Of a stretch of DNA of 64,000 bases, positions 1 to 64,000 are shown piece after piece. The stretch comes from Prorocentrum cordatum (taxonomy: Eukaryota > Sar > Dinophyceae > Prorocentrales > Prorocentraceae). The stretch lies in contig CAUYUJ010003558.1 in assembly GCA_963575745.1 (NCBI GenBank), forward strand, positions 1,024,336-1,088,335. The letters are read 5' to 3'. A program made the translations under genes and the position numbers. The notes beneath the pieces were generated by a model. It did no database searches. It was not told where the DNA came from and was given only the letters and a program-made list of their open reading frames with translations. Numbering within the stretch: the stretch's first letter is position 1; every line of letters begins with the position of its first letter.

Positions 1-60
1 GTGTGGCTGGAAAGTCGATTGGGCTGGCCGCGGACTAGCGGTGTCCATTTCCTGCTTGCG

Positions 61-97
61 CTTGAACCAAGATGCCTTGAGCCAAACTGACTACGGA
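61..97 (-). other. Tandem spliced-leader relic
   Basis: On the minus strand, bases 97-76 match the dinoflagellate spliced leader with two changes (TCCGTAGTCAGTTTGGCT then CAAG). They are followed directly by a second, older 15-base copy at 75-61 (GCATCTTGGTTCAAG). A full leader followed by a copy lacking the first seven bases is what results when a retroposed, already trans-spliced mRNA gene is trans-spliced and retroposed again. Any gene it belonged to would run off the left edge of the window, so no product can be named. Confidence 0.6.
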
Positions 98-100
98 CCT

Positions 101-240
101 AGGAGGAGGAGGAGGAGGAGGAGGAGGAGGAGGAGAAGGAGGACGAGGAGGAGGACGAGAGACAGGAGGAGGAGGAGGAGGAGGAGGAGGAGGAGGAGGA
201 GGAGGAAGAGGAGGAGGGGGAGGAAGAGGAGGAGGACGAC
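101..240. repeat. (AGG)n microsatellite
   Basis: Nearly pure AGG/GAG triplets with a few GAC and GAA interruptions. Arginine-rich or proline-rich ORFs across it are repeat translation. Confidence 0.95.
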
Positions 241-1234
241 CCCCGTTTAGATTGCACTTCGAAGTCCGCGTGTGCACGCTATGCGTGGCAACTTGGCCGT
301 AACATGAAGGCATGGGGGTTCCCAGAAGCCCTCCACGCCTCTTGGAGGGCTTCTCAAAGACTCCAGGGCCCCTCAAAGACGGCTCCTGCCCTCTAAGAAG
401 CCTCTCGCCTTCATAGAAGCCTCCCCCTCGCGTGAATCCCTCTTGTGCGCCGCCAAGGGAGGTGTGTATGTGTGTGTGTGCGTGTGCGTGAGAAGGGACG
501 TTCGAGCAGGTGTCATCTGACACAGTCAGTGCCATTGTGACAGAAGTGCGCAGGTGCGGATGCCCCCCGCCCCAGGCAGCTGCCTTCGTTGGTCGGGGAG
601 CGGAGTTTCGTTGGTCTTGGGTGAGGGGAGGGCGTGGGGAGTCGGGGGCAGGGGGGAAAAGAGAGGGGAGAAAAATGTAGAGGAGGAGAAGAGCGATGAG
701 GGGGGGGGGGAGGAGGAGGTAAGGAGGGGCGAGGAGGGGCGAGGAGGGGCGAGGGGGGAGGACTCTGAGTGCGGCCAGGGGATTCGACAAGTTCTTGATG
801 CCACTCGATCCTTACTTCAAACGCGCAGCGGGCTTGGAACTCGTCCTCGGGGCTTTCAGCAGATTCTGTCCCTGGCCCTCCGAGGCCCTCGTGCCTCCGC
901 CGTGGGTCGGCATGCCTGGCCCAGCTCCCTGGTCTCGACGGCTGGGCAGCCTGACCGCGCAGGTGCCGCCGCGCCGCGTCGCCACTGTGCGGAGGAGGAG
1001 GGCTCGTGCAAGCCCAGCCCAGGTGCTGCAGTACACCCCGTCGCCAGAGGCACCAGCGACGTTGCAAGAGACCCTCCCTCCAAGAGCTCCCTCCGCAGAG
1101 GTCCCTCCACTCTGATGTCGCCCCTTCCCTCTTTTGCCGGCGTCGCGCCACTGGGCGGCCGCCGCGCCAGTGTCCGGGGCTCAGCCCCACGCCCCTCACG
1201 GGGCCTGCACACGCGCGGCGCCCGGCGCGCCGCC
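241..1234. other. Non-coding stretch, no supported gene
   Basis: This holds a GT-rich patch (about 465-490), a G-rich low-complexity tract (620-770) and GC-rich sequence downstream of the RING/Deltex stop codon on the minus strand. Overlapping ORFs run through it in several frames, but none has a recognisable domain or consistent codon bias. It probably includes the 3' flank of the RING/Deltex gene. Confidence 0.5.
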
Positions 1235-1933
1235 TCACGCGAGCTCCGCGACGGTCACGCCGTTCTCGCGGAGCTCCTCCGTGGCGCGCTGGAAGTAGCC
1301 GTCGTCGGGGAAGCCGAAGCTCTCTGGGCCTCCAGTCGTCGCCGTCTTCAGGTGTATGTTGAAGGCCGGCCAGTACTTGGCGTCCGTGGCGGAGACGCGG
1401 AGGTCGAAGAGGACGCGCCTGCGGAACGCGAGGCGGAGCAGCTCGAGGAGCAGCTTGCCGCGCTCGTCGTGGGGCAGGTAGGCGTGCTGCGTGCGGCCCC
1501 TGTACTGCTGGCCCGCGGGGTCCCTGCCCGAGGGGAAACGGAAGGTCATGACGATTGTGAAACTGTCCGGGTGCCCTGCGAGGCGGGTCCTGCTGTCCAG
1601 CCTCCACGCCATCGTCCCGACGTCCGGCTGGCGCCCGATGATGTGCCCGAAGCGCCGCTTGCACGCGGGGCAGGACCGCCGCTCCTCGAACCACTGCTGC
1701 AGGCAGCCCTCGTGGAACGGGTGACCACACGCGAGCAGCACGACCTCTCGGCCGGGAGGGGCGGAGCCCCGCCTCGGGCCCTCCCCGCCCGCGAAGCCCT
1801 CCAGGCACACCCCGCAGCGCACGCTCGACGCGGCCAGCCCCGCCAGCTCGGAGGGGCTCGACACGACCCTGCCGCACTGCCGCGGCGCGGGGGCCGCCCC
1901 CCCGCAGTCGAGCTCCTCGCGGCAGGGCGCCAT
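1235..1933 (-). CDS. RING finger + Deltex C-terminal (DTC) domain exon, E3 ubiquitin ligase
   Basis: The 232 residues contain a C3H2C3 RING (C40, C43, C69, H71, H74, C77, C88, C91; core ACGHPFHEGC and SCPAC). A Deltex C-terminal domain follows at once, with GRQPDVGTM at 100-108, RTQHAYLPHDERGK at 147-160, the FNIHLKT motif at 191-197 and a closing GYFQRATEELRENGVT. In animal Deltex proteins the RING recruits E2-ubiquitin and the DTC domain binds ADP-ribose or NAD+, so the enzyme links ubiquitin to ADP-ribose chemistry. The TGA right after the DTC domain matches the usual end of the family, so this is a terminal exon. The first codon is preceded by CGGCAG, a good splice acceptor, so the ATG may be internal. 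It may be the C-terminus of the same gene as the macro and PARP exons upstream on this strand. Confidence 0.85.
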   Translation of the reverse strand: MAPCREELDCGGAAPAPRQCGRVVSSPSELAGLAASSVRCGVCLEGFAGGEGPRRGSAPPGREVVLLACGHPFHEGCLQQWFEERRSCPACKRRFGHIIGRQPDVGTMAWRLDSRTRLAGHPDSFTIVMTFRFPSGRDPAGQQYRGRTQHAYLPHDERGKLLLELLRLAFRRRVLFDLRVSATDAKYWPAFNIHLKTATTGGPESFGFPDDGYFQRATEELRENGVTVAELA

Positions 1934-2040
1934 CTGCCGGGAGCTCGCAGCTCGCGTGCCGCCGCGGCGGCCAACGGCGACGCGCTGTGCCCTGCAAGCG
2001 GACGGCGTGTCGTTCCGCTCCGCTGTGTGGGAGGCCCAGA

Positions 2041-2230
2041 ATGTGACTACCTACCAGACCACCCCAACCCAACCCGAAGACCCGAATTTGACCCGAATTT
2101 CGGGTTGGGGGGGGGGGTACGGATACCATGTGTTTTTTCAACGTTCCCCGACCCCCCCCTCACTGGAAATCGAGGATAAATTTGGGCCTTCGGGTTGGGT
2201 TGGGGTGGTTTGGTGGGTGGTGAGAATGGC
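2041..2230. mobile_element. MITE-like inverted-repeat element
   Basis: The left arm (CAGACCACCCCAACCCAACC at 2057-2076, extending to AAGACCCGAATTT) is matched by its reverse complement at about 2178-2217. The arms are some 40-45 bp with a few mismatches, around a G-run loop. There is no coding capacity. It sits just upstream of the RING/Deltex exon on the minus strand, so probably in an intron. Confidence 0.7.
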
Positions 2231-2334
2231 TCGGGACGTTGACGCACGGTGACTGTGGTGTGGACAGCGTGTCGCGCTGAGGCGCGGTGCGGTGGGCCAG
2301 GCCCGGCGGATCGACACGCCAAGCCAGAGTTCTT

Positions 2335-2480
2335 GACCGTGTGCACTCGCGCCGATCCTGCCCAAGCCCGTGCTGGGCCCATGATCGGTGCACACGCCCT
2401 CCTGCCACAGCCAGGAGGGCGCATGCGCCAATCCAGGTCCTACCAGCGGCCTGGCCAAGATCGGTGTAGGTGTGCAGGGT
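2335..2480. repeat. Palindromic repeat family copy (GCACCGATCCTGG type)
   Basis: This contains CGCCGATCCTGCCC and, in inverse orientation, CATGATCGGTGCACACGCC, followed by a further inverted half (GGCCAAGATCGGTGTAGG). It is related to copies at about 5028, 7595, 10286, 10505 and 10590. Confidence 0.6.
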
Positions 2481-2554
2481 AGGCCTACAGGCAGGCCCTA
2501 GGATAGACCATGGGGAGAAGCCCAGGGGTGAGCCCTACGGGTAGGCTGAGGGCA

Positions 2555-4535
2555 AAGTTGGCCAGGTCGAGCGAGTCAGAAGGCCCCACCTACTCCCACC
2601 CTCCCTCCCGCAACGGAAAAACTAAAGGGGGCACAACTTGAGATTGGGATTGGAACGCGCTCCCACTTCCCTAACGGAATCAGCCTGCGCGCGGCCCCGC
2701 TTCCAGCGACTAGGCGACGAGAAGATTACGCGGGCCGCGCAGGGGCAGGAGCGGCAAAACTTCCGACGGGTGCGGCGAAGACGAAGCATGCGCAGAGTTC
2801 ACGCAACATTGCCACTTTCAGCCGCAAGCTGCGCAACGTTTGGACGAAATCTGCATTTCACCCGCTCTCGCGCGGCCCCGCTGCCGCTGTCTCATTCACG
2901 CGCTTCGGCGAACGAGTCGCCCGCCGCGCCCGCGTCGGGTCGGGCGAAAGGGGGGGATAGCAAAGGGGGGGGTTGAGAGTCAGCTCACGTAGTTGATTTT
3001 CCCGGCGCCTCCCGGCGCCGGAGGCGGCTATCTATCGAGGAATGGGCCCCTCGGTGAGGCCGAAACCAGCTGCATGCAGCAAATTTCGTACCCCCCCTTT
3101 CCCAATCCCCCCCTTTCGCCCGGCCCGCCCGCGTTGGAACGCCACTTCCACGCCAAACGTGCACAGAACATGAAGGAAGATGACGTGTCGCCCACGCGCG
3201 CGGGCCCCTCCAACTTGCCGAGTGGCACAGATGCGCCGCGGCGTCGAGGCGGGAACGCCACTTTCAGGCAACATTATCGCAGCGCCGAGGCGACAGCGAC
3301 ATGTTCGCCCGCTCGGTCGTCAACCAAAACGCGTGCGAAAAATGCGCACAGCGCCAAAGCGGAACTCAATTCTCTAGACAGCGACATTTCCGCTTTTCGC
3401 GCGGGATGCGCGCCTGGCCGTACTCCTGCCACGTATTTTCAACATGGACGACAAAATATCCATGTTGAGACGAACACCGTAAACGTCCACTGCTTGTTTT
3501 AACAATTCGCATCGGAGAGCCCGGATTCGGCCGCTATAAGCCGGCTGCGGTAAGGTTGCAACATACATACCGATATAGCAGATATGTGCCTAGGAAGCAC
3601 GACGGGTAGGCTTGGGATCATGTTGGCCAGGTCGAGCGAGTCAGAAGGCCCCGCCTACTCCCACCCTCCCTCCCGCAGCATGAGTCAAGTGGGACACAAC
3701 TTGATATTGAGAGATTGGAACGCGCTCCAACCTCGCGAACAGAATCAGCTCGCGCGCGGTCCAGCTTCCCACGACTGGGCGAAGAAAAGACTACGCGGGC
3801 CGCGCAGGGGCGGGAGCGGCAAAACTTCGGATGGGCGCGGCGAAGACGAATTATGCGCCGTGCTAACACAGCCCTTCCACTGTAACTCACAACCTGCGGG
3901 GCGTTTAGACGAGATCGGCATTTCGCCCGCTCTCGCGCGGCCCCGCTTTGACACAACATTGCCACTTTCAGTCGCAAGCTGCGAAACGTTTGGACGAGAT
4001 TGGCATTTCGCTTTCTCTCGCGCGGCCCCGCTGCCGCTGTCGCATTCACGCGCCTCGGCGAACGAACCGCGCGCCGTGCCTGCGTTGGAACGCCATTCCG
4101 AGTCAAATGTGCACGGAGCTTGGGCGACAGCGACAAGCTGCACTCTCGCGCGGGCACTCCCAAATTTGGCAAGTGACGCATATGCGCCACGTCGCGGCGG
4201 AAGCACAACTTTCAGGCCAATTCGGCGCGAGGCCGAGGCGACAGCGACATTATCGCCCGCTCGGTCGTTAACGAAAACGCGTGCGAAAAATGTGCACCGC
4301 GCCAAGGCGGGAACTCAATTCCGTAAAGAACGAGCATAGCTCCGAGACGAGAGCGGCATTTCCGCCTGTCGCGCGGAATGCGCGCCCCGTCCCATGCCTG
4401 CCACACATTTTGCAACATGGGCGATCGGATGTCCATGTTGACAAGGAAAACGTAGACTTTGAGTTGTTTCTTTGGTTCAGTTAGGATGGGAGGGCCCGGA
4501 TCTGGCCGCTATCCTCGGCCAGCTGCGGTGGGGTG
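2555..4535. repeat. Direct tandem duplication of a ~1-kb non-coding unit
   Basis: Unit 1 (about 2560-3550) and unit 2 (about 3620-4530) share several long, well-conserved blocks. GTCGAGCGAGTCAGAAGGCC is at 2566 and again at 3628. An ACTTTCAG..CGCAAGCTGCG..ACGTTTGGACGA block starts near 2814 and 3965. A CAACATGG..TCCATGTTG hairpin is at 3442 and 4410. Overlapping ORFs are broken and lack domains. The units are GC-rich with many CGCGCG runs, and no gene is supported. Confidence 0.75.
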
Positions 4536-4603
4536 GCAGGGGAGAGTACCAATCAGAAACACGGATGGGCCTTCCTGCGAGGGTCTGTACTTGGGCGCCC
4601 GAG

Positions 4604-4797
4604 CTATCCGGGGTAACTCGGGTCCGGGGTAACTCGGGTTTGGATTCCCGACAAAGAAACCCGAGTTAGCCCTGACCCGAGTTACCCCTGATGATGTGGG
4701 CTCTGAAAGCCCGAGTTATCAGGGGTAACTCGGGTCCGGGGTAACTCGGGTTCGGAATCCCGAAAAACGAACCCGAGTTAGCCCTGACCCGAGTTAC
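4604..4797 (-). repeat. Duplicated hairpin, possibly an intron
   Basis: Two tandem copies of a roughly 115-bp hairpin lie here. Each has arms built of GGGGTAACTCGGGTCCGGGG and its complement. On the minus strand the block would start GTAACT and end GATAG, which fits a GT-AG intron of 194 bp. The reading frame from the exon candidate on its right stays open across the join into 4603 and below. Confidence 0.5.
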
Positions 4798-4985
4798 CCC
4801 TGATGATTCGGGGCTCTGATGTACGGTCTGTAGCTGGCCACACCCCAGCACTCGAGCTCCTCGGGCAGCCGCACCTCCCCGTCGCGCACGGCGGGCGTGC
4901 GCAGGCGCACGGGAGCTGCCGGCGCCGCCGCCGCGCCCGAGCCTGCCGCACCGCGCTCCTCCCCGAAGCCCCTGCCGGAGATGAT
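4798..4985 (-). CDS. Candidate exon, unknown product
   Basis: The minus-strand frame reading VSLGAIISGRGFGEE near its start and GEVRLPEELECWGVASYRPY near its end has almost only G or C at third positions until it meets the hairpin block at 4797. That bias matches the neighbouring PARP, macro and RING exons. The 3' boundary fits a GTAACT donor. The 5' boundary is unclear, because an in-frame TGA lies about 10 codons upstream of VSLG with no clean acceptor between them. It sits between the macro and RING/Deltex exons and could be a linker exon of the same gene. No domain is recognised. Confidence 0.45.
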
Positions 4986-5027
4986 CGCGCCGAGGGACAC
5001 CGCGACGACCGGAGGGCGTCAGCTAAC

Positions 5028-5110
5028 CGTTGTGCACACCGATCCTGGCCAGGCCAGTCCTGGGCCCAGGACTGGTACATAAATGCCCTCCCCGCCAAGA
5101 TCCTGGGCCC
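5028..5110. repeat. Palindromic repeat family copy
   Basis: TGTGCACACCGATCCTGG is followed by the inverted half CCTGGGCCCAGGACTGGTACA and another GATCCTGGGCCC. It lies immediately upstream of the 4798-4985 exon candidate on the minus strand, a position matching that of sister copies next to other exons. Confidence 0.6.
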
Positions 5111-5359
5111 CAGCATGAAAACAAACACGATCGCATCGTCGCGGAAGGCGACGTGCGAGGACATGGGAGACGCGGGGGCTCAGACCTTTATTTGTCGGTC
5201 GGAGGCAGCAGACACATCAGCCAACAAGTATCCTACACGAACTACCAGAAGGAAGAAAGCAAGTAGTGAAATCGCAGGGGGGATTTTCCCCCTGACCCTC
5301 TTATTTCTATCCTCTCTCCTCCGTCTTGCGGCTGCGGCTGCGGTGCCGGGCATTGCCCA

Positions 5360-5790
5360 GAGCAGATGCCCGCCACCGTACCTTGTGCACGCTGAGGCGT
5401 GGAAGAATGCTAAGGGCTGTCTGGTAGGAATTGAATACACGTCGTTCATGTCGTGCTCATTTCCAATTGTGCTTGTTTCTGGTGGTTCTCGGCCCCCCAG
5501 TGGCCAGGAAGAGGCCCAGGATGGAACAAGTAGAAGTGAGAGGATCTTGGCCCCCCAGAAAACCAAAGACCTTTCAAAAAAATAGAAATGAACAACGTGT
5601 ACTTCTGGAAAGGCACCCCCCACCCACCAGGGACGCCAGCCATCTGCATGCCCCAAGCAGACGTCCGCCACCGTGCCCTGAGCACGTGGCGGCGTGGCAG
5701 AATGCTGAGGGCTGCCTGGTAGGGTTTGAGTACTTCTGCAAAGACCCCCCCCCGCCCACCAGGGGCGCCAGTCATCTGCATGCATCCGCC
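5360..5790. repeat. Diverged ~290-bp tandem duplication
   Basis: The block CCGCCACCGT..CTTG/CTG.GCACG..AATGCT.AGGGCTG near 5369 recurs near 5662. The block CACCAGGG.CGCCAG.CATCTGCATGC near 5626 recurs near 5755. There is no coding signal. Confidence 0.6.
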
Positions 5791-5939
5791 CCCCCCCTCC
5801 CAGGGCCACGATCCCGCTCGGCCCCAGAGGCCACGAGCCCCCGCAACAGAACGACGGATGTGTGCGCCCCGAGCGCCCCAGACGGTCCACGCAGGCAAGC
5901 CAGGGACGCGAAGATGGCCCGAGATGGTCCCAGGGTGGG

Positions 5940-5948
5940 CCTCCTCCT

Positions 5949-6008
<60 letters not shown>

Positions 6009-6076
6009 CCTCCTCCTCCTCCTCCTCCTCCTCCTCCTCCTCCTCCTCCTCCTCCTCCTCCTCCTCCTCCTCCTCC
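5940..6076. repeat. (CTCCTG)n and (CTC)n microsatellite
   Basis: A hexamer array passes into a pure CTC array. The poly-leucine, poly-serine and poly-glutamate ORFs over it are repeat translation. Confidence 0.95.
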
Positions 6077-6189
6077 CCCTCCAATATGACTTCAAGACGG
6101 CCCAAGATGCCTCCCAGAGGAGCCAAAAGGGCCGGGATTTCCCCCTTGGTTTGTTGACGGATGGTCGCATTCCACCTTTTCGGGCTTCC

Positions 6190-6500
6190 GTCATTTCAAG
6201 ACGGCCGAGGAAGCCTGGCCCAGGAGGTCCCACGATGGGCCAAGGGTCACCCAAGACAGTCCCAAGACGGCCCAAGCGGGCCTCCCTGGGACCCCAGACG
6301 GCCTTTGAAGGCCTTTCCACTGCCCAAGACGGCCCCACGACGGCCCCCAGATACCCACCATACGGACAAGAGGGCCCCAAGATGGAACAACAGAGCTCCA
6401 AGACGGTGCAAGAGGGCCCCAAGACGGCCTTAAGGGATCCCCAAGACTGCTGCAGATGATGCCAAGACAGTCCCAAGGCGGCTCAAACGAGGTTAAATAC
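6190..6500. repeat. Degenerate CCCAAGACGG repeat
   Basis: The short motif CCCAAGACGG, with variants such as CCCAAGATGG and CCACGACGG, recurs every 12-20 bases. The same motif fills 16990-17350 and 25880-26170. Confidence 0.75.
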
Positions 6501-6538
6501 GAGCTCCTCACATAGTGAAGACCGAAGGTGTCTCATCA

Positions 6539-6767
6539 TCACCACCACCATCCTCCCTCACCATCACCATCACCATCACCACCACCACCATCACCATCAC
6601 CATCACCATCACCATCATCATCATCCTCATCCTCATCATCATCATCATCATCATCACCATCATCATCACCGCCACCACCACCACCCCTACCCTCACTATC
6701 ACCAGCCCCATCACCACCCACCACGACTACGACCACCAACACCACTACCACCACCATCATCAGCATC

Positions 6768-6799
<32 letters not shown>

Positions 6800-6942
6800 C
6801 ACCATCATCACCATCATCACCACCACCACCACCCTCACCATCATCAGCACCAACACCGCCCACCGCAACCACCGTGATTATCATCGTCGTCGCCGTCGTC
6901 GTCATCGTCATCACCAACATCACCATCACCATGATGGTGATT

Positions 6943-6982
<40 letters not shown>

Positions 6983-7158
6983 ACAACAACACCATCATCA
7001 CCACCACCACCCTCACCATCATCAGCACCACCATCACCATCACCCACCACCACCACCACCACCACCACCATCACTATCACCACCACCATCATCATCATCA
7101 TGATCATGACCATCATTATCATCATCATCATCATCATCATCATCAGCATCAGCATCAG

Positions 7159-7225
<67 letters not shown>

Positions 7226-7500
7226 GTGAGCATCATCATCATCGTCGTCGCCGTCGTCGTCGTCATCGCCATCATCATCACCATCACCACCACCATCATC
7301 ATCACCACCATCATCATGATGATGATCGTCATCATCACCATCATCACCACCATCACCATCATCATCATCATCATCGTCCTCATCCTCATCCTCATCCTCA
7401 TCCTCATCCTCATCCTCATCCTCCTCATCCTCCTCCTCCTCCTCCTCCTCCTCCTCCTCATCATCATCATCGTCATCACCATCATCACCATCACGTCTCT
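6539..7500. repeat. ~960-bp (CAT)n/(CAC)n compound microsatellite
   Basis: Almost a kilobase of CAT and CAC triplets, with a TCATCC sub-array (about 7376-7430) and a CTC end. The long histidine-, isoleucine- and methionine-rich ORFs in every frame are artefacts of the array. Confidence 0.97.
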
Positions 7501-7594
7501 ACCATCACCACACGTGATGGCCTCCCGTGCCCCCTCGAACCGTCGCCGCCCAGAATGCTGGGCCGGCACCGTGGTGGGACTTGCCGCAGGCAGC

Positions 7595-7652
7595 CTGATA
7601 CCGATCCTGGGCCCAAGATGGGCCTGGCCGGGGTCGGTGAAGGCGTGTCAGT
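7595..7652. repeat. Palindromic repeat family copy
   Basis: Contains ACCGATCCTGGGCCCAAGA and GGTCGGTGAAGGCGTGTCAG. Its tail resembles the copy at 10590-10640 (GGTGCAGGCGTGTGGTTGGTG). Confidence 0.55.
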
Positions 7653-7787
7653 CGGTGATTCAAAGGCGGGGCCCTGATGGATGGGGTCCCAGGGAGAGGA
7701 AGGGATCCAAGGGTGGGTTTGCATTGTTTGAGGCACCTCCCTCGCCCTGAAGACCCCATCCTTCAGGATCCAATCTTTGAATCACCG
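7653..7787. mobile_element. 135-bp inverted-repeat element abutting the macrodomain exon
   Basis: The termini are CGGTGATTCAAAG (7653-7665) and its exact complement CTTTGAATCACCG (7775-7787). Imperfect pairing continues inward (CCTGATGGATGGGGTC against GACCCCATCCTTCAGG). The element ends two bases beyond the macrodomain ORF's stop codon and would supply GTGATT as a possible donor site on the minus strand. Confidence 0.7.
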
Positions 7788-7789
7788 GA

Positions 7790-8723
7790 TCAGTTGGCGC
7801 CCTCCGAGACGAGGCCCTCCGCCACGCGCACGCGAACGGTAAGGTCCTCTTGCGGGCGGCAAGAGCCCGCGGCGCGGCCCAGGGACTCCAGGGCGGCCTG
7901 CCGCGAGGCGTCCCCGAGCGCCTCGTCACAGAGGTCGGCGCACCGCACCGCCGAGCGCATCGCCTCCTGCTGGGCGGCGGCGTACGCCTGCCACTGGCCC
8001 CCGCGGAGCACCTCGAACAGCGCCGAGGACCAGAAGCCTCCCGCCGCGACGTCGCCGGGCACCGAGTCAGGCGCTGGCCTGGCTGCGCGCTCGGGCTTCT
8101 CGCCTGCATCTCCGGCTGGCGCCGGGGGCTGGCCGACGTGGTACACCGCAACGCGCCAGTGAGGCCGAGCCTTCGCCCAGCGCCGCAGAGATGCCAAGTA
8201 CTCCGGCCAGAGACCTCCCGCCAGGCCGCAGCCCACGTTTGCAGGGAAGGCCACGGAGTGGCCGGGCCCGTCGGGGAGCGCCCGCGACAGCGCCGCCAGG
8301 CACGCCTGGAACCAGCGCAGCCTCGCGGCCCGGGTGTCCTCGGCGGCCGAGGCCTGGCTGACGTACCTCGCGGCCCCGGGCCACCCGCCAGGGGGCGCGT
8401 CGTCTGCGGGCCTCCCAGGCAGCAGCTGGCCGTACATGTTCACCACGCGGCCGTGCACCGAGACCGTCCCGGGCACGTCCGCGGCGCGACCGCGGCTGGC
8501 CCGCTCCCTGTAAACGTCGGCCTGGGGGAACTTGGCGAACACCGCCTCGGCCAGGCCTTGGGCCTGCCCTTGCGACACGCAGTTGCACTGGTGCGCGATG
8601 AACTCCTCGGCCGCCTCCAGGAGATCGCCCCCCTGCTCGCACAGCACCCCAGTCGCCTGCTCAGCGCCCAGGCTCCGGCGGGCCGCGTCGGGCAGCGGCA
8701 GCTGCGCGGGGGCCTCAGGAAAA
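7790..8723 (-). CDS. Macrodomain (ADP-ribose-binding) exon
   Basis: This carries a macrodomain of about 165 residues. CEQGGDLLEAAEEFIAHQCN is followed by SQGQAQGLAEAVFAKFPQAD and later VAFPANVGCGLAGGLWPEY. This is the layout of the small Appr-1-P-processing macrodomain family, with GDLL, an N in HQCN.., a G-rich loop, and a G.GCGLAGG.W phosphate loop. Such domains bind or hydrolyse ADP-ribose. A further ~110 residues follow with no recognised domain. The minus-strand acceptor GCATGTTTTAG at 8724-8734 supplies one base (T) that completes the AG left by the PARP exon donor, so the two exons join in phase. The ORF also reads about nine codons further upstream to an ATG at 8749. It ends at a TGA at 7790, unless a donor in GGATCCGGTGATT or an earlier site continues the message. 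Confidence 0.8.
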
Positions 8724-9251
8724 CTAAAACATGCCGATACCGCCTCCACGGAGCTCTCCCAAGGTGCGTTCTAGTCAGAACTTCAAGGCGAATCCAACCG
8801 CGGCGACGAGGGCCTCCCAGGAGGCACCCAAAGAGCGAAAACGAGGCAAGGGAAGCAATTTTAGTGCGGCTGGTTCGCGTCGCGATCGCAAACCTGCCGT
8901 ATCTTTTCCCGCCCTGAGTCCTTGGCACCCCACCGCCTGCCCGCGGCGCACGCGGGAGCGGCCGCCGCGGCCGGCGGGCAAGCTGTGCCCGCGGCTGCGC
9001 CGTGCGCCGCCTCGGGCGAGGCCCCCGCCTCCTCCGCGTGGCCCTGCGGCGGCGGCCGCCCTCGCCCGCCTGCGTCCCTCGCTGGCGGCGCGCACAGGGG
9101 GTGGGGGGGGAGGGGGGAGGGCTTCTTCGAAGAAGGCTGCTTCCCAGAGGGCGCCGGCCCTACATCTATAGAGAAGGCCCGCGCCTTCTGCGACGCAGGG
9201 GTGCGCCCTCCCCCCTCCGCCTATATATACCCCCCTCTGCGCGTGGCTGAC
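8724..9251 (-). other. Probable intron between PARP and macrodomain exons
   Basis: This lies between a GAG/GTCAGC donor and a TTTTAG acceptor. It is GC-rich, with an alanine/glycine/proline-coding stretch at about 8940-9100 that could hide a linker exon, but no frame has a recognisable domain. A TATATATA-containing patch lies at 9220-9230. Confidence 0.4.
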
Positions 9252-10285
9252 CTCGCCGCGAGCAGCAGCCGGACGGCCGCGCGGTCCTGGGCCCGCATCG
9301 CCTCCTGGAGGTCACCACCGTGAGGCAGCTCCGCGGGGCCCGCGGCGGCCTCCGAGCGTGGCGCGCCGGCAGCGGCAGATCCCTCGGGGGGCGCGGCCCC
9401 GGCGCGCCTCAGGCGGCGCCAGCAGGGCCGCGGCCCGCACGAGGAGAGCGCGCCGCCGTCGCAGTCGGCCTCGGTCTCGCCGGGGGGGCCGCGCGGGTCG
9501 GTGCCGTCGGCCTCGGGCTCCCCGACCTCCGACGCCCTGCTGGCGTGGCCGTGGTCGGCGTCACCCGCAGGATCGGCGCTGCCGCCAGCGCCCTCGGCAC
9601 CTTCCAGCTCCGCAGGCAGCGCTGCTCCACGGTCTGCCGCCGCGGCATCTGCTGCCGAGCTGCCTGAGTCCACGCCTCGGTGCACGCTGCGCTGCCAGCC
9701 CTGCACGACGGCCACTGCCTCGCGGAGCTTGTCGACAGCGGCCGGAATGGCAATCTCGTCGACCAGGAAGCATGGGAGCAGCTGGTCACTGTCTGGGAAG
9801 ACCCAGGTGTCACAGTTCCTCCCAGACAGGTGGCCGATCACACTGTCGAAATCGGGCCCGCTGGTATCCAGCAAGCCCTTCCGCCCTGGCTGCCGCACGA
9901 GCTGTCGGCCTGGCAGCGAGAGGCACACGAACGTGGCGCTCGTGCCGTACGAGAAATCCTCCTTCGCCATCTTGTAGTCGGGGCACGTGTAGATGCCGCG
10001 CCCGAACGCGGCCCCGTGCTTCTTCCTGATGCCCGCCTCGGGGTCCGGCACCCGCAGGTTGCTGTCCACGATGCTCTGGAAGTTTTCCTGCGCGGTCCAG
10101 TGGAAGGTCACTCGGGGCCGCGCGAGCTCCGGCCCGAGGCCGCGGCGCATCCGCCGCTGGCGGGCCACGAACGCGACCGCGTTGTCGAAGCTGACGACCT
10201 TGCCCTCGCAGGGCAGGCCCGGCGGGGCGCGCACCTCGGCGGCGTCGCGCAGCAGCCTCACCTGGGGGGGCGCGAACCATACAGC
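9252..10285 (-). CDS. PARP-type ADP-ribosyltransferase domain exon
   Basis: The catalytic fold is visible in ARPRVTFHWTAQENFQSIVD (NAD-binding H64), then HGAAFGRGIYTCPDYKMAKE (Y101), ATFVCLSLPGRQ, and a C-terminal strand DTWVFPDSDQLLPCFLV (161-177) equivalent to the PARP strand before Q-x-x-P-x-x-L. The position matching the catalytic glutamate of PARP1 is T162, so the triad reads H-Y-T. This suggests mono-ADP-ribosylation or low activity rather than chain elongation. A low-complexity E/A/G-rich linker follows, then an ankyrin-like helix pair (LQEAMRAQDRAAVRLLLAAR) cut by the donor. Residue numbers count from an upstream GTG; the exon proper begins AVWFAPPQ after a GGTGCAG acceptor. A repeat element ends exactly at that acceptor. 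Confidence 0.75.
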
Positions 10286-10326
10286 CTGCACCGATCCTGG
10301 CTCATCCTGGACCCAGGATCAGTGTA
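10286..10326. repeat. Palindromic repeat family copy at the PARP exon acceptor
   Basis: CTGCACCGATCCTGGC pairs with CCAGGATCAGTG. On the minus strand its last bases GGTGCAG form the 3' splice acceptor of the PARP exon. Confidence 0.65.
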
Positions 10327-10504
10327 CAGTCGGGGCCTTGACCTAAGGAACCCAAACTAAGGAACGAGGCCCCTTTTTTCCATGAGTTCAACTTCGATTC
10401 CCGATCGAAGACCTAAGGAAAACCTGAGGCATGCTGTGAAACACTTAAGGAACACTGAGCCCCTCCCCAACGAAAAGGGTTCCTTCTTCAGGGCCCCGAC
10501 TGTA
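10325..10504. mobile_element. 176-bp MITE, TA target duplication (copy 1)
   Basis: Inverted termini CAGTCGGGGCC (10327) and GGGCCCCGACTG (to 10502) are flanked by TA on both sides. The interior has CTAAGGAACCC motifs and no ORF. Two further copies lie at 13174 and 13833. TA duplication suggests a Tc1/mariner-like mobiliser. It is bracketed by two copies of the GATCCTGG palindrome. Confidence 0.8.
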
Positions 10505-10640
10505 CAACCTGCGCCGATCCTGGCCCATCCTGGACCCAGGATCAGTGTGCAGGCCCTCCTGGCTCGGGCGCGGGCAGGGAGGCGTGAGTTCCGATCCTGG
10601 GCCCGGATCGGCCCGGCCAGGGCCGGTGCAGGCGTGTGGT
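10505..10640. repeat. Two palindromic repeat family copies
   Basis: GCGCCGATCCTGGCCCATCC..CCAGGATCAGTGTGCAGG at 10508-10552 is nearly the same as the copy at 10286. A third version (GATCCTGGGCCCGGATCGG..GGTGCAGGCGTGTGG) follows at 10592-10638. Confidence 0.6.
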
Positions 10641-10780
10641 TGGTGCCACCCGATCACCAGCTGCAGGGCGCCGTCGGTCACCGCCGCCTCCTCCGCCTCC
10701 GCCTGGCTTCGGGGGTGCCACACCAATGCGGCGACAGACCGTGCGGTGACCTCGGACCCCCCAACGACCTCACCGCACCT
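10640..10780 (-). CDS. Weak exon candidate, unknown product
   Basis: The minus-strand frame CGEVVGGSEVTARSVAALVW followed by HPRSQAEAEEAAVTDGALQL is open and alanine/valine-rich, with mostly G or C at third positions. It ends in the palindromic repeat where a splice donor would be expected. It could be an upstream exon of the PARP gene. No domain is identified and boundaries are approximate. Confidence 0.25.
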
Positions 10781-11104
10781 CCCGCCGCCGCGCTGCTGTC
10801 GGGACCCTGGAGGCCCCAGTCGCCCAGGACAGCCTCGGAGAACGACCCAAGCACCAGAGCCAGGCGGTCACCCCAAAGCCCCGCCGACTCGCCACTCGGC
10901 AATTACCCAGACATGCGACGTCCTGATTTTTTCAAGACGGCGTCCCTGGAAGGCCCCCGAGGCCGGGCGAGGGCCCCCTGAGGCCGAAAAATAGCAAAAA
11001 ACTTCCGTCCGGATTTTTCCCCACATCCTGAGTGGGGCTCTTGTTTTCCAATAGCACCCTCTCCTTCTCCCTCCCTCCTCCCTCCTCCTCCGGTGCTGCT
11101 GCTG

Positions 11105-11315
11105 TGCTACCACTACCACTACCACTACAACTTACTACCATACCATACCTACCATATCAAATGTACCCTACCATACCTGCCAGTCCATACCATACCTGCC
11201 ATACCATACCAGTCGTACCATACCCTACTACCATGCCATACCTACCATACCATACCATTCCATACTATACCATACCATACCATGCCTATCATACTATACC
11301 ATACCATACCTATCA
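11105..11315. repeat. (CCATA)n pentanucleotide array
   Basis: TACCATACCA units with drift, preceded by short CTACCA repeats. Confidence 0.9.
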
Positions 11316-12195
11316 GGTGTCGTGCCCCTGCCACTCCTGCAGGGAGGCCCCGCCAGAGCGAGGAGGGTATCGGCACACCATATTATTTATCAGCTCTCGT
11401 GCCCCTCCCACTTCTCCAGGGAGGCAGGTTTCGTGTCCCTCCCACTGCTCCAGGGAGGCCCCACCAGAGCGAGGAGGGTATCGGCACACCATATTATTCA
11501 TCAGGTTTCGTGCCCCTCCCACTGCTCCTGGGAGGCCCCGCCAGAGCGAGGAGGGTATCGGCACACCATATTATTCATCAGGTTTCGTGCCCCTCCCACT
11601 GCTCCAGGGAGGCCCCGCCAGAGAGAGGGTATCGCCACACCATATTATTTATTAGGTTTCGTGCTCCTCCCAATGCTCCAGGGAGGCCCCGCCAGAGCGA
11701 GGAGGGTTTCGGCGCACCATATTATTTATCAAGTTTCGTGCCCCTCCCACTGCTTCAGAGAGGCCCCGCCAGAGCGAGGAGGGCATCGGCACACCATATG
11801 ATTCATCAAGTTTCGTGCCCCTCCCACTGCTTCAAGGAGGCCCCGCCAGAGCGAGGAGGGTATCGCCACACTATATTATTCATCAGGTTTCTTGCCCCTC
11901 CTTCTCCTCCAGGGAGGCCCCGCGAGAACGAGTGACTATCGGCACACCATATTATTTATTAGGTTTCGTGCCCCTCCCACTGCTCCAGGGAGGCCCCGCC
12001 AAAGCGAGGAGGGCATCGCCACACCATATTATTCATCAGGTATCGTGCCCCTTCCACTGCTCCAGGGAGGCCCCGCCAGAGCGAGGAGGGTATCGGCACA
12101 CCATATTATTGATCAGGCTTCGTGCCCCTCCCACCCCTCCAGGGAGGCCCCGCCAGAGAGAAGAGGGTATCGGCACATCATATTATTTATCAGGT
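11316..12195. repeat. Minisatellite, 74-77-bp unit, about 11 copies
   Basis: Each unit contains CCCTCCCACTGCTCCAGGGA, GGCCCCGCCAGAGCGAGGAG and CACACCATATTATT. Because 77 is not a multiple of three, the long ORF here cycles through frames; it is a repeat artefact. Confidence 0.93.
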
Positions 12196-12440
12196 GGCGG
12201 GGGGGGCCTTCCAACCCTCCAGGGAGGCCCCTGTGCTTCCTTCATCGGGGAGTCTCCCGTGCGATGCGGCAAGGCTGCTCCGTGGAGGGCTCCCCCATGC
12301 AGGAGCCAACATATTCGATCCAGTAGGGGCGGCGGGGGGGGCCCTTCGAACCCTCCAGGGAGGCCCCTGTGCTTCCTTCATCGGGGGGTTTTCCATGCGA
12401 TGCGGCAAGGCTGCTCCGTGGAGGGCCGCAAGGTCAACGG
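12196..12440. repeat. 136-bp tandem repeat, two copies
   Basis: CCTCCAGGGAGGCCCCTGTG, CTTCCTTCATCGGGG and GATGCGGCAAGGCTGCTCCG occur at about 12216 and again 136 bases later. The left edge resembles the 77-bp unit, so this is a higher-order derivative. Confidence 0.85.
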
Positions 12441-12689
12441 ACAGACCGCGACGCGGCACCACTGTTGACCCTTCTACTATCCCCAACCAGCCCATCCGGA
12501 AACGATGCTCTTGGGAGCTAGTGAGGAAAGGAGGGCGACAGTCTAGGTGACAATGTGAGCGAGAAGAGTGCGCTGGGAGATCTCCGGGTGCGCGACAGAC
12601 TCTTCGAATGCCTCGCGAGGCAATCCTTGACACCTCCGTGCGAGGCACGCGGGGAAAGAGGGCGATAACGAAAACGCCGAGGAGGCGGA

Positions 12690-12970
12690 AAAGGGGAGAG
12701 GAACAGGAGGAGGAGGAGGGGGAGGAGGACAAAAAGGACAAAGAGAAGGAAACGGAGGACGACGAGGAAGACGAGGAGATGGCGGAGGACGAGGAGGAGA
12801 ACGAGGAAGAAGATGAGGAAAAGGAAGAGGAGGAGGAGGGCGAGGAGGAGGAGGAGGATGAGGAGGAGGATGAGGAGGAGGAGGAGAAGGAGGAGGAGGA
12901 GGAGGAGAGTGAGGAGGATAGGGGAGAAGCACGAGGACGAAGAAGAGACAGAGGAGAAGGAGGAGGGTGA
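12690..12970. repeat. (GAG)n/(GAC)n purine array
   Basis: Imperfect GAG, GAC and GAA triplets; the glutamate-rich and arginine-rich ORFs are artefacts. Confidence 0.93.
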
Positions 12971-13173
12971 TAGAAAAGGATGGAAAAGGGGTGAGGGCAG
13001 GTCGGCCATTCCATCACAGAATGCCCCTGGATCCCGACAGCTCCGTGACATCATCATCTGGGGAACTCCGTTGGCATGATTTTTACTGCGCGAACCAGCC
13101 TGGGCACATATGGACCCCCCACCGTGCGGGGGCCCACCGTGCGGGGGCCCACCCTGAGCCCGCCCTCCCCCCC

Positions 13174-13352
13174 TACAGTCGAGGCGTTGACCTAAGGAAC
13201 CCTACACAAGGAACGAGGCCCATTTTTTCATAAGTTAAACTTCGACTTCCCATCGAAAACTTAAGGAACACCTTGGGCAAGGTGTGGAACAATTAAGGAA
13301 CATCGAGCACCTCCCCAGCGAAAAGGGTTCCTTCTTCGGCGCCCCGACTGTA
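13174..13352. mobile_element. 175-bp MITE, TA target duplication (copy 2)
   Basis: Termini CAGTCGAGGC (13176) and GCGCCCCGACTG (to 13350) are flanked by TA. It matches copies 1 and 3 over its whole length with scattered changes. Confidence 0.8.
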
Positions 13353-13556
13353 TCACGTTGCCCCTCGAAAGCTCGGCTCATGCCTCGGCCCTCCGGCGGC
13401 CGCCCTGGACGACATCCCGGCCCCATGGGTAAGCGCCCCCGGCGAGGCGCCCCCGCCAGAGGGCACGCCGAGGCCGGCGAGGCGACCATAGCCCGCGAAA
13501 CAACGCACGAGGATCTGGAACCTCGATCCCCACCCTGAAATACACCAAGCGTTGTT

Positions 13557-13656
13557 CCCTCTCCTCTCCTCCTCCTCCTCCTCCTCCTCCTCCTCCTCCT
13601 CCTCCTCCTCGTCCTCCTCCTCCTCCTTCTCCTCCTCCTCCTCCTCCTCCTCCTCC
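13557..13656. repeat. (CTC)n microsatellite
   Basis: CTCCTC array with single GTC and TTC interruptions. Confidence 0.95.
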
Positions 13657-13676
13657 CCGAATCCCCTCGGACTCAC

Positions 13677-13830
13677 CACGCGGTCTGGCCACGGCACCGC
13701 GCAGGGACCCCCCGAGCCTCTGCCTCGGGGCGCTCGCCTCCCGGCGGCGGCGCGGGCACGGCCGGCCCGCAGTCGGCGGCGGCCTGCGGGGCGCCCTCCG
13801 CCGCGGCCCCGCCGGCTGCGGCGCCCTTGC
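13677..13830 (-). CDS. Candidate A/G/P-rich linker exon
   Basis: Bounded on the minus strand by a TGTAAG acceptor (next to MITE copy 3) and a CGTG/GTGAGTCC donor. The frame reading KGAAAGGAAAEGAPQAAADC, then GPAVPAPPPGGERPEAEA, is open throughout with strong third-position G/C. Low-complexity alanine/proline sequence of this kind resembles the linkers in the PARP exon. It could be an upstream exon of that gene. No domain is seen. Confidence 0.4.
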
Positions 13831-13832
13831 CT

Positions 13833-14010
13833 TACAGTCGGGGCCTTGACCTAAGGAGCCCTAAATCAGGAACGAGGCCCCTTTTTTCCATAAGTTAAAC
13901 TTCGATTTCCGATCGGAAACATACGGAAAACCTGAGGCAAACTGTGAAACACTTAAGGAACGCGGAGCCCCTCCCCAACCAAAAGGGTTCCTTCTTCAGG
14001 GCCCCGACTG
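13833..14010. mobile_element. 176-bp MITE (copy 3)
   Basis: Termini CAGTCGGGGCC (13835) and GGGCCCCGACTG (to 14010). TA is present on the left, but GA replaces it on the right. On the minus strand it lies directly upstream of the acceptor of the 13677-13830 exon candidate. Confidence 0.8.
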
Positions 14011-14970
14011 GAAGTCGGGCATGTCCTCCTACAGGCGGATTTTGGACGAAACGTAAAACATAGTCCAACAGAGCCCCAAAAATAATCAGACAAGTGATCC
14101 AAAAATCGTCCCTCGGCAATTTTTCATATATTTTTGAATATCCCTCCTGTAGAGGGACACGACGGACTTAACCCTTGCCTTTGGCGGCGCGTCTGGGGGG
14201 GGGGGCGCAGGAGAGCACAGGATCCAATCGATGAGTTGGATCGGCGGTCGACATGCTTCGGATCGGCGGGGGCTGACGGCCAGGTCGGGAGATGCTTTGT
14301 TATCACCGCCACGCACCCAAGCCGACACCGGCGGTGAGACGGCCCAGCTATAACCTGGGGCCTGGGCCGGATTGCACTGGTGCGGTCGCCAGGACTTCAG
14401 AGGGCTGCGCGTGCCAGCCGTACATCCGTGCACGCGCCAGGCCCGCAGGGGAGGGATGGGCAGGGGGGCGGACGGAAGAGGAGGAGGAGGAAGAAAGAGG
14501 AGAGAAACGAACTAGAACGGGCCGCAAGTCGAGGGTAGGCCGGCACGTGTAACATTGGCACCCTGCCTACTGCTGCCGCCGCCAGGGAAGGACAGAGCCT
14601 GCCCCCCAGCGAAAAACAGAGGCAAGCAATTGCGAGGAGAAAAATGAGGGAGGAGGAAAAGGAGGAGAGGGGGACGGACGAGGGAGAAGTCGAACCGGCG
14701 GAAATCGGCAGGCTGGTAAAGCCTCAATGGAGAAACCGAACTCCAGATCGGAATCCGAAATCGGATCGGAATCGCAATCGATCGGGGTCGAATCGAATCG
14801 AGTCGGAGGCGTCGGAAGGAGCCCTGCAATTCGGGACGCGGCGGGGCTGATCAGAAGCCCGCCGGCCTTCCGAGAAGCCGTCCCCGTCTCCGGAGAAGGC
14901 TCATCGAGAACCCCTCGGGAGGCCGAAGGCCTCCCCGGGGCCTTCCGGGGCCCGCCACCTCCGCCCTCCC
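14011..14970. other. No supported gene
   Basis: Mixed unique sequence with a few purine-rich patches (14475-14520, 14640-14690) and GAATCGAATCG short repeats (about 14750-14810). No domain or consistent codon bias was seen in either strand. Confidence 0.4.
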
Positions 14971-14974
14971 CCTC

Positions 14975-15268
14975 TCAGGGCTCGCCGCCGCTGCCTGCGC
15001 TCTTGCCCTTCCGCGGGAGGCGCGCGCCCCCGTCCCGCTGCGTGTGCGAGAGCGCCAGGGGGCCGCGGAGGTCCTCGGGGGAAGGGAGGGTCTGCTGGCA
15101 CCACTGCTCGTCCTGGAGAGCTCCGGTCGCCACGGCCTCTGCTCGCCTCGACCCTCTGGCCAGAACGCCCCCCCCCCAGAAATGTCCGCGGGCAGCAGTG
15201 TCCGTAGCTTTTCGCCTCCCCGAGTCCACGCCCTGGGCGAACGCCCGCAGCCTGCCGTTCCGCTGCAT
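14975..15268 (-). CDS. Small protein of unknown function, probable retrogene
   Basis: An intact 97-residue ORF begins MQRNGRLRAFAQGVDSG, continues through LQDEQWCQQTLPSPEDLRG and ends GKSAGSGGEP before TGA. Third positions are mostly G or C, especially over the second half, where no other frame shows the same bias. A spliced-leader relic ends 27 bases upstream of the ATG, so the gene appears to descend from a reverse-transcribed, trans-spliced mRNA. The product is basic and glycine/arginine-rich, with no recognised domain, signal peptide or membrane segment. It is not recognised; it could also be a 5'-complete but decayed copy of a longer protein. Confidence 0.55.
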   Translation of the reverse strand: MQRNGRLRAFAQGVDSGRRKATDTAARGHFWGGGVLARGSRRAEAVATGALQDEQWCQQTLPSPEDLRGPLALSHTQRDGGARLPRKGKSAGSGGEP

Positions 15269-15295
15269 GTGCTAGCCAGCGCGCTGCTGCTGCGG

Positions 15296-15318
15296 CCTGG
15301 AGCCAAAATGGCGATGGA
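15296..15318 (-). other. Spliced-leader relic upstream of 97-aa ORF
   Basis: On the minus strand the sequence reads TCCATCGCCATTTTGGCTC then CAGG. It matches the dinoflagellate leader except for AT in place of GT near the start and an inserted C near the end. A leader encoded next to a gene in genomic DNA is evidence of mRNA retroposition. Confidence 0.65.
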
Positions 15319-15863
15319 CGGAGTGAGAGGGTCAGAATAACAACTAAAATGCACCAACCGTGCTGCAGCGCATCCTCCTGTCCCAGAGCCCCTCCTCGGC
15401 TTATACAATGTATCTGTTTCTCCCTCTACAAGAAGCGCTCCCTTGCCTTGAATAGCGAACAACCTATGTGTCTGCCGTTCAGGCGAGAGCTTTGCTTGCG
15501 ACAGGGTAGGGCCATGAAATTCAAGGAAGTGTCCAACGAGAGCTCCGTTTCAAAAAGGAAGCGAGCCCCATCCGTGGAGCAGCGGTTCAGAATGACACCC
15601 CCCGTCCGTTTGTAATGCGCGGGCATATCATGCGCCAACCACACTTGAAGGAAGGAGCCGCCCTCCATCCGTGCAACACATGTTCGACCTAGCGATCGTT
15701 ACAACTAAATGGGGCCCCAAGCAAGAAAACCCCAATTCGAAAAGGAGCCGCCTGCATCCATCCGCATAACTCTTGTACACCCTACTTGCGGACATGTTCA
15801 GAACATCTATGGCAAGAACCTACTCTTGAAAACGAACCAGCCTCCGTCCATGAAACGGATGCG

Positions 15864-15916
<53 letters not shown>
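15864..15916. repeat. (AT)n microsatellite
   Basis: Pure AT dinucleotides with ACAT at the left edge. Confidence 0.97.
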
Positions 15917-15919
<3 letters not shown>

Positions 15920-16219
15920 CCCTTGCGGGGCCACCAGGCTGCGAGGATTAAGGTTGCTGTTCCCTGCGCCAGTTCCAGGTTCCGGCTTCCCATGTTACAG
16001 TATTGTTTTCTGCTTCCTACTGTAAATTGTTACTGTCCGCGCGAGGGGGGGGAGCCGAAAAGGGCCCTGGTTAGCGTCCCCCGGGAGGGTTCTTAGAATT
16101 CCTGGGGGGGCGTGGGACACGTAGAAAAATACTAGAGATTCGTGCCCCCGAGGCTAAAATCCCTCGCACATTACGCTGTATTCGCGCCCCCGAGGCTCCG
16201 ATCCTTTGTAAATTACGCA

Positions 16220-16690
16220 AGAGTCGAATCCGGTGGCACCCCTCACGCAGATTGGCAGGGTCAGGGTCCAAAAACACAAGGGATTTGCCACATGTCTGAA
16301 ATTCGGTGGCACCCCTCACGCAGATCCGCAGTGTCAGGGTCCAAAAACACATGGGATTTGCAACATTTCCGAAATTCAGTGGCACCCCTCATGCAGATCG
16401 GCAGGGTCAGGGTCAAAAAAACACAAGGGATTTGCCACATGTCTGAAATTCGGTGGCACCCCTCACGCAGATCGGCAGGGTCAGGGTTCAAAAACACAAG
16501 GGATTTGTAACATTTCTGAAATCCGGCGGCATCCCTCACGCAGATCGGCAGGGTCAGGGTCCAGAAATACAGGGGATTTGCCACATTTCTGCAATTCGGC
16601 GGCACCCCTCACGCAGATCCGCAGGGTCAGGGTGCAAAAAAACATGGGATTTGCCACATTTCTGAAATTCGGCGGCACCCCTCAAGGAAC
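16220..16690. repeat. Minisatellite, 73-bp unit, about 6-7 copies
   Basis: Each unit has GGCACCCCTCACGCAGATC, GGCAGGGTCAGGGTC and GGGATTTGCCACATTTCTGA. The spacing is 73 bases (once 74). The unit's tail abuts the exon candidate to the right. Confidence 0.95.
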
Positions 16691-17000
16691 AGCACGGAGC
16701 AGCGCAAGCAGAGGTAGGGTAGGCGAAGAAGGACTCATAAAGGTCCCTGGGATCGGTCAACTGTTCTGCGTCCAGGCGCTGATTCACAATCGCAGCCAGG
16801 ACGCACGCTCTCCTACCAGCAAGCCATTCGTGCAGCTCCAATTGCACAGTCGGGCACGCTGTCGCGTGCTGAGACAGCACACAGCGCGAAATCATGCCAC
16901 GCACTGTGGAGCGCTCTGTCGAAATTTTGTCGCACAATTGGGAGAGGTCCGTCAGCGCTGCCTTCTCCAGCTCAAGACCGTTCACAATCTCAAGCGAAAA
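16680..17000 (-). CDS. Candidate exon, helical protein, possibly CID/RPR-like
   Basis: The minus-strand frame reads LEKAALTDLSQLCDKISTER, then STVRGMISRCVLSQHATAC, and ends DPRDLYESFFAYPTSACAAP. It is open for over 100 codons of ordinary amino-acid composition, unlike the repeat ORFs around it. The helical spacing (L..L...I....R.....M...L..HA) faintly recalls CID/RPR domains of RNA-processing factors. This is only a resemblance by eye. Both ends run into repeats (73-bp minisatellite, CCAAGACGG repeat), so boundaries are approximate and it may be a gene remnant. Confidence 0.35.
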
Positions 17001-17570
17001 TGGCCAAAGTATGGCCCCAAGACGCTCAAGATGGTTCAATATTGCCTCCAAGACAGCTTAGATGGTCTCCAAGACGGTCCCAACACGCCGAAGAGAGCCC
17101 CAACAAAGCCCAAGATGGGCCCAAGATGCCTCCATTACGGCCCAAGACGCACCCAAAGTCGCCCCAAAAGGGCTCCAAGAAGACCTCTGCTCAAAACCAT
17201 GAACTCTATATACATTACTAAGATTCTCGCCTGATGAAGCTTCCGACGCTCCGGGACGGCTCCATAGGCTCCCAAGATCGCCTTAAAGGCGGCCGAAGAG
17301 GCTTCCAAGAGACCCGCAAACGGCCCAAGACGGCCCCCAAGACGGTCCCATAGACGCCCCAAAAAGCTCCGAAAGAGGCCAAGAGGCTCCGAATGCCAAG
17401 AGACCCCTTGGAAGCTCCCAGAGCCCCCCAGAAGGCGCCGAAGAGGCCCCGGGAGGCCCCCAAGAGGCCCCAGGAGGCCCCCAAAGAGGCCCCCAAGAGG
17501 CTCCCAGGAAGCCCGCAGGACGCCTCAAGAGGGCCTCAAGAGGCCTCCTCTTCTTTTTCCTCCTCAGCCT
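16990..17570. repeat. Degenerate CCCAAGACGG / AGGCCCC repeats
   Basis: Short units such as CCAAGATGGTC, CCCAAGACGG and GAGGCCCC repeat with variable spacing. Relatives lie at 6190 and 25880. Confidence 0.75.
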
Positions 17571-17779
17571 CGTCTTTCCCTTCTTCCTCGTCATCCGTTC
17601 CCCCCTCTCCTCCACCTTGCTATTATTTGTCTTCTCCTTCGTCTTCTTCCAAATAGTCCCCAAAGGGGATCCAAGACGGCTGGGGGAACACATAGTCCAA
17701 TAGCTTGACCAGACGTCAGACCAACGTTTGGCTGCCAGGGCGTGTCCAAAGCGCAGGAGTGGCGATGATCCGCCGTAGG

Positions 17780-18035
17780 CGTATCTCTCTCTCTCTTTCT
17801 TTATTGATTTCTCTCTCTCTGTATCTATCTTGCTCGTTCTCTCTCTCTCTCTTGTGCTGTTTCTCTCTCCCACACTCATGTTATGTGCATGCATTGTTTT
17901 CACACTGTCTCTCTCTCTCTCTCTCTTTCTCATATATGCTTCATAGTTTAATGCATCGGGAGAAAAGGAGAGGGACAGAGAGACAGAGAGAAAGAGAGAG
18001 AGAGAGAGCGAGAGAGAGAGAGAGAGGGGGGAAGC
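17780..18035. repeat. (CT)n and (GA)n microsatellites
   Basis: CT-rich runs (about 17787-17930) are followed by an opposite GA-rich run (about 17985-18030). The two can pair as an imperfect hairpin. Confidence 0.85.
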
Positions 18036-18189
18036 GACAACACGACAAGGGGAGAGGGGCAGTGAATGCAACAAGATGGGGAGAAGCGCGGATATGGCAG
18101 TACGGTCCAGCACAACAGTGGGGAACGAATATCTCACCCTGGCGGAAAGAGGCGTCGACCATCCGATGTGAAGAGGAACTGGAATATCG

Positions 18190-18330
18190 CGCTGGGCTGC
18201 GCGTGCGGGGTCCCATACGGGAGACCACATGTGAGGCCACGCGGGAGATCACACGGTGGACCATATGGGAAACCACTGGGGAGAGCAGAAGGGAGGCAGC
18301 TACTCCGATGGTAGGACCCCGCATGGCACC
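18190..18330. repeat. CATACGGGAGACCA-type short repeats
   Basis: GGGAGACCACATG, GGGAGATCACACG and GGGAAACCACTGG repeat every 15-17 bases. The same family recurs at 19700-19860. Confidence 0.65.
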
Positions 18331-18424
18331 CCCAAACAACTAATCGGGAAATAATCATAAGTGTCGTCCTTGTGGCTACGGAGGACATCTTCCTGCCTGG
18401 TCTCTGCTGGTTCTTGCCGACGCT

Positions 18425-19150
18425 TACGGGTTTGATAGATGATGGCCGCCTCGGATTGCCAACATGAAGTGCGGGCCCCAGAAAGAGCTGATTCCCGCTC
18501 CAGAGTTCCTCGCGTCTAACTCACAGACGAGGCTCCCGCCCGAGACTTCCTCACTACTCAGGCACCACGAGCCCGAACAAAAATGCAATTGCAAGGTTTC
18601 CGACGTCTGGTTCGGAGTGGTAAAATGAAGTGCGGGCCCTACAGGGCGATGGCTCCCGCTCGAGACTTCCTCAATCTTCACACCCTAGAACCCTAGGAGC
18701 ACAAACGTGACGGCAATTACATGTTTTCCGATGGTCGCCTCGGATTGGTAACATGTAGCGCGGACCCCATGGGGAGGAGGCTCCCGTTTGAGCCTTCCTC
18801 GCGTCTCACTCACAGGCGAGGCTCACGCATTCGACTTCCTCAGCAGTCGGGCATCAGGAGCACAGAAGCGATGGCAGTCGCAGTTCTCCCGATGGCCGCC
18901 TCGGATTTGCAACAGGAAGCGCGAGCCCCATCGGGAGGGCCTCCAGCTCGAAGCTTCCTCGCCGCTCGCCCACAGATGAGGCTCCCGCTCGAGCCTTCCC
19001 CCACGATCGGGCCTCGGCAATCGACAACAGACGACAGGTACAGGTTTCGCGACGGCCCGCTCGGATGAGAGAACATGAGGCGGGAGGCCCCACAGGGAGG
19101 GGAGTCCCGCACGAGATGTCCTCGCGAATCACCCACAAGCGAGGCTCCAG
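18425..19150. repeat. Diverged ~160-175-bp tandem repeat
   Basis: Units contain ATGGCCGCCTCGGATT, CAACATGAAGTGCGGGCCCC and GAGGCTCCCGC..GAGACTTCCTC. They recur near 18440, 18620, 18730, 18890 and 19060. Confidence 0.7.
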
Positions 19151-19205
19151 CTCGCGACTGCCTCCAGACTTGGGCCTCCGGAGCCCGAAGGCGAGGTGAT
19201 GATGA

Positions 19206-19270
<65 letters not shown>

Positions 19271-19350
19271 TGCGTGCGTGTGTGCGTGCGCGTACGTGCG
19301 TAGATGCGTGTGTTGAGGCGTGCGTGAGTGAGTGTGCAAGTGCATGTGTG
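19206..19350. repeat. (GT)n/(GTGC)n microsatellite
   Basis: GT dinucleotides pass into GTGC tetranucleotides. Confidence 0.95.
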
Positions 19351-19379
19351 TGACGCTTTGGATGTGGGAGATCAAGACA

Positions 19380-19550
19380 CTGATGCTGGTGTGTTTGATG
19401 CTGCTGCTGATGATGGTGGTGGCGATGATGATGATTAGTAAAACGGTGATGATGGTGATGGTGATTCTGATGTGGTGATGATGCGGCCAATGGTTATGAT
19501 GCTGCTGATGATGATGCTGATGCTGATGCTGATGCTGATGATGCTGATGC

Positions 19551-19591
<41 letters not shown>

Positions 19592-19600
19592 GTAATCGCG
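19380..19600. repeat. (GAT)n/(GATGCT)n microsatellite
   Basis: GAT and GATGCT units with interruptions. Confidence 0.93.
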
Positions 19601-19689
19601 ATGAGTGTGCAGGTAGAAAAGGATGAAGAGCGTGTGCGCGGTGAGGCCTGCGCTGGGTGTCCAGAGAAAACAGGAACTCCACTTTTATT

Positions 19690-19860
19690 GCGGGGAGAAG
19701 AGAAAGCCATACGGGATGCCATACAGGAGACCATACGGGAGACCATAGGGGCGACAAGAAGGGAGACCAAAACATGGTATACCATAATGGCAACCATACG
19801 GGAGGCGACAAGGGAGAACATACAGGGGATTACACGGGACAACGCGCGAGACCATCAAAT
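19690..19860. repeat. CATACGGGAGAC short repeats
   Basis: CATACGGGATGC, CATACAGGAGAC, CATACGGGAGAC and CATAGGGGCGAC in near-tandem; related to 18190-18330. Confidence 0.7.
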
Positions 19861-20960
19861 AACCGATTTTTAGGCCCGTCACGGACCCCTCCCAGTCACG
19901 GCCCGTTTTTCGAAACAGTACAATCCATATCACTATTACAGACAAGCTGTTTCGGGAGTTCTGCGATAAAGCTCGCCCTGGAATGACACAACTAGCAGAA
20001 AGAGAGAAAGAGTTGCCGGGCCCCTCCTATCACCAAGGGCCCCCCATTCCCTGAAGTGTCGCAAAAGAGCCGAGGCTCCTACCCCAGAGGGAAAGTCGAG
20101 TGTGGCCTTGCCTTAGCAGAACGCCGCTATTAGTTTCACACGCCTGCGCCCAAACAGGAGAGGATGAAGGAAAGATGGGAGGAAGAGACGGTGAGGGGCA
20201 TCTGGCGCTAGTCCTGACTGACAGTGCGGCCATGAGCTCTGAGCTCTGAAGTGAAGAAGCTGATCAGCACGAGGAGAGTTGTGGGAGAGGAAGGTTACTC
20301 CTCACGTCACCCCATCTCTCTTCAGTACCTGCGGCATCCTTCTTCAGCTTTCCCTATTCTGCAACTAGTGTCTCAAACCACTCCGTTTCATCGACCTGCT
20401 TCCTGTCTCCTCCTCCTGACCCTCCTCGAACTCTCCTGCTCCTCCCTCCTCTTCGCCATCACCCTCGTCCTTATCGTGCATGTGCTTCCTCCCTCTCCCC
20501 CCCTCGTTCTCCACCTCCTCCCCTCGCCTCTGTCCAGGGAGGCCCCCCCCTCGCGTCCACAAACGCGCCGCGCAACAACCCTTGAACGAGCGGGCGAGGC
20601 TTGAGCTGACAGGGGCTGCACACACCTCCTCTCCTGCGCACGGGGCGCGCCTGGCCCCCTCCCCCGCCTCGCCCTCCCGCCCGCGGCGCTTGCCGGGCCT
20701 CCGCCTCCCACTCTTCCACCCCCGACCCTGTTGCCGAAAGGGGTCGCGTTCCCGCCGCGATGCCATGCCATGCCGAGCTACGACATGCATCGCGTACTCA
20801 CTCGGGGTCGTTGCCATGTTCGGCATCCGACTGTGCGCATACGGCAGAGATCGACGCAGTGGTAAGGGAAGGGACCACACCTCTCCCCACTCCGCATCTT
20901 TTTTTCTGTTCCCCTTGCCAACATCAGTACCGCCCCTTGGACAGGGGTTCAGCCCTGGAC
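19861..20960. other. No supported gene
   Basis: CT-rich and GC-rich unique sequence. ORFs in both strands overlap, lack domains and are biased by pyrimidine runs. Confidence 0.4.
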
Positions 20961-20964
20961 TCCC

Positions 20965-21125
20965 GAGGTTGGTACAGTAACTTCCGGAAGCTCGGGTTAC
21001 GTACTTCGGAGCTTGGAACATGAACCTCCGCAGGTTAGGGTTCCGTGCCTCGGGGCTTGAAGCACAAACCTCCAGAGGTTCGTGTCTCGTACTTCGGAGC
21101 TTGGAACACGAGCCTCCCGACAGTT
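20965..21125. repeat. ~55-bp tandem repeat
   Basis: TACTTCGGAGCTTGGAACA and ACCTCC..AGGTT alternate three times, each unit containing a CCTCC..AGG palindrome. Confidence 0.65.
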
Positions 21126-21160
21126 CAGGCGCTAGCCCCTAAACGATCGAAAACGAATTC

Positions 21161-21836
21161 CCCAGTGCGACCCTACCCAGAAGTTGGAGCCCCTAGGAAA
21201 GCAGCATTAGTTGCTATGATATGCTATGCTATGCTATGCCATGATATGCTGCGCTATGATATGCTATGCTATGATATGCTATGCTGCGCTATGCTATGCT
21301 ACGCTATGCTAAGCTATGATATGTCATGCTGCGCTGTGCTATGCTATGTTATGATATGATAAGCTGCGCTATGATATGATATGTCATGCCATGCTATGCT
21401 ATGCTATACTATGCTATGCTATGCTATGCTATGCTGCGCTGTGCTATGCTGTGCTGTGCTGTGCTGCGCTATGCTATGCTATGCCATGCTATGCTGCGCT
21501 ATGCTATGCTATGCTATGCTGGGCTATGCTATGATATGATGTGCTGCGCTATGCTATGCTACGCTATGCGGTGCTCTGCTATGCTAAAGCTCGGCGGAGC
21601 TAAGATGAGGATGAACTAAGCTAAGATAAACCTGAGCTAAGATGAAGCTAAGCTAAGCTAAGCTAAGATGAAATAAGCTAAGCTAATATGAAATAAGCAA
21701 CGCTAAGCTAAGGGGACGTAACTGGGGGAACCGCGGGGCGGATCCTGGGGGAACCGCCCGGGGCGATTTACACTGCCCGGCTCCTTCAAGATAGAGAGTG
21801 AGAACCCTTCTAGGCAGAGCCTAGGTAGGGAAAAAA
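21161..21836. mobile_element. Satellite-carrying element, short copy (about 675 bp)
   Basis: The left end (CCCAGTGCGACCCTACCCAG, then GGAGCCCCTAGGAAAGCAGC) and the right end (GGGGGAACCGC..GGGGCG twice, then GAACCCTTCTAGGCAGAGCC and TAGGTAGGGAAAAA) are nearly identical to those at 34664 and 47143. CCCTACC and GGTAGGG form short inverted ends. Between them lies an (ATGCT)n array (21215-21590) changing into AAGCTAAGCTA-type repeats. No ORF outside the repeats. Confidence 0.7.
21215..21715. repeat. (ATGCT)n array grading into (AAGCTA)n
   Basis: Pentamers ATGCT, with variants ATGAT and GCGCT, run to about 21590 and are replaced by TAAGCTAAGC units. Confidence 0.93.
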
Positions 21837-22254
21837 CGCCAAACATAAACGGGTATAAACATAAACAACCAACCAGGAAGAGAGAAACACATCATGAGAC
21901 ATAGAAAACAAAGAGAAGCAGGGACGCCGGAACACAAACTTCGCAGACACCGCGCAGGGACGTGATGTGATGTGGAAACAGACGCGGCGGCCATGGGAGT
22001 ATAATTACTTGCGGTTGGCAGAATCATCGGAGCTCGACGCTTGCACGCTTCATGGAGTGGCATTGGCGTGCACATGATGCCCGAGACGGCCCCATGAAGC
22101 CACATCGGGCGCCGCGCGCACGCCGAGCCGACGCGGGCCCAGCAGCTGACCAGCACTGTGCGACGCTTGGCGCGCCTGGGCGGCGGCCCCGGCGTGTCCG
22201 AACCGCGTTGGAAACTCTCCGGCCCCCAGTCGAAGATCAAAGCGCGGGGGGTGT

Positions 22255-22660
22255 CGAACAGGCGTCGAAATCCGCCAAAACTGGACAAGCTTTCACACCT
22301 AGTGATTCCCAATGGCGGCATCAATTGGTGTCAAAGTGGCCCGAAGCCCTCGGCGCCGAGCTCACCCACGCGTCCCACACGGTCTCAAAACGCCGAACCC
22401 AATCACGCGTCTCATACGGTTTCACTATGTTTCGAAATGCCACGAAACCTTCGGCGCCGCCATCCGCGAGTGTCACATGGCATCAAAAGGCCACGCAATC
22501 CTCGGCACAGAGCGCCCCCACGAGTTCCACGAGGGGCTCAAAATACATCGAGACCCCAAGCGCGCGTCTCGCAAGGTTTGACATCTACACGAAGCCTTCG
22601 ACGCCGAGCACATCCAAGCGTCTCAGAAAGTCTCAAGTACCACGAAGCCCTCGGCAACCT
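22255..22660. repeat. Degenerate ~60-66-bp repeat
   Basis: Motifs CACGAAGCC.TCGGCGCCGAG and ACGCGTCTCA.ACGGTTT.A recur about six times with heavy drift. Confidence 0.5.
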
Positions 22661-22974
22661 GCGACCGCAGTGACAAGCCGAACGCGCGGCCAAAGCGGCG
22701 AGAGAACCAGGCCTTGGACAGCGGTGGGGCGAGAGCACATATCCTCTTCGTCCTCGTGGTCGACGTCCTCGTCGTCGCCGTCGTGGTCATCGTACTCGTC
22801 GCGATCGCCGTCGTCAGCGTCGCCGTCGGGCGAAACCGTAATCGTCGCCGTCGCCGTCGACCAGGCACGGCACGGCACGGCTTAATTTTCGCAATCTGAA
22901 AATCAAGCATAGCACAGCACACTTCCCGCAGTCTGGAAACCAGACACGACACGACACGGCGCATTTGCTGCAGT

Positions 22975-23910
22975 CAGGAAACCCTGACCTCAGGAGGTTA
23001 GTGTTCCAACCTCCCACTTTCTCTCTTTCTCCCCCTCTGTTTTCCACTGTTTCCTTATGATTGGCATTGTTTCCTTCTGTTTGTCTCTGTCTCGTCCTCT
23101 GCATGGGGAGGTTCTGGGAGGTACCAGACCCTAACCTTTGGAGGTTAATGTTTTAACGAATAGGGTTCAACGCTCCCTCTCTCTCTCTCTGTTTTTCGAT
23201 GTTTCCCTCTGGTTGGCCTTGTTTCCTTATGTTTATCTCTGGATCTCCCTCTGTATGGGGATGTTCTGGGAGGTAGGAAGCCCGAACTGCGGGAGGTTAC
23301 TGCTCTTAATCTCCCTCTGTCTCTGTGTTTTCGATATTTCCCTATGTTTGTCTCTGTTTCTCCCGCTGTCTGGGCCTAACCTTCGGAGGTTAGTGTTCTA
23401 ATCTCCCTCTTCCTCTCTGTGTTTCGCAGTTTCCCTCTGGCTGTCCCTGTTTCCCTGTCTGTCTCTGCTTCGGGCTGGCCTCGTTACCTCCTGTGTGTCC
23501 CTGATTCTCTCTCTGTATAAGGGGGGGGGGTCCAGGGAGGTAGAGACCCCGAATCTCTGGAGGTTAGCCTCCTAGCCTTTTTATTGTGTCTCTCTCTCTC
23601 TCTTTCTCTCCCTCTGTTTTTCACGGTTTCCCTCTGGTTGGCCTTGTTTCCTTCAGTTTGTCGATGTTTATTCCTATGTATTGGGATGTTCCGAAGTGAG
23701 AAACCTCGGGGATGGACAGAACCCCCTTTAGTTAAACGTGGTTTAGTGAGAACGACCTCGGGCCCAAACCTGGCGGGCGCAAGCCTGGAAAATGACGGCC
23801 GCGGCGCCCTCTCGAGAACCGAAAACGGACAATTCACTAATCGACGTGTCAGGGTGGGGCTTCTGTCCACCCCTGAAAACCCTAACCTCCAGAGGTTAGT
23901 GTTCCAACAA
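22975..23910. repeat. CT-rich repeats with CCTAACCTC..GGAGGTTAG palindrome
   Basis: A palindromic core like AACCTC.GGAGGTTAGTGTT appears near 22985, 23130, 23290, 23380, 23560 and 23890. The cores are separated by pyrimidine-rich blocks resembling TTTCCCTCTGGTTGGCCTTG. Confidence 0.7.
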
Positions 23911-24499
23911 CCGGATTCCAGTGTTTTTCGGGGGGGGGGCGCGGTTCGAACCCTCCTCCCCTGCAACTCAAGGCACCCCTCCCCCCGGTTCGACCCCCCC
24001 CCCTTTGCAACTCAGGCCCCCCCCCTTGGATCTCAGAGGGAGGGGGGGCGTTTCGACCCCCCCCTCTGCCCAGCGTCCAAATCACAAAGGACGACTGGTC
24101 TCAGCAACCCGCGGATGGTGACGTTCTGTCAGGAGGGACGCGGAACCAATTCGAGCCAGACGGCGAGGGACCTTTCTGCTCCTCCGCTTCCTGCTTCCTC
24201 GTCGTATTCCCCTTCCTCGTCCTAAGCCCATCCTCGATATCGTTGTCGTAGTTATTATTCGTGTTCGTCTTCTTCTTCTCTTGCGTGTTCTTCTTTTTTT
24301 GAAAGGCCGCGAGCCAGGATGCGGGACATCCTAGAGACCTCCTGCAACTGGCGAATGAAGTGTCCTGTAGAGCACCTGGCACTCGCTCCGAGACGTTTGG
24401 TTGCCACCGCGATCCGCACTCGAAGCCACGTGCTTGTCGACGCGCGCCTCGCGACCAAAAACATGAAAACATGCGATGTGCCGCGAGGAAGCTGATGTG

Positions 24500-25085
24500 A
24501 GACCAGCGTCACCCTCGTCATTCTCCGCCTCCTCCTCCTCCTGTTCCTGCTCAACCTCGTGTTCAGCCTCATCTTGTGTTCGGCAAACACCAACGGCAGA
24601 GTTGTTACGCTCTTCACCTCCTTCATATCTTTCTCCTCCTCCTCCTCCTTATCCTCCTGCTCCCCCTCTTTGCACTCCTCCTTCCTGGTCCTCCTCCTCA
24701 TCCTCTTCCCTTTCCGACCGCAGCCGCCACCGCGACGACTCGACGAGGACGAGGACGAGAACGACTCGCTCCTCCGCCTCCTTCCCCCTATACTCCTCAT
24801 GCTCCCCCTTGTCCTTCTCCGCCTGCATTCTCTTCCTCACCTTCCATCTCCACGTCCTGGGCGTCATCCTCTTCCCTTTCCTCCTTCCCCCCTTCCGACC
24901 GCAGCCGCCGCCGCGACGACTCGACGACGACGACGACGACGATTCGCTCCTCCGCGTCCTTTCCTCGACCCTCCTCATCCTCCCCCTCATCCTTCTCCGC
25001 CTTCACTGCCTTCCTCACTTACCACCTCCTCGTCCTCGTCCTCGCCGTCCTCTTCCTCCTCCTCTTCCTCCTCCTCCTCCTTCTG
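24500..25085. repeat. (TCC)n-rich block with a ~181-bp internal duplication
   Basis: CTTCCTC-type triplets. CCGACCGCAGCCGCC.CCGCG followed by ACGACTCGACGA occurs near 24715 and again near 24896. Serine- and leucine-rich ORFs are artefacts. Confidence 0.8.
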
Positions 25086-25879
25086 CGGGGCTAACCTCTA
25101 CATCTCGGGAGGGTGTTCGAGAAAAGCCTGTGACCCCGCGCCCCTCGTCCAAACCCCTTGCGGAAGGCCGAATGATAAAACACCGCTTAAGACCAACTGA
25201 AGCAAGCCTCCCCCCCTGACTCTCCCATTGCCGCTGCATCGCGGGTGCGCCGAAGAGGGGGGCCTAGGAAGAGGGGAGCCTGCTCATCGTGGCCCGAGGC
25301 GTGTGCGCGGACCGGGGGGGATGTGAGGTCCCCCGTCATACGCCGACCCCTTGGGGCCCACGGGGTGTGAGACTGTTAACCCCTCCCCTTGGGCATGGGG
25401 GGGCACGGGTCCCGAGGGAAACGGATCCTGGACCCATGGGGCCTTCCCCACAGACAAGATCTGCATCCTGAGCCGTTTTCTGAAAGCCCTGGGGCCCGTG
25501 GAGGGCCGCGAGACCCCCAAAACGGTGAAAAACCTCGGGACTCCTTCAAACCTGCCCCCTGGAAGCTCGGTCCGGAAGGTTCGGAAGGGGGGGGGGGAAC
25601 GCCGCCAGTGCCGGCGGCGGCCCCGGCCGCCCCAGACCTGCTCCCAGACGGATTCCTGCGGCTTCGACCTGGCTTCCGCAGCCTCCAAATTGCCTCGCAG
25701 TCCGCGGGGCCCCAAGTGGCCCCCCAAAAACCACAGCAGGGTCTCAGAACAGCTCTGGAAAGCTCGGAGATGTCTTTAGAACGAGTTGGGACGACCCTGA
25801 CAAAAAGGCCCCAACAAACCCCAATCGCTTCATTTCGTTCAGAAAACTGGCATGTTCTGCTTTTGTTTTGTTCCCAGCG

Positions 25880-26170
25880 TCGAAGACGGCCTCAGGGGCC
25901 TTCGGAATCGACTCAAGACGGGCCAAGAGGCCCTCTAGAGGGTCTCAAGACGGTCCCACACGTTCCCAGGACGGCCCCAAAGGCACCCAAGACAGCTCAA
26001 GAGGACCCCAAGAGAGGCGCAAGACAGCTTCAGATGACCCCATGACGGCCCAAAAGAGGCCCAAGACAGCCCAAGACGACCCAAGAGGCGCCTAAGACGG
26101 CCCAGGAGGGCCCCGAGAAACCCCCAAGAGGTCCAAACGAGCCCTCTGGAGGCCCCCAAGCGGCTTCAAA
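25880..26170. repeat. Degenerate CCCAAGACGG repeat
   Basis: Same family as 6190-6500 and 16990-17350, with GGCCCAAGACAGCCC and GAGGCCC variants. Confidence 0.7.
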
Positions 26171-26471
26171 CTGCCTCCAAGAGAGGGGCTGGACGAGAGG
26201 CGGGAGGCCCCTCGCAGACGTAATTGAACTATTCTTCACACTCTCCTGGCCCTAAATACATGTCTTCTGGGCGGCATTGTTGTAGAATCGACGATTGACG
26301 ATCGAAAAACGATGGGACAACACGAGAACACGATGAACGCCACAGTCAGCAGGCACACGAACAAGAGAAACAAGTTGCTCGGAGGAGACGGGGAAGAGGA
26401 GGAAGAGGAGAAGAATAGCAACACATCAACCGACTACCGATGATCAAATCTGATCTCGGCATCTACGTGCC

Positions 26472-26680
26472 TTAAGGGATGGCGGTGTGGCGTAAGCCAG
26501 TGAATCTGGAAGGTATCACGGAGCTGGCCACGATATCCATACTTCCCTGGTCCTCACCCTCCTGTTGGAAGCCCCCGATCATCCGGAACTCCCCAGACCC
26601 AACATCCAACGACATGACTCTTTCAATCCGCGGCGCCAGAGTTCCCGATCGCTTCCACCCTGGGTAGTTTTCGCCCCGGA
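26472..26680 (-). CDS. Weak exon candidate, unknown product
   Basis: The minus-strand frame reads LAPRIERVMSLDVGSGEFRM, then IGGFQQEGEDQGSMDIVASS, and ends RFTGLRHTAIP before TAA. It has normal residue composition and lies outside repeats, but it is short with no recognised domain and no clear splice acceptor. Confidence 0.25.
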
Positions 26681-26849
26681 TAGAATTTTGATGGTCCCGG
26701 GGGCCGAAAGCGCCCCCTAGAGGCTGAAATCCAGCAGAACGCCCAGAGAACAACAAAACAAAAAAATGGAGAGCCAGGGAAGCATCGGGGCAGATCCGCC
26801 AAACGCCTGAGCGCAACGGCAACGCCTGGACAGCGCGTGGCCGACAATC

Positions 26850-28920
26850 AGGATGGGAGCTTCACACACACGCGGACGCGGCGCCGCGTGCTCGACGGCC
26901 TGCGCGGCCTACGGTCGGACTCGACTGGGCAGGACACGCGAGAGGACACAAGATAGAACGACGCGAAGATCGGGACAAAATCGGATCGGGATAACTCGAA
27001 ATCTCTGAGAATCGGCGGGTTTGGAGGATGTATTGGGCGCCGCGGCCGCTCCAGAACGTTCCGGAACGCTCTGAGAGCGCTCCAGAACGCTCTGGAGCTA
27101 TTTATCCCGATCCTAGCCCTGTTTTAACACAGGACACAAGGGTACCTTTGATTTGGCAGGGTCGACCTACTAATCCGGGCCGACTGCACCGGCGGGGCTC
27201 CCTGCGCAGCAACGGGAGAGCGCCCGCGCGCGACCTAACGCAGACAGCCTGCGCGCCAATGTCCTCGCAGTCGTTCCCCCTTTCCCACTGGCAGCTGTGT
27301 TCGCGTCTCGCTCTGCGCGAAGCGTGCATACCTTCGCGCTCTCGCGCCGCCATCCCCAGGAGAGAAGGGGAGGACGAGGAGGATTGGAATGAGACATCGC
27401 GAGCCGCGAACACGCGAATAACTCCGCGCCCTCGTGGCGCAGCCCGTGTTTCCCTGCGCTGCTCCTCTGAGCACCTCCGAACGCCTCCCTTCCCCGACCA
27501 TCCTCGGGCAGAGGCATCGCGCAAGGAGCGGCGCGGGCGCGATCGGCGGAAGCTCGGGGCGGCGAGCCGCCGCCGTGCGCCCGTCGCCGGTGCCACTTAC
27601 AGACGATGCCAGGGCAGCAGCACGAGGGTGACGGAGAGCGGGGCTGAGAGCGGGGGTGCTGATGAGGAGGACGGCGATGCCGCACTGACTCGTGCCCCAG
27701 GAGAGCTCCCAGGCTGCATGGTTGCAGGTGACCGTCGCGCTCGTGAGGCATGCGTAAGAGGACGCAGAGAAGGACACCGACGACAAATGAGGGGGAGGCA
27801 GATACACTCATGGAGGAGGAGAAGGAGGAGGAGGAGGAGAAGAAGTGAAGGGATGATGAGGCCATGCTGAAGAGGGGGATGCACGATAACCACTGCAAGT
27901 GTGATGCGAGGGTGATGAGAACGATGAGGCGGGAGGCCTGGAAGTAGGATGAGGAGGTAAATTAGCAGGCTGATCTGCCAAGGGATATGCAACAACGACA
28001 AAAGAGGGACGGAGGGAGAAGGGTAAGGAAATGAGGAGGATAATGAGAAAAGAAAAGCAAAACGAGGATATTGACTACAAGGGACGGAGGGAGAAGGGAT
28101 AGACATGACGACAAGGAGGCGTGACGAGAAGGAGGAGAAGAAGGCATGACGATAAGCAGGAGGACGCGGAAGACATGACGATAAGGAGGAGATGAAGGAG
28201 TGAAGGAGGAGGACAGAGGCGGCAGGGGAGGGGGAACGGTGAGGGCACTGTGGGGAGACAGGCGTAAGAAAGAGCCCCTGCTCCTCCGCAGAGAGGAAGA
28301 CACGGCGTGGAGGAGAAGCAGGGACAGAGGAGACGGCAGGGTGAGGGATGAACAGGCCGTGCCGAGGAGAACGGGCGGCGCGCGCAGTTTTCGGTCGGAT
28401 TCATAGCCAGACGGCGGCTCAGGAGTGCGCCGACGGGAGCTACACAGTGGCAGTGACGGCGACGTTGGCGGCAAACGCGGTCCAGATCGGGAGGTGGAGG
28501 GATAGATCGGGAGGTGGAGGGATATACCAGGCCATGAGGAAGGGGAAGGGGCTGATAGAGTAAACACGGGGTGCGAAGACACAGGGATGAGGAGAAGGAG
28601 AAGGGAGGTCTCCAGGACCATCCACCTCCTCTTCCTCATCTTCCCGAAGCTCACCCTCCCTAGAATCGCCTCCTTCCTCTCCTCCCTCCCGCTCGTCTTC
28701 CCTGTTTGTCGTTTGTGAGTTCTCTCTTCCTCCTCCACCTGCTGCTCTCTGCCCAGAAGAAAGTATAATCCCAATGACCACCCTCCCCGTCAATCTACTT
28801 ATCCCTCTCCCCCCTGTCGTCGTCATCACCCCTTCTCCCCAAGAGCCCGTTCAGATTGACTAGACCATGCGAAATCTTTCTCTCTCTCTCTCTCTCTCTC
28901 TCTCCCACACTCTCTCTCCT
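26850..28920. other. No supported gene; purine-rich tracts
   Basis: ORFs overlap on both strands, but none has a domain. GAGGAG-type tracts lie at 27810-27850 and 28120-28210. A GATCGGGAGGTGGAGGGATA unit is duplicated at 28486 and 28506. Confidence 0.4.
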
Positions 28921-29219
28921 GCTCCTCCTCGCCATGGCTCCTCTCTCCCGTCTTAACCTTCCGCCTCCCCATCCTCCTTCTGATCCTCCTCATCCTCCTC
29001 GTCGTTCCTCTTTCTCATTCTCCAACTCCTCCGCCTTCTTCTGGCCCTCGCTTCGCGTAGCTCTCTTCAGAAGGAGGGGGAGGAGGAGGAGGAGGAGGAG
29101 GAGGAGGAGGAGGAGGAGGAGGAGGAGGAGGAACGACGAGGAGGATGAGGAGGATCAAAAGGAGGATGGGGAGGCGGAAGGTTAAGACGGGAGAGAGGAG
29201 CCATGGCGAGGAGGAGGCA
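28921..29219. repeat. Large inverted repeat, ~90-bp arms
   Basis: The left arm (28921-29011, containing CGCCATGGCTCCTCTCTCCC) is repeated almost perfectly in reverse complement at about 29128-29219 (GGGAGAGAGGAGCCATGGCG). The spacer of about 116 bp includes a GAG array. It would form a strong cruciform or hairpin RNA. Confidence 0.85.
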
Positions 29220-29374
29220 GGAGGTATGTATCACCCTGCAGATGCGGATAAGGGTGAGGGGGCGTTGGGGACGTCGGCACTTTGCGAGACTGCGGAGAAG
29301 CCCGCCGCAGGCGCCAACGTTTGACAAATTATACCAGGAGGCCGCCGCGGGCGCCGATTTGTTCGTTCAACCGA

Positions 29375-29715
29375 TGTGGGTAGGTCGCGGGTGGGTCGAG
29401 GGGGGGGGGTCGCGGAGGGGTCGCGGGTGGGTCGCGGGTGGGTCGCAGGTGGGTCGCGGGTGGTCGCGGGGTGGGTCGCGGGGTGGGTCGCAGGTGGGTC
29501 GCGGGTGGGTCGCGGGTGGGTCGCGGGTGGGTCGCAAATGGGTCGCGGAGTGGATCGCTGGTGGGTCGCGTGGTGGGACGCGGGTGGGTCATGGGTGGGT
29601 CGCGGGGTGGGTCGCGGGGTGGGTCGCGGGTGGGTCGCGGGTTGGGTCGCGGGGTGGGTCGCGGGGTGGGTGGCGGGATGGGTCGCGGGTTGGGTCACGG
29701 GTGGTTCTCGGGTGG
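29375..29715. repeat. (GGGTGGGTCGC)n G-rich minisatellite
   Basis: About 30 units of GGGTGGGTCGC or GGGTCGCGGGGT. Regular G-triplets on one strand suggest G-quadruplex potential. Confidence 0.93.
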
Positions 29716-29724
29716 GACGACGAG

Positions 29725-29727
29725 AAC

Positions 29728-29786
<59 letters not shown>

Positions 29787-29806
29787 GCACCAACAACAAC
29801 AACACC

Positions 29807-29852
<46 letters not shown>

Positions 29853-29853
29853 T

Positions 29854-29890
<37 letters not shown>

Positions 29891-29920
29891 AACAACAACG
29901 GCAACAACAACAACAACAAG

Positions 29921-29965
<45 letters not shown>

Positions 29966-29998
29966 AACAACAACAACGACAACAATAACAACATAAAG
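29725..29998. repeat. (CAA)n/(CGACAA)n array
   Basis: CAA triplets alternate with CGACAA hexamers. Poly-glutamine, -asparagine and -threonine ORFs are artefacts. Confidence 0.95.
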
Positions 29999-30194
29999 GC
30001 GTACACTCCGGCCCCGGTCGGAGCCGGAGCCTCTGGTGTCACTCCCCTGGTGGACGGGCGCACACTCTGGCCCCGTCATGAGACGCTGTGTGACGACAAC
30101 TCCTCCGGCCCCGCGAGAGTTCATCAGCGGCGGTGTCGCGCCGCGGTGGGCAAACGTACACTCTGGCCCCGTGTGCAACGTCATCTGTGCTGTT

Positions 30195-31385
30195 CCCTCC
30201 ACAGGTTCCTGAGGAATCCTCGCATGTCCTGTGGATTCCTCGCATGTCCTGAGGGGACCCTCGCATGTCCTGAGGATTCCTGAAGAGCCTAACGGAATCC
30301 TGAGAAGCCCCAGGGAGACCCTGAAGAATCCTTTGGGGTCCCAGGGGTTCCTGTGGGATCCTGCGGAACCCTGGGGCCTCGGGGAGACTCCTGAGGAACC
30401 CTACGTGACCCTGAAGAATCCTGACGAATCCTAAGGCGTCCTGATGAGTCCAGAAGCCTTGGGGATCCTGATGAATCCTGTGGAATCCTGAAGAATGCTA
30501 AGAAGTCCTGAGGAATCCTGAGGGGTACCCAAAGGGGATCCTGGGGAATCCTTGGGAAACCTAAGGAGGCCTTCGGCATCCTGAGGAATCTTGGGGGATC
30601 CTGAAGAATTGTTGTGGATCCTGATAAAGAATCCATCGGACTCATTTGGAAGGGGAAGGTCCTGGGGAGCCCTGAGGAATCCTGAGGAGTCCTGAGGAGT
30701 CTGGTGGTGTCCTGAAAAATCCTTGGGATCCTGAAGAATTCGACGATACCCTGAAGAATCCTGAGGAGCCCAACGGAATCCTGAGAACCCCATGTGGAGA
30801 TCCTGAAGAATCACTTGGGATTCCAAGGATTTCTGGGGGATCCTGAGGAATCCTTGGGACTCGGGAGTAGTCCTGAGGAATCCTGAAAGGCCCTGAGGAA
30901 TCCTGACGAATCCGAAGAACTCCTGGTGAGTCCAGAAGAAGCCTGGGGGATCCTAAGGAATCCTTGTGGAACCTGAGGAATCCTTGGGAATCCTGACGAA
31001 TGCTAAGGAATCCTCCGGAATCCTGAGGGGCACCCTGGGGATCCTGAGGAATCAACGGGGATCCTCAGGAGTCCGTAGCGTCCTGAGGAGACATGGTGGA
31101 TCCCCGGGGAATCCTGAAGTGTCCTGAGGAATCTTTGGGGATCCTGAAGAATTCGAAGATATCATGAAGAATCCTGAGGAGCCCAGCGGAATTATGATAA
31201 CCCCATGGGGGAACCTGAAGAATCACTTGGGATCCCAAGGGTTCCTGGGGGATCCTGAGGAATCCGAGGAATCCTGGGGGTCGTCAGGAACCCTGGGAGA
31301 TCCTAGAGAGTCCAAAGGAGTCCTCAGAAATCCAAAAGAATCCTGAGGGATTCGCGGAAATCCGGGGGAAACCTTTGGAAACGCG
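30195..31385. repeat. Degenerate TCCTGAGGAA repeat, ~1.2 kb
   Basis: Units such as ATCCTGAGGA, ATCCTGAAGA and ATCCTTGGGG recur every 10-15 bases. A longer period is visible: GAGGAGCCCA.CGGAAT recurs near 30755 and 31175. Confidence 0.85.
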
Positions 31386-31849
31386 CCAGGAATCCCGACC
31401 CCTTCTCCGGCCCCGTGGGGCAGATTGCACTGCCGCCCCAGTGCCAACCCCTTCCCCGGCCCCGTGAGGCAAGCCCTCGGTTGCTGGAACTTTGCTCACC
31501 CTTAAGTATAAGCATTTGAACTTTGAGAGAAGAAGAAGATGTCAACAACAAGCTGGGGCCGGTGTCAACGCCTCACCGAACAAGAGCAACAACAATCATT
31601 TTAAGACTGTTCGCCCTTATCTGCTCGAGTGTCCAATTACGCCTATTTCCCAAACCCTCGATACCCGCCCTCTTTGTTTTCGATCGAACCCCTTTTGGGG
31701 GGTATAATTTTCTTCCCTACAGGCTGGACCCCGGCAAGCGGCGGGGCGACCGCAGACCGTCGGCCTGGCCAGCGGCAGCGCTGATCGGCGGGGCGGCCGC
31801 AGACCGTCGACCAGACTCGACCTCAAGAAGGACGGACAAGGGACCGACC

Positions 31850-31922
31850 ACGACGACGACGACGACGACGACGACGAACACGGCGACGACGACGACGACG
31901 GCGACGACGACGACAAGCGAAA
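31850..31922. repeat. (GAC)n microsatellite
   Basis: ACGACGACG triplets. Confidence 0.93.
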
Positions 31923-31999
31923 GCGAGAGCTAAAGAGAACGACAGCAGGGCCACAAGGACACGAAGTAGGCCACGAAGGGCAACAGCGGGGACACGAAG

Positions 32000-32525
32000 G
32001 GAATGCGTATGGCGTATGGGGCCACGAAGAGTGCGAAGGAGCGGGGGCCACAAAGGGCAGATAATGCGGGGCCACAGAAGGCAACGATGGGGCCACTGAG
32101 GGTAGCAACCGGGCCACGTAGGACAGATGCATATGGGGCCACCACGGGCGCGAACGAGCGGGGGCCACGAAGGGCATACATATATGGGGACACGAAGGGC
32201 AGCGAGGGGGCCACGAAAGGCTGCAACGGGGCCACGGAGGGCAGCGAGGGGGCTACGAAGGGCTGCAACGGGGTCACGAAGGGCTGCGACGGGGCCACGA
32301 AGTGCAGCGAGGGGGCCACGAAGGGCTGCAACGGGGCCACGAAACAAAGCGAGGGGGCCACGAAGGACTGCAACGATGGGGCCACGAAGGGCAGCGAGGA
32401 GGCCACGAGGGGCTGCAACCCGGCCACGAAGGGCAGCGAGGGGGCCACGAAGGGCTGCAACGGGGCCACGAAACAAAGCGAGGGGGCCACGAAGGGCTGC
32501 AACGGGGCCACGAAGGGCAGCGAGA
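32000..32525. repeat. Minisatellite GGGGCCACGAAGGGC..
   Basis: Units of about 18-24 bp (GGGGCCACGAAGGGCTGCAA, GGGGCCACGAAGGGCAGCGA). Lengths are multiples of three, so one frame stays open as an ATKGCNG-type repeat peptide. No flanking unique coding sequence supports a gene. Confidence 0.9.
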
Positions 32526-32554
32526 TCCCGATTCCTATGTAATCTGTGAGGGAG

Positions 32555-32845
32555 TCCTAAGCGTGAACGCGACTCCTGGGTGCCTGGGTGTCGGGAGCGC
32601 GGCGTTTGAGTAAATTGTAAGAAATTTCAACGCAAGGGCGCTATTCTTCAGTAAATTGCAAGCAAGTCTCCAGCGAGAGCGCGACTCCAGAGCGCCGGGA
32701 GAATGAATTCTAAGGAATTCCCAAGCGAGGGCGCGATTCCTGAATACAACGCGAGGAAAACTCGGGCGGGAGCGGGGGTCCTGGCTAAATTGTGAAGAAG
32801 TCTCTGGCGGGAGCCGCTGTTGTTGTAAACCGGGGGCCAACAACG
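32555..32845. repeat. Degenerate ~55-60-bp repeat
   Basis: Segments resembling GCGAGGGCGCGATTCCTG and TAAATTGTAAGAA.TTC recur about five times. Confidence 0.55.
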
Positions 32846-32964
32846 CAGTTTGACGCTCAAGACTTTCCCTGATGAAAAACAAGGTGCGAGCCCGAGGAAG
32901 GGCACTTCAATCGAAAAAACAATGTGCACCGGACGGGGGGGATCAACAATAATTATTCCTCAGA

Positions 32965-33112
32965 AGTGAGAACATCAACAACAACACCAACAACAACACC
33001 TACAACAACAGCAGCAGCAGCAACAACACCACCAGCAACAACAACAGCAACAACAACACCACCACCAACACCAACAACACCAACAGCAACAACAGCAACG
33101 CAACAAACATAA
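32965..33112. repeat. (CAA)n/(CAC)n microsatellite
   Basis: AACAACACC-type triplets. Confidence 0.93.
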
Positions 33113-33429
33113 TGCTCACCACGGATTCTCACATTAGCCATGCACCCAGGGACAATGAATGACCGTTCGGCCCCCTCACTCTGATGAGGATGTAGAAATC
33201 GTAAAGGCCCCTCCCAGACGACCCTGAAAACCATCAGGAGCCGCCACTTCAAACCCTCAAAAATCCTGATATCAGATTCCAATCCTTCCCCCTGCTGTTC
33301 CTCCCTCCCCCTCCCGACGCCCCCTCTGAATCAGCACACAGACCTCTCCAGCAGTGTGCTCTCACCAGGCCATTGGTATATGATCCCAGCCGCGGCGACG
33401 AGCCCACACCCCCGTCACTTCCTTCCCCC

Positions 33430-33900
33430 CCCCTCCTCCTCCTCCGCCTCCTCCTCCTCCTCCTTCACCTCCTCCTCCTCCTCCTCCTCCTCCTCCTGCT
33501 CCTCCTCCTTCTCCTCCCCTCCTCCTCTCTCCTCCTCCTCCTCCTCCTCCTCCTCCTCCTATACCTCTCCGCTTCTTCCTCCTCTTCATCCGCCTCCTCC
33601 TCCTCCTCCACCTCCTCCTCCTCACTCCCCGTCCCCTCCCTCCTTTCCTCAAAATCGATCCCAATACCTCTCGCGAGTCCTGTTCTGGCATAAAGCATAG
33701 AAAAAAATCCAGGCTCGGCAGTGACTGTTCGTCCTCGCTCGTCGTCGTCCTCCTCTTCCCCTTCAGCCTCCTCTTCCTCCTCCTCCTCCTCTTCATCCTC
33801 CTCTTCTTCCCCTGCCTCTTCCTCTTCCTCCTCCACCTTCATCCTCACCATCCTCCTCTTTCCTCTCCTTCCCCCCTCCACCTCCTGCCTCCTCCGCCTC
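33430..33900. repeat. (CTC)n microsatellites
   Basis: Two CTCCTC blocks (33430-33640 and 33735-33900) separated by a short unique stretch. Confidence 0.93.
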
Positions 33901-34284
33901 CTCGTCCGGGAGGCGGGACGAGGGGGTCCGTCCAGCGGCCGCCACGCGGGAGTCCCCTGCGGGATCGAGGCGGGCACCACCCCGCGCTGGCGCCTTGCAC
34001 CTCTGTAGTCGCGGGCAGCTCCCGTCCACCTCCCCGCCCCCCCGAGGCTCCAGAAGGATGACGAAGGAAGACCTCTGACCCCTGACCCACGAGCGGCGAA
34101 CGTATCCGTATCCGCACCACCGCGGTCTGGATTCCCGGGGCGCGATCCCGCGGATGCGCGGTCGCACGGGTACGTTCCGCGCGGGGCATCCGCAACAAAT
34201 CGCCCCGTGTCCGCGTGGTCGCGGCCCGAGGGCCCGGCCCGCGAGGCCGCGGATACGGAGATGCTTTTCGCCCACGACTGACCC

Positions 34285-34355
34285 CCAAGCGTCGTAAGCT
34301 CGTAAGCTCGTAAGCTCGTAAGCTCGTAAGGCATGGGTAAGCCCGTAAGGCATGG
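34285..34355. repeat. (GTAAGCTC)n short array
   Basis: Five units of CTCGTAAG followed by two GTAAGGCATGG units. Confidence 0.9.
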
Positions 34356-34719
34356 GTTGTGCACGGACAGCCCCACCCTGGGCAGTCCCGGCTGGCCTCG
34401 ACATGCTCCCCGACGCGTCGGGGGCGGTCTCAACACCCCGGAGCGGCCTCGGGCGCGCGCCTGGGGCGCCCCGTGCCCCAGGGCCGAGGTGCTGACACCG
34501 CCCTGGATCGCTCGGGGGGCCTGGCGGCGCGAATCGGGACTACCTTGGGGGGGCGGGGTCTGCGAGCAACCCGACGCCCTAACCAGAATTGACGGCGGGT
34601 GGTCTTCGATACTTTTCGGCCTGCGGAGGGCTTTGCTGGATCCTGGGACTTTAGATAAATTATCCCAGTGCGACCCTACCTAGGAGTTGGAGCCCCTAGG
34701 AAAGCAGCATTAGTAGTAA

Positions 34720-35195
34720 CATAACAGTAAAGCTAAGCTGAAGCTAGGCTAAAGCTAAGCTAAAGCTAAGCTAAAGCTAAGCTAAAGCTAAGCTAAAGCT
34801 AAGCCAAAGCTGAGCTAAATCTGAGCTGAATCTGAGCTGAAACTAAGCTAAAGCTAAGCTAAAGCTGCAGCTAAGCTGCAGCTAAGCTGCAGCCAAGCTA
34901 AAGCTAAGCTAAAGCTAAGCTGAAGCTAAGCTAAAGCTAAGCTAAAGCTAAGCTAAAGCTAAGCTAAAGCTAAGCTAAAGCTAAGCTAAAGCTAAGCTAA
35001 AGCTAAGACAAAGCTAAGCTAACGCTAAGCTAAAGCTAAAGTGCAGCTAAGCTAAAGCTAAGCTAAAGCTAAGCTAAAGCTAAGACAAAGCTAAGCTAAA
35101 GCTAAGCTAAAGCTAAGCTAAAGCTAAGCTAAAGCTAAGCTAAAGCTAAGCTAAAGCTAAGCTAAACTAAGCTAAAGTTAAGATAAAGCCAAAGC
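34720..35195. repeat. (AAGCTAAGCTA)n satellite, left block
   Basis: 11-12-bp units AAAGCTAAGCT with a few CTGCAG variants. A related block lies at 46630-47020. Confidence 0.95.
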
Positions 35196-35224
35196 TAATT
35201 TGAGGGAGTTTCTGTGGAACTACC

Positions 35225-36346
35225 GTCATCCTCACCCCCGGCTCAGAGCGGCCTCTGGCACCGTTTCCGGACAGATCCGGTGGATCCGGTGGATCCGCCG
35301 ACGAATCCCAAACCGGCGCCCTCGCTTGAGACATCCTCACAAAACCGGCCCCGGGGGAGGTGCCCAGAGGAGCCCAGAGCGGCCTCCGGCACCGTTTCCG
35401 GACAGATCCGGTGGATCCGGTGGATCCGCGCCGACGAATCCCAAACCGGCGCCCTCGCTTGAGACATCCTCACAAAACCGGCCCCGGGGGAGGTGCCCAG
35501 AGGAGCCCAGAGCGGCCTCCGGCACCGTTTCCGGACAGATCCGGTGGATCCGGTGGATCCGCCGACGAATCCCAAACCGGCGCCCTCGCTTGAGACATCC
35601 TCACAAAACCGGCCCCGGGGGAGGTGCCCAGAGGAGCCCAGAGCGGCCTCCGGCACCGTTTCCGGACAGATCCGCTGGATCCGATCCGGATCCGCCGACG
35701 AATCCCAAACCGGCGCCCTCGCTTGAGACATCCTCACAAAACCGGCCCCGGGGGAGGTGCCCAGAGGAGCCCAGAGCGGCCTCCGGCACCGTTTCCGGAC
35801 AGATCCGATCCGCTGGATCCGGTGACGAATCCCAAACCGGCGCCCTCGCTTGAGACATCCTCACAAAACCGGCCCCGGGGGAGGTGCCCAGAGGAGCCCA
35901 GAGCGGCCTCCGGCACCGTTTCCGGACAGATCCGGTGGATCCGGTGACGAATCCCAAACCGGCGCCCTCGCTTGAGACATCCTCACAAAACCGGCCCCGG
36001 GGGAGGTGCCCAGAGGAGCCCAGAGCGGCCTCCGGCACCGTTTCCGGACAGATCCGTGGATCCGCCGACGAATCCCAAACCGGCGCCCTCGCTTGAGACA
36101 TCCTCACAAAACCGGCCCCGGGGGAGGTGCCCAGACGAGCCCAGAGCGGCCTCCGGCACCGTTTCCGGACAGATCCGCTGGATCCGGTGGATCCGCCGAC
36201 GAATCCCAAACCGGCGCCCTCGCTTGAGACATCCTCACATAACCGGCCCCGGGGGAGGTGCCCAGAGGAGCCTCCGGCACCGTTTCCGGACAGATCCGCT
36301 GGATTCGGTGGATCCGCCGACGAATCCCAAACCGGCGCCCTCGCTT
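35225..36346. repeat. 121-133-bp satellite array, left part (about 8.5 units)
   Basis: Each unit contains CAAACCGGCGCCCTCGCTTG, AGACATCCTCACAAAACCGG, GGTGCCCAGAGGAGCCCAGA and CGGCACCGTTTCCGGACAGA. Length varies by the number of GGATCCGGT modules. The last unit is cut after CCCTCGCTT by the transposon at 36347. Open frames across units are repeat artefacts. Confidence 0.95.
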
Positions 36347-36365
36347 CCCAGGCCATCCGATATCA
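36347..36365 (+). repeat. Left terminal inverted repeat of transposon
   Basis: CCCAGGCCATCCGATATCA. Target duplication TT at 36345-36346. Confidence 0.75.
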
Positions 36366-36629
36366 AGCTAAGCTAATATTATCAGCTCCGGGGGACTCTG
36401 TACTAGTACCGACCCCCGCGCGGTAAAATATCAATACAGATTGGGGGTAATAAGTATTAGGTACTTGGGGGTAATATATATCAGGTACTCCTGGTGCGTT
36501 TTGGGAGGGGGATCAGCCAACTGCGCAACTCGTGAAGCCCAGCGGACCACGTCCTAACGAGACCCAGTGGGCCCTCGCGTGATAAGAGGAACAGTCATAA
36601 GCAGCAGTAGAAGTATAATTTGTTGTTGA

Positions 36630-36651
36630 AGTTGCAGCAGTAGTAGTAGTC

Positions 36652-36705
<54 letters not shown>

Positions 36706-37153
36706 ATAGTAGTAGTCGTAGTAGTGGTAGTGGTAGTTGATGTTGTTGTAGTCATAGCAGTAGTCGTCGTAGTAGTCGTAGTCGTAGTCGTAGTAGTAGT
36801 AGTAGTAGTAGTCGTAGTAGTAGTCGTCGTAGTGGTACTCGTACGACGTAGTACTAATAGTCGCATTATTAGCAGTATCATCAGAAGTCGCATTTTCAAT
36901 ATTCAGTAGTAATATTCGTAATCGTAATCGTTTTAGTAGTTGTACGATTAGTAGTATTTGTACCATTAGTAGCATATTTCAGCAGTAATAATAATAGTAC
37001 GATTAGTAGCATTAGTGCTTTTAGTGGTACCCGTACTTTTAGTAGTAATAATGGTGGTAGTAGTAGTCGTAATATAATTCGTAGCCGTAGAAGCCGTAGT
37101 AGTCGTAGTAGTCATGGTAGTCGTCGTAGTGGTAGTAGTCGTAGTAGTAGTAG

Positions 37154-37218
<65 letters not shown>

Positions 37219-37445
37219 ATAGTAGTAATAGTAGTAGTGTAGTAGTAGTAGTAGTAGTCGTAGTAGTTGTAGCAGTAGTGGTGGTAAATGTCGTAGTAAA
37301 AGTAATAGTGGTAGTAGTAGTGGTAGTGGTAGTAGCAGTAGTAGCAGTAGTAGTAGCAGTAGTAGTAGGTGTAGTAGTAGCACCAGTGAAAGTAGTAGCA
37401 GTATCAACCGTATCAGCCGTACCAACAGTAGTCGTAGTAGTAGTA
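36630..37445. repeat. (GTA)n microsatellites inside transposon
   Basis: TAG/GTA triplets at 36638-36840 and 37035-37445 with GTC interruptions. They lie upstream of ORF1 and no ORF there is real. Confidence 0.93.
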
Positions 37446-37574
37446 GATACCTGTGGAAATATCTGCGCTTTCGTGAGCTCGCGGGAAGCCAGCCGATGAA
37501 GATGCAGCTTCAGCGTGTGCGTGGACACTGTCACCATCATTGCGTGCATCACCACACACCATGTCATCACATCA

Positions 37575-37597
37575 TCCGTAGCCATTTGGGCCCAGAG
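37575..37597 (+). other. Spliced-leader-like sequence before transposon ORF1
   Basis: TCCGTAGCCATTTGGG then CCCAGAG. The first 13 bases match the leader exactly, then drift. It ends 31 bases before the ORF1 start codon. Confidence 0.6.
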
Positions 37598-37628
37598 TCG
37601 ATTTGCTTCGGTTTCGCGATCTGAAAGC

Positions 37629-38645
37629 ATGCCCGCACAGGGCTACAAAATACCATATTGTTCTCAAGACGCGTTGAACAGAGTGTTGATCAAACATGGA
37701 GATGTTGCAGTAAATCTCGGGCAGTACGAACACATATCGAAAAGTTGTGCCGTCAATGGAAAAGCCATGTGGCATATTGCACCGTTCTTGGCAGACCTCG
37801 TCTCGATTCAAGCTTGTTGCGAATTCAACCACTCGCAGATGAAAGCTGCATTTTTGAATTTGGTCAAAGAAAAACCTACCGTATCGACTGGCAAATACTT
37901 GGCAAAAGTGTGGGCGGGGCTCCGTTCAGAGAGGCTGACGACAGTTTTATCACACGTGCGGCGCGTTGTGCGAGATGATGGTCGTTGTTTCCAAATGCTT
38001 GGAAAAATGGACCCCAAAGACTACGACACACTACACGATCATGTGTTGAAGCTCGTGGTACCCATTGCAATGCGCCCCGATTCAGCAAGTGCGATGCCAA
38101 GCGATCTCGAGCCTCCGTCTGAAGAGCCCGCATCCGAGTCGAAAGCCCCCGCCATTCACATTGCAAGCCCTGCAAAGAAGCCTGGGAAAAGGTGCACAGG
38201 CAAGACGTCTCCAGAACACGTGAAGGTCAGCAAGGACGAGGTCTCCGAGCAGACCCCAAACATCAGAGACAAGGCGACGATCTCGAGCGAGCAGTTGCGA
38301 ACGTCCCTCGAAGTTGACACCCCAGCAAAGGTTGATAAACCCAGTGCGGCAGCAAGTACGACACCGAAGATTGATAAGCCCAGCAGCGCGGCTCCAGGTG
38401 CAGGACGGAAAGAAGCTCCGACGTTCGACCCCGAGACGCAGTCGCTCAGCCTCATGTATTACAAGCGTGACAATTGCTGGGCGATTCGCATTACAGGCGG
38501 GCCGCAGATCGTCAGTGTGGGGAAGCGTGGTCGGAGCAAGGATGATCTCGAGCGTATGGCCAAGAAGGCGAAACGTAGCCTCGAGACGGGCATGGATATT
38601 CCTACTGTGAAGCTACTGGTCAAACTAAAGTTGGACAAAGAATGA
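37629..38645 (+). CDS. Transposon ORF1, possible AP2-like DNA-binding protein
   Basis: 338 residues from MPAQGYKIPYCSQDALNR. The N-terminal ~150 residues are well mixed and probably globular (GKAMWHIAPFLADLVSIQAC, LTTVLSHVRRVVRDDGRC). A lysine/proline/serine-rich linker follows (about 155-260). The C-terminal ~70 residues (SLSLMYYKRDNCWAIRITGG, then KRGRSKDDLERMAKKAKRSL) look like three beta strands and a helix, as in AP2/integrase-type DNA-binding domains; that reading is inference. The upstream frame is open to 37515, but the ATG 31 bases after the leader-like sequence is the natural start. Codon use is less GC-rich than in the host exons. It may help transposition by binding DNA. Confidence 0.6.
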   Translation: MPAQGYKIPYCSQDALNRVLIKHGDVAVNLGQYEHISKSCAVNGKAMWHIAPFLADLVSIQACCEFNHSQMKAAFLNLVKEKPTVSTGKYLAKVWAGLRSERLTTVLSHVRRVVRDDGRCFQMLGKMDPKDYDTLHDHVLKLVVPIAMRPDSASAMPSDLEPPSEEPASESKAPAIHIASPAKKPGKRCTGKTSPEHVKVSKDEVSEQTPNIRDKATISSEQLRTSLEVDTPAKVDKPSAAASTTPKIDKPSSAAPGAGRKEAPTFDPETQSLSLMYYKRDNCWAIRITGGPQIVSVGKRGRSKDDLERMAKKAKRSLETGMDIPTVKLLVKLKLDKE

Positions 38646-38749
38646 GCCCTATTCGAGTAAGGGTGCAACGTTTGATCTTCGCGCTCCATGTGGGGTCGGC
38701 GCACCGCGAGCCTCGCGCAGATAAAAAATAAACAAAGAAAATAACAACA

Positions 38750-38965
38750 CGAAGGAGGATGAGGATGAGGAGGAGGAGGAGGAGCAGGGGGGGGACGAGG
38801 AGAGGGAAGATGAGGAGGATGAGGAGGAGGAGTTGGCCAACTTGAAAATAAGAAGTTGACAAGTATGTTGTTTTCAAGTTAGTGGAGGAGGAGAGGTGGA
38901 GGAGAAGGACAAGGAAGAGGAGGAGGATGCAGAGGAGGAGGAGGAGGAGGAGGAGAAGCTCAAGA
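38750..38965. repeat. (GAG)n tracts between ORF1 and ORF2
   Basis: Two GAGGAG blocks (38750-38830, 38880-38960). Confidence 0.9.
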
Positions 38966-39316
38966 CTCCCGAACAGTATGGGTGCGCTCGGCGACCAACC
39001 AAGACCTACACAGCAAGCTGTAGTGGGAATCGGATTTGAACGTGGCTGATGTTCTTATGTGTGATGTGGTTGTGATTGTGCGTATTTACATGTAGTAGAC
39101 TCCCCCCAAAAGCTGTTTAGGGTCTCGCACGTCTTCTCGCGAGGATTCCTTTGAAAACAGCCGTGGCGAACGAGGTCCGCTCCCCCCCGTTGGCCTGGGC
39201 GCGACTGCTCGTGATTGTGCCGCCCCAGCCGTGTCCTGGCGCACCTTCCACTCCACAACCGTCCATTATGTTTCCCTGCTCCAATGGAGTAAACAGTCCT
39301 CCCCCTACCCTCCTCA

Positions 39317-39338
39317 TCCGCAGCCGTTTTGGCTCGAG
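39317..39338 (+). other. Spliced-leader-like sequence before transposon ORF2
   Basis: TCCGCAGCCGTTTTGGCT then CGAG, three changes from the leader over 22 bases. It ends 71 bases before the ATG. Confidence 0.65.
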
Positions 39339-39409
39339 CCAATTTCGACGGCATCCAACGTGAGGTCGGTCGCGACTTCGAGCGATCTACGACTACACAG
39401 AATCGCACC

Positions 39410-40495
39410 ATGGTGGCAAAGAGGCCAGCAGCTGCGACGCCGAAGGCACAGGCGGCCAAGAAGCCAGCATGTGCTGATGCCAAGAAGCCAACAGCTGCTG
39501 AGGCGCAGGATCCCAAGCAGCACGCCGAGGACGATGATGACGCCTGCAGCCAAGTCGGTTCGGCCCTCAGCGTGTGCGGCAGCTTGCAGGAGAAGATCGA
39601 CATCCTGAAGAACCACTCGGAGCTCACCGACCTTCAGAAGCTCAACATGCTCAAGACTAAGTTGACGGAGGGTGACTGGGCGGCCTTGAACGGGCGCGTA
39701 AACAGGGCTTCAGAGAAGGACACGGACCTGGCGACGGAGATCGAGACGGCGTTCAACAACGGCGGCCGCAGCGAGAGGCGCAACACGATTTGCGCTTGGG
39801 TGCTCGACCCAACCAAGGGCAAGGTGTACAAGGAGCTCAAGCACGGCATGGGGCAGAAACAGAAGTGGACCAAGCAGGAGAAGTGGGAGGGGCGCTCAGC
39901 ATATGTGCCGTCCAAGTGGACAGCTGCGGAGTTCGACGCCTTGGTGGATTCAGGCCGCATCGTTGAGCGCGAAGTCGTTGGCTGCCCTGGCATCTTCGAG
40001 TACATGGACAACGGGGACATGACGGTCACGAAGGAGCTCGAGAAGAACAAGACCCTGACAGGCAAGCAGGTCGACGATATCGCCCCAGAGACCGACGAGG
40101 CCGAGTACTTCCAGCAGCTGATGGGTCAGATCAACGGCTTGGGGAGCACGGACATCATGGGCGGCGCGGTTTGGGGGTCAAGCAGCAAAGGTCGTGGCAG
40201 AGGGTCGGCAGCAGCAATCGAGGACAAATCGGAGGGCAACGCCGGCCAGGTCGAGAAAACGAGGAAGCAACAGACGGAGGAGGTGAAGATCCAGAAGCGG
40301 GCGAAGTTCTGCGGCACGCTCATCACCAACACCATCAAGACGATCGACGCGACCCTCTACAACAACGGCAAGAACGTGGCGTCGTCGAAGAAGGCGCAGC
40401 TCACGAAGATCAAGCAGGCCTTGCAGGAGTTGTCGCAGCAGGATCTCACGGACACGAACGTTCAGACGAGCGTGGCGGTTAAGGTGGCCACCTAA
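39410..40495 (+). CDS. Transposon ORF2, lysine-rich helical protein of unknown function
   Basis: 361 residues with ATG in a strong context (ACCATGG). The N-terminus MVAKRPAAATPKAQAAKKPA is basic and alanine-rich, like a nuclear-targeting tail, followed by an acidic patch (about 38-45). The middle (WVLDPTKGKVYKELKHGMGQ, EKWEGRSAYVPSKWTAAEFD) is conserved-looking and globular. The C-terminus (KKAQLTKIKQALQELSQQD) is predicted helical and may form a coiled coil. Third positions are strongly G/C, so it is clearly coding. The frame is open upstream to 39329. No family is recognised; its place between ORF1 and the transposase suggests an accessory transposition protein. Confidence 0.65.
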   Translation: MVAKRPAAATPKAQAAKKPACADAKKPTAAEAQDPKQHAEDDDDACSQVGSALSVCGSLQEKIDILKNHSELTDLQKLNMLKTKLTEGDWAALNGRVNRASEKDTDLATEIETAFNNGGRSERRNTICAWVLDPTKGKVYKELKHGMGQKQKWTKQEKWEGRSAYVPSKWTAAEFDALVDSGRIVEREVVGCPGIFEYMDNGDMTVTKELEKNKTLTGKQVDDIAPETDEAEYFQQLMGQINGLGSTDIMGGAVWGSSSKGRGRGSAAAIEDKSEGNAGQVEKTRKQQTEEVKIQKRAKFCGTLITNTIKTIDATLYNNGKNVASSKKAQLTKIKQALQELSQQDLTDTNVQTSVAVKVAT

Positions 40496-40529
40496 CGTAT
40501 TATCATTTCCTTCCACCTCCCACCTCCCC

Positions 40530-40805
40530 TCCTCCTCCTCCTCCTCCTCCTCCTCCTCCTCTGCCTCATCCTCCTCTTCACCCTCCGATGTGTTCCTCAT
40601 CCTCCTACTGCTCCCCCTGCTCCCTCGCCTCTAACCTCCTCCTCCTCATCCTCCTTCTCTGCCTCCTCGTCGTCCTCCTCATCCTCGTCCTTATCCTCCA
40701 CCTCATCCTCCTTCACTAACTTGAAAAGTAGAACTTAAACTCCTCCCCATCCACCTCCTCCTCCTCCTCCTCCTCCGCCTCCTCCTCCTCCCGTTCCTCC
40801 CCCTC
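40530..40805. repeat. (CTC)n-rich spacer after ORF2
   Basis: CTCCTC-type triplets with ATCCTC variants. Confidence 0.85.
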
Positions 40806-40974
40806 GCAATGCCACCGTGCGAAATGATAATGCACTGCGTTGAGGTGAAGTCTGCGAAGTTGGCGTGCAACACGTTCTAGACATGACGCAGACGGCTCGG
40901 TGCGATGGTGGCACGCGTTTTTTTTCTCTGGCAGTGATTTGCGAACAATTGTGTTTCTGGTGTGGCACTCTGGT

Positions 40975-41145
40975 TACACCAACGTTAGGAAATCCTAACG
41001 CCATGTGAGGTTTTCCTAACGCCAACTCACAAAACCTAACGCGGTGTTAGGAAAACCTAATGCGGCGTGAGGAAATCCTAACGCCGACCATGACTGGCGT
41101 GATGAAAACCTAACGTGGCATTAGGAAAACCTAACGTCGGTGTTT
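40975..41145. repeat. CCTAACG / TTAGGAAAACCTAA palindromic repeats
   Basis: About eight half-sites of CCTAACGC or its complement in both orientations, spaced 12-25 bases, inside the transposon between ORF2 and ORF3. Similar short sites next to a transposase gene can be binding sites, but no function is shown here. Confidence 0.7.
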
Positions 41146-41895
41146 CGGAGTGTCAATCTATAATGTGATGTTCGACCGTACACACGATGCATACATGTAG
41201 TTCGATTGTGTGACATACATGCGATATATAATATTGCGCACGCTGCCAAATAATGCACCGTCGCCCTTTGCGCGCGCTCAGTATCTAGCTGGGCCAAGCC
41301 GTACGCATCGCGAATGATGCGCGTGCGGCGGCGTTGCGGTGCGGAGCCTCTCCGAAGGATGGGAGTTCTAGGAGATGGGGGAGGGCAGGATGAGGAGAAG
41401 GATGATGAGGATGAAGGTATGCAGTAGGACTAGGAATATTTGGCTTCGCAAAGATTGGCGTAGACGCGTCGGAGACCGAAGGGGTGCGCAGCCAGTTGGT
41501 GCGGTATGCGCGCGCTCTCTCAGCGTCGAGGGGTGAGAAAAACTGGAACATTTGAAGCTTTAGGTGCGGGGCCCCCTCGGTGCCACCATTTCGTTCTTTA
41601 GGCGTCGTCGGGTGGTCCAGTCCTGGCCCAGGAATCTCTCGAGGGGGTTCGACCTCAAACGTTTAATAGAGGGTCTGGCAAAGGGGTTCCTCCTCCTCCT
41701 CCTCGTCCTCCTCTTCCTTCCCCTCATCATCATCATCGTCATCCTCATCCTCATCATCATAATCAGCAGCGTACTCAACATTATCACAATCAATGCTTCT
41801 GATATCGTCGCCGTCACCTATATTATCAAAAACACCCAACATCACCGCCATCACCAGCATCACCCTCCCCGACATCACCAACACCACCATCAACA

Positions 41896-41917
41896 TCCAC
41901 AGCCGATTTGGCTCAAT
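41896..41917 (+). other. Spliced-leader-like sequence before transposon ORF3
   Basis: TCCACAGCCGATTTGGCT then CAAT, five changes from the leader. It ends 67 bases before the chosen ATG. An in-frame ATG overlaps its last bases (41916). Confidence 0.5.
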
Positions 41918-41984
41918 GTGGCTTGTACGTTTCGCAATCATTCACTCTGCATGTGGCCTCCATGTCGTGACACCAGCGCGGCGA

Positions 41985-43790
41985 ATGCCGACTGGTAGAG
42001 TTTCGGTTGAAGAATCTGTTGCCAGAGCCGAGGCAAGCCATGTTAGAACAAAGCCATGTGGACAGAATGGTGATCAAAGTTCTGACAACCACCCCCTGAT
42101 CAGTAGCATAGTTCAATCCTTCCTCGAAGGGAAAATGTCTGCAGCCGCTGTCCAAGATGTTGCCTTGAGTGCGATGTTACACCCAGAAGGCGTGTCTGAG
42201 CTGGCTGGGCTGGCGTCGCTCGGTGGCGTCGGTTCTCAACCAGGAAACATTAGCAGGGATTTGATGCGGTACTTGGACAATTTGGGCGAGTCTTCGCTGC
42301 CGATGCCCACCAGTGTCCAATGTCCGATGGTCGACGCAAAAACGTCGACACTTCTACGCACAGGCTCGCTTGAGGTCTTCGACCCCGCCGAATTGTTGCA
42401 AGGACTTGCCAACTACGATTTGTTCGACCGCATATTGCGCACCGACTGCGTTGAGGATTTCTGGAAGAACATGAGGCCAGATGACCCCAGGCTCGTATAC
42501 CTTCTGAACGAGAACGTTGATTTGGACCCAGAGAAGTTGAAAAAAACAATTCCGTTGTACGTACATGGGGACCACGCTGAGTTCGTCAACGACGATTCGC
42601 TCATGGTCTGGCATATGGGGTCACTTCTAACAGATGTACCATCATTGTGTTCGTGCTTATTGCTTGGATGCGCGCCCAAAAGGATAGAGGTCACCAAACC
42701 TGAAGATACGTGGGACGCTGTGTGGGAATCGTGCTGGGTCCCGAGCTTCACTTGTTTATTGGGCGGCAAAACTACGGCAGGCGAGGACGTGCATCCGTTG
42801 GGCTGGAGATTCTGCGTGTTCGCCTTAACAGGCGACCACGAGCACTTTGTGCTCACATTGAAATTACCGCATTGGAATTGTTTTAAGTATTGTTATATGT
42901 GTGACGTGGACAAATCGACAGACGGGCCATTCGCTGGCAGGAGGTTCCACGGTGGATCGTGTGGCGTGCCCCTCAAAGCAGCGAATGACGAAACCCTCCA
43001 TCGTTTGAGCAAGCATCCTGTGTTCAAGATCCCTGGTGTGACTCGGCACAATGTCATGGGAGATGCCCTCCACATCTTGTGGGCGAATGGCGTGTGTTCG
43101 CACGCTGCTGGATCTGCTTTGCATTCGATGTGTTGGATTGGCCGAGGCGCACAATCAATAAAGCCTGCAGAAAGATTGAAACTAATTTTCGCACGGGTGC
43201 GAACACTTTACGCGGAGCGGGATTCACCGTCAAGGTTTACTAACTTGTCCTTGAATATGTTCGTGTCTAATTTGGGTTCACCGCACGCAACCGCTCCCAT
43301 GCTCAGAGGCAAGGCAGCGGAAATCAAGCATTTCATGCCAATTCTGGCGCAGATATCTTCGGAAATCTCAGATGGAAGTATTTCGCACGAGCGCAGGACA
43401 GCAGTGCTTTCTTCGCTGGCCCGTTTCGGAGAGCTGTTGGATGATGCTCCGATTTTCCCAAGTGACGATCAAAAGCGAGAGGCGACGGCAGCGATGAGTT
43501 CTGCGCTGGACAACCTGACCAAGCTGAGGGAGGAAGCGGAGGCACATGATTCATGCAATTGGCACATTGTATATAAGCATCATTTCTTCGAACACTTGAG
43601 CCAATTATACGACTACATAAATCCACGGATTGCGTGGACATTCAAAGCTGAGGACATCGTTGGCAAGATGTCAGGGGTTGCACATTCGTGTTCTTTCGGT
43701 GTTCGTTCGATTGATTTGCCAGGAAAGGTCGTCATGAAATGGAGGCGGTTGTACACTTGGTTGCTGAATAGGAGATCCGTCGATTTGTAA
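41985..43790 (+). CDS. Transposon ORF3, TNP2/CACTA-like transposase
   Basis: 601 residues from MPTGRVSVEESVARAEASHV; an in-frame ATG lies 23 codons upstream at 41916. Recognisable TNP2-type features, in order: IPLYVHGDHAEFVNDDS with candidate catalytic D196; a W.F.LTGDHEHFVLTLKLPH segment followed by a CYMCD zinc-knuckle-like pair (C303, C306); NVMGDALHILWANGV with D360; and the C-terminal AEDIVGKMSGVAHSCSFG with E556/D557. Order and spacing fit an RNase H-fold DDE transposase. The family assignment is by eye. There is no stop or frameshift, and the termini are intact, so the element may be recent. Codon use is more A/T-tolerant than host exons. Probable role: cutting and joining the element's ends. 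Confidence 0.75.
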   Translation: MPTGRVSVEESVARAEASHVRTKPCGQNGDQSSDNHPLISSIVQSFLEGKMSAAAVQDVALSAMLHPEGVSELAGLASLGGVGSQPGNISRDLMRYLDNLGESSLPMPTSVQCPMVDAKTSTLLRTGSLEVFDPAELLQGLANYDLFDRILRTDCVEDFWKNMRPDDPRLVYLLNENVDLDPEKLKKTIPLYVHGDHAEFVNDDSLMVWHMGSLLTDVPSLCSCLLLGCAPKRIEVTKPEDTWDAVWESCWVPSFTCLLGGKTTAGEDVHPLGWRFCVFALTGDHEHFVLTLKLPHWNCFKYCYMCDVDKSTDGPFAGRRFHGGSCGVPLKAANDETLHRLSKHPVFKIPGVTRHNVMGDALHILWANGVCSHAAGSALHSMCWIGRGAQSIKPAERLKLIFARVRTLYAERDSPSRFTNLSLNMFVSNLGSPHATAPMLRGKAAEIKHFMPILAQISSEISDGSISHERRTAVLSSLARFGELLDDAPIFPSDDQKREATAAMSSALDNLTKLREEAEAHDSCNWHIVYKHHFFEHLSQLYDYINPRIAWTFKAEDIVGKMSGVAHSCSFGVRSIDLPGKVVMKWRRLYTWLLNRRSVDL

Positions 43791-44204
43791 TGTGAGAATC
43801 GGTGGCACTACATACATGGAATGGCTTGTGGCACGCTGCAAAGCAAAGAAAAACACAATTTTCTCACGTTCCCATGCCCTTTCCTGCGCGTCTCCTTCCT
43901 CCCGTCCCCCGCCCCCTGTCCTACCTTCTTTGCACACCCAGGACGGAACGAATGATGATATACCAAGGGCTCCGCCGCCACCGCCCCCCCGCGTTGCTTG
44001 GGGGAGGGCCGCTTACTAAACTACTAAGGCGAGAGCTTCATTTTGAAAACGGGCCGCCCTGCATCCGTGAACTTGTTACAACGACGAGCGCCTTCCCCCA
44101 AGGTACCCTTGCGTCCTCCCCCCGTCTCCCTCTCCCCTCCCTCCGCGTCCCTACTCCCCCCCCTCCTCATGTTCTGGACTCGATGGCTACTATCACTAAC
44201 TACC

Positions 44205-44207
44205 ACA

Positions 44208-44243
<36 letters not shown>

Positions 44244-44520
44244 GCTACGACTACTATCCTTATTATTACCACTACTACTACTGTTCCAAGTATTCCTACT
44301 ATTACTACTACTATGATTATTACTACCACTGATAGTACAACTACTACTATGATTACTATTTTACTAATACCACTACAACGACTACGACGAGAACTACTAC
44401 TACTAATATTGCTACTGCTACTGATACTACAACAACTACTACAGCTAGCACTACTGAGATTAACAATACGATTGCAACTACTAGTGGTACTAGTACTATT
44501 ACTACGCCCTCGAAGGATAC
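44205..44520. repeat. (CTA)n microsatellite inside transposon
   Basis: ACTACTACT triplets, partly diverged. Confidence 0.93.
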
Positions 44521-44744
44521 TTAAGGATAATAGGGGAATAGGAGAGTCGGAGAATAGGAGAACGCCCTCGAAAGATATGCAAGGGATGTTTTTCTACCCC
44601 GTGAGATCTGGGTTCTCTACGAAAAAACACAATGTGAATTACAGCCGAGTTTCCAAACACTCGGCTGCAATTCCTTTCTGCGAAAACTGACGGTTAACAT
44701 AATTAAAAAAAAGGAAAGACAGCGTGGGGTCGCCCAAGGACGTG

Positions 44745-44819
44745 TTGCCTACTACTACTACTACTACGGCTGCCACAACAGCAACAACAACAACAACTAC
44801 TACTACTACTACTACTACG

Positions 44820-44884
<65 letters not shown>

Positions 44885-44885
44885 G
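44745..44885. repeat. (CTA)n microsatellite inside transposon
   Basis: Pure CTA triplets over most of the length. A third, diverged CTA block lies at 45235-45365. Confidence 0.95.
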
Positions 44886-45559
44886 TACATACAACCTACC
44901 GTTCTGGCCTCCTTGGGACGTGGTGCAAGCACTGCTTGGGGAGTCGTTTGTGGACCCTGAACAGTAGTGTCGCGGATTTTATCCATGGCAGTAGACGGGG
45001 GATGATTGACATAGTCAACCGTCCCTCTTCTCAGACTGCCCCTGCATCACAGAAGTGTTAGACGGGCGGCAGACGTTACAGGGATCAGGGCGGTGTTAGT
45101 AACACTGCTCTGGCAGCAGGCAATCTTACGAGAGACTCAGGCCGTGCTCTTGGGACTTTTCTCGTAGGCTCCCTCGTGGCCAAGAGCCGCGAAGCCTTCT
45201 GCTGGGTCTGGGGGCGCCCAGACACAAGTACGAAGGCTACTACTAGTACTACTATAACCACTACCACTACCACTAACACTATTATTACTACTACAACTAC
45301 TACTACTGCTACTTCTACTATTACTGCTACTACTGGTCTTACGACGACGATTACTACTACTGATAACTACCATTACTCACATGCTGCTGCTCCTGGTACT
45401 GCGTAGATAATACGAGCGTGAAAATTAACATCACCACTACCACACGCACTCGTAATACTCATGATACTATTACGTCGAAGCCGAAATCGCTGCATATGTT
45501 ATTGATATTTAACGAAGCGCCACACCGCGAGCGCGCAGCCAGTGCGACCTCATATTTTC

Positions 45560-45660
45560 TGGGCCACGATACCTAATATTTCCTGGGCAACAATACCTAA
45601 TATTTTCTGGTTGATTTTCCGTGCGCGCACGGAGGACAAACAGCTGTACTAATACATTTT
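45560..45660. repeat. Subterminal TACCTAATATTT repeats of transposon
   Basis: GATACCTAATATTTCCTGGG and AATACCTAATATTTTCTGG lie in tandem. The left end has the inverse (AGTATTAGGTACTTGGGGG). These are likely transposase recognition sites, by analogy with CACTA subterminal repeats. Confidence 0.6.
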
Positions 45661-45698
45661 GGCCTGATATTTTTAAGCTCCGGAGTATCAGCTATACC

Positions 45699-45717
45699 TG
45701 ATACTGGATGCCCTGGG
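45699..45717 (-). repeat. Right terminal inverted repeat of transposon
   Basis: Reads CCCAGGGCATCCAGTATCA on the minus strand. Target duplication TT follows at 45718-45719. Confidence 0.75.
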
Positions 45718-46362
45718 TTGAGACATCCTCACAAAACCGGCCCCGGGGGAGGTGCCCAGAGGAGCCCAGAGCGGCCTCCGGCACCGTTTCCGGACAGATC
45801 CGCTGGATCCGGTGGATCCGCCGACGAATCCCAAACCGGCGCCCTCGCTTGAGACATCCTCACAAAACCGGCCCCGGGGGAGGTGCCCAGAGGAGCCCAG
45901 AGCGGCCTCCGGCACCGTTTCCGGACAGAGATCCGGTGGATCCGCCGACGAATCCCAAACCGGCGCCCTCGCTTGAGACATCCTCACAAAACCGGCCCCG
46001 GGGGAGGTGCCCAGAGGAGCCCAGAGCGGCCTCCGGCACCGTTTCCGGACAGATCCGCTGGATCCGGTGGATCCGCCGACGAATCCCAAACCGGCGCCCT
46101 CGCTTGAGACATCCTCACAAAACCGGCCCCGGGGGAGGTGCCCAGAGGAGCCCAGAGCGGCCTCCGGCACCGTTTCCGGACAGATCCGCTGGATCCGGTG
46201 GATCCGCCGACGAATCCCAAACCGGCGCCCTCGCTTGAGACATCCTCACAAAACCGGCCCCGGGGGAGGTGCCCAGAGGAGCCCAGAGCGGCCTCCGGCA
46301 CCGTTTCCGGACAGATCCGGACAGATCCGGTGGATCCGCGCCCCGGGGGAGGTGCCCAGAGG
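45718..46362. repeat. 121-133-bp satellite array, right part (about 5 units)
   Basis: Begins TTGAGACATCCTCAC, exactly continuing the unit cut at 36346. Same sequence as the left part. Confidence 0.95.
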
Positions 46363-46365
46363 AGG

Positions 46366-46540
46366 AATGAGGAGGAGGAGGAGGAGGAGGAGGAGGAGGA
46401 GGAGGAGGAGGAGGAGGAGGAGGAGGAGGAGAAGATGATGGAGCTGTGGGGTGGAGGAGGACAGACGGAGGCAAGAGAAGGATGGAGGAGGAGGAGGAGG
46501 AGGAGGAGGAGGAGGAGGAGGAGGAGGAGGAGGAGGAGGA
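46366..46540. repeat. (GAG)n microsatellite
   Basis: Two GAGGAG blocks around GATGATGGAGCTGTGGGG. Confidence 0.95.
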
Positions 46541-46624
46541 ACCTCATCCTCACCCTCGCCAACAGGCGCACGCACCTTCTTCTATATACAGAAACTCCCG
46601 ATCAACCGCAGAGCGGCCGGCTAA

Positions 46625-47020
46625 TATAAAGCTAAGCTAAAACTAAGCTAAAGCTAGGCTAAATCAAGGCTAAAGCTAAGCTACAGCTAAGCGGCAGCTA
46701 AGCTGAAGCTAAGCTCAAGCTAAGCTGAAGCTAAGCTAAAGCTAATCTAAACATAAGGTAACGCTAAGCTGAAGCTAAGCTCAAGCTAAGCTAAAGCTAT
46801 GCTGAAGCTAAGCTGCAGCTAAGCGAAAGCTAAGCTAAAGCTAAGCTAAAGCTAGGCTAAAGCTAGGCTAAAGCTAAGCTAACGCTAAGCTAAAGCTAAG
46901 CTAACGCTAGGCTAAAGCTAAGCTAACGCTAAGCTAACGCTAAGCTAAAGCTAAGCTGCAGCGAAGCTAAAGCTAAGCTGAAGCTAAGCTAAAGCTAAAG
47001 CTAAAGCTAAAGCTAAAGCT
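46625..47020. repeat. (AAGCTAAGCTA)n satellite, right block
   Basis: Same unit as 34720-35195, with GGCTAA and TAACGCTA variants. Confidence 0.93.
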
Positions 47021-47143
47021 CCCAGGGGACTGGGGGAACCGCGGGGCGGGGACTGGGGGAACCGCCCGGGGCGCTTTCCACTGCCCGGCCCCTTTAAGCT
47101 AGAGAGTAAGAACCCTTCTAGGCAGAGCCTAGGTAGGGAAAAA

Positions 47144-47700
47144 GCTATTCAGGGAGAATCAGTCCCGGGGAATGGGTGTTTTTTGGGGGCGTAAGCGGTG
47201 GAAGGAGCGCGACGTTGGAAGTGGGGGGGGACTCACACGCATCCATCATACGTATCAGCACCTTACTTGCCATCGCTCGGACGTTCATTCCCTGGGCACT
47301 GTTCGGTTTCGTACATGTCTCTTTTTGCCAGAAGACTCAGGATGCTCCTCGATGGTTCTCGCCGAGAAAGATACAGACATCCGAGGGACGCCAACAGCAT
47401 GCTGGTACAAAACTTCAGCGACATCACACCACAAGGATGCAACACGAACATAAGACATAACGCGCAGCAGAAACACATATCAAGAACATGCCAGCACACA
47501 ACGATCTCTCACAAAGAGTTTAATCAGCAAGCCTGCAACAATGACACGCATGAACAACACGCGGTCGTAGCAGGCACCAGGAGACCAACACAAACGACAT
47601 GCACTAATACCACATACCATCAACATGATAATGACGAGTTGGCACTTGCAGTCAACATTGTAACGTACATCTACAGATGATAGCCAACGCGGGCACCAGA
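47144..47700. other. No supported gene
   Basis: Unique sequence of moderate GC. Three overlapping plus-strand ORFs of 93-160 codons have no recognised domain. Confidence 0.35.
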
Positions 47701-48439
47701 CAATGTGTGTCAGCATGTTGCGTGGTTTAATATATGTGGTGCAGTCCGTGGCACACTGTACGCGACGACAGCTACGTGGTGCACTAGATGTGGTGTACGC
47801 TATTTGGTAACCTCTATGTGGAGGAGTAAATGTAGGGTAAACTAGTTATGTACCGCAACATATGTGGTGTAAGCTAGAACTTGTCAGCTCAATCATCCCA
47901 CCTACCCACCCGCAGCTCGGTTTGAACAACCCATGAGGCGGCGATTGCGATGCCTGCTTTGCGCTGGGGCCGCGGTAGCGCGCGCAGGCTCGCGCGCAGA
48001 GCGGCCAACTCGTCTGGCGCGACGGGCAAGCCAAGGTGGCTCTGACCCTTGCGATTCCCCAACGCGTCCCGCAAGGCGCGCTGACGCGCAAACACCCAGG
48101 TGCGAATCGGTGACTCGGGCGGGCGCAGTATCATGGCGACGTCGACAATGGGACACACGATGATGACAACAACGACCTCGGCGACGATAACGGCAATGAC
48201 GATGGTACGGCCAGTGACGGTGCCGATACTGGTCACGCCGATAACGATGATGGTGTCTACGCGTCGGTGATGACAATTGCGGAAGGATGTCGGCATGCGT
48301 GCGCGGCCGACGGGCGCGAGTGGCCCGCTGCCGTGGCCTTGTTTAACAGAATCGTGCCCACCCACCCCAACATGGGGGACAAGGGCGTTGTAATGATTTC
48401 GACATGCGCGCGCGAGGGGGCCGTATGGTCACATTCAGA

Positions 48440-49255
48440 GGGTGTTGAAAAGCGAGGGTTCCCTCAGAAACTTAACCCCCCAACAATCTTCGAAATCAGC
48501 GACCGGCTCGCAGATCGCAATTCCCAGAGGAATGACGAGGTATCCTGGTGGTCAGCGTGAGATGTCATTCCGCTGGCCCCCACGGCAGGCCCCGAACATG
48601 GCGCCAATTTCACATATCGCAACCCCACACGGGTGGCAACGTTTCACCTGAATCTGGGCAAGACGTCATCCCGTTGCCCCCCCCCCCTACCACCCAGCAA
48701 CCCTCGAAACTGGCGACCGTTTCGCAGATCGCAGCACCATAGGGATGGCGAGGTCTCATCTGAGTTTGGGTAAGGCGCCACTTCGCTGCCCCCCCCCCAG
48801 CAGCCCTCGAAAACGGCAACCGTTTCGCACATCGCAGCCCCACTGGGATGGCGAGGTCCCCTGGTGGTCTGGGTAAGACGTCACTCCGCGGGACCCCCCA
48901 GCAGCCCTCGAACGTGGCAACCGTTTCGCAGCTCGCAGCCCCACAGGTATGGCGAGATCTCCTGGCGGTCTACCCCGCTGGGCCCCCCAACAACCCTCGA
49001 AAGTAGCGACAGTTTCACAGATCGAAGCCCCATAGGAATGGCGAGGTCTCTCCTGGTGGTCTGGGTAAGACGTCACCCCGCTGCACCCCCCAACAACCCT
49101 CGAAAATGGCGACAGCTTCGCAAACAACAGCCCCACAGGGATGGCGAGGTCTCATGTGAGTCGGGGTAAGACGTCGCCCCGCTGGGACCACCAGAAGCCC
49201 TCGAAACTGGCGGCCGTTTCGCAGGATCGTAGCCCCCCCCCAGGGGTGGCCAGGT
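48440..49255. repeat. ~102-bp tandem repeat, about 8 copies
   Basis: Units contain CCCTCGAAAATGGCGAC.G, TTTCGCAGATCGCAGCCCCA and GGATGGCGAGGTCTC.TGGTG, with C-run variation and one unit short by about 13 bases. Confidence 0.85.
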
Positions 49256-51369
49256 AGGAGGCAAGCTGGCACGCAGGAAGGAACGCGGTGAGAGGCAGGA
49301 GAGACGAGGAGAGGAGGAGGGAGGCGAGAAGGAGAAGACGCGCGGGTAGTGTTCTATTCAAAACGAGTACCCAACGCAGGAGGGTTGGAACAACTGCCTC
49401 CAAGGTGCCCCCGAGACGCCTCCCATGAGACCGCATCAGCCATCCGAGTGGCCTCAGAGCCGCAACCCGAGCGCGGTGGCGGGATGTGCCGAAGGCCATT
49501 CGATAATCATCCGTCTGGTGTTTTGACAGATGAGCCCTGTCTGTGTACGCGGGCTCTCGCCCTATTCCCCATGCGTGAACGGCGAATACAGAGCATGTCA
49601 GCCAAGATGCCCCGAACAGGCCCCCCAAGAGGCCCCCGTGAAACCCTCAAAGAGCTCCAAGAAACCCCCAGAAGGCGCATCAGGAGCAACACGCAACAGC
49701 CGCCAGTTCCCAAAGGGGTCGGCGGTGCGGTGTAATCCCAATACTCTAGGGCTCCCTTAGAAAGAGCACACCCGCGAACCTTTTATTTGGGAAAAGCAAT
49801 GTTGCGAAACCGCGTTTGTTTTATATGTTTCAGGGCCCTCGGTTATTGAAATCCGTATGGAATATGAGGTTACCGACGGACCTCGGCATGCGCACGCCAC
49901 GATGCGCGCGCACTTAGTCACATGTTGGTGTTTGTTTGGGAGGAAATGTCATGTTCTGATCACGAGATGCGCATGCATTGTGTTTGGTGGACAAGGACGA
50001 ACACATGCGATTATGACTTGGCTGTGGTGGTATGTTTTTAAGATCTGTATGCGCACATGTATAATACACGACGGCGCACAATCATATGATCGAGATTCAG
50101 TGGGGGTGCAGATCACAAATCCTATCTGGCGAAGAAAATTCACTCAGCCGAAGTTGAAGTTGACGATTCCACTGCTCGCGCAATCTTCCAACCCACACAC
50201 ACGCACCTTAGTCTGCAAAACCCATGCAACGGCGATTGCGATGACTGTTTGGCTCTGGCGGCGGCAAGGGTAGCGCGCACAGGCTCGCGCGCAAACGGCC
50301 AACTAGTCTGGCGCGACGGGCGAGGCCACGGTGGCGCTGACCGCTGGGAGCTTCCCAGCGCGTCTCGCAAGCCGCGCTCGCGCGCGGGCACTTCAGTGCG
50401 AGTCGGTAACTCGGGCAGGCGCGATACCATGGCGACGTCGACAACGGCAGACACGGTGATGATTGCAGCGATGCTGGTAACGACGATGAAGATGACGACG
50501 GCAAGGCCAATAGCGGCGCCGATGGCGATCACGCCGATGACGATGATGGTGTCCACACGTCGGTGATGACGGTTGTGGAGAGATTTCGGCAGGCGAGCGC
50601 GGCCGGCGGGCGCGAGCGGCCCGCATGGTTTTGCGTTGAAAACGATCGTGCCTCACCAGCACGCGCGCAAGGGCGTCCGAATGACTTCGAGATGCGCGCG
50701 CGAGAGGCCTGTTCGATCGCAGGTGGTGAAAATCTTGAGCGCCGAAGGTATACTTCAGAATTCATCAGAACACGCACGCAGACTTTTTCAAGCACAGAAC
50801 ATGTTGCGACACCATGCGTTGTTATATCTTGAGGGGCGCTCGATTTGAAATCCTCACGAACCGAAGTTTTTGAAACATTTCGGCATGCGCGCGCGACGAC
50901 ACTCGCGTGCGAACTGAGTCACACTATGTTGCAAGGCATGTTTGGAAACTCTTGCGTTTTGATAAACGAATGCGCGCGCATGTAATCATTTGACTGGAGT
51001 AGGGGGTTCGGTACTGTCTGGGCTGGGATGGCATGAATTCTAAATTGGAATGTACCATAGGGGCAAGATCATATGTACATTGCACATCTCGAGGCCACAC
51101 CGCTAACAGGGGGGCGGTAGATCCGAATTCCCCTCTGGGAAGGAGGATATGTGTGGTGTAAACTAGGTGGTGAATGCAAACCAATGAACACCAATGTAAA
51201 GCAGTGCGCTGCAACACATAAAGCCATGCAAATCGACGTAACACAATGCGACGTAACGCGGAGCAGCGCAAAGCAACGCAAAGCCATGCAAAGCGAAGCA
51301 GAGCACAGAGCAATGCCAAGCACTGCGAAGCAACGCCAAGCGATGCAAAGCAATGCACATCGGGCGGCG

Positions 51370-51650
51370 ACGAGGCGACGGGCGGACACGAGGCGGCGGC
51401 ATGGCGGCCACAGTGGCCCGCAGGCCCAGGCGAAGGGCGGCGACGGGATGGCGACGGCGACGGCATGGCGGCCAGAGCGACCCACAGGCCCAGACGACGG
51501 TCGGCGACGAGGCTGCATCGGGGCGGCGACGGCGACGACACAGCCGCCAGACCGACCCCCAGGCCGAGACGACGCGCGGCGACGAGGCGGCGACGGGGCG
51601 GCGACGGCGACTGCATACCCACCAGACCGACCCTCACGCCCAGTTGCTTA
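51370..51650. repeat. ~70-80-bp GC-rich repeat (also at 58090-58215)
   Basis: GGCGGCGACGAGGCGGCGAC, GGCCGCAG or AGACCGACC and CAGGCCCAGACGACG recur four times. A further copy lies at 58095-58215. Directly left (51170-51360) is a short AAAGCAATGC-type repeat. Confidence 0.75.
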
Positions 51651-52042
51651 TCCCAGAAGTAAGAAGCCCCAAGTGTAAACACTATTTGGAGAACAAACAG
51701 CAGCATAACTTACACCAATCTACAATGCTTCTGAGGTGCTAGCGTATCGCACGAACGATCAAGCTCGCAGACCACGCGTACAGAGCATGTGCAAACACCC
51801 TGCATCAGCAGCAATGCCGCATATCACAGAAGTGCAGTGGCAAGGGATCGACTTCGAAGCCATGTGCAGCACCTCGCACCTCCCTGGTGGGGATCGTCCG
51901 AAACAGAGTGATTGCTGGTTCTATGATCTGATTGTTCCCTTTGTGCAACTGAAGCCGCGCCCTTCATGTTGCAACTTTCGCCCAACTCCCCAACCTCGCA
52001 ACCCCCACGATGCGCCGCGCACTCCCGCTCGAGTCGAGAAGA

Positions 52043-52118
52043 TCAGATGAGATCCGCGACGTTCATGGGCATCTCGTCGATCTGTGTGGAATAGAACTGC
52101 TCGATATCTCGGAGGATC
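52043..52118 (-). CDS. EIF4A: eIF4A, terminal exon
   Basis: Encodes the C-terminus [17 protein letters not shown] then MNVADLI and TGA, nearly invariant in eukaryotic eIF4A, the ATP-dependent DEAD-box RNA helicase of the cap-binding complex eIF4F. The acceptor is CCTGCAG. The first G completes the arginine codon left open by the exon at 59709-59763. About 7.6 kb of repeats lie between these two exons. The 3' flank shows no clear polyadenylation signal. Confidence 0.93.
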
Positions 52119-52119
52119 C

Positions 52120-53330
52120 TGCAGGCACCAGCGGCGCGCACGAGGGGGCAGGGAGATGCGGCCTTCTGAGGCGACCCACCTTGGAAGGCGTGGGGCGTAG
52201 GGTGGGGGGCCTGGGGCAAGGGATGTGCCCACAATGCTTCCGACCATAGAGGCTTCATTATCTGACGGGGGCGGCGGTGATATCTATGGCCAATCCACGA
52301 TTGGAGTTCCGCCGGCTTCCAGATCCTGGATTCCTTAAACAATGATTTCTTGTCCAATGCCCTCGCCGCGCTCCAGAGGTCTCTGGAGCCTCAGACAGGT
52401 CAACGATTGAACACATCAGAGCTCGAACCATGACTCGGACCCTTAGTTTTCACATGGGCAAGTAGGGTCTCTCGCCGATATGTGTGGGCGTGGCACAGGG
52501 CGAGCCCTGGCTTGGGCGAGGACCCGGGAGGCACGATCCCTGAGCGAGCATGACCAAGGCAATGACGTACCCGTCTCTGGCCGTCCATGCGGCCTCGAAG
52601 GAAGAAGAAGGAATGGTTCAGGGCAAGCCTCTGGTCTTCCTCCTCCACCTGCCCCCCCCCCCTCCTCGTAAACAGTACTCCTCCCAGTGCCTTCGCGCCC
52701 CCTCCTCCAAAATTCAAGTCTTCCCTCCTGCCTCATCTGTCCGTTCCTCCTTCTGCCCAGTTTGAGCGGGAGCCGACCGCTCCGGCATTCCTAGAGGGCC
52801 TTTTTCACGAATCTTTCTTAGATCCAAGAAACGGCTTCAGAACAGACAACACGTTCTTACATAAAGCAGGGCTGTCTCCGCCAGTGAGGACATTCGGACC
52901 TTACTTGGTGGGCGTAAGAGCGAGTCAGGACACTTCGCCACTATATGAACCATCCTGCCGTCCTCTCCTCATCACCCTACCTCATAATCCGCCTGCTCTC
53001 TCTCTCTCTCTATCTCTCGCTCTCTCTCTCTCTCTCTCTCTCCTACATCCTCTTCCTCCCCGTCCTCTCTGCTGACCCTCCTCCTCCTCTTCCCCTTCCT
53101 CTTGCTCATTCTACACCCCTCCTCTCCAGAAATGCCCGAAGGCTACCGGATACAGAAAAACGCCGCCGAATCGATGTACAGACCAGATGAGACCGCGGGC
53201 ATGGACGTACAAGTACGTATGCTGATATACATATATGTATGTGTGCACGTCGGTGGTTGTCCCTACGTCCAAGTACGTTAGCCCGCGTGGACCCCAAACA
53301 ATGTCTGTCTAGCTGCATGGGTGGTGCAAT
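52120..53330. other. Last eIF4A intron, near part; no other gene
   Basis: Unique sequence with a (CT)n run at 52995-53042. ORFs on both strands lack domains. Confidence 0.5.
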
Positions 53331-56034
53331 CTACAGGGTGCGATATTTGTTGTGCAAGCGATATGGTGCAATCTATGTTGTTCCATTTGGGTTGCGCAAT
53401 CTAGATGGTGAAATACGTAGTGCCATCTAAGTGGTGCACTTGGTTTTTACAAACGAGTTGACAAACTCCTTGCCCTTGGAAACATCCCACCCACTCACCC
53501 GCAAGTTGGCTTGCAAAACCCATGCGGCGGCAACTGCGATGAGTGCTTAGCGTTGGCTGGTGCATTTCTGCGTCCGCGCTGGCCCGCGCATCCTCGCGCG
53601 CAGCGGCCAACTAGTTTGCTAGTTTGGCGAGACCGACGCGGCCGCGGCGGCGCTGACCGCTGGGCATTTCCCGGCGGGCACTTCAGTGCGAGTCGGTGAC
53701 TTGGGCGGGCGCGGTATCATGGCGACCCCGACGGCGGTAGACACGAATAACGATGATGTTGGCGATGGTGGCCATCACGACGGCAAGGCCAATGACAGCC
53801 TCGGTGCTGACCACGCCCGCCGATAGCGATGACGATGTCGTCTCGTCGGCGATGAAAATTTTCGAACGAGCCCGACATGCGCACGAAGCCGACGCGCGCG
53901 GGTGGCCTGCGTGGTATTTTTCGACACGCACCGTGCCCACCCATCACGCGCGCAAGGGCGTTCGGATGAATTCGACATGCGGCGCGCGAGGCGAATTTGG
54001 CACAAAGTGGTGAAAGTACTGGAAAACCTAAGGTTTCTTCAAGACCCGCAAAGACGCGAGCAAAGGTTTTTTTTCTTGGGCAGGAAACTGATGTTGCAAA
54101 ACCATGTTTTTTGTTGTTTCCCCATATATGTTCGGGACACTCGATTTTGAAATCCTTACGGCACCGACAGTTTGTGAAGGAGTTCGGCATGCGCGCGCGA
54201 CTGCGGCGCGCGCGTGCGCACGTCGTCCTTTTTTTGCTGGTGCAAGGGGTTCGTGCGACAACACGCGCGCAAACCGAGCGATTTCGACATGCGCGCGCGA
54301 GAGGCCAGGCTGGTAGCAGTTTATGAAAATGTTGAATAGTTGACGGTTTTCGTAAGAATTCGCAAGAGCGCGGGCACAGGCTTTGTTTGAAAACCCTTTG
54401 TTCCCTTGTTGCGAAACAAGAAGTTTTATGTGCTTGCCCGACTGTCACTGTTGAAATCCTTACGGAATTCTCGATTGTTAAAAGATTTCGGCATGTGCGC
54501 GCGACGACGCGCGCGTGCGCATCTGGCCCAATTTCTGTTGCAAGGGGTTCCTGGACACTTCCAATTCGTGATGGAGGAATGCGCGCGCCTAGCTTTTGTC
54601 GCAGAAGATGGCGGGGGGGTCGATACTGGCTGGGTTGGGATGGTATGCATCCATACATAAAGCGGACAATAATGCTGTAATTTACGTATCGTGACGTGGG
54701 ACCGTTAACTCCGGCCCCGGGAAGGAAGTCCAATTTACTATTCTTCTACAAAGGAGAACCTCTGTGGTGCAATTAATTTGTGCAAACGAGCTGACGCATT
54801 CCATGCCCTTGCATTTTTGCGGCCGCGCTAGCCCGCGCATGCTCGCGAGCACAATGGTCTAGTTTGGCGCGACCGACGCGGCCGCGGTGGCGGTGACCGC
54901 TGGGCACTTCCAAGCGGGAACTTCGATGCGAGTCGGTGACTTGGGCGGGCGCGGTATCATGGCGACGCCGACAACGGTAGACACGATTATGAAAGTAGCG
55001 ATGATGGTGACGATGGTGGCGATGACGACGGCAAAGCTAATGACGGCGACGATGTTGGTCACGCCCACCGATAACGATGACGATGTCCTCGCGTCGGCGA
55101 TGAAGGTTTTCGAAGGAGTTCGACATGCGCGCGGTCGACGCGGGCGAGTGGCCCGCGTGGTATTATGTGACTCGGGTCGTGCCCGCTGAATTGAATTCGG
55201 CATGCGGCGCAACAAAAGCCCTGTTGGCACAATGTCCAGAACATGGGGGGGCTTGAGAACTGATGTTGCAAAGCCATGCGCTTTTTTTCGTGACACACGA
55301 TTTTGAAATCCTCGCAGCACAAACAATAGTGTTAAAGTTTTCGGCATGCGAACGCGACGACGCGCGCGCGGGCGTTTCGTCCCGTTTTTTGTTTTCCTTT
55401 TTTTTGTGCATGGGATCCTTGCAACAGCACGCACGAGGGAGTTCGAACGATTTCGACACGCGGGCGCGACAAGCCAATTTGGAAGCATTCTATGAAAAAA
55501 AAGGTTCACAACCTATGGGCTTGCTAAGAATTCGCATGAACGCGAGCGCAGCTTAGGTTTGAAAATTATGGTTGCGAAACCATGTGTTTATGTGTTTTTG
55601 TGACACTCGATTCTGCAAATCCTCACGAAACGCTGGGCTTTGAAGGAGTTTGGCCTTCGCGCGCGACGACGCGCGCGCGTGCGCACGTCGTCCCATTTGT
55701 TGCTAGGGATTCTTGAGCACCTGTGACTTTCGATACAACATGTGCGCGCGTAGCATTTGTTGTAGAAGATGGCAGGCGAGGGGGGTCGGTACTGGCTGGG
55801 CTGGGATCGTATGGGCCCGTATTCTAAATGGACAGGGGGTCATAACGATATGTAACTTACATATCGCGAATGGGGACCGTTGACCCCAGCCTCGGGACGG
55901 GGGGGGTGAATCTATCAAGCTCTAAGAGAGGAGACTCTATGATGTGGGCTTGAGTTTAACAGATGATTTGACACATACCATGCTCTTGCAAACATCCCAC
56001 CCACCAGCCCGCAACTTGGTTTGCAACCACTTAA

Positions 56035-56535
56035 GACCGACCACAACGACACCGACGACGACGACGTCGACGACACCGACGACGACGACGCCGACGACGA
56101 CGACGCCGACGACGACGACGACGACTCCGACGCCGACGACGACGACGTCGCCAACGAAGACGACGACGACGAGGGAGGAGGGAGGACGACGACGACGACA
56201 ACGACGACAACGACGGGGGAGGAGGGAGGACGGCGACGACGCGAACAACGAAGAAGGCGGAAGGACGGCGACGCCGACGACGACAACGACGAGGGAGGAG
56301 GAAAGACGACGACGACGACAACGACGACGACAACGACGACGACGGCGACGAAATAGGAGGGACGACGACGAGACGCCGACGACGGACGACGACGACGAGG
56401 GAAAAGGAGGAAGGACGACCACGGCGACAACGACGACGGAAACGACCACGACGCCAAAGAGGACGACGACGACGAACACGAGGAAAGACAGAGGACGACG
56501 TAGGCGACGACGACGACGACGACGTGTGAGGAGGG
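56035..56535. repeat. (GAC)n array
   Basis: ACGACGACG triplets with GAGGGAGGAGG interruptions. The right end (56350-56522) is almost identical to 57046-57222. Confidence 0.93.
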
Positions 56536-56984
56536 AGAACCCACTTGCGGAACTCGAAGTTGTCAACTCCACTGCTCGCGCAATCACCCCACCCAAACAC
56601 CCGCAACTTTGTTTGCAAAGCCCATGCGGGAGCGATTGCGATGCCAGCTGGGTATTGGCTGGTGCATCTCTGCGGCCACGCTAGCCCGCGCATGCTCGCG
56701 CGCGCAGTTGCCAGCTAGTTTGGCGCGACCGACGCGAAAGCGGTGGGGCCGACCGCTCGGCGCACCCCAACGGGCACTTCAGTGCGAGTCGGCGATTTGG
56801 GCGGGCGCGGTATCATGGCAACGGCGACCACGGTAGACACGATGATGAGAGTAGCAATGCTGGCGACGATGCTGACAGCGACGACGGGACAGCCAGTGAC
56901 GGCACCGATGCCAATCACGCCGACGACGATGACGGCGTCTTCGCGGTGGGTACCAAATGGCACTTGGCAGCGACAGCGACGCCG

Positions 56985-57270
56985 ACGACGACAACGACGA
57001 GGGAGGAGGGAAGACGACAACGACGACGACGACGACGACGGCGACGAAATAGGAGGGACGACGACCAGACGCCGACGACGGACGACGACGACGACGAGGG
57101 AAGAGGAGGAAGGACGACCACGGCGACAACGACGACGGAAACGACCACGACGCCAAAGAGGACGACGACGACGAACACGAGGAAAGGCAGAGGACGACGT
57201 AGGCGACGACGACGACGACGACAACGCGGGGGCAGGGAGGACGGCGACGACGACGACGACGACGCAAGAG
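56985..57270. repeat. (GAC)n array, second copy
   Basis: Shares GAAATAGGAGGGACGACGAC, GACCACGGCGACAACGACGA and GACGCCAAAGAGGACGACGA with the array at 56350-56522. Confidence 0.93.
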
Positions 57271-58224
57271 CGCGCGCGCACGCTTTTGTTGAACATCCGT
57301 GTTGCGAAGACTTGTGTTTTTGTATGTTTTTTGGACACACGATTTTGAAATCCTTCCGAAACAGCTGGGTTTTGAAAGATTTCTGCATACGCGCGCGACG
57401 ACGCGCGCGTCTGCACTTCGTCCCATTTTTTGCAGAGGATTCCCGCGACGGCACACGCGCAAGGGCGTTCGACAGATTTCGACATGTGCGCGCGAAGCCC
57501 GTTTGGTAGCATTTTGTGAACATCTTGAAAAACCAATGGTTTTCTTAAGATTTCGCACGAGCTCGCGCGTAAGCTTTTTTAGCAAATCAGTGTTGCGAAC
57601 CCCTGTGTATTTGTATGGTTTCTTTTTGGAAGCTCGATTGCGAAATCCTTCCGACACCGAAGGTTTTTGAAGGATTTCGGCATGCGCGCGCGACGACGCG
57701 CGCGTGTGCACTTCGCCCAATGCGTTGCAAGGGATTCGGGAAAAAACTGCTATGTTAGAACAAAAGTCCCCGCGTATTGTTTTTTTACAAGGGAACCTCA
57801 GGGGGACCGATCCCGGCCCCCTTGGGATAATATAAACTCAGATTTAGGATGGACATGTGGTCAGAATCATTTACGATTTTCATACCCGAAAGGGGGACCG
57901 ATAACGCCGGGGGGGGTAGAGTCTATTCTCTTTTTAGAAAGGAGGATATATGTATATATGATGCAACCAATGTTGTGCCACTTACGTGTCGCAATCTAGT
58001 TTGCACACTCTGCGCTGTGCTACCTGTGCGATGCAACCCATGTGGTGCAATCCGCGCGGTGCAGAATATGTTGTGCTACCCATGTGGTGCAATCGGACGG
58101 GGCGGCTACGGCGACTACATAGCCGCCAAACCGACCTTCAGGCCCAGACGACGGGCGGCGACGAGGCGGCGACGGCGGCCACATAGGTGCCAGACCACCC
58201 TTCAGGGCCAGTTCCTTAAAGCAT

Positions 58225-58780
58225 AGAAATCCTAAGTGCAGACACGCTGTGGGAATACGTACATACATACATACACACATACATACATACATATACAGAT
58301 GCGCATGCGCACTCATGTCGCTAACACGTCCACCACCATGCTCCTGGGAAGTTGGGGTGTGCTTGAGCTCCTGTCTGCTGTCTGGTAAGGCTTCTGCAAT
58401 ACATCTGAAGCAGCCCACCACCCCCCAGTGGCGCAACCGTCCTCCAGAAGACCCCACCCCATTGGCTCCACTGCCCGAAGCGAGAAGCGAGGCAATCGCT
58501 TGAGTGGCCGGCCCATGGGGCCCTCGTCTTTAAAGGGGGTGAGAGGGGGTTCGAGGTGAACGCCTGCAAAGGCTTGGGATAAGGAGACTCTGGACGGGTC
58601 GGTGTTTCGGAGCATCTCTGATGTATCCCGGGTTTCCTGTGGTCCTCTTCCATACCTTCCCCATATAAACAACAACATCCTGTCGCACCTTCAAACTAGT
58701 CGGTAGGGCGGCCCGTGCCTTTTCGCCTGAGACATCCTAACCATATACCATCATGAAGCTTGATCTCAGCAAAAGCTTCA
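58225..58780. other. No supported gene
   Basis: Contains an (ACAT)n patch (58255-58295) and unique sequence. Short overlapping ORFs on both strands show no domain. Confidence 0.4.
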
Positions 58781-58784
58781 AGGA

Positions 58785-59110
58785 TGGAGGGCAGGCCAGT
58801 TTCAAAACGTGGCTCTCGCATTAGCGTCGCGCGCATTCGACTGAAAATATCGCAATCGCTTTAATGATAGACGGCTGGTCGTTAACAAAAGGCTCCTCTC
58901 GCCTTAGCGACCGCACATTCGTAAAGTCTGCAGCAGCATCGAGGATGGGCGGCGGGTCCTTTTAAACATGTTGCTCTCGCCTTAGTGCTGCGCGCATTCG
59001 TTTTCAAACATTGCTGCAGCTTCAAGGATAGAGGGTGAATGGTTTTCAAAATGTGGCTCTCGCGTTAGCGCCGTGCGCATTCGTCTTCCAAAGTTTGCAA
59101 CACTTTGAAA
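58785..59110. repeat. ~85-bp repeat, four copies
   Basis: Units contain TTTTCAAA..GTGGCTCTCGC, TTAGCG.CG.GCGCATTCG and CAGC.TC.AGGAT.GA.GG. They recur near 58800, 58885, 58960 and 59045. Confidence 0.7.
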
Positions 59111-59708
59111 GAACCATGGAATGGTGTTCTGGCGCGGTTGAGGAATGTCCCGAAGCAACAGTCACGTTGATTCGCTGTGTTGACGTCACCAAATCAATGG
59201 GTTGGCAAGGTTTAGGAGTGTCAGGACGCCACAGTTGCGTTGATTCGCGGCATTGGAATCCCAAGAAACATGTGTTGGCGCGATTGAGGATCGTCAGGCG
59301 ATTGTCTTCCAATGGATCACTCCGCGCAATTAAAATAAATTATTGTAGGGACCTTTGCAGAAGAAGCTCGGAAGGAAGGTTACGGCAACAACATGGATCA
59401 ATCTCCTCCTCCTCGTCCTCCCCCTGCCTCCTGCTGCTCCTCCCCTTCCGGCCGCTTCCCTATCCTCTTCCTCCCCCTCTTCCTCATCCTCCTCCCCCTC
59501 CAGCTAGCACTGTGCTTTCGATCGAGTGACTGGCAAGTCGCGAGTCGCTCACTCCGTCCCCTCGGTGCCCGCCTCGAATGGGCTTTGTGGAACGCAGTTC
59601 CAACAAATAGGGGCTGCACGCCCTCGGCAGTGGCTCCCAGTGTGGAACCCTCTTGCGGATCTCCGATCCGATCCAATTCCCCTCCACCCCCTTTGGCCCT
59701 GGCCGCTC

Positions 59709-59763
59709 CGGATGTCGTCGTTCTTCACGAAGTTGATCGCCACGCCCTTCCGCCCGAAGCGAC
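59709..59763 (-). CDS. EIF4A: eIF4A, penultimate exon
   Basis: A 55-base exon reading RFGRKGVAINFVKNDDIR, the DEAD-box helicase motif VI region and beyond. Together with the preceding exon it completes HRIGRSGRFGRKG. The acceptor is CGAGAG. The donor must be GA (ATCCG/GAGCGG), because only that boundary joins the arginine codon to ILRD in the next exon. GA donors with AG acceptors are known among dinoflagellate introns. Confidence 0.92.
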
Positions 59764-59884
59764 CTCTCGGCGGCGCGGCTTCTGGCGGGGCGCAACGGCG
59801 GCCCTCTGCGGCGGGGTCGGCCTCAGCGCGGCCGCGGCGGCAGCCCCACCCCTCGGCGGATCCGGCGGCCTGGGCACTGCGCGA

Positions 59885-60017
59885 GGGGGCGAGGGGGCGC
59901 CGTGGGGGGGGGGGGGGGGGCAAGAGGGGGAAGGGCGACGGCAGGGAAGAGGGGGGGGCGGAGGGGTAGGGCGGGAAGAAGGGCCCGGAGAGCGGGAGAG
60001 TGCGAGAAGGAAGAGGC

Positions 60018-60083
<66 letters not shown>

Positions 60084-60132
60084 GGAGGAGGAGGAGGAGG
60101 AGGAGGAGGAGGAGGAGGAGGAGGAGGAGCGC
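59885..60132. repeat. G-run, (GAT)n and (GAG)n arrays
   Basis: G-rich tract to about 60015, then pure GAT (60017-60082) and GAG (60083-60130). They lie in an eIF4A intron. Confidence 0.93.
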
Positions 60133-60134
60133 CC

Positions 60135-61200
60135 TTCTCGAAAGACAGCGTAAAACCTGAATGTGCACTGTCCTGCGCGCTAGCCAATATCAGATGGGGA
60201 CCCAGAAAAGCTCATTCGCACATAACCTGGGGAGAGTAAAGGGAACCGAACGGTCATTCACAGTCCCTGGGCGCGTGGCTGAGCTGAAGTTCTGCGTTGC
60301 GGATTGCTATTGCGTTGTTGCTGTCTTGTTGACGCTGTCCTTTCAAAAGCATAAATTTGGTTGATACCCCCCCAGGGCCAATTGCGGCTTTTCATAGAGA
60401 GGGGAATCTTGAGGCTCCGACTGGGCCCCTGGGCCCGATGCGGAAGTCTCCATGCGTGCCCGTGCGTGAATTAATTTTACCCTGTGGCGACTGAGCGCCC
60501 CCTGGCGGCTCTCCCTATGAGCGCCCAAGTGCCTTTTCCGGATATATCGAGATGAGATTGGGACTGTGAAGCGGGAGGGGTCGGGGGTGCCTAGACCAGC
60601 GTTTCGTCGGAGACACGGTCTGGCGTCTCCCCGTTGGGGCGTACACGTGCAATGCCTATTGCGTCGCGGTGATTCCGAGGCTCGGAATAAAGAGCGGCCC
60701 AGGGCACCAAAACTAGCGAACAGCTCGAGGCATCCCCGTAATCTAAGCTCGAATGGGCAAATATAACACAACTTGGCGGTCCCTCCTTGGAATAGCGCGA
60801 AACTTCACATGTCCTACACTCTGGCGGTTCTTTTTGGGGTGCTCACATTGTATCCGTGATGGGCCGATGTGATCACGAGGCTCTGAATAGACATGCGTGA
60901 CTGGAAGAAGGACGCGTTGCAACACACAGGGATATGGAGAGGATAGGACGGAGCGTTCAATACGCAACGCAGACGTCTCCTCTGCCACTCGTGCGAGCGG
61001 CACCCTCCAAGCCACAGCTTTACAACACGGGCAAGCACAAAGAGGGGACATACATATATCTATATATATGTATACACATATATATAAAAAAAGAGAGAGC
61101 GAGAGAACGGGCAACAACAAAAAAACGATATATGGAAAGAGAGGGAAAACAAAGTAACCCCGGGAGCCCCTGAGCCGGGTTACGGGGACAGCGGGCCAAA
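60135..61200. other. eIF4A intron sequence, no other gene
   Basis: Unique sequence with an (AT)-rich TATATA patch at 61050-61085. ORFs lack domains. Confidence 0.45.
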
Positions 61201-61309
61201 TTTCGTGGGCTTGAACGTGCCCGAATCGGTCTGCCTCTCTGGCCCCCCATCATCATTCCTGCTTTCTCCTCCTCTCTCCGTCATTCCTTCCTCCTTCATC
61301 CTGCCTCCT

Positions 61310-61412
61310 CCATCCTTCCTCCTCCTCCTCCTCCTTTTCTCCTCCTCCTGTTCCTCCTCCAAGTTCCCACTCCTTCCTCCTCCTCCTCCTCCTCCTCCTC
61401 CTCCTCCTCTTA
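61310..61412. repeat. (CTC)n microsatellite
   Basis: CTCCTC array with TTCCTC variants. Confidence 0.93.
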
Positions 61413-61640
61413 ATTCTCGTCCTCAATCTTGACCTGCACCTCCTCTTCCTGCTTTCCGATCCTTGTCCTCCTGCCTCTCCTGCTCCCCGCTCCACCCCTC
61501 TCGCCACCCTCTGCCTGGCCTGCTCCCCGCTTCTCCCCGCCTCCACCTCGTCCGCCAAGCTGGGAACTGGCTGTGTGTTTTTTTGCGGGGGCACGATCGG
61601 CCTGGGAACTCGTTGGGGCATTGGGGGAAGGCCGTCGGAC

Positions 61641-61710
61641 CGGAACGGCCAATGCGGTGGATGTAGAGTTCGCGATTGTTCGGCAAGTCGTAGCAAATCA
61701 CCAAGGACAC
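61641..61710 (-). CDS. EIF4A: eIF4A, third-last exon
   Basis: A 70-base exon that reads VSLVI, then [17 protein letters not shown] and SG, covering the HRIGR motif VI arginine finger used for ATP hydrolysis. The acceptor is ACCGGCAG and the donor CCG/GTCCGAC, a normal GT-AG pair. The split glycine codon is completed by GT of the 59709-59763 exon. The preceding exon should end at ..GIDVQQ. It is not found down to 64000 and must lie beyond the window. Confidence 0.93.
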
Positions 61711-62548
61711 CTGCCGGTGGAAGGCGAGGCGGAGGACAAGTCGGAAGAAAGGGGAGGAGGAGGAGGAGGAGAAGGAGGAGAACGTGAAAGAGCTTGACCA
61801 ATGCAACAACTACTTTAGCACAAGGGCTGGGCAACCCGTAAGAGAAGCGCCTGAGAGTACTTGCGTTATGAACCGCGAGTTCGGTCTTACTCTAATAGCG
61901 GAGGAGGAAGGGCAGAATGAAGTGCACAAAACAATGTTGGCGCTAGGTCGCTCCCAGGGGCTGGACTGGGTCGAAGCCGCAGGTCTGCCTGGGAGGTGAG
62001 ACCACACACGATCGCATTGGAATCGTTTGCGGCCGAGACGGTTGCAATGCCATGGCGTATGGCTTCATGGTTGCAACGCAAGGGCTTGCCACTGCTTGGC
62101 TGCAGCGCAATCGTTTCTGCAGCGCGTATGCCCTGTGACTTGTGGCACGCCGTTTGGCCAGTCCGGCGCCGCAGCTCTGCCAGCCACCAGATTGGCCAGA
62201 AGCACGTTTGCAGCGCTGCCAGCGTGCCGAGAGACACATGACATCTGTTCGTGATGTGCGCCATGCGAGCGCGTGCGTTCCATTCTTGCGAGTTGGCGAA
62301 CCATCGACCCAACGTCTTCACATGCAACACCTCTGCCCGCGGGAGCACCGTGCCGTGTCCCGATCGGTTGCGCTGCCACCAAGAAGGTATGGAAATCACT
62401 GCCGTGCGTTGTGAAAATCATTGCGCTGCTGGGCCGTCCAATTGGCTCTCGACCTTTTGCTAAAAACAATTCGGCGCTTCCCAGAAAGAGGAAGGGGAGG
62501 AGCAGGAGTGGGAGGAGAAGGCGGAAGAAGAAGAGCAAGGAGGAGGGA

Positions 62549-62585
62549 TCCGTGGCCATTTTGGCTCAAGCCGTTTTGGCTCAGG
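62549..62585 (+). other. Tandem spliced-leader relics
   Basis: TCCGTGGCCATTTTGGCT then CAAG (62549-62570) differs from the leader at one base. It is followed directly by the 15-base partial copy CCGTTTTGGCTCAGG (62571-62585). The second copy starts exactly at the point where the internal TAG of an older leader would have served as splice acceptor. Confidence 0.85.
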
Positions 62586-62648
62586 CTGTCTGTGCTCTAC
62601 CACTCTGGGTGCCAGCGCCATGGCGCGGCGACGCCCAGGCGCGGTGCC

Positions 62649-63254
62649 ATGGCCATGGCGCTGGCGAGGCCATGCCAGCACGCCTCTGCCATTGCCATCA
62701 TCAGCATGAGAGACAAAATTACCAACTTCTACAGCAATGCTATGGGGTGCTGCCAGACTGCGAGGCGGCCCACTGCAGAACCGGCACCAACAGCGCGTTC
62801 TCCGCGGCATGGAGATCGCAGCGTTCGGCCCAGCAATAGCCCGACGCATGGCCCGACGCAGGAGGACCAGCCCTTGCGAAGCCGCCCTGAAGAACCACGC
62901 CGATGCGAAGAAAGGCAACCCCACCACGGAGACCAAGTACATCGCGGTCCAGATCCCCATGCCGGCGGGCGCAACGAGCACGGCAACACTTTCTATGGAA
63001 GGATGCGCGTGTGCGGCAGCACTCTTGCCTTCGACGCCCCGAACGTCGACTTCGGCAACGACCCGCGCCACCGCGAACTGCCGCCGCTGCTCCCCAGGTG
63101 CCACTGCAATACCCCCGATTACGCCTGCCACCAATCTACCCAGCCGGCCCTGCAGGGTGGTCGTTCTTCGTGCGGCTTGCTACATGTTGATAGCCATAAC
63201 CACGAATGCCTGGCAGGACCTGGGCCTTGCGGGAGGCTTCGGCTCGGGCTCTAG
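62649..63254 (+). CDS. Probable retrogene ORF, unknown product
   Basis: An open frame of 201 residues (MAMALARPCQHASAIAIISM, RDKITNFYSNAMGCCQTARR, ending GPCGRLRLGL) begins 63 bases after tandem spliced-leader relics. The N-terminal ~45 and the NTFYGRMRVCGSTLAFDAPN region have good third-position G/C. In between (about 62830-62965) the best codon bias shifts to the frame reading KNHADAKKGNPTTETKYIAV. This suggests compensating frameshifts, so a decaying copy. On the minus strand the same stretch gives a hydrophobic GIWTAMYLVSVVGLPFFASA segment; a minus-strand exon cannot be excluded. The product is not recognised. It lies within the eIF4A gene, opposite to it. Confidence 0.45.
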   Translation: MAMALARPCQHASAIAIISMRDKITNFYSNAMGCCQTARRPTAEPAPTARSPRHGDRSVRPSNSPTHGPTQEDQPLRSRPEEPRRCEERQPHHGDQVHRGPDPHAGGRNEHGNTFYGRMRVCGSTLAFDAPNVDFGNDPRHRELPPLLPRCHCNTPDYACHQSTQPALQGGRSSCGLLHVDSHNHECLAGPGPCGRLRLGL

Positions 63255-63259
63255 TTGAC

Positions 63260-64000
63260 TGTCGCATGTGCTTCAGCAGGGCGTGCTAGAGGCAGCAGTC
63301 ATGGTCAGGGAGCCCCGAACACAACAGTAAGCATACTTAGCTTTATTCGTGCTGTGGCCGGGATCTACCCACGAGCTGATGCTAGCCCATGAGAGGCCGC
63401 TTGCGCCCGAAATGTTAACCTCTGCGCGGCCGCCGAGCACCGAACTGTGACATACGGCCAGTTTTTCCGTCTCAGCGAGTGTCAACCTTGGCACCCTCAC
63501 CTAACCTCAGCAGGAGCTCAGCGCATCCTGCGCAGCAAAGTCGACGAAAGACGGGGGATGGATTGGATGGTGGGCGTTGGAGGTCGGACGTGGTGAGTGC
63601 AATGCGGCAGCAGGCGTCCGCGGGATTCATTTTCCCCGGTCTGCGCCCGTCGCACTGTGATCATTTTCTCCCTCCTTCCTCTGGCATTCCTCTCTGTACA
63701 TGTGGTCCTCCCTCCCTTCCTTCCCTCCCTCGCCAGGCTAGGGGCCAGGGCAACCGAGGCCATGCGGGCTGTGGCACCACCACCAGCCTTACCAGCCCCA
63801 GCAGCTAGACTGCTAGTCTCGACTGATCGCTCCGTCGCCCCTTCCACGGGAGGTGGCGTGAGCGCGAAGAAACCGCGCCTCGCGCCGAGCGATGCACCCG
63901 CGAAAGGCAAACCCAGCCTTGCGGGGCACCGCCCCTGCATACCCGCACCTGGGCGCCACCACGGAGGCGCCTGGAAGGCGCTACAGCACTTTGGGTCAAA
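63260..64000. other. No supported gene
   Basis: Unique GC-rich sequence, presumably still eIF4A intron. ORFs on both strands overlap without domains. Confidence 0.4.

Follow-up and report, generated by a model that had tools for sequence, protein, structure and literature searches.

The 64,000 nucleotides of Prorocentrum cordatum DNA analysed here (the window) contain a DNA transposon with three genes in one direction, inserted into an array of a 131-bp satellite. The reading frames of all three genes are uninterrupted, and a short block resembling the spliced leader (DinoSL) stands upstream of each. The coordinates of these features are given in Table 1.

Table 1. Features of the transposon and its surroundings, in positions of the window
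Feature	Position	Strand	Remarks
131-bp satellite array, left of insertion	35244..36346		
Target duplication TT, left	36345..36346	.	phase of the satellite: ..CGCTT / element / TTGAGACATCC..
TIR DNA transposon of 9371 bp with three co-oriented ORFs	36347..45717	+	ends, interruption of the satellite, near copies
Left terminal inverted repeat, CCCAGGCCATCCGATATCA	36347..36365	+	inverted-repeat alignment; pattern of both ends
DinoSL relic of ORF1	37575..37596	+	17/21 ungapped; gapped score 15
ORF1, 338 aa	37629..38645	+	without Pfam or NCBIfam match; distant homologue is ORF1 of C19655 (E 3e-7)
A-rich tract after ORF1	38711..38763	+	22/30 A, the richest 30-nt stretch of the window; possibly a worn poly(A)
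DinoSL relic of ORF2	39317..39338	+	18/21 ungapped; gapped score 15; preceded by a pyrimidine tract
ORF2, 361 aa	39410..40495	+	without match to a curated family
DinoSL relic of ORF3	41896..41917	+	16/21 ungapped; gapped score 11
ORF3, 601 aa, transposase-like	41985..43790	+	further in-frame ATG at 41916; open frame extends upstream to 41793
Right terminal inverted repeat, CCCAGGGCATCCAGTATCA on the reverse strand	45699..45717	-	inverted-repeat alignment; pattern of both ends
Target duplication TT, right	45718..45719	.	phase of the satellite
131-bp satellite array, resuming in phase right of the element	45718..46339		

The element has terminal inverted repeats (TIRs), a target duplication at clean junctions and copies elsewhere with the same ends. 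The satellite breaks off and restarts around it with only the TT doubled. Alignment of the two terminal repeats scored 50, and the highest score among 500 shuffles was 40. Genome-wide, a pattern matching both ends occurred at 64 places, against 4 for a control. A second complete copy (C17003, 150884-160112) displays the same two ends with TT on each side. The third copy (C10011), covered at its left end only, begins at the same base after a flank that ends in TA. Each copy shares about 96% identity with the window element over most of the compared stretch, and its flanks differ from those of the window while the start base is identical. The TIRs, the TT duplication and the second complete copy thus bear out the earlier note, which had taken the element for a DNA transposon.

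The product of ORF3 looks like a transposase, on an argument from motifs rather than a proof. Pfam, NCBIfam and the PDB provided no credible match to it, and the PDB profile matches were mostly to designed helical repeats. At least 73 matches make up its family in the same genome; leaving near copies aside, identities are mostly 23-32%. A nine-member alignment of this family displayed 13 invariant columns, including C367, C370, D424, H427, K595, H597, H601, P611 and E620. In addition, every one of the six rows spanning the site has HGD (D260), and seven of eight have GD (D348). D260, D348 and E620 are candidate DDE residues, along with the pairs C367-C370 and H597-H601, and the spacings D-19-C and H-19-E are, we presume, reminiscent of RAG1. 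DDE transposons of the CACTA/CMC-like and RAG1/Transib-like kinds have TIRs, a 2-bp duplication, several ORFs, and acidic and zinc-binding residues, and the ORF3 family displays a similar residue order and similar spacings. It differs from them in that the ends of the element start with CCCAGG, and in having no Pfam family and no sequence relative in the PDB. Two marks of CACTA (En/Spm) are lacking, as the ends read CCCAGG instead of CACTA/G and no Pfam CACTA transposase model matches. A single-sequence structure prediction of ORF3 was discarded as unusable (pLDDT 36). Searches for relatives of ORF2 returned near copies only, and no relatives of ORF2 or ORF3 were found in viral contigs.

An ungapped scan of both strands of the window with N+CCGTAGCCATTTTGGCTCAAG, with 200 dinucleotide shuffles as the null, recovered the three blocks where the earlier note had placed them, all on the forward strand. 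The distances of 31, 71 and 67 bases that it gave to the ATGs at 37629, 39410 and 41985 are exact. The block of ORF3 overlaps at its 3′ end with the in-frame ATG at 41916, and in C15457, a more diverged copy, this block matches the leader at 18/21. Mean numbers of places per shuffle were 0.15 at 16 or more matching letters, 0.025 at 17 or more and 0 at 18 or more, so the blocks exceed the chance expectation. The earlier note would have abandoned its claim had equally good random matches turned up in the window. Equal or better matches do exist, at 62549 (forward strand, 20/21), 76 (reverse, 19/21) and 15297 (reverse, 18/21), but the shuffles speak against chance, and therefore these places look like further DinoSL relics. 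Behind the first two lies a second, truncated copy of the leader, as in the tandem structure of recycled mRNAs. The GC content of the window is mostly 50-62%.

Such places are frequent throughout the genome. The assembly (4.13 Gb, 21,875 contigs) contains 48,069 places with at most three mismatches to the leader, or one in roughly every 86 kb, whereas the reversed leader occurs 121 times. Relics thereby reach 0.56 per published gene model, the genome publication giving 85,849 models (PMC10666404). Tagging may be just as frequent among host genes as among those of the transposon. Collectively, the results support the identification of the blocks before the transposon ORFs as spliced-leader relics, a known mark of retroposed mRNA.

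Leader-like blocks are also present in divergent relatives of the element. At least 73 family matches were found, of which 30 were taken as loci, and seven elements were compared: the window element, C3784, C11436, C19655, C4763, C14438 and C21195. The transposases of the other six are mostly 25-30% identical to that of the window. C4763, C14438 and C21195 were picked after their ORF3 leader had been seen, and C3784, C11436 and C19655 were added as other subfamilies of full length, their gapped ORF3 leader matches being already known. The selection was therefore non-blind for the leader of ORF3 and blind for those of ORF1 and ORF2. Full-length relatives outside the sample include C1980, C14345, C8668, C13588 and C16143. 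A gapped leader fit with a score of at least 8 yielded 21 places in the seven elements, while three control patterns yielded 6, 5 and 5; by our reading of the table, 19 of the 21 places lie where a long ORF starts.

A mechanical test, which took every ORF of at least 130 aa that is not a simple repeat and sought a leader-like block near its first Met, gave a similar picture. Such a block was present at the start of 18 of 26 ORFs in the seven elements; among the eight leaderless ORFs, all kept in the count, are frames that overlap others, the latter half of a broken ORF3 and satellite sequence. For the same 26 ORFs, the reversed and reverse-complement leaders gave 0, the complement gave 1, and 20 shuffled leaders gave a mean of 0.5 and a maximum of 3. 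Blocks were found in 0.8% of 1898 random stretches. Of the 33 ORFs that the window contains beyond the element, 2 had one (in one case the strong relic at 62549), and none of 17 antisense ORFs within the elements did. Only the length of the window speaks for chance matches, an explanation that the shuffles, the control patterns and the control places together render negligible.

The earlier note had also named related elements lacking a leader as grounds against its claim. Leaderless genes do occur in the family: the ORF3s of C1592 and C15268 displayed no leader in the stretch covered (best scores 5 and 7), and the ORF1 of C10446 had no block at the threshold. All seven compared elements nevertheless carry leader-like blocks. 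C10446 had been picked by DNA similarity in ORF2, with its ORF2 leader known beforehand and ORF1 and ORF3 then unseen. Gene order could be followed in part of these elements. ORF1 precedes ORF3 in the window element and in C19655, as judged by the ORF1 homology; ORF2 precedes ORF3 in C4763 and C21195, whose ORF2s are homologous; and C11436 and C10446 share the order ORF1-ORF2-ORF3 with all three genes homologous. For the ORF2 of the window, the best hit among the other elements fell short of significance (E 0.32). Conservation of gene order across elements is thus shown only in part, while gene direction is constant and ORF3 comes last in the elements compared.

These comparisons bear on the age of the blocks. 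According to the earlier note, three leaders in a row would mean that the element was assembled from reverse-transcribed, trans-spliced mRNAs. The similar wear of the three window leaders agrees with a single assembly of this kind. Nevertheless, the end branches of six of the nine transposases in our tree measure 1.1-2.3 changes per column, which leaves no time for a neutral relic to survive, and wear is unequal within one element. We consider a one-time assembly very unlikely, because a single ancient event would leave no recognisable leader, and all seven elements carry blocks of differing wear even though most of their transposases share 25-30% identity with that of the window.

The unequal wear is clearest in C11436, whose three genes have leader scores of 9, 21 (22 of 22 letters) and 10. 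The perfect middle 22-mer is common to the copy C18011, and 2 of its 22 letters are changed in C15157 and likewise in C18866. The sister element C10446 carries fresh leaders at ORF2 (score 18) and at ORF3 (score 19; 20/21). The ORF3 leader of C11436 is poor, although its protein is 69% identical to that of C10446 over the 347 residues compared. When the ORF2 regions of C10446 and C17083 were set against that of C11436, the sole exact match on the 5′ side was the leader itself (21 letters), and one 37-nt piece, 81-84% identical, lies farther upstream. No pair of copies was found in which one has and the other lacks a leader at the same gene.

Meanwhile, near-identical copies provided a measure of recent constraint. 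The window element and C17003 disagree at 4 of the 63 letters in their blocks and at 11 of the 510 in the flanking sequence. The C3784, C19655 and C4763 groups displayed 0/20, 5/18 and 0/22 block differences, together 5/60 against 31/1002 in the flanks. Pooled over the four groups, differences occur in 9 of the 123 columns within blocks and in 42 of the 1512 columns within flanks (Fisher p 0.012), a tendency opposite to constraint. The greater conservation of the blocks over the spacer, which the earlier note had proposed as a check, is therefore not seen in pooled near copies, where the blocks vary at least as much as their flanks. This speaks against the strict form of its alternative, by which the element would keep the blocks for expression.

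A looser form of that alternative is the main rival to the reading that we prefer, and we hold it to be unlikely without dismissing it. It proposes that the block is kept under loose constraint as a trans-splice acceptor (an AG after a pyrimidine-rich tract), as a TTTT-type promoter or as a 5′ end signal. The occurrence of blocks at most ORFs of seven divergent elements agrees with such a role, as do the AG within the relic, the pyrimidine tracts before some sites, and the absence of any block difference in two of the four near-copy groups. The ORF3 block of C15457 likewise follows a trend opposite to the pooled one, differing at 2 of 21 positions against 17 of 110 upstream. A promoter role of the DinoSL TTTT box is suggested in a passage of PMC12014239. 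Against this stand the pooled variation in the wrong direction, the perfect and poor blocks that adjoin in C11436, and the two ORF3 subfamilies that are leaderless in the stretch covered.

Retrogenes with relic DinoSL are known from dinoflagellates, as reportedly described by Slamovits and Keeling in 2008 and by Song et al. in 2017. All three window genes resemble these in having the remains of the 22-nt leader shortly before them. They differ in that the tagged genes belong to a TIR transposon, all three of them here and most in divergent relatives, and in that the tandem relic is mostly absent. Part of PMC6050394 puts DinoSL relics at about 22-25% of dinoflagellate genes or transcripts, whereas a passage of PMC7245778 gives just 0.68% and 2.31% of full-length transcripts in two Polarella isolates. 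The tandem structure of leader and relic is described for recycled mRNAs in sections of PMC3229502 and PMC12014239. At the three window sites, a leader followed by a 15-nt truncated relic was not detected (p 0.60, 0.086 and 0.38). Among 13 transposon sites tested it was clear at one, and four more gave p values of 0.05-0.09; the tandem relic was accordingly dropped as proof of repeated cycles. Such a relic marks retrogenes that have been recycled again, and some retrogenes may therefore lack it.

Possible traces of poly(A) are confined to a minority of genes. The best 25-nt stretch after the window genes holds 20 A for ORF1, 14 for ORF3 and 5 for ORF2. In three of the 18 leader-bearing genes, ORF1 of the window among them, the 150 nt that follow the stop contain a 25-nt stretch with at least 19 A; among 6360 random stretches, 0.6% reach this cut, which was set post hoc. 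The first cut, at 14, gave 5 of 18 against 8.9%. Introns were similarly considered. The ORF3s of C1592, C15268 and C15550 are interrupted at two like places, and that of C15550 retains a leader-like block (score 10) despite its two intervening stretches. These subfamilies may have gained introns, gain being as likely as loss since the three form one clade (support 96/96). The ORF1 of C10446 contains an extra stretch of 219 nt with inverted ends (CTCGGGGAACA/TGTTCCCCGAG), introner-like and likely gained. Intron loss as proof of mRNA processing was ruled out by the single clade of interrupted ORF3s and by this stretch. Introner elements create introns, those of dinoflagellates were reportedly treated by Roy et al. 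in 2023, and to our knowledge no leader is involved in them; the likeness to the present case is the possible introner inside the ORF1 of C10446. Part of PMC7789003 describes them as TIR-type mobile DNA in dinoflagellate genomes.

Based on these findings, we propose that RNA serves to renew the genes of this TIR transposon family, each gene on its own, a reading to which we assign a probability of roughly 0.55. Each gene of an element would be transcribed and presumably trans-spliced, and the mRNA would be reverse-transcribed into a cDNA that starts with the leader. This cDNA would then recombine into a copy of the element and replace the old gene, probably at the same place. Transposition by way of the TIRs would multiply the tagged element, and the leader, little constrained, would decay until the next renewal. 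We favour trans-splicing, reverse transcription and recombination as the joint explanation of the leader, the mostly uninterrupted frames and the unequal wear. Renewal is preferred because repeated acquisition fits the gene-start relics in divergent elements, their unequal wear, the long transposase branches, and blocks that display no extra recent conservation in pooled copies; the TIRs and the TT duplication are likewise observed. Several observations count against renewal: the leaderless genes, the interrupted ORF3 of C15550 with its leader-like block, the scarcity of the tandem relic, the two near-copy groups whose blocks are unchanged, and the ORF3 block of C15457. Our confidence is also lowered by the gene order, whose conservation was seen in some elements only.

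The tagged genes could also have arrived by another route, in which retrogenes inserted elsewhere were captured between TIRs and the old gene was swapped by ordinary recombination instead of direct conversion by cDNA. Such modular exchange predicts the same leader pattern, and fragments of ORF2 with other flanks and no leader lie at C16679 and C6880. The constant gene direction and the final position of ORF3 in the elements compared argue against it, and we regard it as improbable. Returning to renewal through RNA, we tentatively raise an extension that is doubtful, although somewhat less so than any of the rivals above: the detour through RNA might be obligate for these genes. The relic would then serve as 5′ homology for a cDNA with a fresh leader, and the AG of the leader as acceptor, giving a self-perpetuating tag. 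If the terminal AG of the leader is indeed the acceptor, each cycle would rebuild the structure, remove introns and reset the leader.

Among the matches listed in our search of open-access titles and the openings of abstracts, no report of leader relics at genes of DNA transposons was found. A section on endogenous dinoRNAV elements in PMC10235124 reports that 6 of 26 endogenised viral RdRp ORFs have a leader relic no more than 500 bp away and reads this as retroposition. That case differs from the present one, as it concerns the genomic insertion of viral RNA and not the genes of a DNA transposon.

Our data suggest that genes carried by a DNA transposon can travel through an RNA intermediate and come back to where they stood. 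Spliced-leader relics date such returns from RNA to DNA gene by gene. Replacement of genes by cDNA has long been proposed as an explanation of intron loss. If renewal through RNA is true, the relics at most genes of these divergent transposons would blur the boundary between cut-and-paste and RNA-mediated elements, and they would provide a dated natural assay of how cDNA replaces genes in place, which is otherwise hard to see.

In the window, ORF2 of the transposon is flanked by an inverted repeat, TTTTCAAGTTAGTG/CACTAACTTGAAAA, which adjoins GAG/CTC tracts and possibly marks a nested element or a fold-back. Further out, inverted copies of CCCTACCTAGG lie on both sides, outside the 11-bp and 131-bp arrays, and might be the ends of a larger, older element. 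The 131-bp satellite of the insertion site also abuts the distant related element C21195 (L044 8691-9970). In a second related element, C10446 (in L067), ORF1 holds a 219-nt insertion which leaves the frame open and has inverted ends (CTCGGGGAACA/TGTTCCCCGAG), resembling an introner.

Features with paired or repeated positions
Feature	Sequence	Positions	Strand	Remark
Inverted CCCTACCTAGG	window	34674-34684 and 47128-47138		read by eye
Inverted repeat TTTTCAAGTTAGTG/CACTAACTTGAAAA	window	38871-38884 and 40714-40727		flanks ORF2
Leader-related places	L001	1936-2766 and 2893-2913	-	two exact DinoSL on this contig

Spliced-leader copies were also observed elsewhere in the window and genome. A sequence resembling GGATACCGCTAGTCCGCGGCCAG lies downstream at each of three leader-tagged places, window 1-97 (-), L002 and L008, which are possibly members of a high-copy leader-tagged family. 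At window 62549-62585, a second, truncated leader copy comes immediately after a 20/21 leader, an arrangement resembling a relic that has been recycled twice, with a 201-aa ORF downstream at 62649. CCT-rich repeats often stand directly 5' of exact genomic leader copies (L002, L003, L006, L008, L009).

The leader was also found in an AT-rich, giant-virus-like contig, IMGVR_UViG_3300045993_001077 (L001), which carries two exact DinoSL copies, one of them preceding a GC-rich ORF of 254 aa. Here a viral genome has apparently captured leader-tagged host cDNA.
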